Assembly (NCBI GenBank): GCA_030429495.1
Contig: JAUIFH010000005.1
Coordinates: 62,001 to 126,000, forward strand
Reading direction: 5' to 3'
Source: Alphaproteobacteria bacterium
Lineage (GTDB): Bacteria > Pseudomonadota > Alphaproteobacteria > Rhodobacterales > Rhodobacteraceae
Length of the DNA: 64,000 bases
A model generated the notes under the pieces. The model was not told the DNA's origin, did not search any database, and saw only the letters and a list, made by a program, of their open reading frames with translations. Position 1 is the first letter of the stretch; each line of letters begins with the position of its first letter. Below, one piece after another: positions 1 through 64,000 of the stretch. The position numbers and the translations under genes are program-made.

Positions 1-390
1 CAGGCGGCGGTCGGAAAGGCCGACATCATCGCCACGACGACGATGGCGACCGCCCCGGTCGTGCTGGGTGCATGGCTCCGCCCCGGAACCCACTTGGACC
101 TGATCGGCGCCTACCGCCCGGACATGCGCGAGACCGACAGCGAAACCTTCGCCCGCGCGCGCGCCTTCGTCGATGCCCGCGCCACGACGATCCACCACAT
201 CGGCGAGGTCATGGACCCGATCGCCGACGGCACGATTGCCGAAAGCGATATTCAGGGTGATTTCTACGACCTCGGCTCAGCCGCCTTCACCCGCCGCACG
301 GCCGAGGAGATCACGCTGTGCAAGAATGGCGGCGGCGCCCATCTGGACCTCATGACCGCGCGCTATGTGCTGAGCGCGGCGAAAGCCTGA
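1..390 (+). CDS. Ornithine cyclodeaminase / mu-crystallin family protein (3' part)
   Basis: The frame is open from base 1, so this is the last 129 codons of a gene that begins before the window. Members of this NAD(P)-dependent family act as ornithine cyclodeaminase, alanine dehydrogenase or ketimine/pyrroline-carboxylate reductase. What is visible is the second half of the Rossmann domain (TTTMATAPVV), the family signature LRPGTHLDLIGAYRPDMRE, and the C-terminal segment ITLCKNGGGAHLDL, which matches the usual ITLFKS-G-A-DL block. Substrate cannot be read from this part. The gene ends 39 bp before the convergent MFS gene. Confidence 0.85.
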   Translation, partial: QAAVGKADIIATTTMATAPVVLGAWLRPGTHLDLIGAYRPDMRETDSETFARARAFVDARATTIHHIGEVMDPIADGTIAESDIQGDFYDLGSAAFTRRTAEEITLCKNGGGAHLDLMTARYVLSAAKA

Positions 391-429
391 TCGCCTCGGC
401 CGGTTTCCCGGCCTGACAGGCCGCCGCCC

Positions 430-1668
430 TTACGCCGGCCGGGCCTCAAGCGACCGCTCGTTCACCGGCAGGTGCACGAGCGCCGAGAACGCCCCGACCG
501 CCACCCCGATCCACCAGACGGCGGTATAGCTTCCGTAGGCATCGTACATGCGCCCGCCCAGCCAGACACCGACAAAGCTGCCCAACTGGTGCGAGAAGAA
601 GACGATGCCATAAAGCGTCCCCATGTAGCGCAGCCCGTAGATATGCGCGACAAGGCCCGAGGTCAGCGGCACTGTGGCAAGCCACAGCGCCCCCATTGAG
701 ACGGAAAACAGGATCACCGTCGCGGGGGTCATCGGCGTCATGATGAAGGCGGCGGCGACAAAGGTCCGTGCAGCATAGATCGAGGCCAGAAGGTATTTCT
801 TGGAGAACCGGTTGCCGAGCCAGCCTGCCGTGATCGTGCCCACGATATTCGCCAGCCCGATAAGCGAGATGGCGACCGCGCCCAACGCCGACGTCGTCGA
901 AACCCCGAGCGATGCCAAGGTCCCCGATGGGTCGATCGCCCCGCACATCTCGGTCACGAAGGCCGGGAAATGGGCGGTGATGAAGGCGAGCTGATAGCCG
1001 CAGGAGAAGAAGCCAAGAAAGATCAGCGCGAAGGACGGGTCGCGGAACGCCTTTATGAGCACCTCGCCCATGCTTTCTTCCAGTTCCGCCTTTGTGGCCG
1101 GCACCGGGGCCCGCATCATCGGCAGGACGAGCAGAGCGGACAGGATCACCCCGGCGAAGATAAGGAACACCGTCTGCCACGGGAAGTAGCCCAGAAGCGC
1201 CTCGGCAACCGGCGCGCCGAAGACCTGCCCGGCCGACCCCGCGGCCGTCGCGATGCCAAGCGCAAGCGAACGGTTCTCGGCGCTCGCGGCACGCCCGACC
1301 ACGGCGAGGATGACGCCAAAACCCGTCCCGGCGATGCCGAACCCGACAAGGATTTCCAGCAGTTGGTGCTGCCCCGGCGTCATCGCGTAGGACGACAACA
1401 CCAAGCCCGCCGCATAGGACAACGCCCCAAGGATGATCGCCCGCCGGTCGCCGAAGCGTTCCGCGAACGCTCCGAACAGGGGCTGCCCGATGCCCCAGGC
1501 AAGGTTCTGGATCGCGATGGCGAAGCTGAACTCGGCCCGCGGCCAGCCGAACTCCTCGGCGATCGGAATCTGGAACACCCCGAAGCTCGCCCGGATCGCG
1601 AATCCGAGCATGATGACAACGCATCCGGCGATCAGGACCGGAGTGAATAATGGGGCGCGGGTCTGCAT
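430..1668 (-). CDS. MFS transporter
   Basis: A 412-residue polytopic inner-membrane protein with about 12 hydrophobic segments and the layout of a major facilitator. The N-terminal half has LAWGIGQPLFGAFAERFGDRR, whose GxxxxRxGxRR-like loop 2 is the classic MFS motif. The start is ATG at 1668 because CAGGAG lies 6 bases upstream; an in-frame ATG further out (1719) has no ribosome binding site and would add a non-hydrophobic leader. The C-terminus keeps the second-half motif GWLGNRFSKK. Substrate unknown; the overall look resembles oxalate/formate- or monocarboxylate-type MFS carriers, but that is only inference. Confidence 0.85.
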   Translation of the reverse strand: MQTRAPLFTPVLIAGCVVIMLGFAIRASFGVFQIPIAEEFGWPRAEFSFAIAIQNLAWGIGQPLFGAFAERFGDRRAIILGALSYAAGLVLSSYAMTPGQHQLLEILVGFGIAGTGFGVILAVVGRAASAENRSLALGIATAAGSAGQVFGAPVAEALLGYFPWQTVFLIFAGVILSALLVLPMMRAPVPATKAELEESMGEVLIKAFRDPSFALIFLGFFSCGYQLAFITAHFPAFVTEMCGAIDPSGTLASLGVSTTSALGAVAISLIGLANIVGTITAGWLGNRFSKKYLLASIYAARTFVAAAFIMTPMTPATVILFSVSMGALWLATVPLTSGLVAHIYGLRYMGTLYGIVFFSHQLGSFVGVWLGGRMYDAYGSYTAVWWIGVAVGAFSALVHLPVNERSLEARPA

Positions 1669-1815
1669 GAAAACTCCTGTTCGGAGACCGAGATTGACCG
1701 CGCACCGTGCGGCAGTCAAATCCGCAATTGTGATCGCGACAATTCCGGTCCGGCATGGAACCGGAAACAGCGCGCCGGCCCTTCCCCTCTTCGCACCGGC
1801 GGGCTATCGAAATGC

Positions 1816-2898
1816 ATGGCCGAGACACTGACCCAGATCTACGACCGCATGACCCATGAAGGCGGGTTGAAGCAGGACGCCGCCCAGCGTGCGCTGCTGC
1901 CCGACCTGCAGCGCATCCGCGAAGGGCTGGAGGCCGGAAACGGCAGGAAGAAGGGGCTGCTCGGCGGTCTTTTCGCGAAACCCGCCGAAGGCGTGAAGGG
2001 CCTGTACCTCTGGGGCGGCGTCGGGCGTGGCAAGTCCATGCTCATGGACCTCTTCCACGCCAATGTCGCGATCGAGGCCAAGCGCCGCGTCCATTTCCAC
2101 GCCTTCATGCAGGAGGTGCAGGCGGCCCTTCACGAGGCTCGCAAGACCGGTGTGGATGACGCCATCCGCCCCGTGGCGGAGGCCATCGCCGACGACCTGC
2201 GGCTTTTGTCCTTCGATGAGATGCAGATCACCGATATCGCCGACGCGATGATCGTTGGACGGTTGTTCCAGATGCTCTTCGATCGCGGCGTCACGGTGGT
2301 GACGACCTCGAACCGGGTGCCTGATGACCTTTACAAGGATGGCCTGAACCGCCAGCTGTTCCTGCCTTTCATCGGGCTCCTGAAGGACCGCCTCGACATT
2401 CGCGAGATCGAAAGCGAGACGGACTATCGCCAGCACCGGCTGGAAGGCGCGCAGGTCTATTTCACGCCCGCGGGCGCGAAGGCCGAAGCCGCGCTGTCCA
2501 AGATCTGGATGGAACTGACCGGCGGCGGCGGCGACGCGGAACTGCGGCTGACGGTCAAGGGCCGCGAGGTGGTGCTGCCCGACTATCACGCCGGCGTCGC
2601 CCGCGCCTCGTTCTGGGACCTCTGCGGTCGCCCCCTCGGCCCGGCCGACTACCTCGCCGTCGCAGGCGCCGTGCGCGTCCTGATCCTGCGCGACATTCCG
2701 CATCTGTCAGCGGAGAACTACAACGAGGCCAAGCGCTTCGTGACGCTCATCGACGCCCTCTACGAGGGGAAGGTGCGGCTCATCTGCTCCGCCGCCGATC
2801 AGCCGGAACGGCTCTATGTCGAAGGCGCCGGCAGTTTCGAATTCGAGCGCACGGCAAGCCGCCTGCGCGAGATGCAGGGCGCAGACTGGGGGAAGTAA
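1816..2898 (+). CDS. zapE: Cell division protein ZapE (AFG1-family ATPase)
   Basis: A 360-residue cytoplasmic P-loop ATPase of the AFG1/ZapE family, which in E. coli associates with the Z-ring and in mitochondria with protein quality control. Walker A is GGVGRGKS at residues 67-74, and Walker B is LLSFDEMQITD near residue 135. The family-typical TSNRVPDDLYKDGLNR (sensor I region) and RFVTLIDALYE blocks follow. Length is normal for the family. In many Rhodobacterales zapE sits next to mdh; here it does not. It stands alone, with a divergent MFS gene upstream and a convergent gene downstream. Confidence 0.93.
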   Translation: MAETLTQIYDRMTHEGGLKQDAAQRALLPDLQRIREGLEAGNGRKKGLLGGLFAKPAEGVKGLYLWGGVGRGKSMLMDLFHANVAIEAKRRVHFHAFMQEVQAALHEARKTGVDDAIRPVAEAIADDLRLLSFDEMQITDIADAMIVGRLFQMLFDRGVTVVTTSNRVPDDLYKDGLNRQLFLPFIGLLKDRLDIREIESETDYRQHRLEGAQVYFTPAGAKAEAALSKIWMELTGGGGDAELRLTVKGREVVLPDYHAGVARASFWDLCGRPLGPADYLAVAGAVRVLILRDIPHLSAENYNEAKRFVTLIDALYEGKVRLICSAADQPERLYVEGAGSFEFERTASRLREMQGADWGK

Positions 2899-2998
2899 GC
2901 GCGTCGTCCGACAAGGCAGGTGTCGAACCGGAGTCGACCGGCCTGTCTCCTGACGGGACGGCCCCACGCCAGTTGGGGGCCGCCTCGTTGCTGTTCGG

Positions 2999-3745
2999 TC
3001 AGTCGATCCGGCCGGGAAGACTGAGATCGCCAGAGGCGATGTCGAACACGTCGGTCACACAGAGCAGTGGCGCGTGGATACTTTCGTTGACGCGGAGCGC
3101 CGAGGTCACGCCGTCGTATGAGACGCCGCCGAAATCTGCGGAAACCTCGGCTTCGATGATGACCTCAGGCCCGTCGAAGACCGGTACAAATCCGGGGCTG
3201 TCGATCAGCAGCGGCAAGCCGGGCCATGTCGCGGGCAGCGCGGGCTGCGCCCCTTCCGGTATGTCACGCACTGCAAGCGCGCCGGGGCCGCATGCTTCGG
3301 TCGGCGCCAGCACCACCCAGTGGCTGTGCCAGACTCCGCCGTCATTGGCCTTATCGCCATCGGCGTTTTCGTCATAAAGCGGCGTGTCGTCGAAATCGGG
3401 GTGGTTCGTCGCCGCCATCGCAAGAATACCGGCGCCTGCATCGAACCCGACCGTCGCGGGGTCGAGTGAGGTCGGCCAGACATAGGACCAGACCGGCGCG
3501 CCGGCCAGTTGCCCGGCTGGCTGAGGCACGGCATCGCCCGCGATCCCGCTGGTGGTCATGTGGAAGACCACCCTACCGCCGGTCCGGTGCACATGTGCCG
3601 CGATGATGTCGAACGCAGCCGTCTTCGCGCCGTCGGCCGGTGAGAGGATTGCGCCGCCCTGATTGACTGCTTGGTCATGGGTGCCGCCGGCGGCGGCCGT
3701 ACCGGCCGCGACGATGGCCACGAGAGAGGCAAGATGGATCTGCAT
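2999..3745 (-). CDS. Secreted protein of unknown function, MarR-divergent
   Basis: I do not recognise a named family. The 248-residue product has an N-terminal signal peptide (MQIHLASLVAIVAAGTAAAGG) and no later membrane segment, so it should be periplasmic or secreted. Histidine-bearing stretches (AAHVHRTGGRVVFHMTTSG, GVWHSHWVVL) and an Asp/Asn-rich turn (YDENADGDKANDGG) could bind metal, but this is inference. It is transcribed divergently from the MarR-type gene at 3829 across an 83-bp gap holding a strong inverted repeat, so it is probably that regulator's target. The start at 3745 is preceded by AGGAGAA. Confidence 0.75.
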   Translation of the reverse strand: MQIHLASLVAIVAAGTAAAGGTHDQAVNQGGAILSPADGAKTAAFDIIAAHVHRTGGRVVFHMTTSGIAGDAVPQPAGQLAGAPVWSYVWPTSLDPATVGFDAGAGILAMAATNHPDFDDTPLYDENADGDKANDGGVWHSHWVVLAPTEACGPGALAVRDIPEGAQPALPATWPGLPLLIDSPGFVPVFDGPEVIIEAEVSADFGGVSYDGVTSALRVNESIHAPLLCVTDVFDIASGDLSLPGRID

Positions 3746-3777
3746 GAGAGTTCTCCTTCTGATGCCGGGATTTTTAG

Positions 3778-3818
3778 TAGCGAGTCGCTATTATTGCAAG
3801 AATTATTTCGACTCGCTA
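3778..3818. promoter_or_regulatory. Probable operator for the MarR-type regulator
   Basis: The AT-rich gap between the divergent genes contains TAGCGAGTCGCTA (3778-3790), a perfect palindrome apart from its central base. A second site, CGACTCGCTA (3809-3818), repeats the same core in inverted orientation. The second site ends only 10 bp before the regulator's ATG. The paired sites could therefore repress both the regulator and the secreted-protein gene. The arrangement is seen directly; regulation is inferred from the usual behaviour of MarR proteins. Confidence 0.7.
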
Positions 3819-3828
3819 TATATGATGC

Positions 3829-4377
3829 ATGCCTGAAGCCCCTTCCTTCCGCGTTCTCGACCTGCTCGATCGCCTCTGCCGGGTGCTCGCGTCCGAGAAC
3901 CGGTCCGACACACTCAACTCCGCGCAGCACGCCGCGCTGGCCTACCTCGCGCGGGCGAACAGGTTTTCGCGCTCGCCTTCGCATGTCGCAGACTATCTGT
4001 GCACGACGCGGGGCACGGCGTCGCAGACGCTGAAATCGCTCGAGGCCAAAGGGCTGATCGAAAAGGCGGCAATCGCGGACGACCGGCGGAGCATCGCCTA
4101 CGAGGTCACCGAAACCGGTCGGGAAAGCCTGCGCGGACCTGACGGAATCGCCGCCGCGATCGACCGGGTGAAGGAAGCCCGCAGCGAACGGTTCGGGGAC
4201 ACGTTGGCGGCGGTTCTGGCGGAACGGCTGAAGGACGGCGGCTTCCGGTCATTCGGGATATGCCGCACCTGCCGCTACCACCAACAGCAATCAGGACGGC
4301 GGCATTGCGGCCTTCTGAACCTCGATCTTCAGGACGATGAGGCCGGCCAGCTCTGCCATGAGCACGTCGCGGCCTGA
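3829..4377 (+). CDS. MarR-family regulator with C-terminal Cys cluster
   Basis: A 182-residue winged-helix regulator. Residues 30-105 carry the MarR core: NSAQHAALAYLARANRF, the recognition helix region CTTRGTASQTLKSLEAKGLIEK, and the wing DDRRSIAYEVTETGR. The ordinary MarR C-terminal dimer helix is followed by an extra tail with Cys145, Cys148, Cys160 and Cys176 (CRTC, HC-GLL, LCHEH), which looks like a metal or Fe-S binding site. No domain name is assigned to that tail. It sits divergently from a secreted protein gene and has an operator just before its own start, so autoregulation is likely. Confidence 0.85.
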   Translation: MPEAPSFRVLDLLDRLCRVLASENRSDTLNSAQHAALAYLARANRFSRSPSHVADYLCTTRGTASQTLKSLEAKGLIEKAAIADDRRSIAYEVTETGRESLRGPDGIAAAIDRVKEARSERFGDTLAAVLAERLKDGGFRSFGICRTCRYHQQQSGRRHCGLLNLDLQDDEAGQLCHEHVAA

Positions 4378-4390
4378 CAGCCTGCCCGGG

Positions 4391-4424
4391 TGAAAAAGAG
4401 GCAAGGCGAATCAATGCCTTGCCC
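4391..4424 (-). terminator. Rho-independent terminator of frmA
   Basis: On the minus strand GGCAAGGC and GCCTTGCC (4400-4407 and 4416-4423) form an 8-bp stem with an 8-base loop, followed by TCTTTTTC. It lies 38 bp beyond the frmA stop codon and also faces the end of the MarR gene. Confidence 0.7.
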
Positions 4425-4461
4425 CTCACTTCACGTTACACGACGGCCTTGTGGGCCGTGC

Positions 4462-5589
<1,128 letters not shown>

Positions 5590-5765
5590 CTCTCGTCCTC
5601 CCGTCGTTCGCACCGTTTTCCGGCACGTCGTTTTCCAGCTTTTGAGGAAAGTATAGGCGGCGGGGGCAGTCCGAAGAATTTAGACCTTAGTGTGTAGATC
5701 GCCGCCTTGGGCCGAAGGCCGGGAACGGACTATACTGCAACCGGGATGGATCAGCGGAGGTTCCG

Positions 5766-6374
5766 ATGACGACAGCAACGCGGGCGGGCGGACTGGCGCT
5801 TTGCCTCCTCCTCGTCGCGCCGGATGTGATGGCTGCGGGAAACACCGATCCCGACTGGCCCTGCATCCAGCGCCGGACCGGCGCGCTCTCGGCCGGCGTG
5901 ATGTGGCCGCACCCGCTCGATCCCGGAATGGAATTGCCGATGGGTGGCAATGATGTCGCGGCAAAGCTCGCACTCCGCCGGGTGACAGAGGCCGAGGCGG
6001 AAGACGCGCTCGGCTCATACCTCGCAGATCATCCCGGCCTTGGCGTCGATGCGCTCGGCGCGATCTTCCTTGCCGCCTTCGCGCGGATCGACCGCGACCG
6101 CAACCGGGTTCTCGACGGGATCGCGCGCTATGCCCACAAGCAGGCCGCGCTGGCCGACCGGATCGACGCCGCACATGCGGAGATGGCCGCGCTCGGCGCC
6201 GCCAAGGAGCCGGATTTCGACCGGATGGACGTTCTCGAGGAACAGATCGACTGGGACGAGCGCATCTATCGCGACCGGGAACGTGCGCTCACCTATGTCT
6301 GCGAGACGCCGGTCCTTCTGGAAAAACGCGCCTATCGCGTGGCCCAGATGCTGCTCGCCCGGGTGCCGGAATAG
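5766..6374 (+). CDS. Exported protein of unknown function in the quinoprotein block
   Basis: A 202-residue protein with a clear signal peptide (TRAGGLALCLLLVAPDVMA then AG) and no membrane anchor. After the signal it is rich in charged helices (TEAEAEDALGSYL, DRIDAAHAEMAAL, DRMDVLEEQIDWDERIY) with two cysteines (CIQRR near residue 39, CETPV near 180) that could form a disulfide. No known family was recognised. It has a good GGAGG site before ATG 5766 and ends three bases before the convergent relay hydrolase gene. Location beside frmA and the SoxYZ-like carrier suggests a periplasmic role in alcohol or aldehyde oxidation. Confidence 0.75.
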   Translation: MTTATRAGGLALCLLLVAPDVMAAGNTDPDWPCIQRRTGALSAGVMWPHPLDPGMELPMGGNDVAAKLALRRVTEAEAEDALGSYLADHPGLGVDALGAIFLAAFARIDRDRNRVLDGIARYAHKQAALADRIDAAHAEMAALGAAKEPDFDRMDVLEEQIDWDERIYRDRERALTYVCETPVLLEKRAYRVAQMLLARVPE

Positions 6375-6377
6375 CCG

Positions 6378-7409
6378 TCATTCCCATTCCAGCTCCGTAT
6401 AGGCCGTTGTCGCGTTGCGCGCGTTGAACAGGTCGAACAGCCGCCAGTTCGCCGCCTCGCCCCGCCCGATCTCGCGCGCGGCGGCAGAAAGCGGCTGCCC
6501 CGCCGCGAGCGCCGCGCGGGTATCTGCGGCAAGCGTATCGAGATAGCGCCGGAGCGGCTCCGCACCCTCTGGCCAGGGCAAAACCGGCCCGCCATGCCCC
6601 GGCACCATGAGCGACGCGGACTCTTCGGCCATCGCCGCCAGCACCGCCTGCCAGCCCTTCAGCGACCCGTCCAGCGCCGGGGCGTGGTCGTGAAAGACAA
6701 GGTCGCCCGCGAACAGGACGCCGGCACCGGTATCGAAGACCGTGAGGTCGGTCGCGGTATGCGCCGTCGGCCTGGGCGTGATCCGCAAGACCCGCCCGCC
6801 AAGGTCAAGTGTCTCGACAGCCGTCACCTCGCGATCCGGCGGAACGATCTCCGTACCGAGAAACCCTTCCGCACCGATCAGGGCAGAAAAGCCTTCACGA
6901 TAGCTTTCGTCGCGCTCGGCCAGCGCCCTGCCCAGTCCCGCCCGTCCAATGATCCCGGCCCCAGCCTCGCGAAACACGGCGGCGCCGAAGACATGGTCGG
7001 GGTGCATATGGGTGAGGATCAGCGCCACGATTGGCAGATCGGTCCGCTCCCGGATTGCCAGATAGGCGGCCTCGCCCACCGCGCGGGACCCGCCGGCATC
7101 GATCACCGCGACCGAGTGGGACCCGACGACGAAGGCGATATTCGCGACGTCGCCAAGATTGTCCGGCCCGGCCTCGGCCACCGCGCCGAGATGGACGAAG
7201 ACACCCGGCACGACCTCGTCGAAGGCGAGACCTGTTTCGGGACGCGGGGCGCAGAAGGCTGCGCCGGTCTGGCCGGAGAGCACGGAGGGCGGATCGCGGG
7301 CGATCGCATCGGCGCAGGCGGCCTCGGTCGCGGCATCCCAGCCGGGCCGCAGGGCGGTCCTGCAGGGCTCCGTCCCGTCGAGGCAGAGCATCACGAAGGC
7401 TTCGAACAT
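6378..7409 (-). CDS. Quinoprotein relay system metallohydrolase (MBL fold, SoxH-like)
   Basis: A 343-residue metallo-beta-lactamase-fold protein. The zinc motif LTHMHPDHVFGA (HxHxDH) is followed by TAHTATDLTVFD, AGDLVFHDHAPALDG and PGHGGPV, giving the complete dinuclear metal site. The architecture, with a ~90-residue Cys-containing N-terminal part before VVPGVFVHLG, fits the SoxH-related proteins encoded with PQQ dehydrogenases (quinoprotein relay metallohydrolase 2 type). The start at ATG 7409 was preferred to an upstream ATG (7472) because the latter would add a basic stretch. It is divergent from the SoxYZ-like carrier. The true substrate of this family is not established. Confidence 0.85.
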   Translation of the reverse strand: MFEAFVMLCLDGTEPCRTALRPGWDAATEAACADAIARDPPSVLSGQTGAAFCAPRPETGLAFDEVVPGVFVHLGAVAEAGPDNLGDVANIAFVVGSHSVAVIDAGGSRAVGEAAYLAIRERTDLPIVALILTHMHPDHVFGAAVFREAGAGIIGRAGLGRALAERDESYREGFSALIGAEGFLGTEIVPPDREVTAVETLDLGGRVLRITPRPTAHTATDLTVFDTGAGVLFAGDLVFHDHAPALDGSLKGWQAVLAAMAEESASLMVPGHGGPVLPWPEGAEPLRRYLDTLAADTRAALAAGQPLSAAAREIGRGEAANWRLFDLFNARNATTAYTELEWE

Positions 7410-7519
7410 CGGCCGATCCTGCCCCCAACACCGCCGCCCCGCCACCAATCCGAAAGGCGCAGTATGGCGCAAAGCAGGTCTGTGCTATGATGCCATCGCC
7501 CAACCATCGGAGTGGACGG

Positions 7520-8320
7520 ATGAAACATGTCCTGACGGGCCTATGCTTTGCCCTATTCGCCCCGGCCGTGATTGCGGCCGAAAACCCGCTGACGGACAGC
7601 CCGACCTGGGACGCGATCCGCGTCGACATCGCCGGCGAGGCCGTGTTGCAGGACGGCGGCACGCTCTTGTCGATGGACGCCCCCTACAGGGCCGAAGACG
7701 CGGCGACCGTGCCGGTTGTCCTTGAACAGACGGACACGGCGCAGGAGATCACCGGGCTGACGCTCGTCGTCGACGAAAACCCCGCCCCGGTCGCGGGCAC
7801 CTTCCGCTTCGGCGAGGCGATGCACCCGCTGAAGCTCGAACTCAGGGTGCGGGTGAACCAGTATTCCAACCTCCGCGCCATCGCAGAGACTCCCGGGGGC
7901 AGCTTCATGACCGGACGGTTCGTCAAGGCCTCGGGCGGGTGTTCGGCGCCCGCCGGCAAGGACCCCGCCGCGGCGCTGGCGGACATGGGCGCGATGCGCC
8001 TGAAGCTGTTCGGCGCAGAGCAGCCGCTGCAATCCGGCCAGCGGCGCGAGGCGCAGGTCATGATCCGGCATCCGAACTATTCCGGCCTGCAACGCGACCA
8101 GATCACGCAATTGTTCATCCCGGCCCACTTCATCCATGAACTGGAAATCCGCCAGGGGGATGAGCTTCTCTTCTCGATGGAGGGCGGCATCTCGATTTCG
8201 GAGAACCCGGTCTTCCGTTTCGACTACACCGACAACGGCGCGCCCGTGCTTCATGTCCATGCCGTCGATACCGACGGCAACGTCTTCGACCAGACCCTTC
8301 CCAAGGAGCCGCCGGCCTGA
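7520..8320 (+). CDS. Quinoprotein dehydrogenase-associated SoxYZ-like carrier
   Basis: A 266-residue exported protein with signal peptide (KHVLTGLCFALFAPAVIA-AEN). The first half resembles SoxY and includes GGCSAP, whose Cys141 corresponds to the carrier cysteine of SoxY; the second half resembles SoxZ (VMIRHPNYSG, FIPAHFIHELEI, ISENPVFRFDY). Such SoxY-SoxZ fusions are found beside PQQ-dependent alcohol dehydrogenases and are proposed to relay intermediates or electrons in the periplasm. It is divergent from the SoxH-like gene, and the two probably share regulation. No quinoprotein dehydrogenase lies within the window. Confidence 0.9.
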   Translation: MKHVLTGLCFALFAPAVIAAENPLTDSPTWDAIRVDIAGEAVLQDGGTLLSMDAPYRAEDAATVPVVLEQTDTAQEITGLTLVVDENPAPVAGTFRFGEAMHPLKLELRVRVNQYSNLRAIAETPGGSFMTGRFVKASGGCSAPAGKDPAAALADMGAMRLKLFGAEQPLQSGQRREAQVMIRHPNYSGLQRDQITQLFIPAHFIHELEIRQGDELLFSMEGGISISENPVFRFDYTDNGAPVLHVHAVDTDGNVFDQTLPKEPPA

Positions 8321-8326
8321 AGAGGG

Positions 8327-8692
8327 TCAGAAGCAGACCATCTCGGCCTCGGCCTGCGCCCGGCGCAGATGCGCGACGCTCTCTGTCGCCACGGCCATCG
8401 TCTTGAACATCGAGAGCTGTTCGCCCGATCCCAATTGCAGGGCAAGGACTGTTTCGGCCTCGACATAGGCGTCATAGGGCAGGATCGCCGCGATCGCGTC
8501 GATGGAACAGGCACAGCGGCCGAGAGTAATCCGGTCCTGCCCATTCGCCGCCATGCAGCCAAAGACGTAGTCCGCGCGTGCCTCGGTCGGGTAATCGTTG
8601 AGTCTTTCGGCCATGTCCTGCGCGACGGTTGTGGCCGGCCCAAGACCCAGCAGGGCCGCCACTGTGACCACCATCCTTGTCGCTCGATCCAT
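8327..8692 (-). CDS. Small exported Cys-rich protein next to the C1 regulator genes
   Basis: A 121-residue protein with a signal peptide (RMVVTVAALLGLGPATTVA) and mature cysteines in YVFGCMAANG and LGRCACSIDAIAAILPYD plus a C-terminal VCF. Four cysteines in an exported protein suggest disulfides. Proteins with this CMAANG / CSIDAIA pattern occur in methanol/quinoprotein clusters of Rhodobacterales, from my recollection. ATG 8692 was chosen because GAGGAGG sits just before it. It follows the hybrid kinase on the same strand by 10 bp, so it is likely the last gene of that operon. Confidence 0.75.
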   Translation of the reverse strand: MDRATRMVVTVAALLGLGPATTVAQDMAERLNDYPTEARADYVFGCMAANGQDRITLGRCACSIDAIAAILPYDAYVEAETVLALQLGSGEQLSMFKTMAVATESVAHLRRAQAEAEMVCF

Positions 8693-8702
8693 CCCATCCT
8701 CC

Positions 8703-10952
8703 TCAGGCGGCACTGCGGCGCGTTTTCCAGTCGATCAGCGCCCTCAAACGGGCGAGTTGCACCGGTTTCGTCAGGACCGAAAACCCAATCTCTGCGCCGA
8801 GCTGATTCAATTCGCCGGAATGATCGGCGGTGACGATGATCGCGGGGATATCCGTGCCGGAGGCGGCCCGAAGGGCCCTGATCGCTGCCACGCCCGTATC
8901 GTCGCCGTCGAGCCGGAAGTCCGCGATGATGACATCGGGCGCAGTACCGATTTCTTCCATCAGCGCCAGAGCGCCGTCGGTCGACGAAGTACCAAGCGCG
9001 CTTGCGCCCCAGGCGTCGAGTTTTTCGGTCATGGCGTGAAGTACGTCCGGATCGTTCTCGACCACGAAGACGATCAGGTCGAGCCCACCAGGCGGAGCCG
9101 TCTCGTCCCCACCCGTCGTCACACGCGGAACAGCGCCGCCAAGCGCGCGGTCAACGGTGATGGAGAAGACAGAGCCGCGCCCCGGCACCGAGCGGACACC
9201 GATCTCATGCCCGAGATGGCGGCAGGCACGTTCAACAATCGACAGGCCAAGCCCCATGCACGAGGCCGACCGCGCGTCGCTCACACGCGTGAACTCGTTG
9301 AAGATGCGGCCGAGGTCGGCATCGGAAATCCCGATGCCGGTATCGCAGACATCGATCCGAAGACCGCCTTCGACGCGCCGGCATCCGACTAGAACCCGGC
9401 CGGTATCGGTATACTGGATCGCGTTCGCGACAAGGTTCTGCACGCAGCGCCCGAGGTAGCGCTGATCGGACCGAACCCAGGCAGACGATGGCACCACCGT
9501 CAGCACGATCCCCTTTTCCGCCGCGAGCGGAGCGAAATCTTCCTCAACCGCCCGCAGCAATCCGTCGATGCAGAAATCGCCCACGTTGAATTCGGCCCCC
9601 GCGGTATCCAGGCGCGAGATGTCGAGCAAGGCATGCAGCAGCGACTCGATCGACGAGAAGGACCGCGCAAGACGCTCTACCCGGTCGGACGCGCGGCGTC
9701 CGCCCACGGTTTCGCGCAACGTGGAAATATAGAGCTTCGCGGCATTGATCGGTTGCAGGAGGTCGTGGCTTGCGGCCGCGAGAAAGCGGGTCTTGGAGCG
9801 GTGCGCGGCCTCGGCGGCCTCCATCGCTTCCCGCAGCGCCTCTTCCGTTCGGGCCTGTTCGGCAGCCCGGATCCGGAGCTGGCGGTTGAGTTCCGTCAGC
9901 TCGGCCGTCCGTTCCCTTACCCGCCGTTCAAGGATCTGATTGATCCTCTGGCGCTCCTCGGCGGCTTCCGTCTCGGCGGTCACGTCGGTGACGGTCACGA
10001 TGAAGCCGTTGTCGGGCAGCGCGTGGATCTGGACGTCCAGGCTGACCCGGTCGGGACGCCGGAAACGCTCCTGCACCACCTCGCCGCGGCGGACCGCCTT
10101 CGACCAGGCGGCGATCCCCGCCGCGCCATCCTCGGGTTGCAGCGCCTCGAACCGTTGCACGTGCTCGACGATGCGGCGGAAACCGGTGCCCTTTTTCATC
10201 AGCGAAAGCGGAATGCCGAGCAATTCCCCGAACCGGCCGTTGCGCACCAGAAGATCGCCCTCGGCCGAAAAGGTGCAGATCCCAAGCGGCATGTAATCGA
10301 AGGTCGCCTGAAGCATATGCGCCTGGCGGTCGATCAACTGGTTCTTCTCACGCCGGTTGCGGCGAACGACATCCGTGATCTCGGTCTGCAGGACCGCGAT
10401 GTTGCCCGATCCTGTCTGGCGGCAGGAAATCTGGAACCACCGGTCGTTCTTCAGCGCCATGATCTGGTTTGCGAACCGGCGGTCACGCGGTTTCGCGGCG
10501 CGGCCTGCCTCGGAGGGTGTCGGCGGGCGGACGAACTTGCTGGCGGCGACAGCACTCAGATATTCGTCGAAGCCAAGTCCCGGCGCTATTAGAGGGGACA
10601 CGTCGGGCAGAAGCCGGCGGAACCGGTCATTGCACACCAGAAGCCGTTCTTCCGAGAACAAAGCAAAGCCGCCCTCGACCGCCATCATCGCGTCGGCGAG
10701 CGTCTTCTGCATCCGTTCCTGCAGCCGATGCGCAAGTTCGAGTTCCGAACTCGCCCGCCCGAGTGTGTCGAGCGCCTGCTCCAGATCGCGGGTCTTTTCC
10801 CACACCGCCCCCTGAAGCGCGATCGCAGACTGGAACAGCGAATAGGCCGAGCGGCCAACCCCGTGCCCACGCTCCGCCCGCGTGATCAGTGCCTCGATGA
10901 TCTTTGCCTGCCGTTCGATCTGCAGTTCCGGCGGTTCGGTCGGGTCGATCAC
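8703..10952 (-). CDS. Hybrid sensor histidine kinase / response regulator
   Basis: A 749-residue cytoplasmic kinase. Two PAS-like segments (DAMMAVEGGFALFSEERLL and DYMPLGICTFSAEGDLLV) are followed by a coiled coil, the HisKA box RFLAAASHDLLQPINAAKL, the ATPase N box QNLVANAIQYTD and G boxes DTGIGISD and GLGLSIVER, and a C-terminal receiver with phospho-Asp in VIIADFRLDGDD and Lys in LTKPVQ. The start is GTG 10952 with GGAGGAGGG upstream; its GTGA overlaps the stop of the FIST gene, so the two are translationally coupled. Domain order and context match NahK-like kinases and the FlhS-type C1 sensors. Confidence 0.9.
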   Translation of the reverse strand: MIDPTEPPELQIERQAKIIEALITRAERGHGVGRSAYSLFQSAIALQGAVWEKTRDLEQALDTLGRASSELELAHRLQERMQKTLADAMMAVEGGFALFSEERLLVCNDRFRRLLPDVSPLIAPGLGFDEYLSAVAASKFVRPPTPSEAGRAAKPRDRRFANQIMALKNDRWFQISCRQTGSGNIAVLQTEITDVVRRNRREKNQLIDRQAHMLQATFDYMPLGICTFSAEGDLLVRNGRFGELLGIPLSLMKKGTGFRRIVEHVQRFEALQPEDGAAGIAAWSKAVRRGEVVQERFRRPDRVSLDVQIHALPDNGFIVTVTDVTAETEAAEERQRINQILERRVRERTAELTELNRQLRIRAAEQARTEEALREAMEAAEAAHRSKTRFLAAASHDLLQPINAAKLYISTLRETVGGRRASDRVERLARSFSSIESLLHALLDISRLDTAGAEFNVGDFCIDGLLRAVEEDFAPLAAEKGIVLTVVPSSAWVRSDQRYLGRCVQNLVANAIQYTDTGRVLVGCRRVEGGLRIDVCDTGIGISDADLGRIFNEFTRVSDARSASCMGLGLSIVERACRHLGHEIGVRSVPGRGSVFSITVDRALGGAVPRVTTGGDETAPPGGLDLIVFVVENDPDVLHAMTEKLDAWGASALGTSSTDGALALMEEIGTAPDVIIADFRLDGDDTGVAAIRALRAASGTDIPAIIVTADHSGELNQLGAEIGFSVLTKPVQLARLRALIDWKTRRSAA

Positions 10953-12118
10953 AGCGCGGGTCCCTCCTCCGGACGGAAGAAGGCGATGCCGACGAAGGTC
11001 TGGTTCACATGCACGCCCAGATGTTGCTCGCCGTAGGTGTTGAACCCGACAACGCGGTGGGTGCGGAACTGCTCCGAAGCATCTTCGCCGAGACCCTTGT
11101 GCTCGATCTCGAGCTTGCGCAGATAGCAATCGAAACCGAGGATGAGGTCAGGCGGAAATCCACGTTCGTCGCGCACACCCAGCCCGGCGCCGAGCGTGCG
11201 GATGATCTCCTTTCCGCTGCCGAGCGTCAGCAGGAGGCCGTCGTCGATCGCCGAAAGGAATGTCAAGCCACCGCCTTCGGCGATGCCCTGGATCGCGCGG
11301 ACATGATAGGCCGACCCGTTGCGCACAAGGACCGGGTTCTCCGCAAAGACGATCGGCGACAACTCATGGGCAGGAACTCCGACGAGTCGGGCATATTCTT
11401 GCGCGGCGGGTGCGCCGTTCAATTCCAGCACCAGCCGCTTTTCCGGAACCGCGCGCGTCACGACCATCCGTTTCGTGGTCGGCTGGAAATGGTCGAAACC
11501 AAGTCCACGAAAGGACAGATCGGTATCGAGCAGCACGAGAACCGCAGCATCCTCGTGGAACGCGCCACCATGGAGGACGAACGTCTTCTCAAACGCGAGA
11601 CCGTCGCCAGCGGAACCGCCAAAGACCGGGATATCCTGAAAACCCGCCTCAAGCGCAGCGACGACAAGGTCTTCCTGCTGCGACAGGCCGTCTGCAAAGA
11701 CCAGCGCGAGGCGTCGGCGCCCCGGTGTCGCCGGGAACCGCGCCGCCAGCCCCTCGGCCTGCCGGACGATCTCGCCGATATGGACTGGACGCAGCGGCCG
11801 GATCAGCGCCGAGGCGACCCGGAACCGGCTGCGCCGGAAGGCAAGCGCGATCAGCGCGTCATTCTCATAACCGGCGGGCGTGATCTGCCCGGCCGATGTG
11901 CATCCGTAAACCGCCGGCGCAAATGGCTGCTCCGCCAGCGCACCCGCCAGAGCGGCGCGGTCGAGCGTGTTGGGTACGAAGAGAAGGACGAAACTCGGAT
12001 CGGCGGCGCTGATGGCCGACGCAATCTCGGCGACGGCCGCAGCCGGATCGCGCTGGCGCGACACAGCGACGGTGACGGCCTCGGCCGGTTTAACGGTCAG
12101 ATCGCGCAGCATCTGCAT
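10949..12118 (-). CDS. FIST-domain sensory protein
   Basis: A 389-residue protein with the FIST N domain (AVYGCTSAGQITPAGYENDALIAL) and FIST C domain (EYARLVGVP, NPVLVRNGSAYHVRAI, LTFLSAIDDG, YLRKLEIEHK). FIST proteins bind small ligands; in NosP the domain senses nitric oxide via haem and controls a co-encoded NahK-type kinase. The start ATG 12118 follows GGAGGAGGG; an upstream GTG (12142) is less well placed. It overlaps the hybrid kinase by four bases, so the pair probably works as sensor and kinase. The actual ligand here is unknown and may relate to C1 metabolism. Confidence 0.88.
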   Translation of the reverse strand: MQMLRDLTVKPAEAVTVAVSRQRDPAAAVAEIASAISAADPSFVLLFVPNTLDRAALAGALAEQPFAPAVYGCTSAGQITPAGYENDALIALAFRRSRFRVASALIRPLRPVHIGEIVRQAEGLAARFPATPGRRRLALVFADGLSQQEDLVVAALEAGFQDIPVFGGSAGDGLAFEKTFVLHGGAFHEDAAVLVLLDTDLSFRGLGFDHFQPTTKRMVVTRAVPEKRLVLELNGAPAAQEYARLVGVPAHELSPIVFAENPVLVRNGSAYHVRAIQGIAEGGGLTFLSAIDDGLLLTLGSGKEIIRTLGAGLGVRDERGFPPDLILGFDCYLRKLEIEHKGLGEDASEQFRTHRVVGFNTYGEQHLGVHVNQTFVGIAFFRPEEGPAL

Positions 12119-12149
12119 CCCGTCGCCCTCCTCCTGCAGCACCGCCCAG

Positions 12150-12839
12150 TTATTGCAGGTGATGCCGGATCGAAACTTCCCGCACCATGAGCGCCGCCTG
12201 CGTCCGGTTGCGAACCCCGAGCCGGCGCAGCAGCGTCGTGATATGCGCCTTCACCGTCGCCTCGGCCAACTCCATCTCGTAAGCGATGAGCTTGTTGGGC
12301 TTGCCCTTGCAGATGAGGCCGAGAATCCGGGTTTGCTGCTGCGACAACCCGGCAATCCGCCGCGAAATCTCCGTCACGTTCGGATCGACGGCCGGCGAGT
12401 TCAAGGTGCCCTCGTAACCGGCCGGAACATAGGTCTTTCCATCCGATATCTCGAGCATTGCCGCGCAGAGCGTCTCGCGCCCAAGGTCCTTCGGGATGAA
12501 CCCCGCGGCGCCGGCGGCCATCACGGAGCGAACGACATCGGCTGAGGTGATTGCCGAGATCACAACCACCGGCACGTCCTGCGCCTTGCCCTTGATCTTC
12601 ATGAAGCCGCTCAACCCCGAGACGTCCGGCAGGTTCAGATCAAGCATCACCAGATCGGGCGCGAAGCGGTTGCGCAGGAATTGCAGCGCTTCGCCCAGAG
12701 TGCTCGCCTTGCGGACGTGGCGGATGTGAAAAACGCTTTCCATCATCGACGCCAGCGCGTCGCAGTAAAGCGGATGGTCGTCGACCACCAACGCCGAACG
12801 GATCGGCGCCGCGTGAGCGGCCTCGGACATGCACGCCAT
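12150..12839 (-). CDS. LuxR/NarL-type response regulator
   Basis: A 229-residue two-component regulator. The receiver has the acidic pair in ALVVDDHPLY, the phospho-acceptor Asp in LVMLDLNLPDVSG, Thr/Ser in VVISAITSADV, and Lys in GFIPKDLG. The C-terminal LuxR helix-turn-helix is LSQQQTRILGLICKGKPNKL and ATVKAHITTLLRRLGV. ATG 12839 has AGGGAGG upstream. It is the first gene of the run RR - FIST - hybrid kinase - Cys-rich exported protein and is the obvious partner of the kinase. By position and type it resembles FlhR/AgmR/EraR regulators of alcohol oxidation genes. Confidence 0.9.
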   Translation of the reverse strand: MACMSEAAHAAPIRSALVVDDHPLYCDALASMMESVFHIRHVRKASTLGEALQFLRNRFAPDLVMLDLNLPDVSGLSGFMKIKGKAQDVPVVVISAITSADVVRSVMAAGAAGFIPKDLGRETLCAAMLEISDGKTYVPAGYEGTLNSPAVDPNVTEISRRIAGLSQQQTRILGLICKGKPNKLIAYEMELAEATVKAHITTLLRRLGVRNRTQAALMVREVSIRHHLQ

Positions 12840-13428
12840 TGTGCGGCCTCCCTGACTACGACCGTTCTGTGCTCTGTCGCGGCTCTTGGATTGTTGTGTT
12901 TCTCGCTCGCGTGGCGCTTCGGCGGTCGGTTTTCCTCACTCCGGCGGCAAGTTTTGCACGGAAGCGTCAGCGGAACAAGCTGTGTGCCGCCGGGTCAAAA
13001 CCAATTCTTTAGTCGCAGTCGACCCCGCCCTTCGTTCACAGCCAGATCTGCCGCGGCAACCTCTGTCCGCGCGTGCGTTTCGGGCGGAGTCTTCCGACCG
13101 CAATCAACACCGCGATCCCCCTCTGCTGCCGGATCCCCGTTATTTCTGCCGCCAAATCGGCACGTTAGCGGCGCAGGTGAACCTCGTTTTTGCCACAATC
13201 GGAGCCTAGCCATAACAGGTCATTAATCAGTACGGCGCCGTTGCGCGACGCGATTCACCGCGTTGGCACCTATCGGAGATCGGAACGCCATGTCGAAACG
13301 CCAAAGCGCGATGCCCCTGACCGGAACAACGGTCAGACCGCTTGCACAGATCGGGCAACGCAGCGCCGCGAACGACATCCGACACGACCGCGACGGTGTC
13401 ATGGGAGGACGTAGGGGAGTTCTGCAAA
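12840..13428. other. 589-bp intergenic region between divergent operons
   Basis: This gap separates the leftward regulator operon from the rightward GTPase operon, so both promoters should lie here. No convincing gene was found; short open frames lack ribosome binding sites and family motifs. Two elements recur elsewhere in the window upstream of a membrane protein gene at 50988: TCCGGCGGCAAGTTTT (12940-12955), and GCCACAATC (13192-13200), which resembles GCCACATTC there. The end near 13200-13235 is AT-richer (CATAACAGGTCATTAATCAG) and is the likeliest promoter of the GTPase operon. Confidence 0.5.
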
Positions 13429-15459
13429 GTGCTTGAGAATGCCTATCTTCTGAAATCCGGAAACGCCGCTTTCGCCAGCGTCTCTGCCGAATTCACCGCA
13501 CTGTCGGACAAACTCGACCGGTTGGCCGAGATCTCTGACAGCCGCACAGCGTCCAGGGCCGCCGGGCTGAAGGCCCGGCTTCAGGCGTTTTCACCGCGGA
13601 TCACGATGGTCGGCCAGGTCAAGGCCGGGAAATCCGCGCTCGTCAACGTGCTTGCGGCGACGCCGGGCCTGCTGCCCTCCGACGTCAACCCGTGGACATC
13701 GGTCGTCACCACGCTCGCCATCAACGGCAAGGCACCGGCGGAAGCCGACGCGCAGGGCGAGACCAAGGCCCGCTTCACCTTCTTCGACCGTGACGAATGG
13801 GACAACCTCGTCAATCACGGCGGTCGGCTTGGTGAGCTTGCCGAACGCGCGGGCGCGGAAGAGGAACTGCACAAGATCGAAGCGCAGATCGACGCCATGC
13901 GGCGCAAGACCGAATCCCGTCTCGGCAAGCATTTCGAGCTTCTCCTCGGGCAGAGCCATACCTACGGGTACCTCGATTCCGAACTCGTGGAGCGCTATGT
14001 CTGCCTCGGTGACGGCATCGAGGCCGGCGATATCAGCGCCGCGACCGGCCGCTTCGCCGACATCACGAAATCGGCGGAATTCTACGTCGGCGTCCCGGAA
14101 TACGATATGGCGATGACGCTGTGCGACACGCCCGGCGTCAACGATACGTTCATGATGCGCGAGCAGATCACGCTGCGCAGCCTGCGCGGCTCCGAACTGT
14201 GCGTTGTCGTGTTGTCGGCCCATCAGGCGCTCAGCACCGTGGACCTCGCGCTGATGCGGATCATCGCGAACCTTGAGAACCGTCAGGTGATCCTGTTCAT
14301 CAACCGTATCGACGAGCTTCAAGAACCGGTCCGGCAGATCGCCGAAATCCGCGACAGCATCACGTCGACGTTGAAGAAGTTCAACATCAGCTCCGATGTC
14401 GCCGTCATCTTCGGCAGCGCGAAATGGGGCGAAGCGGCGCTTACCGGCTCTATGGACATGCTGTCCGCCGACAGCCGGGACACGCTTTCCGACTATATCG
14501 AAGGCTGCCCCGACCAAAAGTCCGAGGACGGCTGGGAAACCATCTGGAACGTCTCGGGGATGCCCGACCTGCTCCGTGCGATTGCGGTGCGGATCGAGGA
14601 AGGCGCGGGCCGCCGTCAACTGGACCGCACCCGCCGCGCCGCGCGCAACCTCACCAACGAGGCACGCGCCCGGATGGTCGCGAAGCACGAGAGCGGCGCG
14701 ACCGTCGACCTTGAACTGGCCGGTGGATCGGCAATCACGACGATGGCCGAACTGACCGAGCGGTTCGAGGGCGACATGGGAACGCTTTGCCAATCGCTGC
14801 GCGACGACCTCGTCCAGCGCATGGGCGCCGCCGAAAACGGCTTTGTCAAACGCGCGACCGACGCCCTCGTCGCGCATCTCGACGAGTTTGGCGAACAGGG
14901 CACCTGGAGCTACGACCCGACCGGGCTGCGTGTCCTGCAGCGCACCGCTTATATGAGCTTCTCTCGCGCGCTGACAGCCAAGGTCGGCGCCCTCTACACC
15001 GATGCCGCGGCCCATGTTCAGGGCGTCTATGCCGCCATGCTCGGCGACCGGCTTGGCGATTTCCGGATCGAACCGCCCTACCCGCCGCGCGTCCCGGCGC
15101 CGGTCGGCCTCGGCCGCACCATCGCGCTTGACCTGCAAAGCACCTGGTGGCGGCGCTGGTGGCAGAAGCGGCGCGGCGCGGCGGCTTTTGCCAATGACTA
15201 CGCCCATCTGATCCGCGCCGAAGTGCATTCCATTTCCGAAGATGTGGAACGCAACCAGGCAGCCGCGGTGCTGGAAAACGCCCGCGCCACCCTGACCGAA
15301 TTCCTTCGCGAGCACCGCGAGACGATCGAACGCCTGGCGAACCCCGGCGTCGACGGCGCGGATGCTTCTGACGACGCGCTGGCTGAACTTCAGGCCGGAT
15401 CCGTCACCAACAGCGCCTTCAGCGAGATCCTCAAGGATCTCGACGACATGGCCGCCTGA
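13429..15459 (+). CDS. Dynamin-like GTPase, first of operon
   Basis: A 676-residue large GTPase of the dynamin superfamily. G1 is GQVKAGKS (62-69), G3 is DTPG (233-236) in LCDTPGVND, and G4 is NRID (292-295). A long helical region follows with a Trp/Arg-rich patch (TWWRRWWQKRRG near residue 595) that could be a membrane-contact paddle, and a C-terminal coiled-coil-like helix. GTG 13429 is favoured because AGGGGAG lies nine bases upstream; earlier in-frame starts at 13342 and 13399 have no site. It heads a five-gene operon with two more GTPases. Membrane remodelling is inferred from the superfamily; the cellular role is unknown. Confidence 0.85.
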   Translation: MLENAYLLKSGNAAFASVSAEFTALSDKLDRLAEISDSRTASRAAGLKARLQAFSPRITMVGQVKAGKSALVNVLAATPGLLPSDVNPWTSVVTTLAINGKAPAEADAQGETKARFTFFDRDEWDNLVNHGGRLGELAERAGAEEELHKIEAQIDAMRRKTESRLGKHFELLLGQSHTYGYLDSELVERYVCLGDGIEAGDISAATGRFADITKSAEFYVGVPEYDMAMTLCDTPGVNDTFMMREQITLRSLRGSELCVVVLSAHQALSTVDLALMRIIANLENRQVILFINRIDELQEPVRQIAEIRDSITSTLKKFNISSDVAVIFGSAKWGEAALTGSMDMLSADSRDTLSDYIEGCPDQKSEDGWETIWNVSGMPDLLRAIAVRIEEGAGRRQLDRTRRAARNLTNEARARMVAKHESGATVDLELAGGSAITTMAELTERFEGDMGTLCQSLRDDLVQRMGAAENGFVKRATDALVAHLDEFGEQGTWSYDPTGLRVLQRTAYMSFSRALTAKVGALYTDAAAHVQGVYAAMLGDRLGDFRIEPPYPPRVPAPVGLGRTIALDLQSTWWRRWWQKRRGAAAFANDYAHLIRAEVHSISEDVERNQAAAVLENARATLTEFLREHRETIERLANPGVDGADASDDALAELQAGSVTNSAFSEILKDLDDMAA

Positions 15460-15473
15460 GCAGGACGAAGAAC

Positions 15474-17201
15474 ATGAAGGATGACATCATCAGCCACCAG
15501 CGCGAAGTGACGGCAGCCCAGCTTTCGCGCCTGGAAGATTGGGCGAACCGCAAGCCCTGCATCGCTCTGATGGGTGAATTCAGCGCCGGCAAGACCACGC
15601 TCATCAACTTCCTTCTGGGCGAGGACATCCTGCCGACGCGGGTCACTGCAACCCAGCTTCCTCCAGTCTGGATGAGCTATGGCGACCCTGCGGCGTTCTA
15701 CGTCGATACCGACGGGCAGCGCCACGACCTGCCGTTCGACAGCATCGACACGGTCCCGCTGGAAAACGCGCGCTACATCCGCCTCTACTGCCGCGGCAAT
15801 GTGCTTGAGACCGTGGACCTGATCGACACGCCGGGCATCTCGGACCCGAACATCCCGCGCCAGATCTGGGAGGTTGCCGTCGGCTACGTCAACACGATCG
15901 TCTGGTGCACGCATGCGACGCAGGCATGGCGCGAAACCGAACGCAGCGCATGGGAATCCCTGCCCGACCGCCTGCGCGCCCAGAGTGTGCTTCTGGCGAC
16001 GCGTTCCGACAAGCTGACCGAGACCGAGCGCGCCCGTGTCCTGTCGCGGCTCGAACGCGAAGCGGGTGAGCAGTTCCGCAATATCATCATGTTCTCCGCC
16101 ACCGACGCGATCAAGGCGAGCGCGGCCGAAGAGGCAAGCGACCTCTGGCAGTCGAGCGGCGCCGACGACCTTCTCGTCACGCTGGGCGAAATCGCGGCCG
16201 AGATCAGCGAGCACCGCAAACAGATGCTCGCCCGGTATGAAGCCGTGGCCGAACCCGGCGCAGCGGCGAGCGCCGAACCGGAAGAGCCGGTCCGCGTCAT
16301 GCCAAGCCGGGTCCGCCCGGCCGGACAGCTTCGCGACGGCGACGGCAGCCGTGCCCGCCCGAGCGCCGACAGCGCCGACGCCGAGCGCCTTCGCGTTCTC
16401 GAAACCGCCGAGGACATTGCCGAAGACATCGCGGAGGAGACCGACGCGGCCGAGGCACCCGCGCCTTTCGTTCTGACCGGGGCACTTCCGCGGGACACGG
16501 ATATCGAGGCGCCGGAGAGCGATCACGAGACCACCGACGATGACCGCATCCGCGAGGCAATGGTGGATCTGCACGCGTTCGATACCGAGGAGCCGACCGC
16601 CGAAGACGACAGTCTCGAAGCCAGCGAGGAAGCCGATTCCGACGCCGAGGCAGAAGCAGAGGCTGAAGTTGAGGTTGAGGTTGAGGCTGAAGAAGAAGCG
16701 ACCGCCGACGAAGGCGAAACAGCTTACGAGGACGATGCCGAACCCGTGGATGAGGAAGTCGGTGAAATGTCACTCGACGATATCTTTGCCACCGATATTG
16801 GCGACGACGAGGAAGCATCGGTCGAAGAGATCGTTGCGGATGACAACATGACCGATGCTATCGCGGAAGCAGCGGAAGAAACCGGCGAGACCTACGAGGA
16901 AGAGGAAGAGGATGCGTTCGACGCCTCTGCCTTCGACCGCATCATCGCCGCCGCCGCGCCGGATCGCGCTGAGCCGACGGAACCGGTGGTTCTTGCCGAC
17001 CGCTCCGCGCCGCAGGGCGGCAAACCCGGCAGCGCCGTGGCCCTCTGGCGCGAGGTCGTCGCCCGCGCGCCGCAGGTGGAGACCGTGCCGGACGTCCTGG
17101 CTCTGATCGAGAACTTCCTGGCCGCGCAGGACGAGCTTTATGCGGAAGAAGACGAAGCGGCAGAAGAAGACGCGACGCAACTGCTTTCACGGCGTGCGTA
17201 A
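15474..17201 (+). CDS. Dynamin-like GTPase with long acidic tail
   Basis: A 575-residue protein. Residues 1-240 form a GTPase domain with G1 GEFSAGKTT (34-42), G3 DTPG (118-121) in LIDTPGISDP, and an altered G4 TRSD (176-179) in place of NKxD. Residues about 260-500 are low-complexity and very acidic (runs of Glu, Asp, Ala and Val) and include an EVEVEVEAEEE stretch encoded by a short tandem repeat. The last ~60 residues return to an ordered helix (LWREVVARAP, DVLALIENFLAAQDEL). It follows the first GTPase by 14 bp. Its core is clearly paralogous to the third GTPase of the operon, sharing a VWC...W...LP pattern. Confidence 0.85.
   Translation: MKDDIISHQREVTAAQLSRLEDWANRKPCIALMGEFSAGKTTLINFLLGEDILPTRVTATQLPPVWMSYGDPAAFYVDTDGQRHDLPFDSIDTVPLENARYIRLYCRGNVLETVDLIDTPGISDPNIPRQIWEVAVGYVNTIVWCTHATQAWRETERSAWESLPDRLRAQSVLLATRSDKLTETERARVLSRLEREAGEQFRNIIMFSATDAIKASAAEEASDLWQSSGADDLLVTLGEIAAEISEHRKQMLARYEAVAEPGAAASAEPEEPVRVMPSRVRPAGQLRDGDGSRARPSADSADAERLRVLETAEDIAEDIAEETDAAEAPAPFVLTGALPRDTDIEAPESDHETTDDDRIREAMVDLHAFDTEEPTAEDDSLEASEEADSDAEAEAEAEVEVEVEAEEEATADEGETAYEDDAEPVDEEVGEMSLDDIFATDIGDDEEASVEEIVADDNMTDAIAEAAEETGETYEEEEEDAFDASAFDRIIAAAAPDRAEPTEPVVLADRSAPQGGKPGSAVALWREVVARAPQVETVPDVLALIENFLAAQDELYAEEDEAAEEDATQLLSRRA
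16646..16700 (+). repeat. In-frame simple repeat (GAGGTT/GAGGCT type)
   Basis: Within the acidic tail coding region a degenerate 6-base unit (GAGGCT, GAAGTT, GAGGTT, GAGGTT, GAGGCT, GAAGAA) is repeated. Because the unit is six bases, length change by slippage would keep the frame and only lengthen or shorten the Glu-Val/Glu-Ala tract. Confidence 0.7.
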
Positions 17202-17208
17202 GAACGGT

Positions 17209-17231
17209 CCGGAGCCGCATCGCGGCTCCGG
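17209..17231 (+). other. Intra-operon hairpin
   Basis: CCGGAGCCGC and GCGGCTCCGG (17209-17218, 17222-17231) form a perfect 10-bp stem with a 3-base loop between the second GTPase gene and the Roadblock-like gene. No T-run follows, and the ribosome binding site AGGAGG starts a few bases later, so it is more likely an mRNA-processing or stability element than a terminator. Confidence 0.6.
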
Positions 17232-17246
17232 CGCAGGAGGTGGGAC

Positions 17247-17624
17247 ATGTCATTGCGGGAACTGATCGACGCGGGATTGAGCGCGGCGCCGGAGTGCGTC
17301 GCCGTCTCCTATATCGACATGTCCGCCGGTCTGGTTCTGGCGACGGCGAGCCGTACCCCCTACCGTCAGGAAATCCTCGACCGGTTCGCAAAGGTGGCGG
17401 GCCAGATTTTCCGCGGCCCAAACTTCGCTTCGCTTCGCGCGACTGCGGGCGATGACGGCATCCGCCAGGCGACGGTGCTCGGCATCGACCATCTTTATGT
17501 TTTCCAGAGGATCGACGCTGACTCCGATCATGCGCTGTGCCTTGCCGGCCGCAGGGGTGCGGATGCCTCCAGGCTGCGCCAACATGCGCGCGACCTCGGC
17601 GCGGATGTTGCAAATGTCCTGTAA
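17247..17624 (+). CDS. Small protein, probable Roadblock/LC7-like fold
   Basis: A 125-residue soluble protein with the pattern of Roadblock/LC7 proteins: an N-terminal helix (LRELIDAGLSAAPE), a strand pair (CVAVSYIDMSAGLVLATAS), a long amphipathic helix (EILDRFAKVAGQIFRG), then strands IRQATVLGIDHLYVFQRI and HALCLAG and a closing helix. Roadblock proteins act as partners or GAPs of small GTPases, as MglB does for MglA. Lying between GTPase genes, it may regulate one of them. The fold call is from pattern only and needs structure prediction. ATG 17247 has AGGAGG upstream. Confidence 0.7.
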   Translation: MSLRELIDAGLSAAPECVAVSYIDMSAGLVLATASRTPYRQEILDRFAKVAGQIFRGPNFASLRATAGDDGIRQATVLGIDHLYVFQRIDADSDHALCLAGRRGADASRLRQHARDLGADVANVL

Positions 17625-17668
17625 GTATCATGAATTGCGCCAGAAAAATCGAAGCCTCCGGAGCGCCC

Positions 17669-18385
17669 ATGACGCTGAGTGACGATATCCTCACGACGCT
17701 CGGCAAGGCCGAGGCGCTGGCGGTTCCGCGTATTGCGGCAGCGACAGCCCTTCCCGGCGCGGACGCGGCCGCGCGGATCGATGCCATGCTCGACGCGGTG
17801 GCCGCGACGATCCTTCCGCGCCGACTAGTCTTTACCGCCGGGGACGGCGCCTGCGCCGAGCTGACCGCGCGCAGCAGCCGCGTCATCCCCGATGCGGGGA
17901 CGGATATCGACGGCGTCGCGGTCGCGCTTGCGACCCTCGCCTCCGGGCCGGCCCCGCACAAGGTTGAGGCGCGGCTTCTTGACGACGACGCGGCCTCCGA
18001 CGGGATCGGTTTCCGGCCCGACGAACTGCGCGCCGCCTGCCTTGCCGCCGAGATCAACGAGGACGAGCCACCCTCATTCTACGATCTGCTCGCCAGCGCC
18101 TGCTCGACCCGCGCCGAGTTCGATCCTGAGGGCGCGCTGTTGCGGACCGACGGCGAGACGGCAGCGGAGCCGGACGCGATCCTTGCCGGGATTGCCGCGA
18201 TCGAGGCCGACATGGCAGCGATCGGCGAAGCGCCCGCGCTGATCCTTCTTGGTGACGCCGATGGCGGCGACGCTGTTCTTTGCGCGGATGAAACCGGCGC
18301 GGTCATCGCGCGGCTGGCAGAAGGCGGCTGGTCCGCGCTTGAAGACCTGTGGGACGATCTGATCCCCGTCGAAACGGCAGGGTAA
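17669..18385 (+). CDS. Acidic protein of unknown function in GTPase operon
   Basis: I do not recognise this family. The 238-residue protein is acidic and Ala-rich, without signal peptide or membrane segments. It has a helical N-terminal part (DDILTTLGKAEALAVPRIAAA), a middle with FRPDELRAACLAAEIN and PPSFYDLLASACST, and a C-terminal alpha/beta segment (APALILLGDADGGDAVLCAD, GWSALEDLWDDLIPVE). The last segment has a rhythm that could be another Roadblock-like or regulatory fold, but I would not assert it. ATG 17669 has CCGGAG six bases upstream. It sits 44 bp after the Roadblock-like gene and 3 bp before the third GTPase. Confidence 0.75.
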   Translation: MTLSDDILTTLGKAEALAVPRIAAATALPGADAAARIDAMLDAVAATILPRRLVFTAGDGACAELTARSSRVIPDAGTDIDGVAVALATLASGPAPHKVEARLLDDDAASDGIGFRPDELRAACLAAEINEDEPPSFYDLLASACSTRAEFDPEGALLRTDGETAAEPDAILAGIAAIEADMAAIGEAPALILLGDADGGDAVLCADETGAVIARLAEGGWSALEDLWDDLIPVETAG

Positions 18386-18388
18386 GAC

Positions 18389-19678
18389 ATGACCGGAATC
18401 CCGAAGGCAGAACGAGAACACGACATCCTGGCCCGGCTGCTTGCCGCGCTGGAAACCAAGGGCAGCGCCCTCTCGGCCGAGGAAAGCGCCGCGCGGGATC
18501 AGGCGGCGGCTTGGCTTGTCCGGCTCAAGGCGCCGGTGCGGATCGCCGTTGCCGGCCCCGCAGGTGCCGGAAAGTCGAGCCTGATCAACCTGTTCGTCAG
18601 CGATGATATCCTTCCGACCGCGCCCGGTGGCGCCCCCGCCGCACCCGCCGTCATCCTTCGCCATGCCGCCACGCCGGAAACGACGGCAAGCTGGCGCGAC
18701 CGCCCGGACCGGCGGTTTGCAGGCCTTCGCCTTGCCCGGGCGCTGGCGGACAACCCCGACACGGTAGCGCTCGGTCTTGAGTCCGATCTGCTCGAAGACA
18801 TGACCTTCGTCGACATTTCCGGGCTGGACGATCCCGCCACGCGGGGCGATGCGTTCTCAGCTCTGACGCGGCACGCCGACATGGTCGTCTGGTGCCTTCC
18901 GGCCACCGGCGGCTGGTCCGCGAATGAACAGGCGGTCTGGGACACGCTGCCCACAGCACTTCAGCGCCGCAGCCTGCTTGCCGTAACGCATACGGACTCG
19001 CTCGCACGCGGCACGCGCGACGCGACCGCGTCGAGACTGGCCGAGGGTGCCCCGTCGCAGATCGTGGCCTCCCTGCCCGTCGCGACGCCGGAAGCATGGG
19101 ACGCGCTCTTCGGCGACGTCACGGATGCCGAGCGGCAGTGGACCGCAAGCGGCGCCGAGGCGCTGATCGTGGCCATCGCCGATCTTGCCGGCACGATCCG
19201 GCAGTCCGAGATCGACAAGGCCGCGGCCGACATCCGCAAGACCTTCACCCCGCTGCTCGACAGCCTTGCGCCGGCTAGGCCCGCCGCCGCGCCGGTGACC
19301 CCGCTGCGCGGCCCCGCGCCGCGGCCGGAGGCCAATCCGGCGCTGGCCAACTGGAAGCACCGGCTCGCAGCGCTGCATAGCGCCGCAACCGACGGGACCC
19401 TCGCCGACGAGAGCGCTCTGGTCGTGGCCAGCTACGATACGGTCGCCGAGTTCATTGATGACCCGGCAGGCCTGCCCCTGCTGTCGGCGGCGCGGCCCTG
19501 GCTGATGACCGAATTCGAAGCCGCGCGCGACCTGCTTGTCCTGATGCAATACGAGACCGGAACACAGACCGGCCGCACCGCCGCGCGCGTTCTCGTCCAG
19601 CTCAGCGATCTGCTGAGCTGGGTCGCCGACGAGGTGGACCGCACTGCCTGCGATGAACGACCGCGCCAGCGCGCCTAG
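18389..19678 (+). CDS. Dynamin-like GTPase, third of operon, with altered G motifs
   Basis: A 429-residue P-loop GTPase. G1 GPAGAGKSS (56-64) is intact, but G3 reads DISG (142-145) instead of DTPG, and G4 reads THTD (200-203) instead of NKxD. The segment [20 protein letters not shown] followed by LP and LLAVTHTD aligns by eye with VWCTHATQAWRETERSAWE of the second GTPase, so the two are paralogues. A Pro/Ala-rich linker ([19 protein letters not shown]) separates the GTPase from a C-terminal helical domain. It begins three bases after the preceding gene, and its end overlaps the convergent HerA-like gene by four bases. Confidence 0.82.
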
Positions 19679-21222
19679 CGCGACTTGAACAGCGATCCGA
19701 GGATCCCGCGCACGATTGCCTGACCGCTTTTCGTTCCAAGCTGACGGGCGAGGCTTTTGCCGAAGGCAACCGCGATACTGTCGGAGCGCGACGAACGGCT
19801 GCGCGAGGACGAGCGGCCGCTGCTGCGCCCCTCATAGCGCCGCGCCTCACGGTCACGGCGTTCCTCTTCCTTCAGGCGCTCTTCCTCCTCCTCAGCGCGG
19901 GCGGCCTCCTCCGCGGCCTTCGTGGCGCGGACCTGAAGACGCTCGAACGCGGAATCGCGGTCGACGACCGTGTCGTACTTCATGCCAAGGCCGGTCGAGG
20001 CGATGACGGCGCGGCGTTCCTCCGGGGTGATCGGGCCAAGCTGGCTTGCCGGCGGGCGGACCAGCGTGCGTTCCACGACACCCGGCACGCCCTTGTTCTG
20101 AAGGAAGGATGTCACCGCCTCGCCGGTGCCGACCTCCTTGATCGCGGTCTCGGTGTCGAAGGACGGGTTCGGGCGGTAGTTCTGCGCCGCGCGGGCCAGA
20201 TCCTTCTGGTCCTTCGCGGTGAAGGCGCGGAGCGCATGCTGGATGCGGTTGCCGAGCTGGCCGAGGATGTCATCGGGCACGTCGGCCGGGTTCTGGGTGA
20301 TGAAATAGACCCCGACCCCCTTGGACCGGATCAGGCGTGCGACCTGTTCCACCTTGTCGATCAGCGCCTTCGGCGCGTCGTCGAAGAGCAGGTGCGCCTC
20401 GTCGAAGAAAAAGACGAACTTCGGTTTGTCCGGGTCGCCAACCTCGGGCAGTTCCTCGAACAGTTCCGAAAGCAGCCACAACAGGAACGTCGCATAAAGG
20501 CGCGGCGAGGCCATGAGCTTGTCGGCCGCGAGAATGTTGATCTGCCCCCGCCCGTCCGGGGCGGTCCGCATCATATCGGCAAGATCGAGCGCGGGTTCCC
20601 CGAACAGTCGCGTCCCGCCCTGGTTCTCCAGCACCAGAAGCTGGCGCTGGATGGCGCCGACGCTCGACTGCGCGACATTACCATAGCGCAGGCTGAATTC
20701 GTCGGCATGTTCGCCGATCCAGACCAGCATCGCCTGAAGGTCCTTCAGGTCGAGAAGCGGCAGCCCCTCCTCATCGGCCAGCCGGAAGGCGATGTTCAGA
20801 ACACCTTCCTGCGCGTCGGTCAGCCCCATCAGCCGCGACAGAAGGAGCGGCCCCATCTCCGTCACGGTGGTGCGAATCGGGTGGCCCTGCTCTCCGAACA
20901 GGTCCCAGAAGGCGACCGGGAAGGCCTGGTACTGAAGGTCGTAGCCGATCGTCGCGCAGCGTTTCATGAAGGCGTCGTGGAGTTTCGCCGAGGTCGAACC
21001 GGACACCGCGAGCCCGGCCAGATCGCTCTTCACGTCCGACAGGAAGACCGGCACGCCGGCTGCGGAAAACCCTTCGGCCAGGATCTGAAGTGTCACCGTC
21101 TTGCCGGTACCGGTCGCGCCCGCGATCAGCCCGTGGCGGTTGCCGTATTTCAGCAGCATCTCCTGCGGCAAACCATAGCCTTCACCGCCGCCGCCAACGA
21201 AAATTCCTGCCTCTGTCAACAC
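19675..21222 (-). CDS. HerA-like ATPase (DUF853 / YjgR family)
   Basis: A 515-residue FtsK/HerA-superfamily ATPase. Walker A is AGATGTGKT near residue 37 and Walker B is [16 protein letters not shown]; the arginine-finger region [20 protein letters not shown] is present. The C-terminus is a charged coiled coil ([20 protein letters not shown]) and a Ser/Arg-rich linker. The family (YjgR) is widespread and of uncertain function; unlike defence HerA proteins it has no SIR2 or nuclease partner here. Translation starts at GTG 21222 behind GGGAGAGG. It is convergent with the GTPase operon. Confidence 0.88.
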
Positions 21223-21449
21223 CTTGCCTCTCCCGCTTAACCAAGCTCCGTCGCGGGCAACAATACAATCTTAACCCGCGCGTGCCAGAGTTGATTGTCG
21301 CCGGGAAGCGGTGCCGCTTTCCGGCTGGCTCTTCCTCCCTGTCAGAGTGGCCGCGCCATCAAGGCGCGGCTTTTTTCGTTGAAAATCAAATTTCTGGAAG
21401 CTGCGTTTTTTGTTGTTGACGCAATGGGGCGAACTTACTAGCGTGCGGG
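21223..21449. other. Intergenic region upstream of HerA-like gene
   Basis: No gene seen. The stretch must hold the leftward promoter of the HerA-like gene. It also contains a plus-strand terminator-like hairpin (21350-21376) and ends in a good rightward promoter, TTGACG (21416-21421) with a 17-base spacer to TAGCGT (21439-21444). Confidence 0.5.
21350..21376 (+). terminator. Rho-independent terminator with no obvious gene before it
   Basis: GCCGCGCC and GGCGCGGC (21350-21357, 21363-21370) form an 8-bp GC stem with a 5-base loop followed by six T. No plus-strand gene ends upstream, since the neighbouring HerA-like gene runs the other way, so an unannotated plus-strand transcript from about 21230-21345 may end here. 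That stretch contains CTTCCTCCC, an anti-Shine-Dalgarno-like sequence. Confidence 0.6.
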
Positions 21450-21522
21450 TCAATGACTAAGTCGGCCTGTCCGACAGGGAGCGATACATACGGAAAAGGG
21501 CCCCTTTCGGGGCCCTTTTTGC
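21450..21522 (+). ncRNA. Candidate small RNA or attenuated leader
   Basis: A strong-looking promoter (TTGACG, 17 bases, TAGCGT) is followed within ~75 bases by a full terminator. In between lies a small hairpin GTCGG-CCTGT-CCGAC (21461-21475) and an unpaired purine-rich stretch, and no credible open frame. The whole unit looks like a ~70-nt Rho-terminated sRNA. The alternative is a leader that attenuates the IalB-family gene starting 146 bp further on. It matches no RNA family I can name. Confidence 0.5.
21494..21522 (+). terminator. Strong Rho-independent terminator
   Basis: AAAAGGGCCCC and GGGGCCCTTTT (21494-21504, 21509-21519) form an 11-bp stem with TTTC loop, running into a T-tract. Confidence 0.8.
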
Positions 21523-21667
21523 TTTTCCGACGCCCGGTTTCCGCCTTCCGTTGCGGCAACCAGGGACGGTCGGCGGAAAGCTGCCCTGTCGCTTTTGTGC
21601 GCTGACACTCCCCGCCGGCCATGATAAGCCCAAGCCGCAAATCTCCGAAGGATCAACGGATACAAAA

Positions 21668-22297
21668 ATGCCTGCATTCCCCAAAACGCTGATGCTGCTT
21701 ATCGCCCTTGGCGTCGCCGCGCCGCTTGCCGCGCAAGAGGCCGCGGCCCCCGAAGCTGCACCGGAAGAGGCGGCCCCCGCCGCCGAGGCCCCGGCTGCCG
21801 AAGCGGCACCGGCTGCGGCCGCTGAGGCGATCCCCGAGCCATACATCAAGGAAAGCTTCGATGCCTGGCAACTGCGCTGCGTCAAAACGGCGGAAGGCCA
21901 GGAACCCTGTCAGCTTTACCAATTGCTGATGGACAAGGAGAACAACAAGCCGATCATGGAGATCACCATGGTCGCCCTGCCCGAAGGCGGCGACGCCATC
22001 GCGGGCGCCACGGTCATCGTGCCGCTCGAGACGCTTCTGACGCAGAAACTGAACGTCACCGTCGACAGCGCAAAGACCAAGCGGTTCGACTTCACGTTCT
22101 GCGCCGAGGTCGGCTGCGTCGCGCGGCTTGGCCTGACGAAGGACGACCTCGATGCGTTCCGCAAGGGCAATGTCGCGACGATCAGCGTCGTGCCCGTGGC
22201 CGATCCCACGCGCACGGTCGATGTCGATCTGTCGCTCAAAGGTTTCACTGCCGGCTACGAGGCGGTCACCAAGGCCAACCAGCCGAAATCCGAATAA
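21668..22297 (+). CDS. Invasion-associated locus B (IalB) family protein
   Basis: A 209-residue exported protein. A signal peptide (KTLMLLIALGVAAPLAAQ) is followed by a ~30-residue Ala/Glu/Pro-rich linker and then the IalB domain: FDAWQLRCVKTAEGQEPCQLYQ, IVPLETLLTQKLNVTVD, FTFCAEVGCVARLGLT. The four cysteines are paired as in the family. IalB was named in Bartonella for erythrocyte invasion, but free-living alphaproteobacteria commonly carry it with unknown envelope function. The ribosome binding site is weak (GAAGGA, 15 bases upstream). It may be affected by the terminator-bearing leader upstream. Confidence 0.88.
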   Translation: MPAFPKTLMLLIALGVAAPLAAQEAAAPEAAPEEAAPAAEAPAAEAAPAAAAEAIPEPYIKESFDAWQLRCVKTAEGQEPCQLYQLLMDKENNKPIMEITMVALPEGGDAIAGATVIVPLETLLTQKLNVTVDSAKTKRFDFTFCAEVGCVARLGLTKDDLDAFRKGNVATISVVPVADPTRTVDVDLSLKGFTAGYEAVTKANQPKSE

Positions 22298-22322
22298 CGG
22301 CCCGACCATCGGAGTCGTCATG

Positions 22323-22355
22323 AAGCGCCGCCCCTTCCGGGCGGCGCTTTGCTTT
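22323..22355. terminator. Bidirectional terminator between ialB-like and KAS genes
   Basis: AAGCGCCGCCC and GGGCGGCGCTT (22323-22333, 22339-22349) form an 11-bp stem with a 5-base loop, followed by TGCTTTCC. It sits between two convergent genes and may serve both. Confidence 0.7.
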
Positions 22356-22360
22356 CCGCT

Positions 22361-23569
22361 CTAGGCGCGCTTCAGCGCGATCACGGCATTCAGCCCGCCA
22401 AAGGCGAACGCGTTCGACAGCACCGCCGAAACCTTGGCCACCCGCGCGACGTTCGGCACCACGTCGAGTGCGCATTCCGGGTCCGGTTCCTCGTATCCGA
22501 TCGTCGGCGCGATAACGCCTTCGCGCAGGGCCATGAGGCAGGCAAGAAGCTCCACGGCGCCGGTGCCACCGATCAGATGGCCGTGCATCGCCTTGGTGGA
22601 GGAAATCATCAGCCGGTCGGCATGGGCGCCGAACGCATGGGCGACCGCCGCACATTCGGTCTTGTCGTTGGCCGCCGTGCCGGTGCCATGCGCGTTAATG
22701 TAGCCCACCGCCTCGGGCGCAAGGCCCGCATCGCGCAGCGCGCCGGAGATCGCCCGCTCTGCCCCCGCCTGGTTCGGCATGACGATGTCTCCGGCATCCG
22801 ATGTCATCGAAAACCCGGCGACCTCCGCCAGAATATCGGCGCCGCGCGCGACGGCATGATCCCAGTCCTCGAACACGAAGATGCCCGCGCCCTCGCCCTG
22901 CACCATGCCATTGCGGTTGGCGCTGAAGGGGCGGCAGGCATCTTTGGACATCACACGCAGCCCTTCCCAGGCCTTGATGCCGCCAAAGCAGAGCATCGCC
23001 TCCGCCCCGCCCGTCACCATCACCCGAGCCATGCCCGAGCGGATCATCTGGAAGGCAAGCCCCATCGCGTGATTGGAGGAGGCGCAGGCTGTCGCCACCG
23101 TGAAGGCCGGCCCCCTCAGGTTCCATTCCATGCTGACATGGGAGGCGGCGGCGCTGTTCATCAGCTTTGGCACCACGAAGGGGTGAACGCGGTTCTTCCC
23201 CTCCTCATAGACCGCCCGGTAATTCTCGTCCCAGGTGTTCACGCCGCCGCCCGCAGTGCCAAGCACCACGCCGGCCTGTGCCGAAAGCTCGTCGCAGAAG
23301 GTCAGGCCGGACTGCGCGATCGCCTGCCGCGCGGCGAACATCGTGAACTGCGTGATGCGGTCGAAAAGCGCAATATCCTGCCGGTTGAAATGGGTCTCCG
23401 GCTCCCAGCCGCGGACCTGGCCGCCGATGCGGATCTGCAAACGCTCCACATCGCGGATTTCGAGCGGACCTATCCCGCAGCGCCCTTCGCGCATCGCGAT
23501 CGTGGTCGTGGAAACATCGTGGCCGAGCGCATTGATCGTGCCCGCACCGGTGATTGCGACGCGCCTCAT
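22361..23569 (-). CDS. Beta-ketoacyl-ACP synthase (KAS II type)
   Basis: A 402-residue condensing enzyme that elongates acyl-ACP with malonyl-ACP. The Cys-His-His triad is complete: TACASSNHAMG, NAHGTGTAANDKTE, and KAMHGHLIGGTGAVE; the C-terminal NAFAFGGLNAVIAL is typical. It overlaps the preceding ACP gene by ATGA, and an LpxD-like gene comes before that, so it probably extends or makes a special acyl chain on the dedicated ACP rather than serving bulk fatty acid synthesis. The layout recalls NodE with NodF. The product chain is unknown. Confidence 0.9.
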   Translation of the reverse strand: MRRVAITGAGTINALGHDVSTTTIAMREGRCGIGPLEIRDVERLQIRIGGQVRGWEPETHFNRQDIALFDRITQFTMFAARQAIAQSGLTFCDELSAQAGVVLGTAGGGVNTWDENYRAVYEEGKNRVHPFVVPKLMNSAAASHVSMEWNLRGPAFTVATACASSNHAMGLAFQMIRSGMARVMVTGGAEAMLCFGGIKAWEGLRVMSKDACRPFSANRNGMVQGEGAGIFVFEDWDHAVARGADILAEVAGFSMTSDAGDIVMPNQAGAERAISGALRDAGLAPEAVGYINAHGTGTAANDKTECAAVAHAFGAHADRLMISSTKAMHGHLIGGTGAVELLACLMALREGVIAPTIGYEEPDPECALDVVPNVARVAKVSAVLSNAFAFGGLNAVIALKRA

Positions 23570-23841
23570 TTCCTGGCGGCAACCAATCCTTCGACTGCGG
23601 CAACGATCGAAGCGACCGTGGACATGTCGAACTGATTTTTCTCCGGCTCGTTCGCGTTGAACGGAACGGTCACGTCGAAGCTTTCCTCGATCGCGAAGAT
23701 GGCCTCGACCAACCCGAGGCTGTCGATGCCAAGTTCCTCAAGCCGCATTTCCGGCCGCACTTCCGACACATCGAGAACCGCCTGTTCGGCGATGATCTCG
23801 ATGACCCGGGCTTCAATGCTTGTTGTCATCATCGTGTCCAT
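23566..23841 (-). CDS. Specialised acyl carrier protein
   Basis: A ~91-residue acyl carrier protein. The phosphopantetheine serine lies in LEELGIDSLGLVEAIFAIEE. The insert after helix II (VPFNANEPEKNQFDMSTVAS) and the diverged sequence resemble NodF/AcpXL-type special carriers more than housekeeping AcpP. The start is uncertain: ATG 23841, 23832 or 23829 all lie inside the end of the LpxD-like gene and none has a strong ribosome binding site, so translation is probably coupled. It overlaps the KAS gene by four bases. Confidence 0.88.
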   Translation of the reverse strand: MDTMMTTSIEARVIEIIAEQAVLDVSEVRPEMRLEELGIDSLGLVEAIFAIEESFDVTVPFNANEPEKNQFDMSTVASIVAAVEGLVAARK

Positions 23842-24940
23842 GCGCGCCACTCTTGCCGAGACGTGTAACGATATCACGAAGGTCGGCGACCTCCGCGAAA
23901 AGCCGGCCGAGGCGGCGGATGTTCTTCCACGCCTCGACATGGGATTCCATCTTGAGCGCGGGCGACCCGAGGAGCACCCGCCCGCCGGGCGCGTTGGTGT
24001 AGATTTTGGTGCCGCCGCCGGCGATCACGTCATCGCCGACAAAGATGTTGTCGCTGACCCCGCACTGTCCGCCCATCACGACGCGGTCACCGATCCGGGT
24101 GGAGCCTGCGATGCCCACCTGCCCTGCGAACAGGCAGTCGCGGCCGATCTGAACGTTGTGCGCGATGTGCACCAGATTGTCGATTTTGGTTCCCGGCCCG
24201 ATGGAGGTCGCGCGGATCGTGCCCGCGTCGATCGCGGAAGAGGAACCGACTTCCACGTCATCGCCGATCTCGACCCCGCCGAGGGAGTGGATGCGCGTCC
24301 AGCTCTGGCGCCGGATCTCCGTCCGCCCGCCCAGCGTTTCGCGGATTTCCTCCACCCCGGACTTTTCGGGCGTCACGAAGGAAAAGCCGTCGCCGCCGAT
24401 CACGGCGTTCGGCTGGCAGATGAAACGGTCGCCGATCCGGACGTTATTGCCGATCCGGATGCCGGCATGGAGCAGCGCATCGTCCCCGATCCGGCTTTCG
24501 GCGCCGACGCTGACATGGGCACCGATCCGGGCGCGGGCGCCGATCCGTGCACCCCGACCGATCACCACGAAAGGCCCGATATGGGCGTCCGGTCCGATCA
24601 CCGCTTCGGCGCTGATGACGGCAGTGGCATGAATGCCCGGGGCGATGTCAGGGCCGGGATCGAATTGCCGGGTCAGGCCGGCCATGGCCACCCGTGGCCG
24701 CGACACGAAGATCGCTGCCTGAAGTCCAAGCTCCTGCCAGTCCGCGCCTTCCCACAGCACGGCCGCACGCGTGCTGCCGGCCTTGAGGCCCTCGGCATAT
24801 TTCGGGTCCATTGCCAGCGCGAGGTCATCCGGCCCCGCCACCGCGGGCTCCGCCGCACCGGTGACGGTCAGCCGCGTGTCGCCCGCCGCCATCGCGCCAA
24901 GCGCCGCGGCAATCTCGGCTATCGTGTGGGATACCCGCAT
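23813..24940 (-). CDS. lpxD: UDP-3-O-acylglucosamine N-acyltransferase (LpxD) family
   Basis: A 375-residue left-handed beta-helix acyltransferase. An N-terminal uridine-binding domain (AEIAAALGA to LTRQFDPGPDIAPGIHATAV) is followed by about ten hexapeptide repeats (AVIGPDAHIGPFVVIGRGAR and so on), with the catalytic His in NLVHIAHNVQIG. LpxD adds a 3-hydroxyacyl chain to UDP-acylglucosamine in lipid A synthesis. The usual neighbours fabZ and lpxA are absent; instead it is followed by a special ACP and KAS, so this may be a second LpxD paralogue. ATG 24940 has GGAGGG upstream. Confidence 0.85.
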   Translation of the reverse strand: MRVSHTIAEIAAALGAMAAGDTRLTVTGAAEPAVAGPDDLALAMDPKYAEGLKAGSTRAAVLWEGADWQELGLQAAIFVSRPRVAMAGLTRQFDPGPDIAPGIHATAVISAEAVIGPDAHIGPFVVIGRGARIGARARIGAHVSVGAESRIGDDALLHAGIRIGNNVRIGDRFICQPNAVIGGDGFSFVTPEKSGVEEIRETLGGRTEIRRQSWTRIHSLGGVEIGDDVEVGSSSAIDAGTIRATSIGPGTKIDNLVHIAHNVQIGRDCLFAGQVGIAGSTRIGDRVVMGGQCGVSDNIFVGDDVIAGGGTKIYTNAPGGRVLLGSPALKMESHVEAWKNIRRLGRLFAEVADLRDIVTRLGKSGAHGHDDDNKH

Positions 24941-24983
24941 CTGACACCCTCCTGACGCCGGGCCGTCTGGCCCCGCGACAGGA

Positions 24984-26594
24984 TTAGCCCCGAACCTCCG
25001 GCAAGACCACCCCGGCCTCGACCAATGCGCGGAAAATCTGCGCGTCGCGGCCATAGACGTCACGGCGGTATTCGATCTCTCCGCGCGCCGTCGGCCATGC
25101 CGTGAAATAGACGATATGCACGGGAACCGGCTGCTCGAGAGGCACGGTCGTCTCGCGGCCACTGTTCAGGTGGCGACGGAACTCTGCCTCCGGATCCTCC
25201 GCTTGCCGCGCGAGAAGCGTATAGGCCAGATCGAAGGGTTTACCGAGCCGGATGCAGCCATGGCTGTAGGCGCGCACCTCTTTCTGGAACAGCGATTTCG
25301 ACGGCGTGTCGTGCAGGTAGATGTTCCAGCGGTTCGGGAACATGAACTTGACGAGGCCGAGCGCGTTGCTGTTCGACGGCGGCTGCGACATCTGGAACGG
25401 GAAGTTGCGCGCGGTGAACTGCGAGAAATCGACCGCGTCCCGGTTGACGACCCGCCCGCGGCGGTCGGTGATCTTGAGGTGCCCGGCCGCGCGCGGATTG
25501 CGCTGCAGCATCGGCAGATATTCCTTGACCGTGATTGAGCGCGGCACATTCCACGTCGGATTGACGACCATGTGCTCCATCATGTCGGAGAATTCCGGGC
25601 TGCGGCGGTCATGCTGATTCATGCCGACGACTGTCACCGTCTCGAACGTGACCTTGCCGTCATCGACGACCTTGGCGGTAAAATCCGGCAGGTTGACCCA
25701 GATATGGCGCCGGCCAAGCGTGATGCCGTTCATCCAGCGCAGCCGCTCCATCGCCACGAGGACGGAATGCAACCGCTCCTCGGCGCCAACGTTGATCTCG
25801 GCGATCGTGCCGGGACCGGCCACCCCGTCGGGGGCCAGGCCGTGGGCAATCTGAAAGTTCTGGACCGCACGCTGGATCGTTCCGTCAAACTCCTGCGTCG
25901 CCGTGCGGCGCAGATAGCCCATGCGGATCAGCCGGTCACGCAGCGCAACAACCGCCGGGCCGCTGTCGCCGGGGCTAAGCTTGCCCGCCGCCACCGTCGG
26001 GCCCCAACCGCCACGCGCGATCTCTGTCTCAAGGTCGAGCCGCGCGCGCCGAAGTTGGGTGTATTGCGGCGATTGCGGCGGAAGCGAACGGAAGAAGGCC
26101 TGCGGCTCGGATGCGGCGAGGGTCCGCAGCGTGGCCAGGGGATCACGCAGCGGCACTTCGCGGACGATGCCGGCATCCACCTTGGCCGGTTCGAGAATTC
26201 CGGTCTGCACGTCCTGGGTATAGGCCAGGAATGCCACTGTCACGGCGACTTCCAGCTGTCCGCGCTGACGCTCCGAGGTCAGGGCCGCAAATCGGTCGCG
26301 CAGCGCGTCCGCCCCGTATTCGGCCTCGGGAAGTCCGTGCCCGTCCGCCGCATCAAGGGCGGTGAACAACGCAGTGCGCCGCGCCGCATCCGCCGCCGTG
26401 GTCCAGAGCGGCGCATAATCGCGCTCCCGGTAGAATTCCGTCAACGCCGGATTGGCTGAGGCGGATTCCGCGACCGCCTGGCGAAACGCCAGATCGGCAG
26501 CCGCCGCCGGCCCCATGGCCGCACCGGACACCAGAAGCGCACCAGCCAGCATCCGGACAGAATCGAACATTAACGCGCGCCGCGTCCTTGCCAT
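24984..26594 (-). CDS. L,D-transpeptidase (YcbB/LdtD type)
   Basis: A 536-residue exported protein that would form 3-3 crosslinks in, or attach proteins to, peptidoglycan. It has a signal peptide (VRMLAGALLVSGAAMGPAAA), an N-terminal scaffold domain (YAPLWTTAADAARR), a peptidoglycan-binding domain (LRDRLIRMGYLRR, QNFQIAHGLAPDGVAGPGT), and a YkuD catalytic domain with HGCIRLGKP, whose Cys is the nucleophile. The LPMLQRNP capping loop seen in YcbB-type enzymes is present. ATG 26594 was chosen over 26750 because it places the signal peptide correctly and has GAGGGT upstream. Confidence 0.92.
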   Translation of the reverse strand: MARTRRALMFDSVRMLAGALLVSGAAMGPAAAADLAFRQAVAESASANPALTEFYRERDYAPLWTTAADAARRTALFTALDAADGHGLPEAEYGADALRDRFAALTSERQRGQLEVAVTVAFLAYTQDVQTGILEPAKVDAGIVREVPLRDPLATLRTLAASEPQAFFRSLPPQSPQYTQLRRARLDLETEIARGGWGPTVAAGKLSPGDSGPAVVALRDRLIRMGYLRRTATQEFDGTIQRAVQNFQIAHGLAPDGVAGPGTIAEINVGAEERLHSVLVAMERLRWMNGITLGRRHIWVNLPDFTAKVVDDGKVTFETVTVVGMNQHDRRSPEFSDMMEHMVVNPTWNVPRSITVKEYLPMLQRNPRAAGHLKITDRRGRVVNRDAVDFSQFTARNFPFQMSQPPSNSNALGLVKFMFPNRWNIYLHDTPSKSLFQKEVRAYSHGCIRLGKPFDLAYTLLARQAEDPEAEFRRHLNSGRETTVPLEQPVPVHIVYFTAWPTARGEIEYRRDVYGRDAQIFRALVEAGVVLPEVRG

Positions 26595-26924
26595 TCCGCT
26601 ACCCTCGAAACCCTTCGTCACGTTACGTCTATTCAATTTCCGGGATTTCGGCCCACAAGTCCATTCACGATGGCGGGCATCGTGCCACCTCACCCCACCG
26701 GATGTCGCCATTTCGCAACGGAGCCAAGAATTTGCGTGCAGCGATGCCACAAAATGCAGCTTTCAGCAAAATCTTGCCGATCCGCCTTGAATTTCCGCAT
26801 CTGCGACAATTGCGCGGTTGGCGGGGGAATCGTCTTATGCCATAACATTGCTGCACTTGGGGAAATTCGTGAAAAGACAAGCCGCTGAAAAAGCGGGCGA
26901 AACGTACGGGACAGGCATAAAGCC
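26595..26924. other. 330-bp divergent intergenic region
   Basis: This holds the back-to-back promoters of the L,D-transpeptidase and DUF882 genes, both cell-wall related. No gene is supported. A 7-bp hairpin (CACGATG and CATCGTG, 26666-26672 and 26678-26684) and an AT-richer stretch around 26740-26880 are visible. Confidence 0.45.
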
Positions 26925-27494
26925 ATGACAGATCATTCACCACTGGGTTTCACCCGCCGCGGGTTGCTTGCCGCATTCGCAGCGACCGCTGTGGTCGCCG
27001 CACCCACTTGCAGCAACGCCTTCGGCCTTCTCCGCGGCGCCGGCGACGTCCGCCGCATCCGCATGTATTCCGGCCGCACCGGCGAGAGCATCGACACGAT
27101 CTACTGGATCGAAGGCAAGTATGTTCCCGAGGCGCTGAACGAGATCACCTATTTCATGCGCGACTGGCGCTCGGACGAGACCAAGGGAATCGACCCGCGC
27201 ACGATCGACATTGCGGCGGCCGCGCACCGGCTTCTGGACGTGAACGAGCCCTACATGCTTCTGTCCGGCTACCGCACTGCCAAGACGAACGCGCTCCTGC
27301 GGTCCTCGTCGCGCGGGGTTGCGCGGAACTCGCTTCACATGAAAGCGCAGGCGGCCGACCTGCGGCTGCGGTCGCGCTCGGTCTCGCAGATGTACCGCGC
27401 CGCGTCGGCTTGCGAAGCCGGCGGCGTCGGGAAGTATTCCCGCTCGAACTTCGTCCACATGGATTGCGGCCCGATCCGCACCTGGGGAAGCTGA
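26925..27494 (+). CDS. DUF882 (YcbK-type) exported peptidase-like protein
   Basis: A 189-residue protein with a Tat-type signal (FTRRGLLAAFAATAVVAAP) and a DUF882 domain, related to M15/VanY-type metallopeptidases. The metal-ligand pattern is visible: LLSGYRTAKTN, NSLHMKAQAADLRL (H, D) and FVHMDCGP (H). In E. coli the homologue YcbK lies next to the L,D-transpeptidase YcbB; here the two are divergent neighbours, so both likely act on peptidoglycan in the periplasm. Residues include one mature Cys pair (ACEAG, DCG). Confidence 0.9.
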   Translation: MTDHSPLGFTRRGLLAAFAATAVVAAPTCSNAFGLLRGAGDVRRIRMYSGRTGESIDTIYWIEGKYVPEALNEITYFMRDWRSDETKGIDPRTIDIAAAAHRLLDVNEPYMLLSGYRTAKTNALLRSSSRGVARNSLHMKAQAADLRLRSRSVSQMYRAASACEAGGVGKYSRSNFVHMDCGPIRTWGS

Positions 27495-27575
27495 GCGACT
27501 AAAGCAGCCGTGGACAACCGGGGGGCGGCCATTGGCCGCCTTCATTGCTTCAGGCCAGCGAAACGGAACGATCTG

Positions 27576-28115
27576 ATGGAATTTTCGCAAGCGGTGGACG
27601 TGCCCGCGCGGGAGATCGTCGACCTCTTCACCGCGACGTTCACCGCATCGGAAGGAGCGGCTGAAGGATCTGCAATCGGCGCGCTGGCCGACGACCTCCT
27701 TACCACGACGCCCGACGGCGACCTGTTCACCATTTGCGCCAAGGATGGCGCGGCACTTGTCGGCTGCATCATCTTTTCGCGCCTGACCTATGCAAAGGAC
27801 AATCGCACGGTGTTCGTGCTCGGCCCTGTCGCCGTCGGGACGGATCGACAGGGTGAAGGGATCGGGCAACGACTCCTCAACCGCGGCCTCGCCGAACTGC
27901 GCGCCGCCGGGGTCGACGTCGCATTGACGTACGGGGATCCAGGTTACTACGGCAAGGTCGGGTTCCGCCAGATCAGCGAAGAGACCGCCGCCGCGCCATT
28001 CAAGCTGCAATACCCGCATGGCTGGCTGGCACAACCGCTTCGCGGAGCGGAGATCCCGCCACTGGCTGGACCTGTGCGTTGCGTCGCAGCCTTCAACAAA
28101 CCGGAATTCTGGTAA
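27576..28115 (+). CDS. GNAT-family N-acetyltransferase
   Basis: A 179-residue cytoplasmic acetyltransferase. The acetyl-CoA site is [20 protein letters not shown], a standard V-P---G-G-G motif A, followed by LLNRGLAEL and the motif B element [16 protein letters not shown]. The closing GFRQISEE region is typical of the YhbS-like branch. The substrate is unknown. ATG 27576 gives the usual family length; an earlier start at 27510 would add an unrelated leader. The tRNA-Arg gene lies just after its stop on the other strand. Confidence 0.85.
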
Positions 28116-28118
28116 AAC

Positions 28119-28195
<77 letters not shown>

Positions 28196-28311
28196 GTTGC
28201 CCGACGCTATAGGGCAAACGGCATCGGGCCGCAATCGCTTTTCGTGTCCGGGCCGGGCAGTGCCAGCCGCCGGATTTCATCGCGATTTCCGGTGTTTCCC
28301 GCCGCCGGTAT

Positions 28312-29532
28312 TCAGGCGAAAAGCTCGTGGCAGAGTTCCAGCCCCTCGATCAGCCGGTCGACCTCGTCGGTCGTGTTGTAAAGCCCGAAAGAGGCGCGGC
28401 AGGTGGCGCCGACCCCGAAGAATTCCAGAAGCGGCATGGCGCAATGGGTGCCGGCCCGGACCGCGATGCCCTTCTTGTCGAGAACAGTCGATATGTCATG
28501 GGCATGGGCCGCCCCTTCGAGCGTGAAGGAAAAGATCGCCCCCTTCCCCGCCGCCGTTCCCTGAAGGTTCAGCCAGTTCAGGCCCTTCAGCCGCTTTGTC
28601 GCGTAGTCGCGCAAGGTCGCCTCGTGCGCGGCGACATTCTCCATGCCAAGCGCCATGAGGTATTCAAGCGCCACGCCCATTCCGATCTGCTGGACGATGC
28701 CCGGTGTGCCGGCCTCGAACTTCATCGGCGCGTCGTTGTAGGTCACGCTGTCGCGGTAGACATCGCGGATCATGTCGCCACCGCCGAGGAAGGGGCGCAT
28801 CTCGGCCATCCGCTCCTTCGCGATCCAGATCGCACCGGAGCCGGACGGGCCGTAAAGCTTGTGGCCGGTGATCGCGTAGAAATCACAGCCGATATCGGGG
28901 ATGGAGACCGGGCCGTGCACCGCCCCCTGGCTGCCATCGACAAGAACGGGCACGCCCTTTTCCTTCGCACCCCGGCAAATCGCCGCGACATCGACGCGGG
29001 TGCCGGTCACGTTCGACATCTGGGTGACGGCGACCAGCTTCGTCTTCGGCCCGATCGCGTCGATGACACGCTGCGGGTCGAGCGATCCGTCCGCCTCCGG
29101 TTCCACCCATTTCAGCACCACGCCCTGACGCTCGCGCAGGAAGTGCCAGGGCACGATATTGGCGTGATGTTCCAGCACGCTCAGCACGATCTCGTCCCCC
29201 GCCGCCAACCGGGGCGCGGCCCAGGCGTAGGAAACGAGGTTGATGCCCTCGGTCGTGCCGGTGGTAAAGACGATCTCTTCAGGATCGGGCGCGTTCAGGA
29301 AGCGCGCGACGATGCCGCGCACGGCCTCATACTTCTCGGTCGCGATAGTGGATAGGTGGTGCAGCCCGCGATGGACATTCGCATATTCATGTTCGTAGGC
29401 ATGGGTCATCGCGTCGATCACGACACGCGGCTTCTGCGCCGACGCGCCGTTGTCGAGATAAACGAGCGGCTTGCCGTTCACCTCGCGGGCGAGGATCGGA
29501 AAATCGGCGCGGATTTTGGCCGGATCGTACAT
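28312..29532 (-). CDS. sufS: Cysteine desulfurase SufS
   Basis: A 406-residue PLP enzyme of the group II (SufS/CsdA) class that takes sulfur from cysteine for Fe-S assembly. The N-terminal [12 protein letters not shown], the PLP lysine in [15 protein letters not shown], and the catalytic Cys in [17 protein letters not shown] (short class II loop) are all present. ATG 29532 matches the family start; the frame continues upstream but through the Yip1 gene. It is the last gene of the suf operon. No SufE or SufT gene follows; the tRNA-Arg gene comes next. Confidence 0.95.
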
Positions 29533-29534
29533 GG

Positions 29535-30122
29535 TCAGCCTTTCGGAACGGTGGGGACGATGCCGAACACCGTCAGCAGGATCGCGATTGCGGTGATGAT
29601 CAGGAAAAAGCTCACAACCATGCCGAAGATGACCATGGCGATGTTGGTGAAACCATGGAGGGCGGCGATGAACTGGGCAAGCAACCAGACGAACATGACC
29701 AGCGCAGCGAAGGCGACAAGCACGCCGACCGGCGGAATGAGAAGCAGCGCAAACAGCTGCACCGCCTGCGCCAGCGTCAACAGAAACTCCAGCCAGACGA
29801 CAAGCAGAAGCGCGTCGGGGAAGGTTCCCTGTCCACCGAAAAGTCGGCCTATAAATGCCATCGCCGCGGCGACGAGCAGCAGCGACAGGAACTGCACCGG
29901 CACCCCGGTCCAGGGGTCGCTGACGATGAAGAAGATCGGGCTTGGCTGGGACAGCGGCATCGCGAGGATCGCAAGCCGGGTTTCGAGAACCGCGAGCACG
30001 GAGACCAGAGCCAGGCCGATCCAGCGCGCCTCGATCGGCGGGCCGAAGGCAATCAGCCGGCGGGCTGCCGCGCGCGGGTTCCGGAACGTCTCGCCCACAA
30101 GGTCCGTGACAAGGGTCATCAT
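29535..30122 (-). CDS. Yip1-family integral membrane protein
   Basis: A 195-residue polytopic protein with about five membrane segments and the Yip1 layout: an N-terminal cytoplasmic piece (VGETFRNPRAAARRLIAFGPP) then hydrophobic runs such as VPVQFLSLLLVAAAMAFIGRL and LVMFVWLLAQFIAALHG. Its ATGA overlaps the stop of the other Yip1-like gene, and it ends two bases before sufS. The function of Yip1 proteins in suf operons is not known to me. The first 25 residues resemble those of its neighbour, suggesting a duplicated pair. Confidence 0.82.
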   Translation of the reverse strand: MMTLVTDLVGETFRNPRAAARRLIAFGPPIEARWIGLALVSVLAVLETRLAILAMPLSQPSPIFFIVSDPWTGVPVQFLSLLLVAAAMAFIGRLFGGQGTFPDALLLVVWLEFLLTLAQAVQLFALLLIPPVGVLVAFAALVMFVWLLAQFIAALHGFTNIAMVIFGMVVSFFLIITAIAILLTVFGIVPTVPKG

Positions 30123-30607
30123 TGGCGGTCCTCGAAATCGGCCACGCGCAGCCCTGCGAACCAGAACCACAGGAACACGGCGAACACAACGACGCCGGTC
30201 GCGGTCAGGGCAGAGCCGGGGCCGATGAAGGCCGCGACAAGCCCCTGCAAAAGCATCATCGGCGTGACCGCAAGAAGCGCCCAGAACAGCGCGATCCGCG
30301 CGCCGAAGAAATCGCCCCGCCCCCCTGCGGCGCGCGCGGCCAGATGGCCGGCGCCCGCGAGAAGATAAAAGGCGGGTATCGCCGCAAGGACGGCGAGGAA
30401 CGCCGCCACCATGCGCTGCGTGAGCGGAACGTCCGGCTCCAGGAATGCGGCCCGGCTCATCGCCGGCCACTGCGCGATGAAGATCACGATGAGTGCCGCC
30501 AGCAGATAGGCGAGCGCCCGCGCCTCATGCCGCTCACCCGCAAGAAGCCGCCGCATCACCGCGCGCGGCCCCCTGTAGGTGGCGACGATGTCGTCGGTGA
30601 CGGCCAT
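30119..30607 (-). CDS. Yip1-like integral membrane protein
   Basis: A 162-residue protein with about five hydrophobic segments. The N-terminus TYRGPRAVMRRLLAGERHEAR parallels FRNPRAAARRLIAFGPPIEAR of the downstream neighbour, so the two look like tandem paralogues that could form a heterodimer. Start ATG 30607 overlaps the sufD stop (TGATG); the stop overlaps the next Yip1 gene by four bases. Tight coupling to sufD suggests expression with Fe-S assembly proteins. Confidence 0.8.
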   Translation of the reverse strand: MAVTDDIVATYRGPRAVMRRLLAGERHEARALAYLLAALIVIFIAQWPAMSRAAFLEPDVPLTQRMVAAFLAVLAAIPAFYLLAGAGHLAARAAGGRGDFFGARIALFWALLAVTPMMLLQGLVAAFIGPGSALTATGVVVFAVFLWFWFAGLRVADFEDRQ

Positions 30608-31910
30608 CACGTCTTCCTGCGCGCGAGCCAATCCTCAAGCCGGCCGACGATCTCACCGGCAAGACGTTCGTCCTCGATCTCCTCGATCGCGTCGGCCAGG
30701 AACGACAGCACGAGAAGCGCGGTCGCCTCTTCCTTCTCCACGCCGCGCGAGCGCAGGTAGAAAAGCGCAGTTTCGTCGATCGCGCCCGTGGTGGAACCGT
30801 GCGAACACTTCACGTCGTCGGCGTAAATCTCCAGCTCCGGCTTGGCAAGGAACTGGCTGTCCTCGTCCAGAAGAAGCGACTGACTAATCTGGTAGCCATC
30901 GGTCTTCTGCGCGCCGGGCTTCACGAGGATCTTGCCCTGGAAGACCCCGGTCGCGCCGTTCTTCAGCACCTTCTTGAAAACCTGCCGGCTTTCGCAGCCG
31001 ACAGCGTCATGAGTGACAAAAACGGTGTCGTCGTGGTGGAACTTGCCGTAGCTTCCATCGCCGAGCGCCGCGCCCGCGACATGGGCCGAGGCATTGTCGC
31101 CCGCGATCTCGATGACGCATTCGTTGCGGGTAAGCTGGCCGTTCACGGTCAGCGTGAAGGACTTGAACAGCGACCCTTCGGCCACCCGCGCGAAGATATG
31201 CGTCGCCGCGCGCCGTTCATGATCGCGGCCCTGCGCGCGGACATGGTGGAAACGGCCGCCCGTGGCGACATCGACCTCCATCACCTTGTTGAACCGCGCG
31301 GCGGCGGGCCCTGTCTCCAGCAGCGTCAGTTCCGCGCCGGCCTCGACCTTGATGCAATGATGCAGGATCGCGTCCGAGGTCTCGGATTCGTGGCGATAGA
31401 TCAGGTGAACCGGCTTCTCGGCCCGCCCCGTCACCCGGATCAGCACGCCGTCGCCCGCCGCCGCCGTATTCAGCGCCGCGAGCGGCCGCGCGACGGGCGT
31501 CTGCCCCCGCGCCTCCAGCACGCCATAGAGGTCCTGCGCCCAGTGAATGTCCGCCGCACCGGCCTCGGCCAGACGGGTAATCTCGACACCCGCGGCGGCC
31601 GGGTCGTCCGATGCGCCGGCATCGAAGGCCCCGTCCGTGAAGACAAGCTTCACGCTGTCCACATCACCGAAAAGCTGCGCCTCCCCCGCATCAAAGAGCG
31701 CCGCCGGCGGCACTTCGGGCGCAGTGAGCGAGGACGGGTCGGTGAACTTCCAGTATTCGTCGCGACGCCCCGGCAACCCCATGGCACCGAACCGCGCCAG
31801 CGCGTCCTTGCGCGCGGCAGCGGTGAACCCCGCTTCGGGAACCGGCACGGACGCGATCCAGGCCTCGGTCGCCGCCTCGCGGGCTGTATCCTTGCGTTTC
31901 GGGGAGGCCA

Positions 31911-31914
<4 letters not shown>
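30607..31914 (-). CDS. sufD: Fe-S cluster assembly protein SufD
   Basis: A 435-residue component of the SufBCD scaffold. It has the beta-helix core and the C-terminal SufB/D signature: VFQGKILVKPGAQKTDGYQ, SQFLAKPELEIYADDVKCSHGSTTGAIDE, and FYLRSRGVEKEEA. The His in KCSHG matches the conserved SufD histidine. It overlaps sufC by ATGA. Starts with ATG ATG GCC; the second ATG may also be used. Confidence 0.95.
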
Positions 31915-32666
<752 letters not shown>

Positions 32667-32742
32667 GTCTGGTCCTTTCAAACGGCAAAGGCGGCCTGCG
32701 GGCGCGAGGCCCGGGCCGCTACGATTCTCGATTGTGTGAGTG

Positions 32743-33252
32743 TTAGAGGGCCGGCGTCAGACGGTAGTCCTTGCCCGCCTCGGCAAGCGCCGCGGCGTAG
32801 TCGGCCGAAAACATGTTCGCCCAGAGCTCGGGCGCGTTCGAGGCGACGGCCGCCTCGCCGAAATGCATCACGACGCAGCCGACAAGAAGCGCCGGAAACC
32901 GCTGCCGGGTGAAGAGGTGGAACATCACCATCACAAGCGCAGCCAGCACGAAGGCAAACAGCACCATGCCGCGTCCGCCGAGGTCGTAGAACGCGTCCGG
33001 CAACCCTTCCATCTGCGCCAGCTTGAAGTAGATGAGCCGGCCGAGCAGCACTGCCGACATGCCGGCGAAGAACGCGAAAATGACCATCAGCTTTTCGGCA
33101 AAGGTCCGCTTCGCACGCTTCGGCTGGCGCTTGGCAAGATTGTTGAACTTCTTCTGCGTGCTGCGTCCAACAACGTCCGCATGCTCGAACTGACGGCCGG
33201 ACTGAATCCGTTTCACCCGTTCCGCAAATGCTGTTTTCTGGTCGAAGTCCAC
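32743..33252 (-). CDS. Membrane protein of unknown function in the suf operon
   Basis: A 169-residue protein with a basic N-terminal segment (STQKKFNNLAKRQPKRAKR) and two to three membrane helices (MVIFAFFAGMSAVLLGRLIYF, GMVLFAFVLAALVMVMFHLF, LLVGCVVMHFGEAAV). GTG 33252 is preceded by AGGAAA. I recognise no domain. It lies 76 bp before sufC and 318 bp after the other small membrane gene, so it could have its own promoter. Confidence 0.7.
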   Translation of the reverse strand: MDFDQKTAFAERVKRIQSGRQFEHADVVGRSTQKKFNNLAKRQPKRAKRTFAEKLMVIFAFFAGMSAVLLGRLIYFKLAQMEGLPDAFYDLGGRGMVLFAFVLAALVMVMFHLFTRQRFPALLVGCVVMHFGEAAVASNAPELWANMFSADYAAALAEAGKDYRLTPAL

Positions 33253-33570
33253 GGTGTTTCCTGTGCCCCAACAGTATTTCCCTTATGGGGAACTCTGCCG
33301 TTACATTGGGGCGGAATTCGGGAACCAATCGTGCTTTTTCCGTGCCGTGGGCGCCACCAATTCGCCTTAATGGGGTGCGGTTTTCCGGCAGGCAGGTACC
33401 GGCCTGGCCATCCGGGCGGCATCCAGCGTATCCAGACACGAAGCAATAACCGGAAATGCGGCGCATTTCGTCGGGCGGCACGTCAAATCCGGTACAATGA
33501 GCGGCCGGCCAAGTCACCGACGCAATGCAGAATCGGCGTATCCGGCGCCCGTCGAAATGCGTGATTCCGT
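33253..33570. other. 318-bp gap inside the suf operon
   Basis: No gene supported. Two GTATTTCCC/TTCCCTTATGGGGAA-like AT-rich patches near 33273-33310 could hold a minus-strand promoter for the downstream membrane protein gene and sufC. The gap is unusual because the rest of the operon is tightly packed. Confidence 0.4.
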
Positions 33571-33870
33571 TCATTGCTTTTCCCACCTATCGAACGCGCC
33601 GGAGGCTCTCGCTTCCTCGATGTCGATTTTTTTCGCCTGCTGAGTCAGATCATGCACCACTCTTTGGAGTTGCGTCGCCTCTCGCCTCAGAGCCCGACGC
33701 CTCATGGTCTGAATGCCCAAGATCACGGCCGGCAAACCTAAACCCGAAACGACTCCGATCACCCCCGGTTTCGCAACGCCAAGGGCGGCGGATGCACCGA
33801 ACCCGGCAAGGTATCCGACGCAAAGCAACCACATCGTTGCTTCGAGCGATCCGATCCGGCGGTCCCGCAT
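33571..33870 (-). CDS. Small membrane protein of unknown function after sufB
   Basis: A 99-residue protein with two membrane helices (MWLLCVGYLAGFGASAALG and VIGVVSGLGLPAVILGIQ) followed by a charged coiled-coil-like tail (RRREATQLQRVVHDLTQQAKK). It starts 20 bp after sufB and has GAGGGG upstream, so it is co-transcribed. No family recognised. Confidence 0.6.
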   Translation of the reverse strand: MRDRRIGSLEATMWLLCVGYLAGFGASAALGVAKPGVIGVVSGLGLPAVILGIQTMRRRALRREATQLQRVVHDLTQQAKKIDIEEARASGAFDRWEKQ

Positions 33871-33890
33871 CAGTCAAAGCCCCTCGAAAC

Positions 33891-35450
33891 TCATCCGACC
33901 GATCCCTCTAGAGAGATCGCCACAAGGCTCTGCGCCTCCAGCGCGAATTCCATCGGCAGGGTCTGCAACACGTCGCGGACGAAACCGTTGACGACAAGCG
34001 CCACCGCCTCCTCCTCTCCCATCCCGCGCGACCGGGCGTAGAACAACTGGTCGTCATCAACCTTGGAGGTGGTCGCCTCATGCTCCACGCGCGAGGAGTT
34101 GTTCTTCACCTCGATATACGGAACCGTATGCGCCCCGCACTTGTCGCCGATCAGCAGGCTGTCGCACTGGGTGTAGTTGCGCGAGTTCTTGGCCTTCGGG
34201 TGCATCGAGACAAGCCCGCGATAGGTGTTCTGCGCCTTGCCGGCCGAAATCCCTTTTGAAACAATGCGGGAGCGGGTGTTCTTGCCAAGATGGATCATCT
34301 TGGTCCCGGTATCGGCCTGCTGCATGTTGTTGGCGATGGCGATCGAATAGAACTCGCCCTGACTGTCGTCGCCGCGCAGGATGCAGGACGGATACTTCCA
34401 GGTGATCGCCGATCCCGTCTCCACCTGGGTCCACATCACCTTCGCCCGGTCGCCCCGGCAATCGGCGCGCTTGGTGACGAAATTGTAGATCCCGCCCTTG
34501 CCGTCCTCATCACCGGGGAACCAGTTCTGCACCGTGGAATATTTCACCTCGGCATCTTCCAGCACGACGATCTCGACCACCGCCGCGTGAAGCTGCGCGG
34601 TATCGCGCTTGGGCGCCGTGCAGCCTTCCAGGTAGCTGACATACGATCCCTTGTCGGCGATGATCAGCGTGCGCTCGAACTGTCCGGTATTCTCCGCATT
34701 GATGCGGAAGTAGGTGGAAAGCTCCATCGGGCAGCGGGTGTTCGGCGGGATGTAGACGAAGGACCCGTCCGAAAAGACCGCCGAGTTCAGCGTGGCAAAG
34801 AAGTTGTCCGACTGCGGCACGACCGAACCGAGATACTTCTTCACCAGATCCGGATAGTCGCGGATCGCCTCGGAGATGGAACAGAAGATGACGCCCGCCT
34901 TCTTCAGCTCTTCCTTGAAGGTGGTCCCCACGCTGACCGAGTCGAAGACCGCATCCACGGCCACGCGTCGCGCATCGGCCGGCGCGTCGTCCGCACCCTC
35001 TACGCCCGCCAGAATCATCTGCTCTTTCAAAGGGATACCGAGCTTTTCGTAAGTGGCCAGAAGCTTCGGATCGACCTCGTCCAGCGACTTCGGTTTCTCC
35101 GCCATGCTCTTCGGCTTGGCGTAATAGTACTGCGACTGGTAGTCGATTTCCGGGTAGTGCAGCATCGCCCAGGACGGTTCTTCCATTTCCTGCCAGCGCG
35201 CGAAGGCCTTCAGCCGCCAGTCGGTCATCCATTCCGGCTCGCCGTTCTTCTCCGAGATGAGGCGGACGATGTCCTCGTTCACGCCGATCGGCGCGTATTC
35301 CATCTCGATGTCGGTTTCCCAACCGTATTTGTAGGCGCCCATATTCTGCACGGTCTCGACCGTCTCGCGGTCGACGCCCTCGCGGACTTCCAGTTCGGCC
35401 GTGCCCTGTTCGCTTTCCAATGCCATCGCCTTTTCTTTCGTTTTATCCAT
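33891..35450 (-). CDS. sufB: Fe-S cluster assembly protein SufB
   Basis: A 519-residue scaffold subunit on which Fe-S clusters form with SufC and SufD. It has the family start region [20 protein letters not shown], the central [19 protein letters not shown] and [20 protein letters not shown] (conserved Cys), and the C-terminal [20 protein letters not shown]. The start at ATG 35450 follows GGGGAGG; ATG 35426 is a possible alternative. It follows the NifS/IscS-type desulfurase by 17 bp. Confidence 0.96.
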
Positions 35451-35467
35451 ATCTTGCACGCCTCCCC

Positions 35468-36538
35468 TCACGCGGCCCTTGCGCGGTGGCGCGCATGCGC
35501 GCCGATCCACGCCTCGGCGAAGCGGTCGACTTCCTCCACCGTCGTCGCGGGACCGATCGAAACCCTGATCGCGGACGAGGATGCAACTTCATCGAAGCCC
35601 ATCGCCGTCAGAACCCGGCTTGCCTTCACCTTGCCCGAGGAACAAGCCGACCCGGCCGAGACCGCGAACCCGGCAAGGTCCATCTGCATCACCTGTGTCT
35701 CGCCCTTCCATCCGCGCGTGAGGATGCAGGACGTGTTGGGCAGGCGCGGGCCGGACTGGCCGACAAACACGGTATCCCCTGACGCCGCCGCAATACGCGC
35801 CTCAAGCCGGTCGCGCAACTCCGCCACGCCGCCCCAGATGTCGGCCTCCTGCCCGGCAAGCGCCGCCCGCGCCGCCGCGCCGAAGCCCGCGATCCCGGCC
35901 ACATTCTCGGTCCCAGAGCGCCGTCCCATCTCCTGACCGCCGCCCGGGCGGAGCGCCGCGATATCGACGCCTTCGCGCACGATCAATGCGCCCACCCCTT
36001 TCGGGCCGCCGATCTTGTGTGCCGAGACGATCGCAAAATCCGCACCCGACCAGGAAAAGGCGAAGGGAATGCGCCCGGCCGCCTGAACGATGTCCACCAG
36101 CATCCGGTCCGCCCTTAGCGCACCGAAGACAAAACCGCGCGCGCCCCGCTCGGGAAGGTCGGAGATCACCCCGGTTTCGCTGTTGGCGAGACCCAGCGCC
36201 AGAACATGGCCTGAGGCGGCCCCTCCGCCGGCCCGACCATTCGCCACGAGACAGTCATGGGCAGTGTCCTGCACGAGGACATCCGCATCCGCCGGCAGGC
36301 CTGCCAACACCCCGGCCGCCTCCGTCGCGCCGGAGGTGAAGACGACCTCTTTGGCCCGGCAGCCGACAAGTGCCGCCACATCCTCGCGCGCGCGCTCGAT
36401 CAGGGACTTCGCCGCCCGCCCCTCGGCATGAACCGAGGACGGGTTGCCCACCATGTCAAGCGCGGCGACGAAAGCCGCGCGCGCCTCCGGTCGCAAAGGC
36501 GCCGTCGCGTTCCAGTCGAGGTAGACCCGCCCCGTCAC
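35468..36538 (-). CDS. Cysteine desulfurase, NifS/IscS class
   Basis: A 356-residue PLP enzyme of the group I desulfurases, unlike SufS at the operon's other end. Start motif [19 protein letters not shown] lysine in [14 protein letters not shown], substrate Arg region [11 protein letters not shown], and catalytic Cys in [14 protein letters not shown] on the long flexible loop. The start is GTG 36538, with GAAGAAGG as ribosome binding site supplied by a dispersed 24-base repeat. It lies between iscR and sufB. It is shorter than E. coli IscS (404) and probably feeds the Suf scaffold. Confidence 0.92.
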
Positions 36539-36545
36539 GACCGCA

Positions 36546-36569
36546 CCTTCTTCTGTTCGAAAATACTCC
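36546..36569 (-). repeat. Dispersed 24-base intergenic repeat, copy 2
   Basis: On the minus strand: GGAGTATTTTCGAACAGAAG plus AAGG, matching the copy at 61090 at 23 of 24 bases. Its end forms the ribosome binding site of the NifS-type desulfurase gene. Confidence 0.7.
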
Positions 36570-36656
36570 CGGCGGAGCCGGCCCGAGCCGGAGCCGCAAG
36601 GCGGAGGCGAGACAAGTGGCGCGGCGCGGAACGCGCCTCAATCTGACAAGACCCGG

Positions 36657-37115
36657 TCATTCGTCGACCACCTCGAAAAGCGCCGGCACCGCCGGGCACG
36701 GGGTCAACTCGTTGTGGATCACATCCGAGAGCCGGGTCTGGTGCAGGAAGACGTAGACATGCGCCGAAAGGCCTTCCCACAGACGATTGGTCATCGACTG
36801 CGCCCGGCTGCCCGAAACGCCGCCGGAAGCGCCCGCCCCGGTATGAAGCGCGCTCACCGTCTCGTCCACCGCCTCCAGCACCTCGCTGACGCGGATCGCG
36901 GCGGGATCGCGGGCAAGCTTGTAGCCGCCGCCCGGCCCGCGCACCGATTCGACCAGACCGGCCCGGCGCAGCTTGACGAAGAGCTGCTCCAGATAGGGCA
37001 GCGAGATATCCTGACGCCGGGAAATCTCGGCCAGCGAGGTCAGCTGGTCGTCGCGCGCCGTCGCGAGGTCGGCCAAAGCCACCATCGCATATCGCCCCTT
37101 GGTCGAGAGTTTCAT
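36657..37115 (-). CDS. iscR: Rrf2-family regulator IscR
   Basis: A 152-residue winged-helix regulator controlling Fe-S genes. The DNA-binding part STKGRYAMVALADLA and SLPYLEQLFVKLRRAGLVES-RGPGGGY is classical IscR. The three-Cys cluster site is missing: the usual CxxxxxCxxxxxC segment reads HTGAGASGGVSGSRAQ, and the only cysteine is Cys140 in ELTPCPAV. This one-cysteine form is what I recall for Rhodobacter IscR, which still binds an Fe-S cluster. It heads the suf operon and so likely represses it. Confidence 0.93.
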   Translation of the reverse strand: MKLSTKGRYAMVALADLATARDDQLTSLAEISRRQDISLPYLEQLFVKLRRAGLVESVRGPGGGYKLARDPAAIRVSEVLEAVDETVSALHTGAGASGGVSGSRAQSMTNRLWEGLSAHVYVFLHQTRLSDVIHNELTPCPAVPALFEVVDE

Positions 37116-37199
37116 TCCCGCAAGCCCCGCAAAGACATTGACGCCGGAGGCAAGGCCGCTTAACTCCTTCGCACCCGGTCACCGGCACCCGCCGGTATT

Positions 37200-37212
37200 T
37201 AGAACAGTTCTA
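37200..37212. promoter_or_regulatory. Palindromic site upstream of iscR
   Basis: TAGAACAGTTCTA is a perfect inverted repeat around one central base, placed 84 bp upstream of the iscR start and 77 bp upstream of the divergent hydrolase. It is a candidate binding site for IscR or another iron-responsive regulator. I cannot assign the protein from sequence alone. Confidence 0.5.
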
Positions 37213-37289
37213 GGGTGCCTGAGCAAAATCGTCAAGAATGGCTTGGCCAGATTTGACGCCACCGGGCCCCCGCAGAGAGAAGACAGGCG

Positions 37290-37949
37290 ATGCCCGAAGT
37301 CATTTTCGCCGGCCCCGAAGGCCGCCTCGAAGGCCGCTACCACCCCCAGAAACAGCCCGACGCGCCAATCGCGATCGTCCTGCATCCGCATCCGCAGTTC
37401 GGCGGCACGATGAACAACCGCGTCGTGCACCGGCTGCACTATGCGTTCCATGAGCTCGGATTCACCGTCCTGCGCTTCAACTTCCGCGGCGTCGGCCGGT
37501 CCCAGGGCGAATACGACCAGGGCATCGGCGAGTTGTCCGACGCGGCTTCCGCGCTCGACTACCTGCAGGCGATGAACCCCAATTCCAAGCATTGCTGGGT
37601 TGCAGGCTTTTCCTTCGGGGCGTGGATCGGCATGCAGCTTCTGATGCGCCGGCCCGAGATCACCGGCTTCATCTCGGTGGCTCCGCCCGCGAACATGTAT
37701 GATTTTTCCTTCCTCGCGCCCTGCCCGTCCTCGGGTCTCATCATCAACGGCACCGCCGACCGCGTGGCGCCGCCCAAAGATACCGCCACGCTGGTGGGCA
37801 AGCTTCGCGAGCAGAAGGGCATCACCATCACGCACGAACAGGTCGAGGGTGCCGGCCATTTCTTCGAGAACGACGAAGAACACATGAACCCGATGATCCG
37901 CACGGTGCAGGACTATGTCGTCCGCCGCCTTGGCGAAGGGACGCGCTGA
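37290..37949 (+). CDS. Alpha/beta hydrolase
   Basis: A 219-residue serine hydrolase of the small alpha/beta fold kind. The nucleophile is in AGFSFGAWIG (GxSxG), with His in GAGHFFE and Asp in INGTADRVAPP. The start MPEVIFAGPEGRLEGRYHP is typical of the family found next to iscR in Rhodobacterales and some gammaproteobacteria. Substrate unknown. It begins a short plus-strand run with three small genes. Confidence 0.9.
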   Translation: MPEVIFAGPEGRLEGRYHPQKQPDAPIAIVLHPHPQFGGTMNNRVVHRLHYAFHELGFTVLRFNFRGVGRSQGEYDQGIGELSDAASALDYLQAMNPNSKHCWVAGFSFGAWIGMQLLMRRPEITGFISVAPPANMYDFSFLAPCPSSGLIINGTADRVAPPKDTATLVGKLREQKGITITHEQVEGAGHFFENDEEHMNPMIRTVQDYVVRRLGEGTR

Positions 37950-37952
37950 GTC

Positions 37953-38186
37953 ATGAAGACGACGGAGGAACTTGGCATCGCCCTGGCCGAGGACGTCCTG
38001 AAGGCCGTCGCGGAAACCGGTGACGAGGCACTCGTCGTCGAGATCAACAAGATCGTCGAGGCCTCCTCCTCCGCTTTGCAGGAAGCCTACATGGCCGCGA
38101 TCCGCGCGCAGCGCGCCGAGGCCAAGGCGCGGGACTTCCTGAACGCCAGGCTGAAACGGTTGCAAACCCAGAAAACGATGCCGTGA
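37953..38186 (+). CDS. Small helical protein of unknown function
   Basis: A 77-residue soluble protein, almost entirely helical (KTTEELGIALAEDVLKAVAE; ASSSALQEAYMAAIRAQRAE). No family recognised. It starts three bases after the hydrolase stop and its own stop overlaps the next gene as GTGA, so expression is coupled. Confidence 0.65.
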   Translation: MKTTEELGIALAEDVLKAVAETGDEALVVEINKIVEASSSALQEAYMAAIRAQRAEAKARDFLNARLKRLQTQKTMP

Positions 38187-38590
38187 TTCAGCGTGCCGCC
38201 CCATCGGAGGCCGGTAGCATCAAGGCTCTGCGCGCCGTTCTCCTGATCTGTATGGCTGTTTCGCCCCTGCTCGTGAACGAGGTGTTGGTCTGGGTCCGCA
38301 CCGGTGTCATGCAACGTGCGGCCGATCTGCGGGGCGGTGTCGGCACTGGCCTAGGCGTTCTGACTTGGTGCGGCGCAATGACGGCAATCGCGGCAACCTC
38401 TGCAGTGCTGGCATGGCGCGGGCATGCGGGCCTTGGCCTCGGCATCCTGATCCTCTTGTCCCTCTTCAGCCATTTCTCGCTCTGGCCCGAAAACCACCCG
38501 AACCTGGGATGGGTCCATCTCGTCGCGACCGTCGGTGCCGCGGGGGCGCTTCTCATCGGGTTTCGCGTATCGGAGCGGCTTGAAAGATGA
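38183..38590 (+). CDS. Small membrane protein of unknown function
   Basis: A 135-residue protein with four predicted membrane helices (LLICMAVSPLLVNEVLVWV, TWCGAMTAIAATSAVLAW, LGLGILILLSLFSHFSLW, LVATVGAAGALLIGF). It starts at GTG 38183 within the GTGA overlap with the preceding gene and ends in an ATGA overlap with the HD hydrolase. Function unknown. Confidence 0.65.
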   Translation: MIQRAAPSEAGSIKALRAVLLICMAVSPLLVNEVLVWVRTGVMQRAADLRGGVGTGLGVLTWCGAMTAIAATSAVLAWRGHAGLGLGILILLSLFSHFSLWPENHPNLGWVHLVATVGAAGALLIGFRVSERLER

Positions 38591-39177
38591 CCGAAAGGCT
38601 CGACGCGCAGTTCGCCTTTCTGACAGAGGCCGACCGGCTCAAGCAGGTGATCCGGGCGACACCTCTCTGCGACGGATCGAGGCGGGAAAACTCCGGCGAA
38701 CATTCCTGGCATCTCGCGCTCTACGCGCTCGTCCTCGCCGATCAGGCCGGACCGGACGTGAATATCGACCGTGTTGTCAGGATGCTGATCCTGCATGACC
38801 TGGTGGAGATCGACACCGGCGACGTGCCGATCCACTCCGCCGACGGACAGGCCCACGGCTCGGCCGCTGTGGCAGAGGCCGAGGCACGCGCGGCCGACCG
38901 CATCTTCGGTCTCCTCCCCGAGGATATCGGCGTCGGCCTCCGCGCGCTTTGGGAAGAGTTCGAGGCCGCCGAGACGCCGGATGCGGTTTTCGCCAAGGCC
39001 CTCGACCGGGTGCAGCCGGTCCTTCACAACCTCGCCTCCGGCGGCGGAAGCTGGAACGATTATGCGGTCAACGCAAGGCAACTCGAGGCCCGCGTCGGCA
39101 CAAAGGTCGCCCGCGGCGCGCCCGCGCTCTGGGCGCATCTGAAGGGCCGCCTTCGGGGCTATTTCCCCGATATCTGA
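38587..39177 (+). CDS. HD-domain hydrolase (YfbR-like)
   Basis: A 196-residue HD-domain phosphohydrolase. The metal ligands are visible: SGEHSWHLAL (His), LILHDLVEIDTGDVP (His-Asp), and a distal Asp in ALDRVQPVLHN. The family includes 5'-nucleotidases such as YfbR, so a role in nucleotide turnover is plausible. It overlaps the membrane protein gene by four bases and ends the run that begins at 37290. Confidence 0.87.
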   Translation: MTERLDAQFAFLTEADRLKQVIRATPLCDGSRRENSGEHSWHLALYALVLADQAGPDVNIDRVVRMLILHDLVEIDTGDVPIHSADGQAHGSAAVAEAEARAADRIFGLLPEDIGVGLRALWEEFEAAETPDAVFAKALDRVQPVLHNLASGGGSWNDYAVNARQLEARVGTKVARGAPALWAHLKGRLRGYFPDI

Positions 39178-39191
39178 CCCAGACGGCCCGT

Positions 39192-40385
39192 TCAGGCGAC
39201 CGCGATAGCGCCGTAGTCTTCGAGCGTGGCAACATCAATTGCGCCGATCCCGTCGGCAACCCGCGCCAGCGTCTTCGGCCGATAGGGCCGGTTTCCCCAG
39301 CCGGGCGGCATCTCGGCCACCCGCCAACGGGCGATCGCGGGATGCGCGACCTCCGCCACCCGGTCCGGTCCCCGCCGCGCCTTCGCGGTCAGGCCCATAA
39401 AGACGTCGCCAAGCGACGCTCCGCCGGTCTTGTTGTCGAGCGGACCGAGCAGATTGCGCTGTGTCTGCACCAGAGTCAGCGCGTCAGGCCGGTAGCGTAG
39501 CCCCGCCCGCGCGGCTCCGTCAGCGATCCACAGCAGCGCGAGGCTGGACAGATCCGCGATATCGCCGCCGCCGCCGACCGATCCGTGATTGCCCGCGAAC
39601 CATTCCTGCCGGTAGTCGCCGCCCGGATTGTCGCGCCGGAGGTCCGGCAGATTGGTCCAGAGCGTCGGCACGAAATGCCGCCGCCTCTCGTCGATCGCGA
39701 CCGCATGGCGCGCGGCCTTGACGAAAGAGGACAGTTCGGTGTCGTGAAACCGGTATTTCCGGTTCAGAAGCCGTGCCGGCAGGCCCCAATGCGACGGGAT
39801 GCCAAGCGCTCCGACCGTGTCCCAGACGCCAAGATAGGCAATCGTCAGCGGATGCCCCTCGGGCGCGCCCCGGGCGCGGCGGAAGGCAGGTTCGTTATCC
39901 GTCACCGTGACACCGGGCGAGATTCGCAGCCGGAACGCCATGCTCTCCTCGGTCGAGGGCTTTGTCTCGTCGTCACGATCGCGATAGCGCGTGAAGGCCT
40001 CGGCGACGACTTCCGGCGTCGGGTCCGACGCGATCCCGCAATTGCGGATCAGCCCGACCAGAGAGCGCGCGGTGTATGCCCCGCGCGAAAAGCCGAACAC
40101 ATGGATCTCGTCCCCCGGCTCGTAGGCGCGGCAAAGATGCCGGTAAGCGGCGGCGATGCGGGCATCGAGGCCCCAGCCCATCGCGCCGCCCGACAGCTTC
40201 TCGTTGATCCGTTCCAGCCATCCGCCACCTTCCGGCACGCCGACGCCATTGTAGTAGAAGACGACCTGTTTCTCTGCCCCCTCGGGTGCGGACGGGAGCA
40301 TCAGCGCCATCTGGCGGACATTGGTCGCATGGGGCTGGTCGGCGCTGTTCCAAGTGCCGTCGCACAGCACAGCGATGCGTTTCAT
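39192..40385 (-). CDS. DUF2235 alpha/beta hydrolase
   Basis: A 397-residue protein with the DUF2235 domain, related to Tle1-type phospholipases. The nucleophile elbow is HVFGFSRGAYTARSLVG (GxSxG); the N-terminus RIAVLCDGTWNSADQP and the segment IAYLGVWDTVGALG are hallmarks. The C-terminal piece YRPKTLARVADGIGAIDVAT could be a degenerate LysM. There are no type VI secretion genes nearby, so a secreted effector role is not supported. ATG 40385 (AAGGAG upstream) was chosen; a GTG one codon earlier is possible. Confidence 0.85.
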   Translation of the reverse strand: MKRIAVLCDGTWNSADQPHATNVRQMALMLPSAPEGAEKQVVFYYNGVGVPEGGGWLERINEKLSGGAMGWGLDARIAAAYRHLCRAYEPGDEIHVFGFSRGAYTARSLVGLIRNCGIASDPTPEVVAEAFTRYRDRDDETKPSTEESMAFRLRISPGVTVTDNEPAFRRARGAPEGHPLTIAYLGVWDTVGALGIPSHWGLPARLLNRKYRFHDTELSSFVKAARHAVAIDERRRHFVPTLWTNLPDLRRDNPGGDYRQEWFAGNHGSVGGGGDIADLSSLALLWIADGAARAGLRYRPDALTLVQTQRNLLGPLDNKTGGASLGDVFMGLTAKARRGPDRVAEVAHPAIARWRVAEMPPGWGNRPYRPKTLARVADGIGAIDVATLEDYGAIAVA

Positions 40386-40544
40386 CACGCGTTCTCCTTG
40401 AAATAACCTGCTTCAAATGCCGCAAGTATCGCCGAATCCCCCGCCTTGGACAACTGCGGAGACGGCCCGGCCGCGCCGGTGCGCTTTCTTGCCAATGCGG
40501 TTTCAGGTAAGAGGCGACCGCATCTGCCAGAAAGGCCCCACGCA

Positions 40545-41282
40545 GTGAAACAATCCCGGACCCCGCCCCGGCCCCAGGCAGACCGAATGCCGGTCAACCG
40601 GCTTCAGGAATACCTCAAGCAGATCGTCTATGGCGGCAATGACGGGATCGTCACGACCTTCGCCGTCGTCGCGGGCTTCACCGGCGCGCGCGCCGACGGC
40701 GTGGTCGGCCTTGGTGCGATCGCGGTTCTCATCTTCGGCCTTGCCAACCTCTTCGCAGATGCCGTGTCGATGGGGCTGGGAGAGTTCCTGTCAGACCGCT
40801 CCCAGCGGGATGTCTGGCACGCGCGCCATGCCGCGATTCGCAGTGCCATCGCGGCCGACCCGGCGCCTCAGATGCACCGTCTTGCCGCCGAACTTCGGAC
40901 CCGGGGCCTGTCCGCTGCGGATGCGGACAGGGCCGCCGCCCTTCTGCTTCGAAGCCCCGATCTCGGTGCGGAACTGATCCTCAGCCAGTCCGACGGGCTC
41001 GTCAGCCCGTCGGAGCATCACGCAGCCCCCCGTGCGCTCGTGACCTTCCTCGCCTTCGTTGCCTTCGGCCTGATCCCGATCCTCCCTTATATCCTGCTCG
41101 ACGCCTCCGCCCTTACGTTCGGGCTTTCGGTCGGCGCGACGCTTGCGGCGCTCGTCCTCCTTGGGCTGGTCCGCTGGCGGGCGAGCGGTGACAACCCCGC
41201 CCGCGCGCTTGTCGAGACAGTCGGTGTCGGGACGATCTGCGCGTTGGTCGCCTTCGCAGCTGGCGCACTGGTCGGCGGATAG
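40545..41282 (+). CDS. VIT1/CCC1-family transporter
   Basis: A 245-residue membrane protein of the VIT family, which in eukaryotes moves iron or manganese into vacuoles. The family block [26 protein letters not shown] is followed by [22 protein letters not shown], with membrane helices at both ends and a cytoplasmic helical region (ERxxxH-like loop) between. Bacterial members likely export Fe or Mn. Start is GTG 40545, with AAAGG upstream; ATG 40587 is the alternative. It is divergent from the DUF2235 gene. Confidence 0.85.
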
Positions 41283-41373
41283 CAAATTTTGGTATACCAC
41301 CGCATACCATCTTTCCCTACGCTTCCATTTCGGCTATGTCACCGCCAACGAGTCACCCGGAACGGAGAGACAG

Positions 41374-42582
41374 ATGTCGAAGATCAAGGTAGCCAACCCC
41401 GTCGTCGAGCTTGATGGCGACGAGATGACCCGGATCATCTGGGACTTCATCAAGAAGAAACTGATCCTGCCCTACCTCGACATCGACCTGAAATACTACG
41501 ATCTCGGCATCGAGGAGCGTGACCGCACCGACGACCAGATCACCATCGACGCTGCCAACGCGATCAAGCAGTACGGCGTCGGCGTCAAATGCGCGACGAT
41601 CACGCCCGACGAACAGCGGGTCGAGGAGTTCGGCCTCAAGCAGATGTGGCGGTCGCCCAACGGAACGATCCGCAACATCCTCGGCGGGGTGATCTTCCGC
41701 GAGCCGATCATCTGCAAGAACGTGCCGCGCCTGGTGCCGGGCTGGACCCAGCCCATCGTCGTCGGCCGCCACGCCTTCGGCGACCAGTATCGCGCCACCG
41801 ACTTCCGCTTCCCCGGCAAGGGCAAGCTGTCGATCAAGTTCGTTGGTGACGACGGCCAGGTGATCGAGAAGGAGGTCTTCGAGGCGCCGGGTTCGGGCGT
41901 CACGATGGCGATGTACAACCTCGACCAGTCTATCATCGACTTCGCCCGCGCCTCGATGAACTACGGTCTCGTGAAGGGCTGGCCGGTCTATCTCTCGACC
42001 AAGAACACCATCCTCAAGGCCTATGACGGGCGCTTCAAGGACCTCTTCCAGCAGGTCTTCGACGAGGAGTTCGCCGACAAGTTCAAGGCCGCCGGCATCA
42101 CCTACGAACACCGCCTGATCGACGACATGGTCGCCTCGGCGCTCAAGTGGTCCGGCGGCTATGTCTGGGCATGCAAGAACTACGACGGTGACGTGCAGTC
42201 CGACACCGTCGCGCAGGGCTTCGGCTCGCTCGGTCTCATGACCTCGGTCCTGATGACGCCGGATGGCAAGACCGTCGAGGCCGAGGCGGCGCACGGCACC
42301 GTGACCCGCCACTACCGCCAGCACCAGGCCGGCAAGGAAACCTCCACGAACTCGATCGCCTCGATCTACGCCTGGACCGGCGGCCTCAAGCACCGCGCGA
42401 AGCTCGACAGCAACGCCCAGCTCGCAACGTTCGCCGAGACGCTGGAGAATGTGACCGTCCAGTGCGTCGAGGATGGCTTCATGACCAAGGACCTCGCCCT
42501 TCTTGTCGGTCCGGACCAGAAATGGCTGACCACGATGGGCTATCTCGAAAAGGTCGACGAGTATCTCAACAAGGCGATGTAA
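41374..42582 (+). CDS. icd: Isocitrate dehydrogenase (NADP), eukaryote-like type
   Basis: A 402-residue TCA-cycle enzyme. It is the homodimeric form resembling mitochondrial IDH2 rather than E. coli Icd: [48 protein letters not shown]-like [16 protein letters not shown], and [20 protein letters not shown]-like [17 protein letters not shown] for NADP. ATG 41374 follows ACGGAGAG. It stands alone with its own terminator. Confidence 0.97.
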
Positions 42583-42600
42583 GCACCGCCGCATCGAACG

Positions 42601-42630
42601 AAGGGCCGGAGCAATCCGGCCCTTTTCCTT
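42601..42630 (+). terminator. Terminator of icd
   Basis: AAGGGCCGGA and TCCGGCCCTT (42601-42610, 42615-42624) form a 10-bp stem with GCAA loop, then TTCCTTTCC. It is 18 bases after the icd stop. Confidence 0.8.
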
Positions 42631-42764
42631 TCCGCCCACTGCATGACGCCTGTGGCCCCGGAGCAACCCGGCTGCGGCCTCTGTGAGGGCACAGGGCGTC
42701 CCCCGTCTGCGCGGAATTGCACCCGCCCCGCCGGCGGTCTAGAGGAGGGGAAAGGAAACCCGCG

Positions 42765-43103
42765 ATGCCAATGCACTACATCCTCCTGTTCTTCGCCGTC
42801 GTCGCCGAGACCATCGCGACGACCGCCCTGCAGGCCAGCCATCAGTTCACCCGACTCGGCCCGTCCGTGCTCGTCGTGATCGGTTATGCGATCTCGTTCC
42901 TGCTGCTCAGCTTCACGCTCCGCTACATGCCGGTTGGCGTCGTCTATGCGATCTGGTCCGGCCTCGGCATCGTCCTGATCGCCCTGATCGGCTTTCTGGT
43001 CTTTGGCCAGCGCCTCGACGCTCCGGCAATGATCGGGCTGGCGCTGATCGTCGCAGGGATCGTCGTGATCCAGGTGTTTTCCAGCACCGCGACGCATGGC
43101 TAG
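42765..43103 (+). CDS. SMR-family small multidrug / cation efflux protein
   Basis: A 112-residue four-helix transporter of the SMR family. The essential membrane glutamate is Glu15 in FFAVVAETIATTAL, and the family pattern YMPVGVVYAIWSGLGIVLI and FLVFGQRLDAPAMIGLALIVAGIVVI is complete. EmrE-type drug export and Gdx-type guanidinium export cannot be separated here. AAAGG lies nine bases upstream; no guanidine riboswitch is seen in the leader. Confidence 0.9.
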   Translation: MPMHYILLFFAVVAETIATTALQASHQFTRLGPSVLVVIGYAISFLLLSFTLRYMPVGVVYAIWSGLGIVLIALIGFLVFGQRLDAPAMIGLALIVAGIVVIQVFSSTATHG

Positions 43104-43112
43104 CCTGCGCGC

Positions 43113-44243
43113 ATGACTGGGGCCGATATCCGACCGCGCCGGGACGGCTGGCTTCTCGTCGCCGCCGCTCTCGTCGCCGCTGGCCTTTTCCGGCAGATCT
43201 TCATCCTCACGGCCGCACATTCGGTCGGCGGCAATGCGTGGATGCAGGGTGACTGGCTGATCAACCTCGCCGGCGGCCCAGTCCGGCGCGGCCTGTTCGG
43301 CACTGCGATCCTTGGCCTTGCCGATGCGACCGGCCTGTCCGCGCTCGACCTCGTCGTCGCGATTCAGGTCGGCCTCTCGGTCCTCCTCTTCGGTGGGGTC
43401 ATCCTGCTGCTCCTGAAACAGCCCGGCCCCGACATGGTGCTGGCCGTCCTCAGCCCTGGCATCTTCTTCATCGCGTGGGTGATCGACCCGGCCTCCACCG
43501 GCCGAAAGGAGCTTTTCGGCCTTCTCTCACTGCTCATGATCGCCTTCCCCGGCGGCGGGGCGTGGCGGATCGGGATATCGGCTGCACTCATCGTCATCGG
43601 CGCGATCGGGCATGAGATCAATGTCCTCATCATGCCGGCATGGATCGCGGCCCTTTTCCTGTTCCCCCGCCCGGAAATCGACCGATGGCGGGGCATGATC
43701 ATCGCCGCCACAGGCCTTCCGGTCGCGCTCAGCGCGCTCTATGCCGCCCTCAATCCGCAGCCTGAATCAAACCTGTCCATCTGCCTTGCGCTGACCGAAC
43801 GCGGCCTCAGCCGAAGCAATCTGTGCGGCGGCGCGATCGAGTGGCTGGCGCTGCCCGACAACGGACCGGCCAGCGTTGCGACCGCATTGTCGGAAAGCGC
43901 GACGGCGGCGCTCGTGCCGCTCGCTTGGCTGCTCTTCGTTGTGCCCGTCGCCCGGCTGTTCCTGAGCATTCCGCTGCGCCGCCCCGTTCTTCTCTCGTTG
44001 CTGGCCGGCGTGCTTCCGGTCCTGCTCCTCTATCCGATCGCCCTCGACTGGGGCCGCTGGATCGCGATCCAGACCACCATCGCCGCGATCTTCGCTCTCG
44101 GACTCGGCGCGCGGGGCTATTTCGGCGCGGCCCGGCGGTTTCCCACTCTGGAACTGCTGATCTGGCTGGCATGTGCGCTCGCATGGGGGCCGCGCCACCT
44201 TCCCGGCGTGACGGTCGAGGGGTTTTTGTCGCTGTTCCTGTGA
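43113..44243 (+). CDS. Polytopic membrane protein of unknown function
   Basis: A 376-residue protein with about nine to ten membrane helices. Between helices are [24 protein letters not shown] and a HEINVLIMP segment; the loop after '[18 protein letters not shown]' carries cysteines (SICL, SNLCGG) that may form a periplasmic disulfide. The look is like EpsG/oligosaccharide-polymerase-type proteins, but no firm family is seen. It follows the SMR gene by 9 bp. Confidence 0.75.
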
Positions 44244-44328
44244 CACTCCCCGAAACGGCGGAAGGTTCTTCTGGCCATCCGGGCTGAATTCCTCTATCGG
44301 GGCGCCAACTTCAGGAAATGGCGGACCC

Positions 44329-46146
44329 ATGGACCTTCGCAATATCGCGATCATCGCGCACGTTGACCACGGCAAGACGACCCTTGTTGACGAGCTTCTC
44401 AAGCAATCCGGCGCGTTCCGGGAAAACCAGTCCGTGGCCGAACGCGCCATGGACAGCAACGATATCGAGCGCGAGCGCGGCATCACGATCCTCGCCAAGG
44501 CGACCTCGGTCGAGTGGAAGGGCACGCGCGTCAACATCGTCGACACCCCGGGTCACGCCGATTTCGGCGGCGAGGTGGAGCGTATCCTGAACATGGTGGA
44601 CGGTGTTGTCCTGCTGGTCGATGCGGCCGAGGGGCCGATGCCGCAGACGAAGTTCGTGACCTCGAAGGCGCTGGCGCTCGGCCTGCGCCCGATCGTCGTA
44701 CTGAACAAGGTCGACAAGCCCGATGCCGAACCCGACCGCGCGCTGAACGAAGTCTTCGACCTCTTCGCCAATCTCGGCGCCGATGACGACCAGCTCGACT
44801 TCCCGCACATGTATGCCTCCGGCCGTTCCGGCTGGGCGGATGCGGAACTGGACGGCCCGCGCAAGGACCTTTCCGCGCTCTTCGACCTGATCGTGAAGCA
44901 CGTCCCCGCGCCGCGCCAGATCGCGGATGCGGACAAGCCGTTCCGGATGCTGGCGACGACGCTCTCGGCCGACCCGTTCATCGGCCGCATCCTGACCGGG
45001 CGCATCGAAAGCGGAACCCTCAAGGTCGGCGATCAGGTCAAGGCACTTTCCCGCAAGGGCGAGCGGATCGAACAGTTCCGCGTGACCAAGATCCTCGCCT
45101 TCCGCGGCCTCGCCCAGCAGCCGATCGACATGGCCGAGGCCGGCGACATCGTCACCGTAGCCGGCATGACCAAGGCCACCGTGGCCGACACGCTTTGCGA
45201 TATCTCGATCGACGTGCCGCTTCCCGCGCAGCCGATCGACCCGCCAACGATCTCCGTCACCTTCGGCATCAACGACTCACCCCTCGCCGGCAAGGACGGC
45301 AACAAGGTCCAGTCCCGCGTCATCCGCGAACGGCTGATGAAGGAAGCCGAGAGCAACGTCGCCATCAAGATCGAGGACACGCCCGGCGGCGAGGCCTTCG
45401 TCGTCTCGGGGCGCGGCGAACTTCAGATGGGCGTTCTGATCGAGAACATGCGCCGCGAGGGGTTCGAGCTTTCGATCTCCCGCCCCCGCGTGATCTTCCG
45501 CGAAGAGAACGGCCAGCGAATGGAGCCCGTCGAAGAAGTTATCGTCGACGTCGATGACGAGTATTCCGGCGTGGTGATCGAAAAGCTGACGGGCCAGCGC
45601 AAGGGCGACCTGGTGGAGATGAAGCCCGCCGGCGTGGGCAAGACCCGGATCGTCGCCCATGTGCCCTCGCGCGGTCTCATCGGCTATCACGGCCAGTTCC
45701 TGACTGACACCCGGGGAACGGGCGTCCTCAACCGCATCTTCCACGGCTGGACCCCGCACAAGGGCCCGATCGAGGGCCGCCATGTCGGTGTCCTGATCTC
45801 GATGGAGAACGGCGTTTCGGTAGCCTATGCGCTCTGGAACCTCGAAGACCGGGGCAAGCTTTTCATTGGCGCGCAGGAACAGGTCTATGAGGGGATGATC
45901 ATCGGCGAACATTCCCGCGACAACGATCTGGAAGTAAACCCGCTGAAGGGCAAGAAGCTGACCAACGTCCGCGCCTCGGGCACGGATGAGGCCGTCCGCC
46001 TGACGCCCCCGGTGCGGATGAGCCTCGAGGAGGCCATCGCCTACGTTCAGGACGATGAGCTTGTCGAGGTCACGCCGAAGATCGTGCGGCTGCGCAAACG
46101 CTATCTCGACCCGCATGAGAGAAAGCGCCAGGCCCGGGCAGGCTGA
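44329..46146 (+). CDS. typA: Ribosome-associated GTPase TypA/BipA
   Basis: A 605-residue translational GTPase that helps late 50S assembly and stress adaptation. G1 is [13 protein letters not shown]2 RERGITI, G3 [15 protein letters not shown], and G4 [11 protein letters not shown]-like domains III and V and the BipA-specific C-terminus ([30 protein letters not shown]) follow. ATG 44329 gives the family start; an overlapping ATG at 44318 is out of frame. Confidence 0.97.
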
Positions 46147-46156
46147 GCCGGACCCG

Positions 46157-46180
46157 TAGGGCGGGCTTCAGCCCGCCCCC
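46157..46180. repeat. REP-like palindrome after typA
   Basis: GTAGGGCGGGCTTCAGCCCG(CCC) contains GGGCGGGC and GCCCGCCC around a TTCA loop, a REP-like type common between genes in GC-rich bacteria. It may act as the typA terminator. Confidence 0.6.
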
Positions 46181-46238
46181 CTTCCGCCCCGCCAGGGCTG
46201 TGCTAGGCTGCCCCCATCCTCAACGGAAAGGGCTCCCC

Positions 46239-46484
46239 ATGGGTATCCTCGCCATGCTGCTCACCGGCGCCATCGCCGGCTGGCTCGCCGGGCAACTCGT
46301 CAAGGGCTACGGCTTCGGCCTCATCGGCAACATCGCCGTCGGCATCCTCGGCGCCTTCATCGCGGGACTGATCCTGCCCCGCATCGGCTTCGGCATGGGC
46401 GGCGGTATGGGCGCTGCGATCCTCCACGCCACCTTGGGCGCGGTGATCCTGCTGTTCCTGATCCGGCTGGTGAAGCAGGGTTAG
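46239..46484 (+). CDS. GlsB/YeaQ/YmgE-family membrane protein
   Basis: An 81-residue, very hydrophobic protein with three membrane helices and the Gly-rich family pattern GAIAGWLAGQLVKGYGFGLIGNIAVGILGAF. It is a stress-associated envelope protein of unclear mechanism. The start ATG 46239 has GGAAAGG upstream. Confidence 0.88.
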   Translation: MGILAMLLTGAIAGWLAGQLVKGYGFGLIGNIAVGILGAFIAGLILPRIGFGMGGGMGAAILHATLGAVILLFLIRLVKQG

Positions 46485-46565
46485 GTCGGATGTGCGGACG
46501 AAGCTGCCGTTTCGTCCCATACCGTGATAACGTCGTCTGATACGGAGTTTGCCGAAGGCGCAAGA

Positions 46566-46928
46566 ATGTCAGCATCACTCGGGCGATTGGTCATCTACAC
46601 AAGCAAGATCGATCAGATGGCGGACTTTTACGCCAGGTACTTCGGCTTCTCAGTTTCGCGAGCTGAGGGCGACCGCATCGTTGAACTTACGGCGCAAAGT
46701 TCCGGCATGGCGCTGCTTTTGCACCCCGCAGCGGCAAAGCTGAAAGAGGGGCAGGTCTTGGTTAAGCTTGTGTTCGACGTTGAGGACGTGTCGGCCTTTT
46801 GCGAAGCGGCAAGGGCTGACGGGCTCGATTTTGGCAAAATCCATAAGGCTGGCGGGTATGAGTTTGCCAATGCCAAAGACCCGTCCAAGAACTCAATCCA
46901 GGTGTCGAGCCGCGCCTTCCGGGAATGA
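46566..46928 (+). CDS. VOC-superfamily (glyoxalase-like) protein
   Basis: A 120-residue single-domain VOC protein: GRLVIYTSKIDQMADFYARYFGF, then LVKLVFDVEDVSAFCEAARADG, and DPSKNSIQVSSRAF. Metal ligands are not obvious, so the enzymatic role is uncertain. Its base composition is visibly less GC-rich than its neighbours, with codons such as AAT, TTT and CAT more frequent, hinting at acquisition from elsewhere. ATG 46566 has GAAGG upstream. Confidence 0.82.
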   Translation: MSASLGRLVIYTSKIDQMADFYARYFGFSVSRAEGDRIVELTAQSSGMALLLHPAAAKLKEGQVLVKLVFDVEDVSAFCEAARADGLDFGKIHKAGGYEFANAKDPSKNSIQVSSRAFRE

Positions 46929-46952
46929 CGGGTTGGGGCTCAAAACAGACGC

Positions 46953-47372
46953 TCACACCCCCGTATCGACCACCTCGAACCCATGCGTCACCTCGGCGGT
47001 CTTGGCCATCATGACCGAGGCCGAACAGTATTTCTCGACCGAGAGCTGAACGGCGCGTTCGACCTTGGCCGGATTGAGGCCCCGGCCCGACACGGTGAAC
47101 TGCAAATGGATCCTGGTGAAGACCTTCGGATCGGTCTCCGCCCGCTCGGCCGTGACCTCGCAGGTGCAGCCCGAAACCGGCTCGCGCCCCTTTTCGAGGA
47201 TGTGGACCACGTCATAGGACGAACAGCCCCCCGTCCCGATCAGGAGAAGCTCCATCGGGCTTGGCCCCGGTTTCGGCTTGCCGTCGATCCCGTTGCCAAG
47301 GACGATCCTGTGCCCTGCCTCGACCTCACCGGTGAAGGTGCGGTCCTCGACCCATTTGACGCGTGCTTTCAT
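46953..47372 (-). CDS. OsmC-family peroxiredoxin-like protein
   Basis: A 139-residue OsmC/Ohr-fold protein. The two redox cysteines lie in LLLIGTGGCSSYDVVHIL and VEKYCSASVMMAKTAEV; a third Cys is in VSGCTCEV. OsmC proteins reduce organic or hydrogen peroxides. It is convergent with the VOC gene. Confidence 0.9.
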   Translation of the reverse strand: MKARVKWVEDRTFTGEVEAGHRIVLGNGIDGKPKPGPSPMELLLIGTGGCSSYDVVHILEKGREPVSGCTCEVTAERAETDPKVFTRIHLQFTVSGRGLNPAKVERAVQLSVEKYCSASVMMAKTAEVTHGFEVVDTGV

Positions 47373-47497
47373 CGTTTCTGCCCCAATGCGATTGCGGCGG
47401 CAGAATGGGCCGGAGCGGCGCCGGGTTCAATGCCCCGAAACGCATCCACATCCAGACCCGCCGGGGCGCCCTGCGTGTGCCGGGGTGAAACCGCATC

Positions 47498-47779
47498 TCA
47501 GTGCAGCCGGAACTCGCCCACGACGTTCCGCCATTCGCCGGGCGCAATAAGCTTGCGGTGGGTGAAGCGGACCGAATGCAGCGGCCCCTCGATATTCTCG
47601 CCCCAGAACTCGATGAAGCGGAACAGCTCCGGATAGTCCGGGGCAAGGTCGTATTCCTGCCAGATGAAGCTGTTCAGAACGTGCCGGTAGTCCGGCATCC
47701 GGTAGTAAAGTTCGGCCGTCGTGAGCCCGTAGCCCTTCAGCATCAGCTCCGTCTCGGCCCCCTGCCCGCTCGCGCGCAT
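47498..47779 (-). CDS. Usg-like family protein
   Basis: A 93-residue protein of the alphaproteobacterial Usg-like family, recognised by LKGYGLTTAELYYRMPDYRHVLNSFIW, QEYDLAPDYPELFRFIEFW and GPLHSVRFTHRKLI-PGEWR. Function unknown; the family is named after a gene first seen by its neighbours. ATG 47779 follows GGAGG; an ATG at 47806 has no site. Confidence 0.88.
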   Translation of the reverse strand: MRASGQGAETELMLKGYGLTTAELYYRMPDYRHVLNSFIWQEYDLAPDYPELFRFIEFWGENIEGPLHSVRFTHRKLIAPGEWRNVVGEFRLH

Positions 47780-47894
47780 GGTTGCCTCCGTCAGTGCTTC
47801 CTCCATTCATGCTACATGAGTCGCGGTTAACGACAATGAAAACAATGTGTTGTGAATGTGTCGCCGCAGGCCGGCGAAACCGGCATTGCCAGCA

Positions 47895-47924
47895 TTGCAC
47901 CCAACGGATGGCATGGGGTATAGT
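47895..47924 (+). promoter_or_regulatory. Probable gyrA promoter
   Basis: TTGCAC (47895-47900) and TATAGT (47919-47924) are 18 bp apart, 57 bp upstream of the gyrA start. A palindrome CCCCGCGCGGGG lies in the leader (47945-47956). Confidence 0.5.
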
Positions 47925-47980
47925 CCCGCACAACAAAATCTAGCCCCCGCGCGGGGTCAATAAACAAAGGGCGAGCATCC

Positions 47981-50710
47981 GTGACTGATACCCCGGAAAC
48001 TCCTGAAAACGCTGAAGAAAAACCGCCTCGCCCGCCCTACGACGGTCCCACCGTCGACATCGCGGAGGAGATGAAGACCGCCTATCTCGATTACGCGATG
48101 AGCGTGATCGTGAGCCGCGCGATTCCGGACCTGCGCGACGGGCTGAAACCGGTGCACCGGCGCATCCTTTATGCGATGCACGAAACCGGCAACAGCCACG
48201 ACAAGCCATACCGCAAATCCGCCCGCCCCGTCGGCGACGTCATGGGTAAATATCACCCCCACGGCGATGCGGCGATCTACGACGCGCTTGTGCGTATGGC
48301 GCAGGACTTCTCCATGTCGCTGCCGCTTCTCGACGGTCAGGGCAACTTCGGCTCGATGGACGGCGATAACGCGGCCGCCATGCGCTACACCGAAGTCCGC
48401 ATGGACAAGCCCGCCGCCTCGCTTCTCGCCGATATCGAGAAGGAAACGGTCGATTTCCAGGACAACTATGACGGCAAGGACCGGGAACCGACCGTCCTTC
48501 CGGCGCGGTTCCCGAACATGCTGGTCAATGGCGCCGGCGGTATTGCCGTCGGCATGGCGACAAACATCCCGCCCCACAACCTCGGAGAGGTCATCGACGG
48601 CACATTGGCGTTGATCGAGAACCCGGACCTGTCGATGGAAGCGCTGATGGAGATCATCCCTGCGCCGGACTTCCCGACGGGCGGCATCATCCTTGGCCGG
48701 TCGGGCGCGCGGAAGGCGTATCTCGAGGGACGCGGCAGCGTCATCATTCGCGCCAAGACGCGGGTCGAGGAGATCAGGAAAGACCGCTACGCCATCGTTC
48801 TGGACGAAATTCCCTATCAGGTGAACAAGGCCTCGATGATCGAGAAGATCGCCGAGATGGTTCGCGACAAGAAGATCGAGGGCATCGCCCATGTCCAGGA
48901 CGAGAGCGACCGCGTCGGCGTGCGCGTCGTCGTCGAACTGAAGCGCGATTCCACGCCCGAGGTGGTGCTGAACCAGCTTTTCCGCTTCACGCCGATGCAG
49001 ACATCCTTTGGCTGCAACATGCTGGCGCTGAACGGCGGCCGTCCGGAGACGCTGAGTTTGCGGGATTTCCTTACACATTTCATCAGCTTCCGCGAGGACG
49101 TGGTAGCGCGGCGCACGGCCTACGAGCTTCGCAAGGCGCGCGAGCGCAGCCACATCCTTTGCGGTCTGGCCGTGGCGGTCACGAATGTGGACGAGGTCGT
49201 GGCGACGATCCGCTCTTCTGCCGATCCGGCCGAGGCGCGCGAACGCCTGATGACCCGCCGCTGGCCGGCGGCCGATATTGCCGTCTACATCCGGCTGATC
49301 GACGACCCCACCCATACGATGAACGATGACGGAACCTACAATCTCTCCGAGATGCAGGCCCGCGCGATCCTCGACCTCCGGCTTCAGCGGCTGACCGCGC
49401 TCGGCGTCAAGGAAGTGACGGACGAGCTTCAGGAGCTTGCCGCCAAGATCAAGGACTACCTCGATATCCTCGGCTCGCGCGAGCGGATCATGTCGATTAT
49501 CTCGGACGAGCTGCGCGAAGTGAAAGAAGCTTTCGCCGTTCCCCGCCGGACCGAAATCGTCGACTGGGCCGGCGACATGGACGACGAGGACCTGATCGAG
49601 CGCGAGGACATGGTCGTGACGATCACGTCCGGCGGCTATATCAAGCGCACGCCGCTTGCCGATTTCCGCAGCCAGCGGCGTGGCGGCAAGGGGCTTTCGG
49701 GCATGGCCACGAAAGAGGATGACGTCGTCACGACGCTCTTCGTCGCCAATACCCATACCCAGCTTCTGTTCTTCACGACCGACGGCATGGTCTACAAGCT
49801 GAAGACCTGGCGCCTGCCCCTTGGCGGGCGGACGGCGAAGGGCAAGGCGATCGTCAATATCCTGCCGATCCCGACTGGCACCTCGATCGCCGCGATCATG
49901 CCGGTGGATGTGCCCGAGGAGGAATGGGAAGACCTGCAGATCTTCTTCGCCACTTCCGAAGGCGACGTGCGCCGCAACGCGCTGTCGGACTTCACCAACG
50001 TTAAGTCGAACGGCAAGATCGCGATGAAGCTGCCCGACGGCGTTTCCCTCGTGAATGCCCGCATCTGCGATGAAAATGACGATGTGATGCTTGTGACCGC
50101 CCTTGGCCGCGCGATCCGCTTCCCGACGACAGAGGTTCGCATCTTCAAGGGCCGCGATTCAACCGGCGTGCGCGGCATTCGCCTCGCAGCGAAGGATACG
50201 GTCGTTTCCATGTCCGTGATCCGCCATTTCGAAGCCGATCCGTCCGAACGCGCCGCCTATCTCAAGCAGCGCCGCCTGATGGCCGGCGTGACCGAAGAGG
50301 AAGCGACGGACGAGGATGACGAAGTCGTCGCCGAAGGCCAGCTTTCACAGGAACGCTATGCCGAGATGTCGGCGGCCGAGGACCTGATCCTGACCATCTC
50401 CGCCAAGGGCGCGGGCAAGATTTCGTCCAGCCACGACTACCCGGTGCGCGGGCGCGGCGGCCAGGGCGTAATGGCCATGGACAAGGCGATGCGCGGCGGC
50501 TCGCTCGTTGCCTCGTTCCCGGTAGAGGGCGACGACCAGATCATGCTGGCAACCTCGACCGGCCAGTCGATCCGCTGCCCGGTCGACGGGATCAGCTTCC
50601 GCTCGCGCTCCGCCGGTGGCGTCAAGGTCTTCGACACGGCGAAGAGCGAGGAAGTCGTCTCTGTCGCGCGGATTGCGGATCAGGGCGACGAAGAGGAAAC
50701 CGTCGAGTAG
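47981..50710 (+). CDS. gyrA: DNA gyrase subunit A
   Basis: A 909-residue type II topoisomerase subunit. Catalytic Tyr is in [11 protein letters not shown]; the QRDR reads [11 protein letters not shown], so Ala97 stands where E. coli has Ser83, while Asp101 matches Asp87. The C-terminal pinwheel has the GyrA box RRGGKGLSG. Translation begins at GTG 47981 with AGGG upstream. It has an acidic insert ([15 protein letters not shown]) before the last blades, seen in alphaproteobacterial GyrA. Confidence 0.97.
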
Positions 50711-50987
50711 GCCATTTTCGCGGCGCGCGGCACAGAATCACCGCACCGCCAGAGCAACGCAACTATTACGCGAAACGGACGCTGGAAACAGTGTCCGTTT
50801 TTCTATGTCATTGGCGACAAAGTTGCGCATAAACGGCCGCAATTTTCGTTAATGATTAACGATTATTGCCACATTCCTTTCTGGCTTTCGCCACATTCCG
50901 GCGGCAAGTTTTCAATCTCAGGGTGAATGATGCGTAAATTGGTGGACTGGTTCGTGTGCCCAAACTTCTGCTGAAGGGAAACGAAAT
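50711..50987. other. Leader region upstream of 50988 gene with palindromes and repeats
   Basis: This 277-bp gap contains CGTTAATGATTAACG (50847-50861), a palindrome around one base. After it come two direct repeats GCCACATTC (50868-50876 and 50890-50898) spaced 22 bp, then TCCGGCGGCAAGTTTT (50897-50912), which recurs at 12940. These look like regulator sites for the following gene. No gene is seen. Confidence 0.55.
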
Positions 50988-51563
50988 ATGTCGGACCGTG
51001 CGAACCTGCCAACCGGCTTGGGACAAAAAGGCCAGAACCTTGTCCGCGTCGTCATAGCCTCTTACTTCCTCGCCGTCGCGTCCGGGCTGATCCCGGGCAC
51101 CATCGCCTGGCCCCTGACCGCGACCTTCCTTCCGGAACCCTATGCCGGTATCGCCGGCAAAGCCGTGATCTTCCTGACCGCCTACCTCGTGCTGATTGGG
51201 GCTTGGCTTCGGACCTCTGCCCTGTTGTTGGCCACGATCCTGTTCTGGTCGAGCTATGTCGAGAACCTCGCCATCACCTCTGTCGCGCCCGACAATATCG
51301 AGGATTTCTGGCGCGACCTAGCGCTGATCGGCGCGCTGATCCTGACCTATACGCAGACGCTTCCGCGCGCCGCCAGCCGCCGCGCGGCACTGCAGTGGCA
51401 CCCCGCCGCGCGCCGGATCAAACCGGAACAGGCAATCGCGCCGCGCCGTGTCGTGATGGTGCCGCGCCTGCCCGCGGCCAAGACACCGCGGCCCCGGGTC
51501 GAGATCGCCGAGGTCGAGAACATCTTCCGGGACGAACCCGAAACCGTCGCGATCGCGTCATGA
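50988..51563 (+). CDS. DoxX-like membrane protein
   Basis: A 191-residue protein with four to five membrane helices in a DoxX-like layout (VVIASYFLAVASGLIPG, KAVIFLTAYLVLIGAWL, LALIGALILTYTQTLP) and a basic, Pro/Arg-rich cytoplasmic tail (AASRRAALQWHPAARRIKP; RRVVMVPRLPAAKTPRPRV). No firm family. The leader carries clear palindromic/repeat elements, so it is probably regulated. Confidence 0.7.
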   Translation: MSDRANLPTGLGQKGQNLVRVVIASYFLAVASGLIPGTIAWPLTATFLPEPYAGIAGKAVIFLTAYLVLIGAWLRTSALLLATILFWSSYVENLAITSVAPDNIEDFWRDLALIGALILTYTQTLPRAASRRAALQWHPAARRIKPEQAIAPRRVVMVPRLPAAKTPRPRVEIAEVENIFRDEPETVAIAS

Positions 51564-51676
51564 GCCGCACATGTTAACCGATCGTCAAGATTTTGCCGCG
51601 ACTGTCCCAGCATGCGGCCCGTGCCAAAAGGCCGGCGGACAAAGGCCCGAAACACTATCGAGCGGAGGAGCATGAC

Positions 51677-51877
51677 ATGAGCCTTTCTGAATCTCTGGAG
51701 CAACTGCGCGGCCTGACGGCGCGCCCCGCCTTCCCAAGCCTCGGCCTCACGCAACTTTTCGCGCGGATGGTCGGGCCGGAGGACCTTGCGCGGACCGGAC
51801 CGTCCACGGAAAAGACCGCCGGGTCGCCCGCCGATACGGACTACCTGCGCGACATCGACATCGCCGTCGACTTCTAA
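51677..51877 (+). CDS. Small protein of unknown function
   Basis: A 66-residue soluble protein starting MSLSESLEQLRGLTARPAF and ending DYLRDIDIAVDF. ATG 51677 is preceded by GGAGGAG with good spacing, and the composition is protein-like. No family recognised. It could be an unnoticed real small gene between the DoxX-like gene and trmFO. Confidence 0.5.
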   Translation: MSLSESLEQLRGLTARPAFPSLGLTQLFARMVGPEDLARTGPSTEKTAGSPADTDYLRDIDIAVDF

Positions 51878-51950
51878 AGCGGAACAGGCGCTGGCACCGG
51901 CCGGCGCGCTTCCTCTTTCCCTCGGCGTCCATTCGGCCTAAATCCCCGGA

Positions 51951-53291
51951 ATGGACGACACACTTCATATCGTCGGCGGCGGAATGGCCGGGTCGGAAGC
52001 CGCGTGGCAGGCAGCCTGCGCCGGTATCCGCGTGGTCATCCACGAGATGCGCCCGAAGGTCGGCACCTTCGCCCACCGCACCGGCCATCTGGCCGAGATG
52101 GTCTGCTCGAACTCCTTCCGTTCGGATGACGACGAACGCAACGCCGTAGGCCTCCTTCACTGGGAAATGCGGGCGGCTGGCGGTCTGATCATGGACATGG
52201 CCGACCGCCACCGCCTGCCAGCCGGCGGCGCGCTGGCCGTCGACCGCGATCCCTTCGCCGAAAGCGTGACGGAACGGTTGCGTTCCCACCCCCTGGTCGA
52301 TGTCTCGGAGGAGGAGATCACCGCCCTCCCCGCCTCCGGTAACTGGATCATCGCCACCGGTCCCCTCACCTCCAGCGCCCTTGCCGAAGCGATCCGCGCC
52401 GAAACCGGCGCCGACGCGCTCGCCTTCTTCGACGCCATCGCCCCGATCGTTCATGCCGAAAGCGTGGACATGGACACCGCCTGGATGCAGTCGCGCTACG
52501 ACAAGGGCGAGACCGAGGCCGAGCGCACCGCCTACCTGAACTGCCCGATGGATCGTGAGCGCTACGAGGCTTTCATCGACGCGATCCTTGCCGCCGACAA
52601 GACGGAGTTCCACGAAGGCGAAACGGCCGGCTATTTCGACGGCTGCCTGCCGATTGAGGTCATGGCCGAACGCGGCCGCGAGACCCTGCGCTTCGGGCCG
52701 ATGAAGCCTGTCGGGCTGACCAACGCCCATCGGCCGGATGTGAAGCCCTACGCGGTCGTCCAGCTTCGCCGCGACAATGCGCTCGGCACGCTCTACAATA
52801 TCGTCGGCTTCCAGACGAAGATGAAATACGGCGCGCAGACGGATGTTTTCCGCATGATCCCGGGCCTTGAGAACGCGCGCTTCGCGCGCCTTGGCGGCAT
52901 CCACCGCAATACGTTCATCAACTCGCCGACGCTGCTCGACGACCGGATGCGCCTGAAATCGAAGCCGCATATCCGCTTCGCCGGTCAGATTACCGGCGTC
53001 GAGGGCTATGTCGAAAGCGCCGCGATGGGGCTACTGGCAGGCCGGATGGCGGCGGCCGATATTCTCGGTCGCGACCTGCCGCCGCCGGGACCGGATACAG
53101 CCATGGGCGCGCTCGTCACCCACATCACCGGCGGGGCGGAGGCGAAGACCTTCCAACCGATGAACGTCAATTTCGGGCTCTTTCCACCGATCGACGCGAA
53201 GGGCGGCCGTCGGGGCCGCAAGGACCGCTACAAGGCCTATACCGACCGGGCGAAGGCCGCCTTTCAGGAATGGCTCGCCGGTCAGAGCTGA
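51951..53291 (+). CDS. trmFO: Methylenetetrahydrofolate--tRNA-(uracil-5)-methyltransferase TrmFO
   Basis: A 446-residue FAD enzyme that makes m5U54 in the T loop of tRNA using methylene-THF. The FAD-binding [20 protein letters not shown], the [11 protein letters not shown] (catalytic Cys) and the C-terminal [26 protein letters not shown] are all characteristic. Its TGA shares one base with the ATG of gluQ (TGATG), so the two tRNA-modification genes are coupled. Confidence 0.96.
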
Positions 53292-54184
53292 TGCGGACCC
53301 GCTTCGCCCCTTCGCCCACCGGCCCGCTGCATCTTGGCCATGCCTATTCCGCGATCGTCGCGCATGACATGGCCCGCGCGATGGGCGGGGAATTCCTTCT
53401 CCGGATCGAGGACATCGACCAGACCCGCGCACGACCGGAATGGGAGCGGCTGATCTTCGACGATCTTACCTGGCTCGGCCTTTCCTGGGACGGCCCGGTG
53501 ATGCGGCAATCGGAGCGGATGCAGGCTTACCGCTCGGCGCTCGACCGCCTCTGGTCGGCGGATCTCCTCTATCCCTGCACCTGCACCCGCCGCGACATTG
53601 CCGAGGCGCTCGGCGCCCCGCAGGAAGGCACGCCGCCCGGACCCGACGGCCCCGTCTACCCGGGCACCTGCCGGGACGTGCATTGCGGCGGCATGCCGTG
53701 CTCGATGCGCCCCCGCCCCGCCGACCAGCACCTGCGCCTCGACATCGGCGCAGCCGCGGGCCATCTTGGCCACCGGATCGACCGATCCGGGGGTAGGACC
53801 TTCGGCCTGCCGTTCCTCGAAACCGGCCCGGCGCACCAGGGCGAGGTCTTCACAAGCCGCGAAGACTACCTGACACGGATCGGCGACGTCGTCCTTGCCC
53901 GCCGCGACATGGGCACGTCCTACCATCTCTCGGTCGTGGTCGACGACGCCGCGCTAGGGATCACCCATGTCACCCGCGGCGAAGACCTGTTCGACGCGAC
54001 ACCGATTCACGTTCTCCTCCAACGCCTTCTCGACCTCCCGACGCCGGTCTATCACCACCATCGCCTCGTCCGCGACGAACAGGGCAAACGCCTCGCCAAG
54101 CGCGACGACGCAAGGGCGATCCGCACCTACCGCGATGACGGCGCGACGCCGGCCGACATCCGCCGAATGGTCGGTCTCGCCTGA
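53291..54184 (+). CDS. gluQ: Glutamyl-Q tRNA(Asp) synthetase
   Basis: A 297-residue truncated GluRS paralogue that attaches glutamate to queuosine at position 34 of tRNA-Asp. HIGH-type motif FAPSPTGPLHLGHAYS, KMSKS-type motif KRLAKRDD, and four cysteines around CTCTRRD and CRDVHCGG for zinc. No anticodon-binding domain, as expected. The upstream stop overlaps its start. Confidence 0.94.
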   Translation: MRTRFAPSPTGPLHLGHAYSAIVAHDMARAMGGEFLLRIEDIDQTRARPEWERLIFDDLTWLGLSWDGPVMRQSERMQAYRSALDRLWSADLLYPCTCTRRDIAEALGAPQEGTPPGPDGPVYPGTCRDVHCGGMPCSMRPRPADQHLRLDIGAAAGHLGHRIDRSGGRTFGLPFLETGPAHQGEVFTSREDYLTRIGDVVLARRDMGTSYHLSVVVDDAALGITHVTRGEDLFDATPIHVLLQRLLDLPTPVYHHHRLVRDEQGKRLAKRDDARAIRTYRDDGATPADIRRMVGLA

Positions 54185-54192
54185 CCTCCTGA

Positions 54193-54225
54193 TTTCATCT
54201 TGCCCGAAATACCTCCGCCGGAGGC
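54193..54225. repeat. Diverged copy of dispersed intergenic motif
   Basis: Read on the minus strand this has CCGGCGGAGGTATTTCGGGC followed by AAGATGAA, a diverged relative of the 24-base repeat at 36546 and 61090. It begins 9 bp after the gluQ stop. Confidence 0.4.
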
Positions 54226-54239
54226 TTCCGACCGCGCCG

Positions 54240-54330
54240 CTAAAGCGTTTCGGGTTTGCCATGGATCAGAATTCGAACCTTTTCATTCGAATTCTGATAG
54301 TCGCTGCTTCAGTCGAAACCCTAAACACTA
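54240..54330. repeat. Long imperfect palindromic element next to hisI
   Basis: The core has a 13-bp perfect stem, ATCAGAATTCGAA (54265-54277) with TTCGAATTCTGAT (54286-54298), and an 8-base loop. An outer imperfect repeat pairs AAAGCGTTTCGGGTTT on the left with GAAACCCTAAACACTAAAG on the right, giving a ~90-bp cruciform-capable unit. Its AT-rich core stands out from the surroundings. The right end reaches into the hisI stop codon. It looks like a small dispersed palindromic repeat or MITE-like element. Confidence 0.6.
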
Positions 54331-54687
54331 AAGCTCCGGCTGCAGGATCTCGACCTCGTCGCCGCTCCGCAGTGCCGTGTAAAAGCACGACCGCCGGTTG
54401 GTGTGGCATGCCGGCCCGACCTGCTCGACCAGCATCAGAAGGCAGTCGCGGTCGCAATCGACCCGCATCTCGACCAGCTGCTGGACATGGCCGGAGCTTT
54501 CTCCCTTGACCCAGAACGCCTGACGCGACCGCGACCAGTAGGTCACGCGGCCCGTTTCCAGCGTCCGCGCCACCGCGTCGGCATTCATCCAGGCAAGCAT
54601 CAACACCTCCCCCGAGGCGTGATCCTGCGCGATCGCCGGGATCAGTCCGCGCGCGTCATAGACCAAAGTCGAGGGATCGAAACGCAT
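54328..54687 (-). CDS. hisI: Phosphoribosyl-AMP cyclohydrolase
   Basis: A 119-residue enzyme of histidine synthesis that opens the purine ring of PR-AMP. Signature blocks LMLAWMNADAVARTLETG, YWSRSRQAFWVKGESSGHVQ, and the metal-binding DCDRDCLLMLV and GPACHTNRRSCFY (Cys) are present. No HisE fusion. It is divergent from the IscU-like gene. Confidence 0.96.
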   Translation of the reverse strand: MRFDPSTLVYDARGLIPAIAQDHASGEVLMLAWMNADAVARTLETGRVTYWSRSRQAFWVKGESSGHVQQLVEMRVDCDRDCLLMLVEQVGPACHTNRRSCFYTALRSGDEVEILQPEL

Positions 54688-54763
54688 CGTGCCACCTTTG
54701 CAAAGCCGGTTCGTTCCGCCTATCTAGGGGGGAATACCGGCCGAGGAAAGCCCGGGGAGACCC

Positions 54764-55207
54764 ATGAGCGACACCGATCTCATCAAGCTCTATTCCCAGC
54801 GCATCCTCGCGTTGACTGCCGACATTCCGCATTCCGGCCGGCTCGACCACCCGACGGCGACGGTGCGCCGGCGCTCGCCGCTTTGCGGGTCGACGGTCAC
54901 GGTGGATGTCGTGGTGGAGGACGGGCGGATCGCCGATTACGGCCAGGACGTGAAGGCCTGCGCGCTTGGCCAGGCCTCCGCGGCGCTATCCGGCGCGGCG
55001 ATGATCGGCCGCACAAGGGCAGAGGTCGAACGCGCCCGCGACGAACTCAGGGCGATGCTGAAGGAAAACGGGCCGGTGCCGTCCGCGCCGTTCACCGGCT
55101 ACGAGGCGCTGTTGCCCGCGCGGGACTTCCGCAATCGTCATGCCTCGATCCTGCTGGCGCTTGAGGCGACCGCGGAAGCGATGGTACAAGCGGAAGCGGC
55201 GGCCTGA
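54764..55207 (+). CDS. IscU/NifU-N-like Fe-S scaffold protein
   Basis: A 147-residue protein of the IscU fold. The first two ligand cysteines are present (SPLCGSTVTVDVVVEDG and VKACALGQASAAL), but the third position reads RNRHASILLALEA, where IscU has HCSIL, so Cys is Ala. This form is what I recall for many alphaproteobacterial COG0822 proteins, whose role is uncertain. ATG 54764 has GGGGAGA upstream. Confidence 0.88.
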   Translation: MSDTDLIKLYSQRILALTADIPHSGRLDHPTATVRRRSPLCGSTVTVDVVVEDGRIADYGQDVKACALGQASAALSGAAMIGRTRAEVERARDELRAMLKENGPVPSAPFTGYEALLPARDFRNRHASILLALEATAEAMVQAEAAA

Positions 55208-55240
55208 AGGCCGCGCGCCGTAAGGCAAGGAAGCCGCGTG

Positions 55241-55498
55241 TCAGATCAGGACGGCCTCGACCGCGATCGAACGGCGCTTCAGTTCCGAATAGAGCGCCGG
55301 AAGCACCCGTGTCTGGTTCACCGCGTGCCGCAACGCATCACCAAGCGCGCCCTCGGTCGTCTGCGACCGCACGCGCCAGGTCATGCGCCGCTTCACGCCG
55401 TCGTCATAAACGATCTCGACCGCGCCGGACGGACCTTTGCGCAGACCAAGGAAATCAAAACCCCCATGGGGGCTGTGGTAGGATATAGGGAGGGGCAT
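55241..55498 (-). CDS. Small protein of unknown function
   Basis: An 85-residue soluble protein, MPLPISYHSPHGGFDFLGLR then GPSGAVEIVYDDGVKRRMTW and a helical C-terminus. No family recognised. The ribosome binding site is weak. It is convergent with the IscU-like gene. Confidence 0.55.
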   Translation of the reverse strand: MPLPISYHSPHGGFDFLGLRKGPSGAVEIVYDDGVKRRMTWRVRSQTTEGALGDALRHAVNQTRVLPALYSELKRRSIAVEAVLI

Positions 55499-55658
55499 TT
55501 TACTGCTCTGTTTTCTGCCTCAATGCCGCGACAATGAGGCGCTCTGCGCGCGTTCGTCAATCGGGCTGTTTACAAATCCACGTGAACGCGTTCCTAGCGC
55601 AACAGCATGACAAGCCGATGACGATGCCCCAAAAGGCGGCTTTGCCCTTCCCCGCCTC

Positions 55659-56279
55659 TTACCCGAGCGGCTTGAGCAGCGCCTTCAATGCGGCGGAGGG
55701 GTCGGCGGCGGACCAGATTTCCGCGCCGACGCCAAGGAAGTCGGTGACCGGCGCGAGGTGTGCGACAATATCCGCCGTCAACCCGCCTTCGGCGACCACT
55801 GGAACCTCGATCATCTCGGACCACCATGCGAAGAGATCGCGGTCGCTGCGTTGCCCGAGGCCAAGCGCGGTGTCGCCCACCGGGCCAAAGGCGACGTAGT
55901 CCGCGCCCGCCTCGCCCGCGTTCATCCCCTCGTGACGCGAAGCGCCGCAGAACGCACCGACAATCGCGTCAGCGCCCAGTTCCTTGCGCGCCGCCCGCAC
56001 ATTGCGCGCGCCATCGGTCAGGTGGACGCCGTCGAGCCCGTGACGCTCGGCAAGCTTCAGGTGGCTTTCGATGACGACCGCCACGTCGCGTTCATGCGCG
56101 ACCGCGCGCAGGGCGTCCGCTGCACGACCGATGTGATACTCGTCCGTACCGGCCAGCGCGAGGCGGATGCAGGCAATCTCCGACGTATCGAGCACGCGGG
56201 CGAGCGTGTCGGGAAAGGTGTCAGGATCGAAATCGGCAGGTGTGATGAGATAGATCTGCGGGCGGTCGTCAGCGGCCAT
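55659..56279 (-). CDS. Thiamine phosphate synthase-like (ThiE/TenI) protein
   Basis: A 206-residue TIM-barrel protein of the ThiE/TenI group. The family pattern IYLITPADFD, HGLDGVHLTDGARNVRAARKEL, GADYVAFGPVGDTALG and VPVVAEGGLTADIV is visible. The exact ThiE active-site set is not complete (HLTDG in place of HLGQxD), so it may be a paralogue rather than the main ThiE. CCGGAG lies upstream of ATG 56279. Confidence 0.82.
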   Translation of the reverse strand: MAADDRPQIYLITPADFDPDTFPDTLARVLDTSEIACIRLALAGTDEYHIGRAADALRAVAHERDVAVVIESHLKLAERHGLDGVHLTDGARNVRAARKELGADAIVGAFCGASRHEGMNAGEAGADYVAFGPVGDTALGLGQRSDRDLFAWWSEMIEVPVVAEGGLTADIVAHLAPVTDFLGVGAEIWSAADPSAALKALLKPLG

Positions 56280-56435
56280 GTTCGGCTCCGGTCGTCAGGG
56301 TCCGGGGGGCCTTAGCGCAGTTTTAGCCGCTTGGCTACGGGGGCCATCGGACGGGGCCGCGATTCCGCCCGGACCACCGCCTTGCGATGGCGCGGCCCAC
56401 AGCGTATCAGGCGCCGCATGTCAGGAAACGCGCAC

Positions 56436-57173
56436 ATGCCCGATCTTCAGCCTTCCTTCATCCTCGTCCGCCCCCAGATGGGCGAGAATATCGGCGCAGC
56501 CGCGCGAGCGATGCTGAACTTCGGGCTGAGCCACATGCGCCTTGTCGGCCCGCGCGACGGCTGGCCCAATCCGCGCGCGGTCGCGATGGCCTCTGGCGCG
56601 GCGGGGCGGGTTCTCGATCATGCCAGGGTGTTCCAGACACTGCCGGAAGCCATCGGCGACTGCGCCCATGTCTTCGCAACGACCGCTCGGTCGCGCGACC
56701 TGACGAAACCCGTGATGACGCCGGAACGCGCGATGGAGCATGCCCGCGCGCTCTGCGCTTCGGGCCAGAAGGTCGCAGTTCTCTTCGGCCCCGAACGCGC
56801 GGGGCTGGAGAACGAGGACATCGCGCGCGCGAACACGATCATCTCGGTGCCGGTCAATCCCGACTTCGCCTCCCTCAATCTCGGCCAGGCGGTCCTGCTA
56901 TGCGCCTATGAATGGGGGCGGCAGGGCGCGAATACCCCGCCCGAGGTTCTGGAACTCGCCGGAACCGAGCGGGCGCCCGCCATCGAGATCGAAAAGCTGG
57001 GCGATCACTATGAAGAGCGGCTTGAGGAAGCCGGGTTCTTCTTTCCCGAGACGAAGGCCGAAGGAATGAAGCTGAACCTCCGCAACCTCTGGAGCCGGAT
57101 GCCGCTGACCCGCGCCGATGTGCAGACACTGCACGGAATGCTGCGCCAGATCGTCCGCCGGCGCGACCGCTAG
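56436..57173 (+). CDS. trmJ: tRNA/rRNA 2'-O-methyltransferase TrmJ-type
   Basis: A 245-residue SPOUT methyltransferase. N-terminal FILVRPQMGENIGAAARAMLNFG, motif 2 VLFGPERAGLENEDIA, and motif 3 VPVNPDFASLNLGQAVLLCAYEW form the knot. The C-terminal helical extension matches TrmJ, which makes Nm32 in tRNA. ATG 56436 (AGGAAA upstream) is favoured over 56418. Confidence 0.88.
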   Translation: MPDLQPSFILVRPQMGENIGAAARAMLNFGLSHMRLVGPRDGWPNPRAVAMASGAAGRVLDHARVFQTLPEAIGDCAHVFATTARSRDLTKPVMTPERAMEHARALCASGQKVAVLFGPERAGLENEDIARANTIISVPVNPDFASLNLGQAVLLCAYEWGRQGANTPPEVLELAGTERAPAIEIEKLGDHYEERLEEAGFFFPETKAEGMKLNLRNLWSRMPLTRADVQTLHGMLRQIVRRRDR

Positions 57174-57239
57174 GCGCAACCGCACTTGAAGCTCCTCCGG
57201 CCCGGCCCTAGTGTCCCGCCCGCGAGACTGGAGGGCGCC

Positions 57240-58394
57240 ATGACCGGCAAACGCAGCATCTTCGAAGAAGTCGGACAGGAAGCAAAGCCTGCCGGGGTTC
57301 CCGCTGGCGGCATGATCGACCGCGGGCGCGGCGGTGCGCGCGGTGCGGTCCGGGTCTGGCTTGCCGTGCTCTTCGCCCTCGTCGTCGCGATGATCGCGGT
57401 CGGCGGGTTGACGCGGCTGACCGATAGCGGGCTGTCGATCACCGAATGGCGCCCCGTCACCGGTGCTCTGCCGCCGATGAATGCCGCCGATTGGGAGGCC
57501 GAATTTGCGAAGTATCAGGCGAGCCCGGAATTCCAGTTGCAGAACAACCAGATGGGGCTTGAGGAATTCAAGTCGATCTACTGGTGGGAATGGGCGCACC
57601 GGCAGCTTGGCCGTATCGTCGGCCTGGTCTGGGCGGTGGGCTTCCTGTTCTTCTGGGCCACGAAACGGATACCCGCCGGCTGGACCGGACGGTTGGCCGG
57701 GCTTGGCCTGCTTGGCGGTCTTCAGGGCGCGATCGGCTGGTGGATGGTCTCGTCCGGCCTGAGCGGGCGGATGGTCGATGTCGCCTCCTACCGGCTGGCG
57801 ATCCATCTCGGCCTTGCCTTCGCGATCCTCGGGCTGATCGGCTGGTACATGCTGTCCCTCTCGCGGAGCGAGCCGGACCTGTTGCAGGCGCGCCGGTCGC
57901 GCGAGGCGAAACTCTTCTCGCTCGGTACCGGGCTCATGCACTTCGCCTTCCTCCAGATCCTTCTCGGCGCGCTCGTCGCCGGGATCGACGCGGGCCGCGC
58001 CTTTCCGACCTGGCCGCTGATGGGCGAAAGCTTCTTTCCCGCCGATGCCTTTTACCTGCCAGAGGGTGGACCCGCCCTGCTGGCCTTTTTCGAGAATCCC
58101 GGCCTTGTCCAGTTCATCCACCGCATGGCGGGCTACCTGCTTCTCGCCTTCGCGATCGTCGCCTGGCTGAAGGCCCGCCGGTCGGCCCACCCGGCCACAC
58201 GCGGCGCGTTCGCCTTCGTCGCGGTCGCGATCGCGACGCAGGCCGTGCTCGGCATCGTCACCGTGGTTCATGCCGCACCGCTCTCGCTGGGCCTTGTTCA
58301 CCAACTTGGCGCGGTCGTCGTCTGGGTCGCGATCCTGCGCGCCCGCCACCGCGCGCAGTACCCCGTCATCCAGTCGATCCGGAGCCGCAAATGA
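57240..58394 (+). CDS. ctaA: Heme A synthase (COX15/CtaA)
   Basis: A 384-residue membrane enzyme that oxidises heme O to heme A for cytochrome aa3. Eight membrane helices; haem-ligand histidines in EWAHRQLGRIVG, LAIHLGLAF, FIHRMAGY and GLVHQLGA; the segment GGLTRLTDSGLSITEWRPVTG is the COX15 signature. ATG 57240 follows GGAGGG. It overlaps the carboxypeptidase by ATGA. Confidence 0.95.
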   Translation: MTGKRSIFEEVGQEAKPAGVPAGGMIDRGRGGARGAVRVWLAVLFALVVAMIAVGGLTRLTDSGLSITEWRPVTGALPPMNAADWEAEFAKYQASPEFQLQNNQMGLEEFKSIYWWEWAHRQLGRIVGLVWAVGFLFFWATKRIPAGWTGRLAGLGLLGGLQGAIGWWMVSSGLSGRMVDVASYRLAIHLGLAFAILGLIGWYMLSLSRSEPDLLQARRSREAKLFSLGTGLMHFAFLQILLGALVAGIDAGRAFPTWPLMGESFFPADAFYLPEGGPALLAFFENPGLVQFIHRMAGYLLLAFAIVAWLKARRSAHPATRGAFAFVAVAIATQAVLGIVTVVHAAPLSLGLVHQLGAVVVWVAILRARHRAQYPVIQSIRSRK

Positions 58395-59875
58395 CCGCAT
58401 TCGCCGACCTCATGGCCTTCCAGCGCGATACCGAGGCGCTGGCTCAGATTGCCGGGCGGCAGGAATGGGATCAGGAAACGATGATGCCCGAGGGCGCGGC
58501 GGAACAGCGGGGCGACGAACGCGCGGCGCTGGAGGGCGTGCTGCATGCCCGCCGCACCGATCCCCGCGTCGGCGACTGGCTGGAGGCCGCCCGCGCCCCG
58601 GACGAGGCCGGGGCACGCGCGCTTGACCTGATCCGCCGGGCCCATGGCCGCAACGCCGCCGTCCCTGCCGCGCTCGCATCCGAGATCGCCCGGGTCACCA
58701 GCGTCGCGCAGGGCATCTGGGCCGAGGCGCGCGCGAAGGACGATGTGGCGCATTTCCTGCCGACGCTTGAGAAGGTCGTGCGCCTGATGCGGGAGAAGGG
58801 CGAGGCCCTCGCCGCCGCCGGCTTCGGTGGAGGCAACGCCTATGACGCGCTTCTCGACGACTACGAACCCGAGGCGACGGCCGAGAGTATCGCCGCCATC
58901 TTCGGCCGGATGCGCCCGCGCCTTGTCGCGCTGCGCGAGGCGGTTCTGGGCGCCGACAACCAGCCCGCGCCGCTTCGGGGAACTTTCGCGGAGGCCGGCC
59001 AGCTGAAGCTGGCGCGCGATCTCGCCACGGCTTTCGGCTACGACTGGCATCGCGGACGGCTCGACCTGTCGGTCCACCCCTTCTCTTCCGGATCGGGCAA
59101 CGATTGCCGGATCACCACGCGGGTGGTGGAGGCCGATCCGTTCAACTGTCTCTACTCGACGATCCACGAAGTTGGCCACGCTGCCTACGAACAGGGGATC
59201 GAACAGCGCTACCTCTTCACCCCGCTCGGGGCCGGCGTGTCGATGGGTGTGCATGAAAGCCAGAGCCGGATCTACGAAAACCAGCTTGGCCGCAGCCGCG
59301 CTTTCACCGGATGGCTCGGCGGCAAGATGCACGCGATCTTTGGCGATTTCGGGACCGACCCGGCCGGCGCATTCTACCGGACGGCAAACCGCGTCGCGCC
59401 GGGTTTCATCCGGACCGAGGCGGACGAGGTGCATTACAACCTCCACATCATGATGCGCTTTGACCTTGAGCGGGCGCTCTTTGGGGGCGGGCTGGAAGTG
59501 GCCGATCTGGAAGAAGCGTGGAACAGCCGCTTCGCTAAGGATTTCGGCGTTGCCGTGGACCGGCCGGCGCACGGGCTGCTGCAGGATGTGCACTGGTCGG
59601 TGGGTCTTTTCGGCTATTTCCCGACCTACGCGCTCGGCAATGTCTATGCCGGATGCCTGCACAAGGCCCTGCGCACCGACCTGCCGGACCTCGACACCAG
59701 CCTTGCCGCCGGGGATGCAAGGCCCGCGACGGAGTGGCTGCGCGACCGCGTGCAGCGTCACGGCGGGCTCTACAAGCCAGCCGAGGTGATCAGACGCGCC
59801 TGTGGCTTCGCACCATCGGAAAGCCCGCTTCTCGACTATCTCGAAGAGAAGTTCGGCGCGATCTACGGGCTCTGA
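58391..59875 (+). CDS. M32-family carboxypeptidase
   Basis: A 494-residue cytoplasmic zinc carboxypeptidase (Taq type). The metal motif is TIHEVGHAAYEQG (HExxH), with the third ligand Glu in SMGVHESQSRIYEN, and the M32-specific MRFDLERALFGG and YFPTYALGN also present. It overlaps ctaA by four bases. Confidence 0.95.
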   Translation: MTAFADLMAFQRDTEALAQIAGRQEWDQETMMPEGAAEQRGDERAALEGVLHARRTDPRVGDWLEAARAPDEAGARALDLIRRAHGRNAAVPAALASEIARVTSVAQGIWAEARAKDDVAHFLPTLEKVVRLMREKGEALAAAGFGGGNAYDALLDDYEPEATAESIAAIFGRMRPRLVALREAVLGADNQPAPLRGTFAEAGQLKLARDLATAFGYDWHRGRLDLSVHPFSSGSGNDCRITTRVVEADPFNCLYSTIHEVGHAAYEQGIEQRYLFTPLGAGVSMGVHESQSRIYENQLGRSRAFTGWLGGKMHAIFGDFGTDPAGAFYRTANRVAPGFIRTEADEVHYNLHIMMRFDLERALFGGGLEVADLEEAWNSRFAKDFGVAVDRPAHGLLQDVHWSVGLFGYFPTYALGNVYAGCLHKALRTDLPDLDTSLAAGDARPATEWLRDRVQRHGGLYKPAEVIRRACGFAPSESPLLDYLEEKFGAIYGL

Positions 59876-59879
59876 CGCG

Positions 59880-61058
59880 ATGAGCCGCGACGAAAGCCTT
59901 GGCGTCTGGCTGCTTGCGGTCGGCCAGACGGCGGGGTTCGCGGCGCTCGTCTACATGTTCGGTGCGATCATCCTCTCGCTGGAGGATGGCAGCGGCTGGA
60001 GCCGCGCGGAGCTCGCGCTTGGTCCGACGCTGTCGCTTCTGACGCAGGCCGGGCTTGCACCGTTTTCCGGGCGGCTGGTCGACAAGGGCTATGGCGGCTC
60101 CCTGCTGGGCGGCGCGGCGGCGCTTGGGGCGCTCTGCCTCCTCGCCCTGTCGCGGGTCGAGGTGCTCTGGCTCTGGTACGCGATCTGGATCGTCATCGGC
60201 GTAGCACAGGGGGCGAGCCTCTATGACACCTGCTTCGCGTTCCTCACACGGCGGCTGGGACGCGAGGCGCGGACCGGGATCATCCGCGTGACGCTTGTCG
60301 CGGGCTTTGCTTCCACTTTCGCCTTCCCGCTCGGCGCGTGGTCCGGCGAGACCCTGGGCTGGCGCGGCGCGGTTCTGGTCTTTGCAGCGATGCAACTGCT
60401 GGTGACGCTTCCGGCCAATATCCTCGGCGTGCGGTTCATGCGCCGGGGCGAACGGCGCGGCGGGCCGATGGTGCCGACGCCTGACGGCGCGGTCCGGGCG
60501 GTGTTCCGGCGGCCGGAATTCTGGGCGCTCGCGGCGTTCTTCGGGCTTTTGATGGGCAACCACACGATGCTGTTCACCTTCGCCCTGCCGATCCTGACGG
60601 ATCGCGGCGCGGCAGACGGCATCGCGGTCCTCGTCGCCTCGACCGTCGGGCCGATGCAGGTCGCGGGACGGATCGTCCTGATGGCCGCCGGCGCGCGGAT
60701 CGGGTCGGGCTTGATCGCGCGCGGGATCGCGGTCGGGATGAGCCTTGCGAGCATCGCGCTTCTCGTCGCCGCCGGACAAGTCTGGCTGCTCGCGATCTAT
60801 GCCGTTCTTCAGGGCGCCTCGATCGGCGTGCAGTCGATCCTGCGCCCGCTTCTGACTGCCGAGGCGATGGGTCAGGAAAATTTCGGAGCGGTGAGCGGCG
60901 CGCTCGCCATGGCGCCCCTGACGGCGGGCGCGGCGGCGCCGTTCCTCGGCGCGCTGCTGATCGGGTTCGGCGGGGTGACCCTCCTTCTGTCGGTCACGCT
61001 GCTGGCCGCGCTTGCAGCATTTGGCATCGCGCTCTGGCTGAAGACGCGCGGAATCTGA
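59880..61058 (+). CDS. MFS transporter
   Basis: A 392-residue protein with about 12 membrane helices. The loop 2 motif is GRLVDKGYGG and the fold is that of YbfB/nitrate-type MFS. Substrate unknown. It follows the carboxypeptidase by 4 bp and may share its transcript. Confidence 0.85.
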   Translation: MSRDESLGVWLLAVGQTAGFAALVYMFGAIILSLEDGSGWSRAELALGPTLSLLTQAGLAPFSGRLVDKGYGGSLLGGAAALGALCLLALSRVEVLWLWYAIWIVIGVAQGASLYDTCFAFLTRRLGREARTGIIRVTLVAGFASTFAFPLGAWSGETLGWRGAVLVFAAMQLLVTLPANILGVRFMRRGERRGGPMVPTPDGAVRAVFRRPEFWALAAFFGLLMGNHTMLFTFALPILTDRGAADGIAVLVASTVGPMQVAGRIVLMAAGARIGSGLIARGIAVGMSLASIALLVAAGQVWLLAIYAVLQGASIGVQSILRPLLTAEAMGQENFGAVSGALAMAPLTAGAAAPFLGALLIGFGGVTLLLSVTLLAALAAFGIALWLKTRGI

Positions 61059-61089
61059 GGCCGCGCCGGGGGCCAGCCCCCGGACCCCC

Positions 61090-61113
61090 GGAGTATTTGC
61101 GAACAGAAGAAGG
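61090..61113 (+). repeat. Dispersed 24-base intergenic repeat, copy 1
   Basis: GGAGTATTTGCGAACAGAAG plus AAGG. The same 24 bases, with one mismatch, occur on the minus strand at 36546-36569. It lies between the convergent MFS and enoyl-CoA-hydratase-like genes after a GGGGGCC-rich hairpin. Confidence 0.7.
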
Positions 61114-61117
61114 CGGG

Positions 61118-61906
61118 TCAGGCCCAGTCGGGCTTGCGCTTCTCGATGAAGGCGCTGATCCCTTCATCGGTATCGCGCCAGAGCATGTTCTCCACCATCA
61201 CCTCGGCCGCGTAGTCATAGGCGTCAGACCGCGTCATCTCGATCTGCTCATAGAAGGCGCGCTTACCGATTTTGACCGCGGCGGTGAGCTTGGCGGCGAC
61301 GGTTTCGGCCAGTGCGCGGGTCTCGGCCGCGAGGGTCTGAGTGGGCACCGCCCGGTTGATCAGCCCGACCTCGAGCGCGCGGGCGGTATCGATGAACTGA
61401 CCCGTCGTCAGCATCTCGAACGCGACCTTGCGCGGCACGTTGCGCGAGAGCGCGACCATGGGGGTGGAGCAGAACAGCCCGATATTCACGCCGTTCACGC
61501 CGAACCGCGTGCCTTCGGCCGCGACCGCCATGTCGCAGGAGGCGACAAGCTGACAGCCGGCGGCGGTCGCGATGCCGTGCGCCTCGGCGATGACGGGTTG
61601 CGGCAAGGCCGGGATCATCTGCATGACCTCGGCGCAAGCCGCGAAGAGATCGGCAAAATAGGCGCGGCCCTTGTCGGCGGCCTCGCGGCCGCGCTGCATC
61701 TCCTTTAGGTCGTGGCCGGCACAGAACGCCTTGCCGGCCCCCTTGAGGATCACCACGCGGATGTCGCGATCTTCGGCCAGCCGCGTGAATTCGGCCTTGA
61801 GTGCTGCAAGCATCGCATCGGACAGCGCGTTGAGGCTGCCCGGAGAATTCAGCGTCAGCGTCGCAATGCCGCCATCGTCGTCGCGCAGGAGTATCGGGTC
61901 GTTCAT
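61118..61906 (-). CDS. Enoyl-CoA hydratase/isomerase-family protein (ECHDC3-like)
   Basis: A 262-residue crotonase-fold protein. The family blocks are present: LNSPGSLNALSDAMLAALKA, AGKAFCAGHDLKEM, AHGIATAAGCQLVASCDMAV, and VGLINRAVP. The catalytic glutamates of enoyl-CoA hydratase are missing: GCQL where hydratase has GCEL, and FGVNGVNIGLF where a Glu is expected. Hydratase activity is therefore doubtful; it resembles the ECHDC3 branch. ATG 61906 has GAAGGG upstream. Confidence 0.88.
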   Translation of the reverse strand: MNDPILLRDDDGGIATLTLNSPGSLNALSDAMLAALKAEFTRLAEDRDIRVVILKGAGKAFCAGHDLKEMQRGREAADKGRAYFADLFAACAEVMQMIPALPQPVIAEAHGIATAAGCQLVASCDMAVAAEGTRFGVNGVNIGLFCSTPMVALSRNVPRKVAFEMLTTGQFIDTARALEVGLINRAVPTQTLAAETRALAETVAAKLTAAVKIGKRAFYEQIEMTRSDAYDYAAEVMVENMLWRDTDEGISAFIEKRKPDWA

Positions 61907-61962
61907 CTTGCCAATCCCTTCTGTTCGCGGGAAGTCTAGGCGCGAGAAGAGGGAGAGGGAAG

Positions 61963-62394
61963 ATGCGCACAGTCATGAGCGAGGCCGATCTCGCGTCCTT
62001 CCTGGTCCGGGAGTTCCCCCAGGTCCAGGCGGATTTCGCGGTGGAACGGCTGACGGCGGACGGGATCGTGATGCGCCTGCGCGTGGGCGACCGGCATCTG
62101 AGACCGGGTGGCACGGTCTCGGGGCCGAATATCTTCGCGCTTGCCGATGTGGCGGTCTATCTTGCCATCCTCGCCCGGATCGGGCCGGTCGCGCTTGCGG
62201 TCACGACGAACGGCGCGGTGGATTTCCTGCGCAAGCCGGTCGCGGGAGTGGACCTGATCGGCGAGGCGCGCCTGCTCAAGCTGGGCCGGGTGCTGGCGGT
62301 GGGCGACGTGCTGATCCGGTCGGAGGGGATGGACGAGCCGGTTGCGCGGGCCAGCATGACCTATTCGATCCCGCCGAAGGGCCAAGGCCGGTAA
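61963..62394 (+). CDS. PaaI-family thioesterase (hotdog fold)
   Basis: A 143-residue hotdog-fold protein. The catalytic region is GGTVSGPNIFALADVAVYLAI (Asp on the helix), followed by VTTNGAVDFLRKPV and the strand pattern LIGEARLLKLGRVLAVGDVLI. Probable acyl-CoA thioesterase; the substrate is unknown. ATG 61963 follows GGAGAGGG. It is divergent from the enoyl-CoA-hydratase-like gene. Confidence 0.88.
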   Translation: MRTVMSEADLASFLVREFPQVQADFAVERLTADGIVMRLRVGDRHLRPGGTVSGPNIFALADVAVYLAILARIGPVALAVTTNGAVDFLRKPVAGVDLIGEARLLKLGRVLAVGDVLIRSEGMDEPVARASMTYSIPPKGQGR

Positions 62395-62401
62395 AATATG
62401 G

Positions 62402-62426
62402 GGTATTTTAATACCTATTTTTTAAC
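62402..62426 (+). terminator. Possible weak terminator or operator before rplM
   Basis: GGTATTTTAATACC (62402-62415) is a perfect palindrome followed by TATTTTTTAA just after the thioesterase stop. It could terminate that gene or bind a regulator of the ribosomal-protein operon. The stem is AT-rich, so the terminator call is weak. Confidence 0.4.
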
Positions 62427-62552
62427 CAACTGAAATAGCAGTATTATTTCGGAACACTCCCTCTTGACCTGTCCGCCGGGATCGGAGAAAAGCCCGCATC
62501 CGAATTCCGGGCGGTCAATTCCGCCCACGATCCCGAACTCGAAGGGCTGACA

Positions 62553-63017
62553 ATGAAGACCTATACCGCAACTCCGGCGGAGATCGAGAAGAAGTGGATC
62601 CTGATCGACGCTGAGGGCGTCGTTCTGGGCCGCCTCGCCACGATCGTCGCCATGCGCCTCCGTGGCAAGCACAAGGCCACCTTCACGCCGCACATGGACA
62701 TGGGCGACAACGTGATCGTCATCAACGCCGACAAGGTGCAGATGACCGGCAATAAGCGTGCCGACAAGCGCTATTACTGGCATACCGGCCATCCGGGTGG
62801 CATCAAGTTCCGCACCGCCGAGCAGGTGCTGGACGGCGCCCATCCCGAGCGCGTCGTGATCAAGGCCGTCGAGCGCATGATCAGCCGCAACAAGCTGGGC
62901 AAGCAGCAGATGACCAACCTGCGCGTCTATGCCGGCGCCGAGCATCCGCATGAGGCGCAGCAGCCCGAAGTCCTCGACGTCAAGTCGATGAACCCGAAGA
63001 ACACCCGGAGCGCATGA
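62553..63017 (+). CDS. rplM: Ribosomal protein L13
   Basis: A 154-residue 50S protein. [41 protein letters not shown] and [12 protein letters not shown] are family blocks. GAAGGG lies upstream. It forms an operon with rpsI, as in most bacteria. Confidence 0.98.
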
Positions 63018-63019
63018 GC

Positions 63020-63523
63020 ATGGCCGACGAAATCAAATCTCTCGACGATCTGAAGTCGGCCGTCTCCGGCGAGGCCGCCGTGGCCGAGGTCGAAGCGCCC
63101 CGTGAACCGCAGCGCGATTCGCTCGGCCGTTCCTATGCGACCGGCAAGCGGAAGGACGCGGTCGCCCGCGTCTGGATCAAGCCGGGCTCGGGCAAGTTCC
63201 TGATCCGCAACAACAAGGGCGAATACATCGACTATACGAAGTACTTCGCCCGTCCGGTGCTGCAGATGATCCTGCGCCAGCCGTTCCAGATCGCCAATGT
63301 CGAAGGCCAGTTCGACGTGATGGCGACGGTTGCGGGTGGCGGTCTTTCGGGTCAGGCCGGTGCGGTCAAGCACGGCATCTCGAAGGCGCTTCAACTCTAC
63401 GAACCCTCTCTGCGCCCGGCGCTGAAAGCCGCAGGCTTCCTGACCCGCGACAGCCGCGTGGTCGAACGGAAGAAATACGGCAAGGCGAAAGCCCGCCGGA
63501 GCTTCCAGTTCTCCAAGCGCTAA
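63020..63523 (+). CDS. rpsI: Ribosomal protein S9
   Basis: A 167-residue 30S protein. The S9 core starts at [19 protein letters not shown] and ends in the conserved [11 protein letters not shown] that contacts P-site tRNA. An acidic ~35-residue N-terminal extension ([20 protein letters not shown]) is typical of Rhodobacterales. ATG 63020 has CCGGAG at good spacing; ATG 63014, overlapping the rplM stop, is closer than ideal. Confidence 0.97.
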
Positions 63524-63550
63524 GGCGCGACGCACAATCTCTTACGAAGA

Positions 63551-63580
63551 ACGGCCGCAGCTCGCTGCGGCCGTTTTTTC
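63551..63580 (+). terminator. Terminator of rplM-rpsI
   Basis: ACGGCCGCAG and CTGCGGCCGT (63551-63560, 63565-63574) form a 10-bp stem with CTCG loop and a T-run. It is 27 bases after the rpsI stop and may also serve the convergent acyltransferase gene. Confidence 0.88.
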
Positions 63581-63607
63581 TTGCCGACCGACACCTCGGC
63601 TCTCGCC

Positions 63608-64000
63608 CTACTCTACGAATTCGTCGCCAAGCGCTTCGCGCAAGCCGCCGCGCACCGCCTCCTCGCAATGCCTTGCGAGATCCTTGCGCGAGGCGAAATC
63701 ATCCACGCCAACCGGCGCGTGAAAGATCACCTCGACCGAGCCCTGCCGGCCAAGCGCCAGAACCTTGGCCAGATGCGATCCGAAATCCATGTCGCCCCAC
63801 CAGCCGTAGAACCGCGGCGTGACGCCTTCCGGCGCGCGGTAAACCACCGTCACCGGTTGGATCTCCATCACGTGTTCAAGCCCGTGGCTGTAGAACGCGG
63901 CAAAAAGCGTGGACTTGAACGGCAGAACGCGCAGCCCGTCGGTCGAGGTCCCCTCGGGGAAGAACAGCATCTTGTGACCGGCACGGATGCGCGTTTCGAA
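63608..64000 (-). CDS. 1-acylglycerol-3-phosphate acyltransferase (PlsC type), 3' part
   Basis: The last 130 codons of a lysophospholipid acyltransferase; the 5' end lies beyond the window. Motif III FFPEGTSTDGLRVLPFK and motif IV region EIQPVTVVYRAPEG are visible. The N-terminal HxxxxD motif would be outside. It probably makes phosphatidate or ornithine lipid. Confidence 0.85.
   Translation of the reverse strand, partial: FETRIRAGHKMLFFPEGTSTDGLRVLPFKSTLFAAFYSHGLEHVMEIQPVTVVYRAPEGVTPRFYGWWGDMDFGSHLAKVLALGRQGSVEVIFHAPVGVDDFASRKDLARHCEEAVRGGLREALGDEFVE

Follow-up and report, generated by a model that had tools for sequence, protein, structure and literature searches.

Five adjacent genes on the + strand, here called A to E, occupy positions 13429 to 19678 of the window, by which we mean the whole 64,000-nucleotide stretch of DNA that was analysed, taken from a genome of 3.83 Mb. 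Gene A (13429..15459, +) encodes a dynamin-like GTPase of 676 amino acids (aa) and begins with a GTG codon that agrees with the starts in close relatives (alignment of 14). It is followed by B (15474..17201, +), which encodes a second dynamin-like GTPase of 575 aa; C (17247..17624, +), a Roadblock/LC7-fold protein of 125 aa by predicted structure and Foldseek; D (17669..18385, +), an acidic protein of 238 aa whose C-terminal half appears Roadblock/longin-like on weaker model and Foldseek evidence; and E (18389..19678, +), a third dynamin-type GTPase of 429 aa. The gaps A/B, B/C, C/D and D/E measure 14, 45, 44 and 3 bases. An earlier note, made from the sequence alone, had described three P-loop GTPases together with proteins of 125 and 238 residues on one strand with gaps of 3 to 45 bases, and both the coordinates and matches to the Dynamin_N model bear this out. 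The five-gene set is not a chance arrangement, because it recurs in relatives.

All three GTPases pass the cut-off of Dynamin_N (PF00350, 27 bits): A with 39.4 bits (E = 8.1e-10), B with 44.3 bits (2.6e-11) and E with 36.5 bits (6.3e-9). Both features by which we tested for the dynamin class are thus present, namely Dynamin_N in A, B and E and the encoding of two of these proteins as an adjacent pair. In the window, the stretches that we take to be the G motifs read GQVKAGKS, DTPG and NRID in A and GEFSAGKT and DTPG in B, and the listing continues after the DTPG of B, past 13 protein letters not shown here, with DISG and THTD. Protein A consists of a G domain with a long insertion and further C-terminal sequence; a WWxxWW motif in the C-terminal part is invariant in the alignment of 14 and is a possible, putative membrane-binding site. 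Protein B consists of a G domain and an acidic tail of about 320 aa (net charge of the protein -96; 103 D/E versus 19 K/R in residues 256-575), and each of 70 non-redundant B sequences carries the P-loop pattern. The G motifs are present in the E protein of the window and altered in part of its family, in which the P-loop pattern is missing from 4 of 40 non-redundant sequences and the searched G3 pattern D-x-[PS]-G from 20 of 40. The best PDB match of the A profile is 5owv_A (1.2e-8) and that of B is 5owv_C (4.5e-12). We take 5owv to be the Campylobacter jejuni dynamin pair and infer from length which chain is DLP1 and which is DLP2. Among PADLOC models, A matches LeoA (2.7e-9) and LeoBC (5.6e-7), models that have no stated cut-off, while B matches LeoA (7.8e-6) and E matches PDC-S68 (5e-4).

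The structural model of C, built from an alignment of 32 C-family proteins, has a pLDDT of 94.8 and the element order H-E-E-H-H-E-E-E-H, which is an alpha-beta2-alpha-beta3-alpha fold with one extra helix at residues 58-70. The top 50 Foldseek matches are all Roadblock/LC7 proteins, MglB, Ragulator/MP1-p14 or complexes holding them, with 3kye the best (E = 2.3e-8) and MglB among the best. This confident model indicates a Roadblock/LC7 fold for C. The earlier note had called the 125-residue protein Roadblock-like and named structure prediction as a check; a Roadblock fold was indeed predicted, with model and Foldseek in agreement and no match by sequence. The Robl_LC7 model was listed for 0 of 32 C-family members at E <= 1, and a C profile searched against PDB sequences gave chance-level matches, LAMTOR4 among them (E of about 0.9-1). 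Neither C nor D matched Pfam, NCBIfam or PADLOC at E <= 1, or PHROG at E <= 0.01. Used as a search model, Robl_LC7 found 0 of 292 Rhodobacterales genomes and 3 of 14 control genomes, and because of this result it is too insensitive as a search model here.

Protein D is acidic (pI 4.05), as the earlier note had said of the 238-residue protein, and B is more acidic still. Its model has two parts (pLDDT 84.8, pTM 0.64, from 42 sequences), of which residues about 117-231 follow the order helix-strand-strand-helix-strand-strand-strand-helix, to which residues 137-141 add a short helix. The best Foldseek match is Roadblock2 of Prometheoarchaeum (E = 2.0e-3), with 0 of 898 matches reaching E <= 0.001; chains of Roadblock, Ragulator and MglB also rank highest, dynein-complex chains are among the matches, and Mon1-Ccz1 matches more weakly. 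TM values to Roadblock chains are about 0.45-0.6. We place these matches on the C-terminal half because of its element order, and this weaker evidence suggests that the half is Roadblock/longin-like. Sequence profiles give no link of D to C or to R, a second Roadblock-like family found beside A-B in some clades. Five of six R proteins match Robl_LC7 with E values between 0.011 and 0.00045, none of them reaching the cut-off, and an R profile found no match among PDB sequences; the profile link between C and R is weak (probability 63, E = 7e-5).

To place the operon among relatives, we scanned contigs with the A alignment, which found at least 467 relatives, and retained the 80 loci with the best matches to A. 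Their genomes belong to Rhodobacteraceae sensu lato or are unclassified alphaproteobacterial bins, a placement in the family that we in part assume and that the A tree shows in part. These loci are not independent, since 33 of the 80 are named Ruegeria. Genes in them were counted with family profiles from hand-picked gene models at 25 bits or more, with any stop signs read as X. All five genes are present in 67 of the 80 loci, C and D in 70 and E in 68. The check by gene neighbourhood that the earlier note had proposed therefore came out in its favor, the five genes being kept together in these 67 loci and C occurring, among 292 Rhodobacterales genomes, solely in A-positive ones. Gene order varies: E may follow D or precede A, or an additional A-like gene may separate D from E. 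By script, B directly follows A in 79 of the 80 loci (locus L141 was listed as A then B too), and the gene after B is C in 68 and R in 6. The A-B-Roadblock adjacency accordingly holds in 74 of 80 loci by script and in 75 when L141 (A-B-C-D) is included. As to the remaining loci, L065, L114 and L128 run off the contig, L108 ends shortly past B, and L112 has C-D-E on the opposite strand, divergent from A-B. A search of contigs with B alone found no relative, the B patterns lying partly in the variable tail.

Across the order, A was found in 98 of 292 Rhodobacterales genomes and 40 of 112 genera (profile E <= 1e-40). A class-wide draw found A in 2 of 337 genomes (E <= 1e-30), both of the window's family, and at least 3 of the 335 negatives, among those listed, are also family members. 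C occurs in 88 of the 292 genomes (E <= 1e-6); all 88 belong to the 98 A-positive genomes and none to the 194 A-negative ones, a co-occurrence uncorrected for shared descent. Among 97 C matches, a number in which one split match counts as two, 92 have an A upstream on the same strand at a distance of 788-2054 bases. Per genome, at most 3-4 candidates were scored for A and 14 for C, and further copies may have been missed.

Several genomes depart from the A-B-C plan. Among the ten A-positive genomes without C, five carry R directly before A (L156, L157, L158, L160, L161), one has a weak C of 28.5 bits (L163), and the other four of the 98 (L159, L162, L164, L165) show no Roadblock-type neighbour of A; none was seen beside A in Rhodobacter sp. 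CZR27 either. R follows B in L167 as well as in the six loci counted above. Roadblock genes thus adjoin the dynamin pair in three ways, with C downstream of B, R downstream of B, or R upstream of A. When 51 A proteins were placed on a midpoint-rooted tree, the four rows with R before A grouped together (98/93) and those with R after B fell among C rows, so that the R layouts occupy separate branches; the layout labels require 9 changes on this tree versus a shuffled mean of 18.2. R was found in 18 of the 292 genomes, each of which is also A-positive. Twelve of its 21 matches lie beside a listed A, two are kinase fusions, and seven are solitary, A, B and C all being absent from about 9 kb around them. 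The A-B-R loci show no C, D, E or K (the kinase gene described below) in the stretches covered. C also occurs without companions in L050 and L051. Finally, one genome (G117) carries two loci, K-F-P-E-C-D and K-F-E-C-D, both without A and B; the second has genes for a PBP-like/OmpA protein and a DctP protein between F and E, and its E shows no Dynamin_N match at E <= 0.01.

The lettering of these loci refers to a signalling arm found in most relatives, which the earlier note had missed along with the Roadblock-like half of D and the R family. A Ser/Thr kinase gene (K) is present in 62 of the 80 loci, a gene for an FHA protein (F) in 61, a PP2C phosphatase gene (P) in 27 and genes for periplasmic LysM proteins (S) in 8. 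Loci are bounded by 10 kb flanks or contig ends, which leads to an undercount of P and S: most Ruegeria stretches stop before PP2C, and many stretches end too early for S. The order K-F-P-E-A-B-C-D on one strand occurs in Boseongicola, Yoonia, Brevirhabdus, Kangsaoukella, Aestuariivita, Marinosulfonomonas and unnamed bins, and one Ruegeria replicon reads A-B-C-D-A'-E-K-F-P-S-S. Pkinase, FHA and PP2C_2 matches are above their cut-offs. For the S proteins, LysM is above its cut-off in two of three tested, a family-3 solute-binding match is sub-threshold (E of 0.02-0.07), and Ruegeria relatives are annotated as substrate-binding; on these sequence matches they look like solute-binding sensors. 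Of 72 K sequences, some of them incomplete, 49 have a single membrane span by a simple hydropathy scan. In the window's genus, B and F occur together in 13 genomes, each without the other in 1, and neither in 7 (p = 3.5e-4, with shared descent ignored). A K-family kinase is fused to a C-terminal R domain in two genomes, the kinase parts scoring 507 and 487 bits and the R parts 91 and 69 bits; this kinase-Roadblock fusion occurs without A-B nearby, and Pfam lists Robl_LC7 for 0 of the 2 fused R domains at E <= 0.01. A kinase, FHA and PP2C trio, as in these loci, also makes up the threonine-phosphorylation pathway PpkA/Fha/PppA of the type VI secretion system.

The window's own genome is a stripped version of this arrangement. 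Profile searches found no F and no S in it, K retrieved just one short match of generic kinase type (9.5e-13, 128 positions), and P just a generic phosphatase match (6.7e-17). A divergent FIST/histidine-kinase/response-regulator operon adjoins the A-E set and could be a substitute input; inside the five-gene operon there is no sensor histidine kinase. A gene labelled U, which precedes A in 35 of the 80 fetched loci, was not found upstream of A in the window (best E 0.29). Distribution within the genus is patchy, B being present in 14 of 22 genomes, and the operon lies at other genomic sites in the congeners examined. The HerA-like gene on the right flank is retained by all 22 genus genomes, and in the seven congeners with fetched flanks its neighbours include neither A nor the genes of the left flank. 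This comparison shows movement or rearrangement of the locus and does not show a mobile element; the base composition is not unusual.

Several described systems resemble parts of this locus, as judged from partial texts of the papers cited. The Cj-DLP1/Cj-DLP2 pair of Campylobacter jejuni is a membrane-tethering dynamin pair (PMC6104087), and A and B are likewise adjacent, each with its best match to a different chain of 5owv. The sole other gene named for the Cj-DLP operon in the available text is an HcpA-like beta-lactamase (PMC6104087), whereas the present loci also hold the GTPase E, the Roadblock protein C, D and the kinase arm. In the MglA/MglB polarity switch of Myxococcus, a Roadblock-fold protein is also encoded beside a GTPase (PMC9481161, PMC4316618), MglB being the Roadblock protein of a small GTPase (PMC4316618). 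Unlike in that switch, all three GTPases here are dynamin-type proteins of 429-676 aa, the operon has no small Ras-like GTPase, and C fails Robl_LC7. Roadblock proteins were predicted to be NTPase regulators by Koonin and Aravind, as cited in PMC4316618, the available part of which makes no mention of dynamin. The actinobacterial conservons (AGPS), which combine a sensor kinase, a Roadblock protein, a protein of unknown function and a small GTPase (PMC13343842), are similar in kind, with a kinase, a Roadblock protein, an unknown protein and a GTPase in one operon; as far as that text extends, conservons have a histidine kinase and a small GTPase and belong to a different phylum, whereas the relatives here have a Ser/Thr kinase, FHA, PP2C and three dynamins. 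The LeoABC operon of enterotoxigenic E. coli, for which a role in membrane-vesicle release has been suggested, also has several dynamin genes (PMC4159319). Unlike here, LeoB and LeoC are one dynamin split over two genes, and the accessible portion of that paper names no Roadblock protein or kinase (PMC4159319).

Starting from the gene order, co-occurrence, families and predicted folds described above, we propose, with about an even chance of being right, a lineage-specific dynamin system under signal control, with a Roadblock switch as its regulatory subunit. A and B would form a heterotypic dynamin pair, similar to DLP1/DLP2 of Campylobacter, that assembles on a membrane and tethers or remodels it through the GTP cycle, the membrane site, the action and the biological role all being presumptive. 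C with D would act as a regulatory subunit that contacts a G domain, most likely that of E and/or of A-B, and would set the GTP state or the assembly of the bound GTPase, comparable to MglB on MglA; the direction of control could be GAP-like, GEF-like or that of a scaffold. In relatives, K would phosphorylate its presumed targets, F would read and P would erase, and the set would thereby be switched, while the window's genome, with the A-E core alone, would take its input from elsewhere. Every part except D falls in known families or folds. The membrane-remodelling machine with its own regulatory subunit that the earlier note had envisaged fits these findings, and its alternative of a polarity machine gained no specific support. 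More tentatively, and at somewhat less than an even chance, Roadblock/longin-fold proteins may control dynamin-superfamily GTPases in the first such system, with most relatives wired to the envelope through the Ser/Thr kinase, FHA protein and phosphatase; held just as tentatively, this would be a bacterial counterpart of Ragulator/MglB control, moved from small to membrane-remodelling GTPases.

Some observations weigh against our main reading: R matches that stand alone, A-positive genomes without a Roadblock neighbour, a window genome without F and S, the presence of S in just 8 of 80 loci, an E protein altered in part of its family, and a Pfam model blind to the fused Roadblock domain. The partner of C and D may be E or K and not the dynamin pair, because C-D occurs in G117 with E and a kinase and without A-B; the lone R matches and the lone C genes similarly suggest that Roadblock proteins may serve the kinase branch or E. 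In another reading, C and D would belong to the kinase branch and E, with A-B a separate module merely travelling along. The G117 loci, the kinase-Roadblock fusion distant from any A-B and the divergent C-D-E of L112 favor this idea, yet the A-B-R loci pair a Roadblock gene with A-B in stretches where C, D, E and K are not seen, C is the gene after B in 68 of 80 loci, and an A precedes 92 of the 97 C matches; we regard it as improbable. Doubtful, too, is a role for C and D as structural adaptors, in which Roadblock dimers would serve the dynamins as a scaffold, or as an anchor to K or the membrane. Roadblock subunits play such a part in dynein and Ragulator, Foldseek matches both C and D to Ragulator/LAMTOR and D also to dynein-complex chains, and a Roadblock domain is fused to a kinase; however, MglB, a GAP, is among the best C matches, and the present data do not separate the adaptor from the switch.

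There is also some slight chance that the locus acts against phages or stress in the manner of Leo/DynA, its dynamins protecting or sacrificing the membrane. The PADLOC matches of A and B to Leo and of E to PDC-S68 point in this direction, as do the patchiness of B in the genus (14 of 22 genomes) and the other genomic sites occupied in the congeners examined. We consider this quite unlikely, however, given a class draw without a match outside the family, the kinase/FHA/phosphatase neighbours and the lack of any PHROG match.

To our knowledge, how bacterial dynamins are switched is largely an open matter. Among the open-licence PubMed Central papers that our searches listed, no title or abstract start describes a bacterial system of this kind. 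As far as these searches reach, no published account joins dynamins to Roadblock proteins and a phospho-signalling arm, and the statement in the earlier note that this was not a described system stands for the open-licence papers searched. Bacterial Roadblock proteins are presented, in the available parts of three papers, as partners of small Ras-like GTPases (PMC4316618, PMC9481161, PMC13343842). An operon with two Roadblock sequence families beside a dynamin pair makes Roadblock/longin regulation of dynamins directly testable, and culturable hosts such as Ruegeria carry the set. For these bacteria, the system would offer a candidate route by which signals from the envelope reach membrane remodelling.

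Roadblock-family genes also occur away from the dynamin-like GTPase genes A, B and E. Lone relatives of C, the Roadblock-fold gene of the module, lie at L050:8537-8998 and L051:7973-8377, with no A, B or E found across the 17-kb stretch at either locus. A gene that resembles a reductase, named from sequence only, lies near these lone genes. Genes of R, the second Roadblock-like family, likewise stand alone at seven loci (L177-L183), in neighborhoods that recur, and dynamins of the A, B and E-type families were not found within about 9 kb of them. At two further loci, a Roadblock-like domain is fused to the C terminus of a Ser/Thr kinase (L184:8353-9813 and L185:9005-10426).

The composition of the locus also varies among relatives. 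In 35 of the 80 loci that best match A, a gene for an uncharacterized protein, of about 140 to 210 amino acids in the loci viewed, lies immediately 5' of A (e.g., L081:6191-6820). The two such proteins tested had no match in Pfam, and a search of the window for this gene found none. At L188, a kinase-type locus without A-B, two proteins are encoded between the FHA gene and E (L188:5571-8373), one joining a PBP-like domain to OmpA and the other a DctP protein; they occupy the position of the LysM proteins.

Downstream, with genes again named from sequence, motB-, flgE-, flgK-, flgL- and flgI-like flagellar genes immediately follow the acidic-protein gene D at L109:15368-21213 and L111:15436-21299. 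An mreB-like gene lies 3' of the module on the same strand at L117, L118, L120, L124, L130, L135, L137 and L141, all from Boseongicola or Silicimonas, and is immediately behind the module in four of these eight.

In the window, the divergent neighbor of A-E is a minus-strand operon (8703-12839) encoding a PAS hybrid histidine kinase, a FIST protein and a LuxR-type response regulator. Relatives of this kinase and regulator adjoin the module at L055, and a histidine kinase adjoins it at L154. The placement of the operon beside the module may be coincidence. Alternatively, the operon could possibly provide a substitute input to the module.
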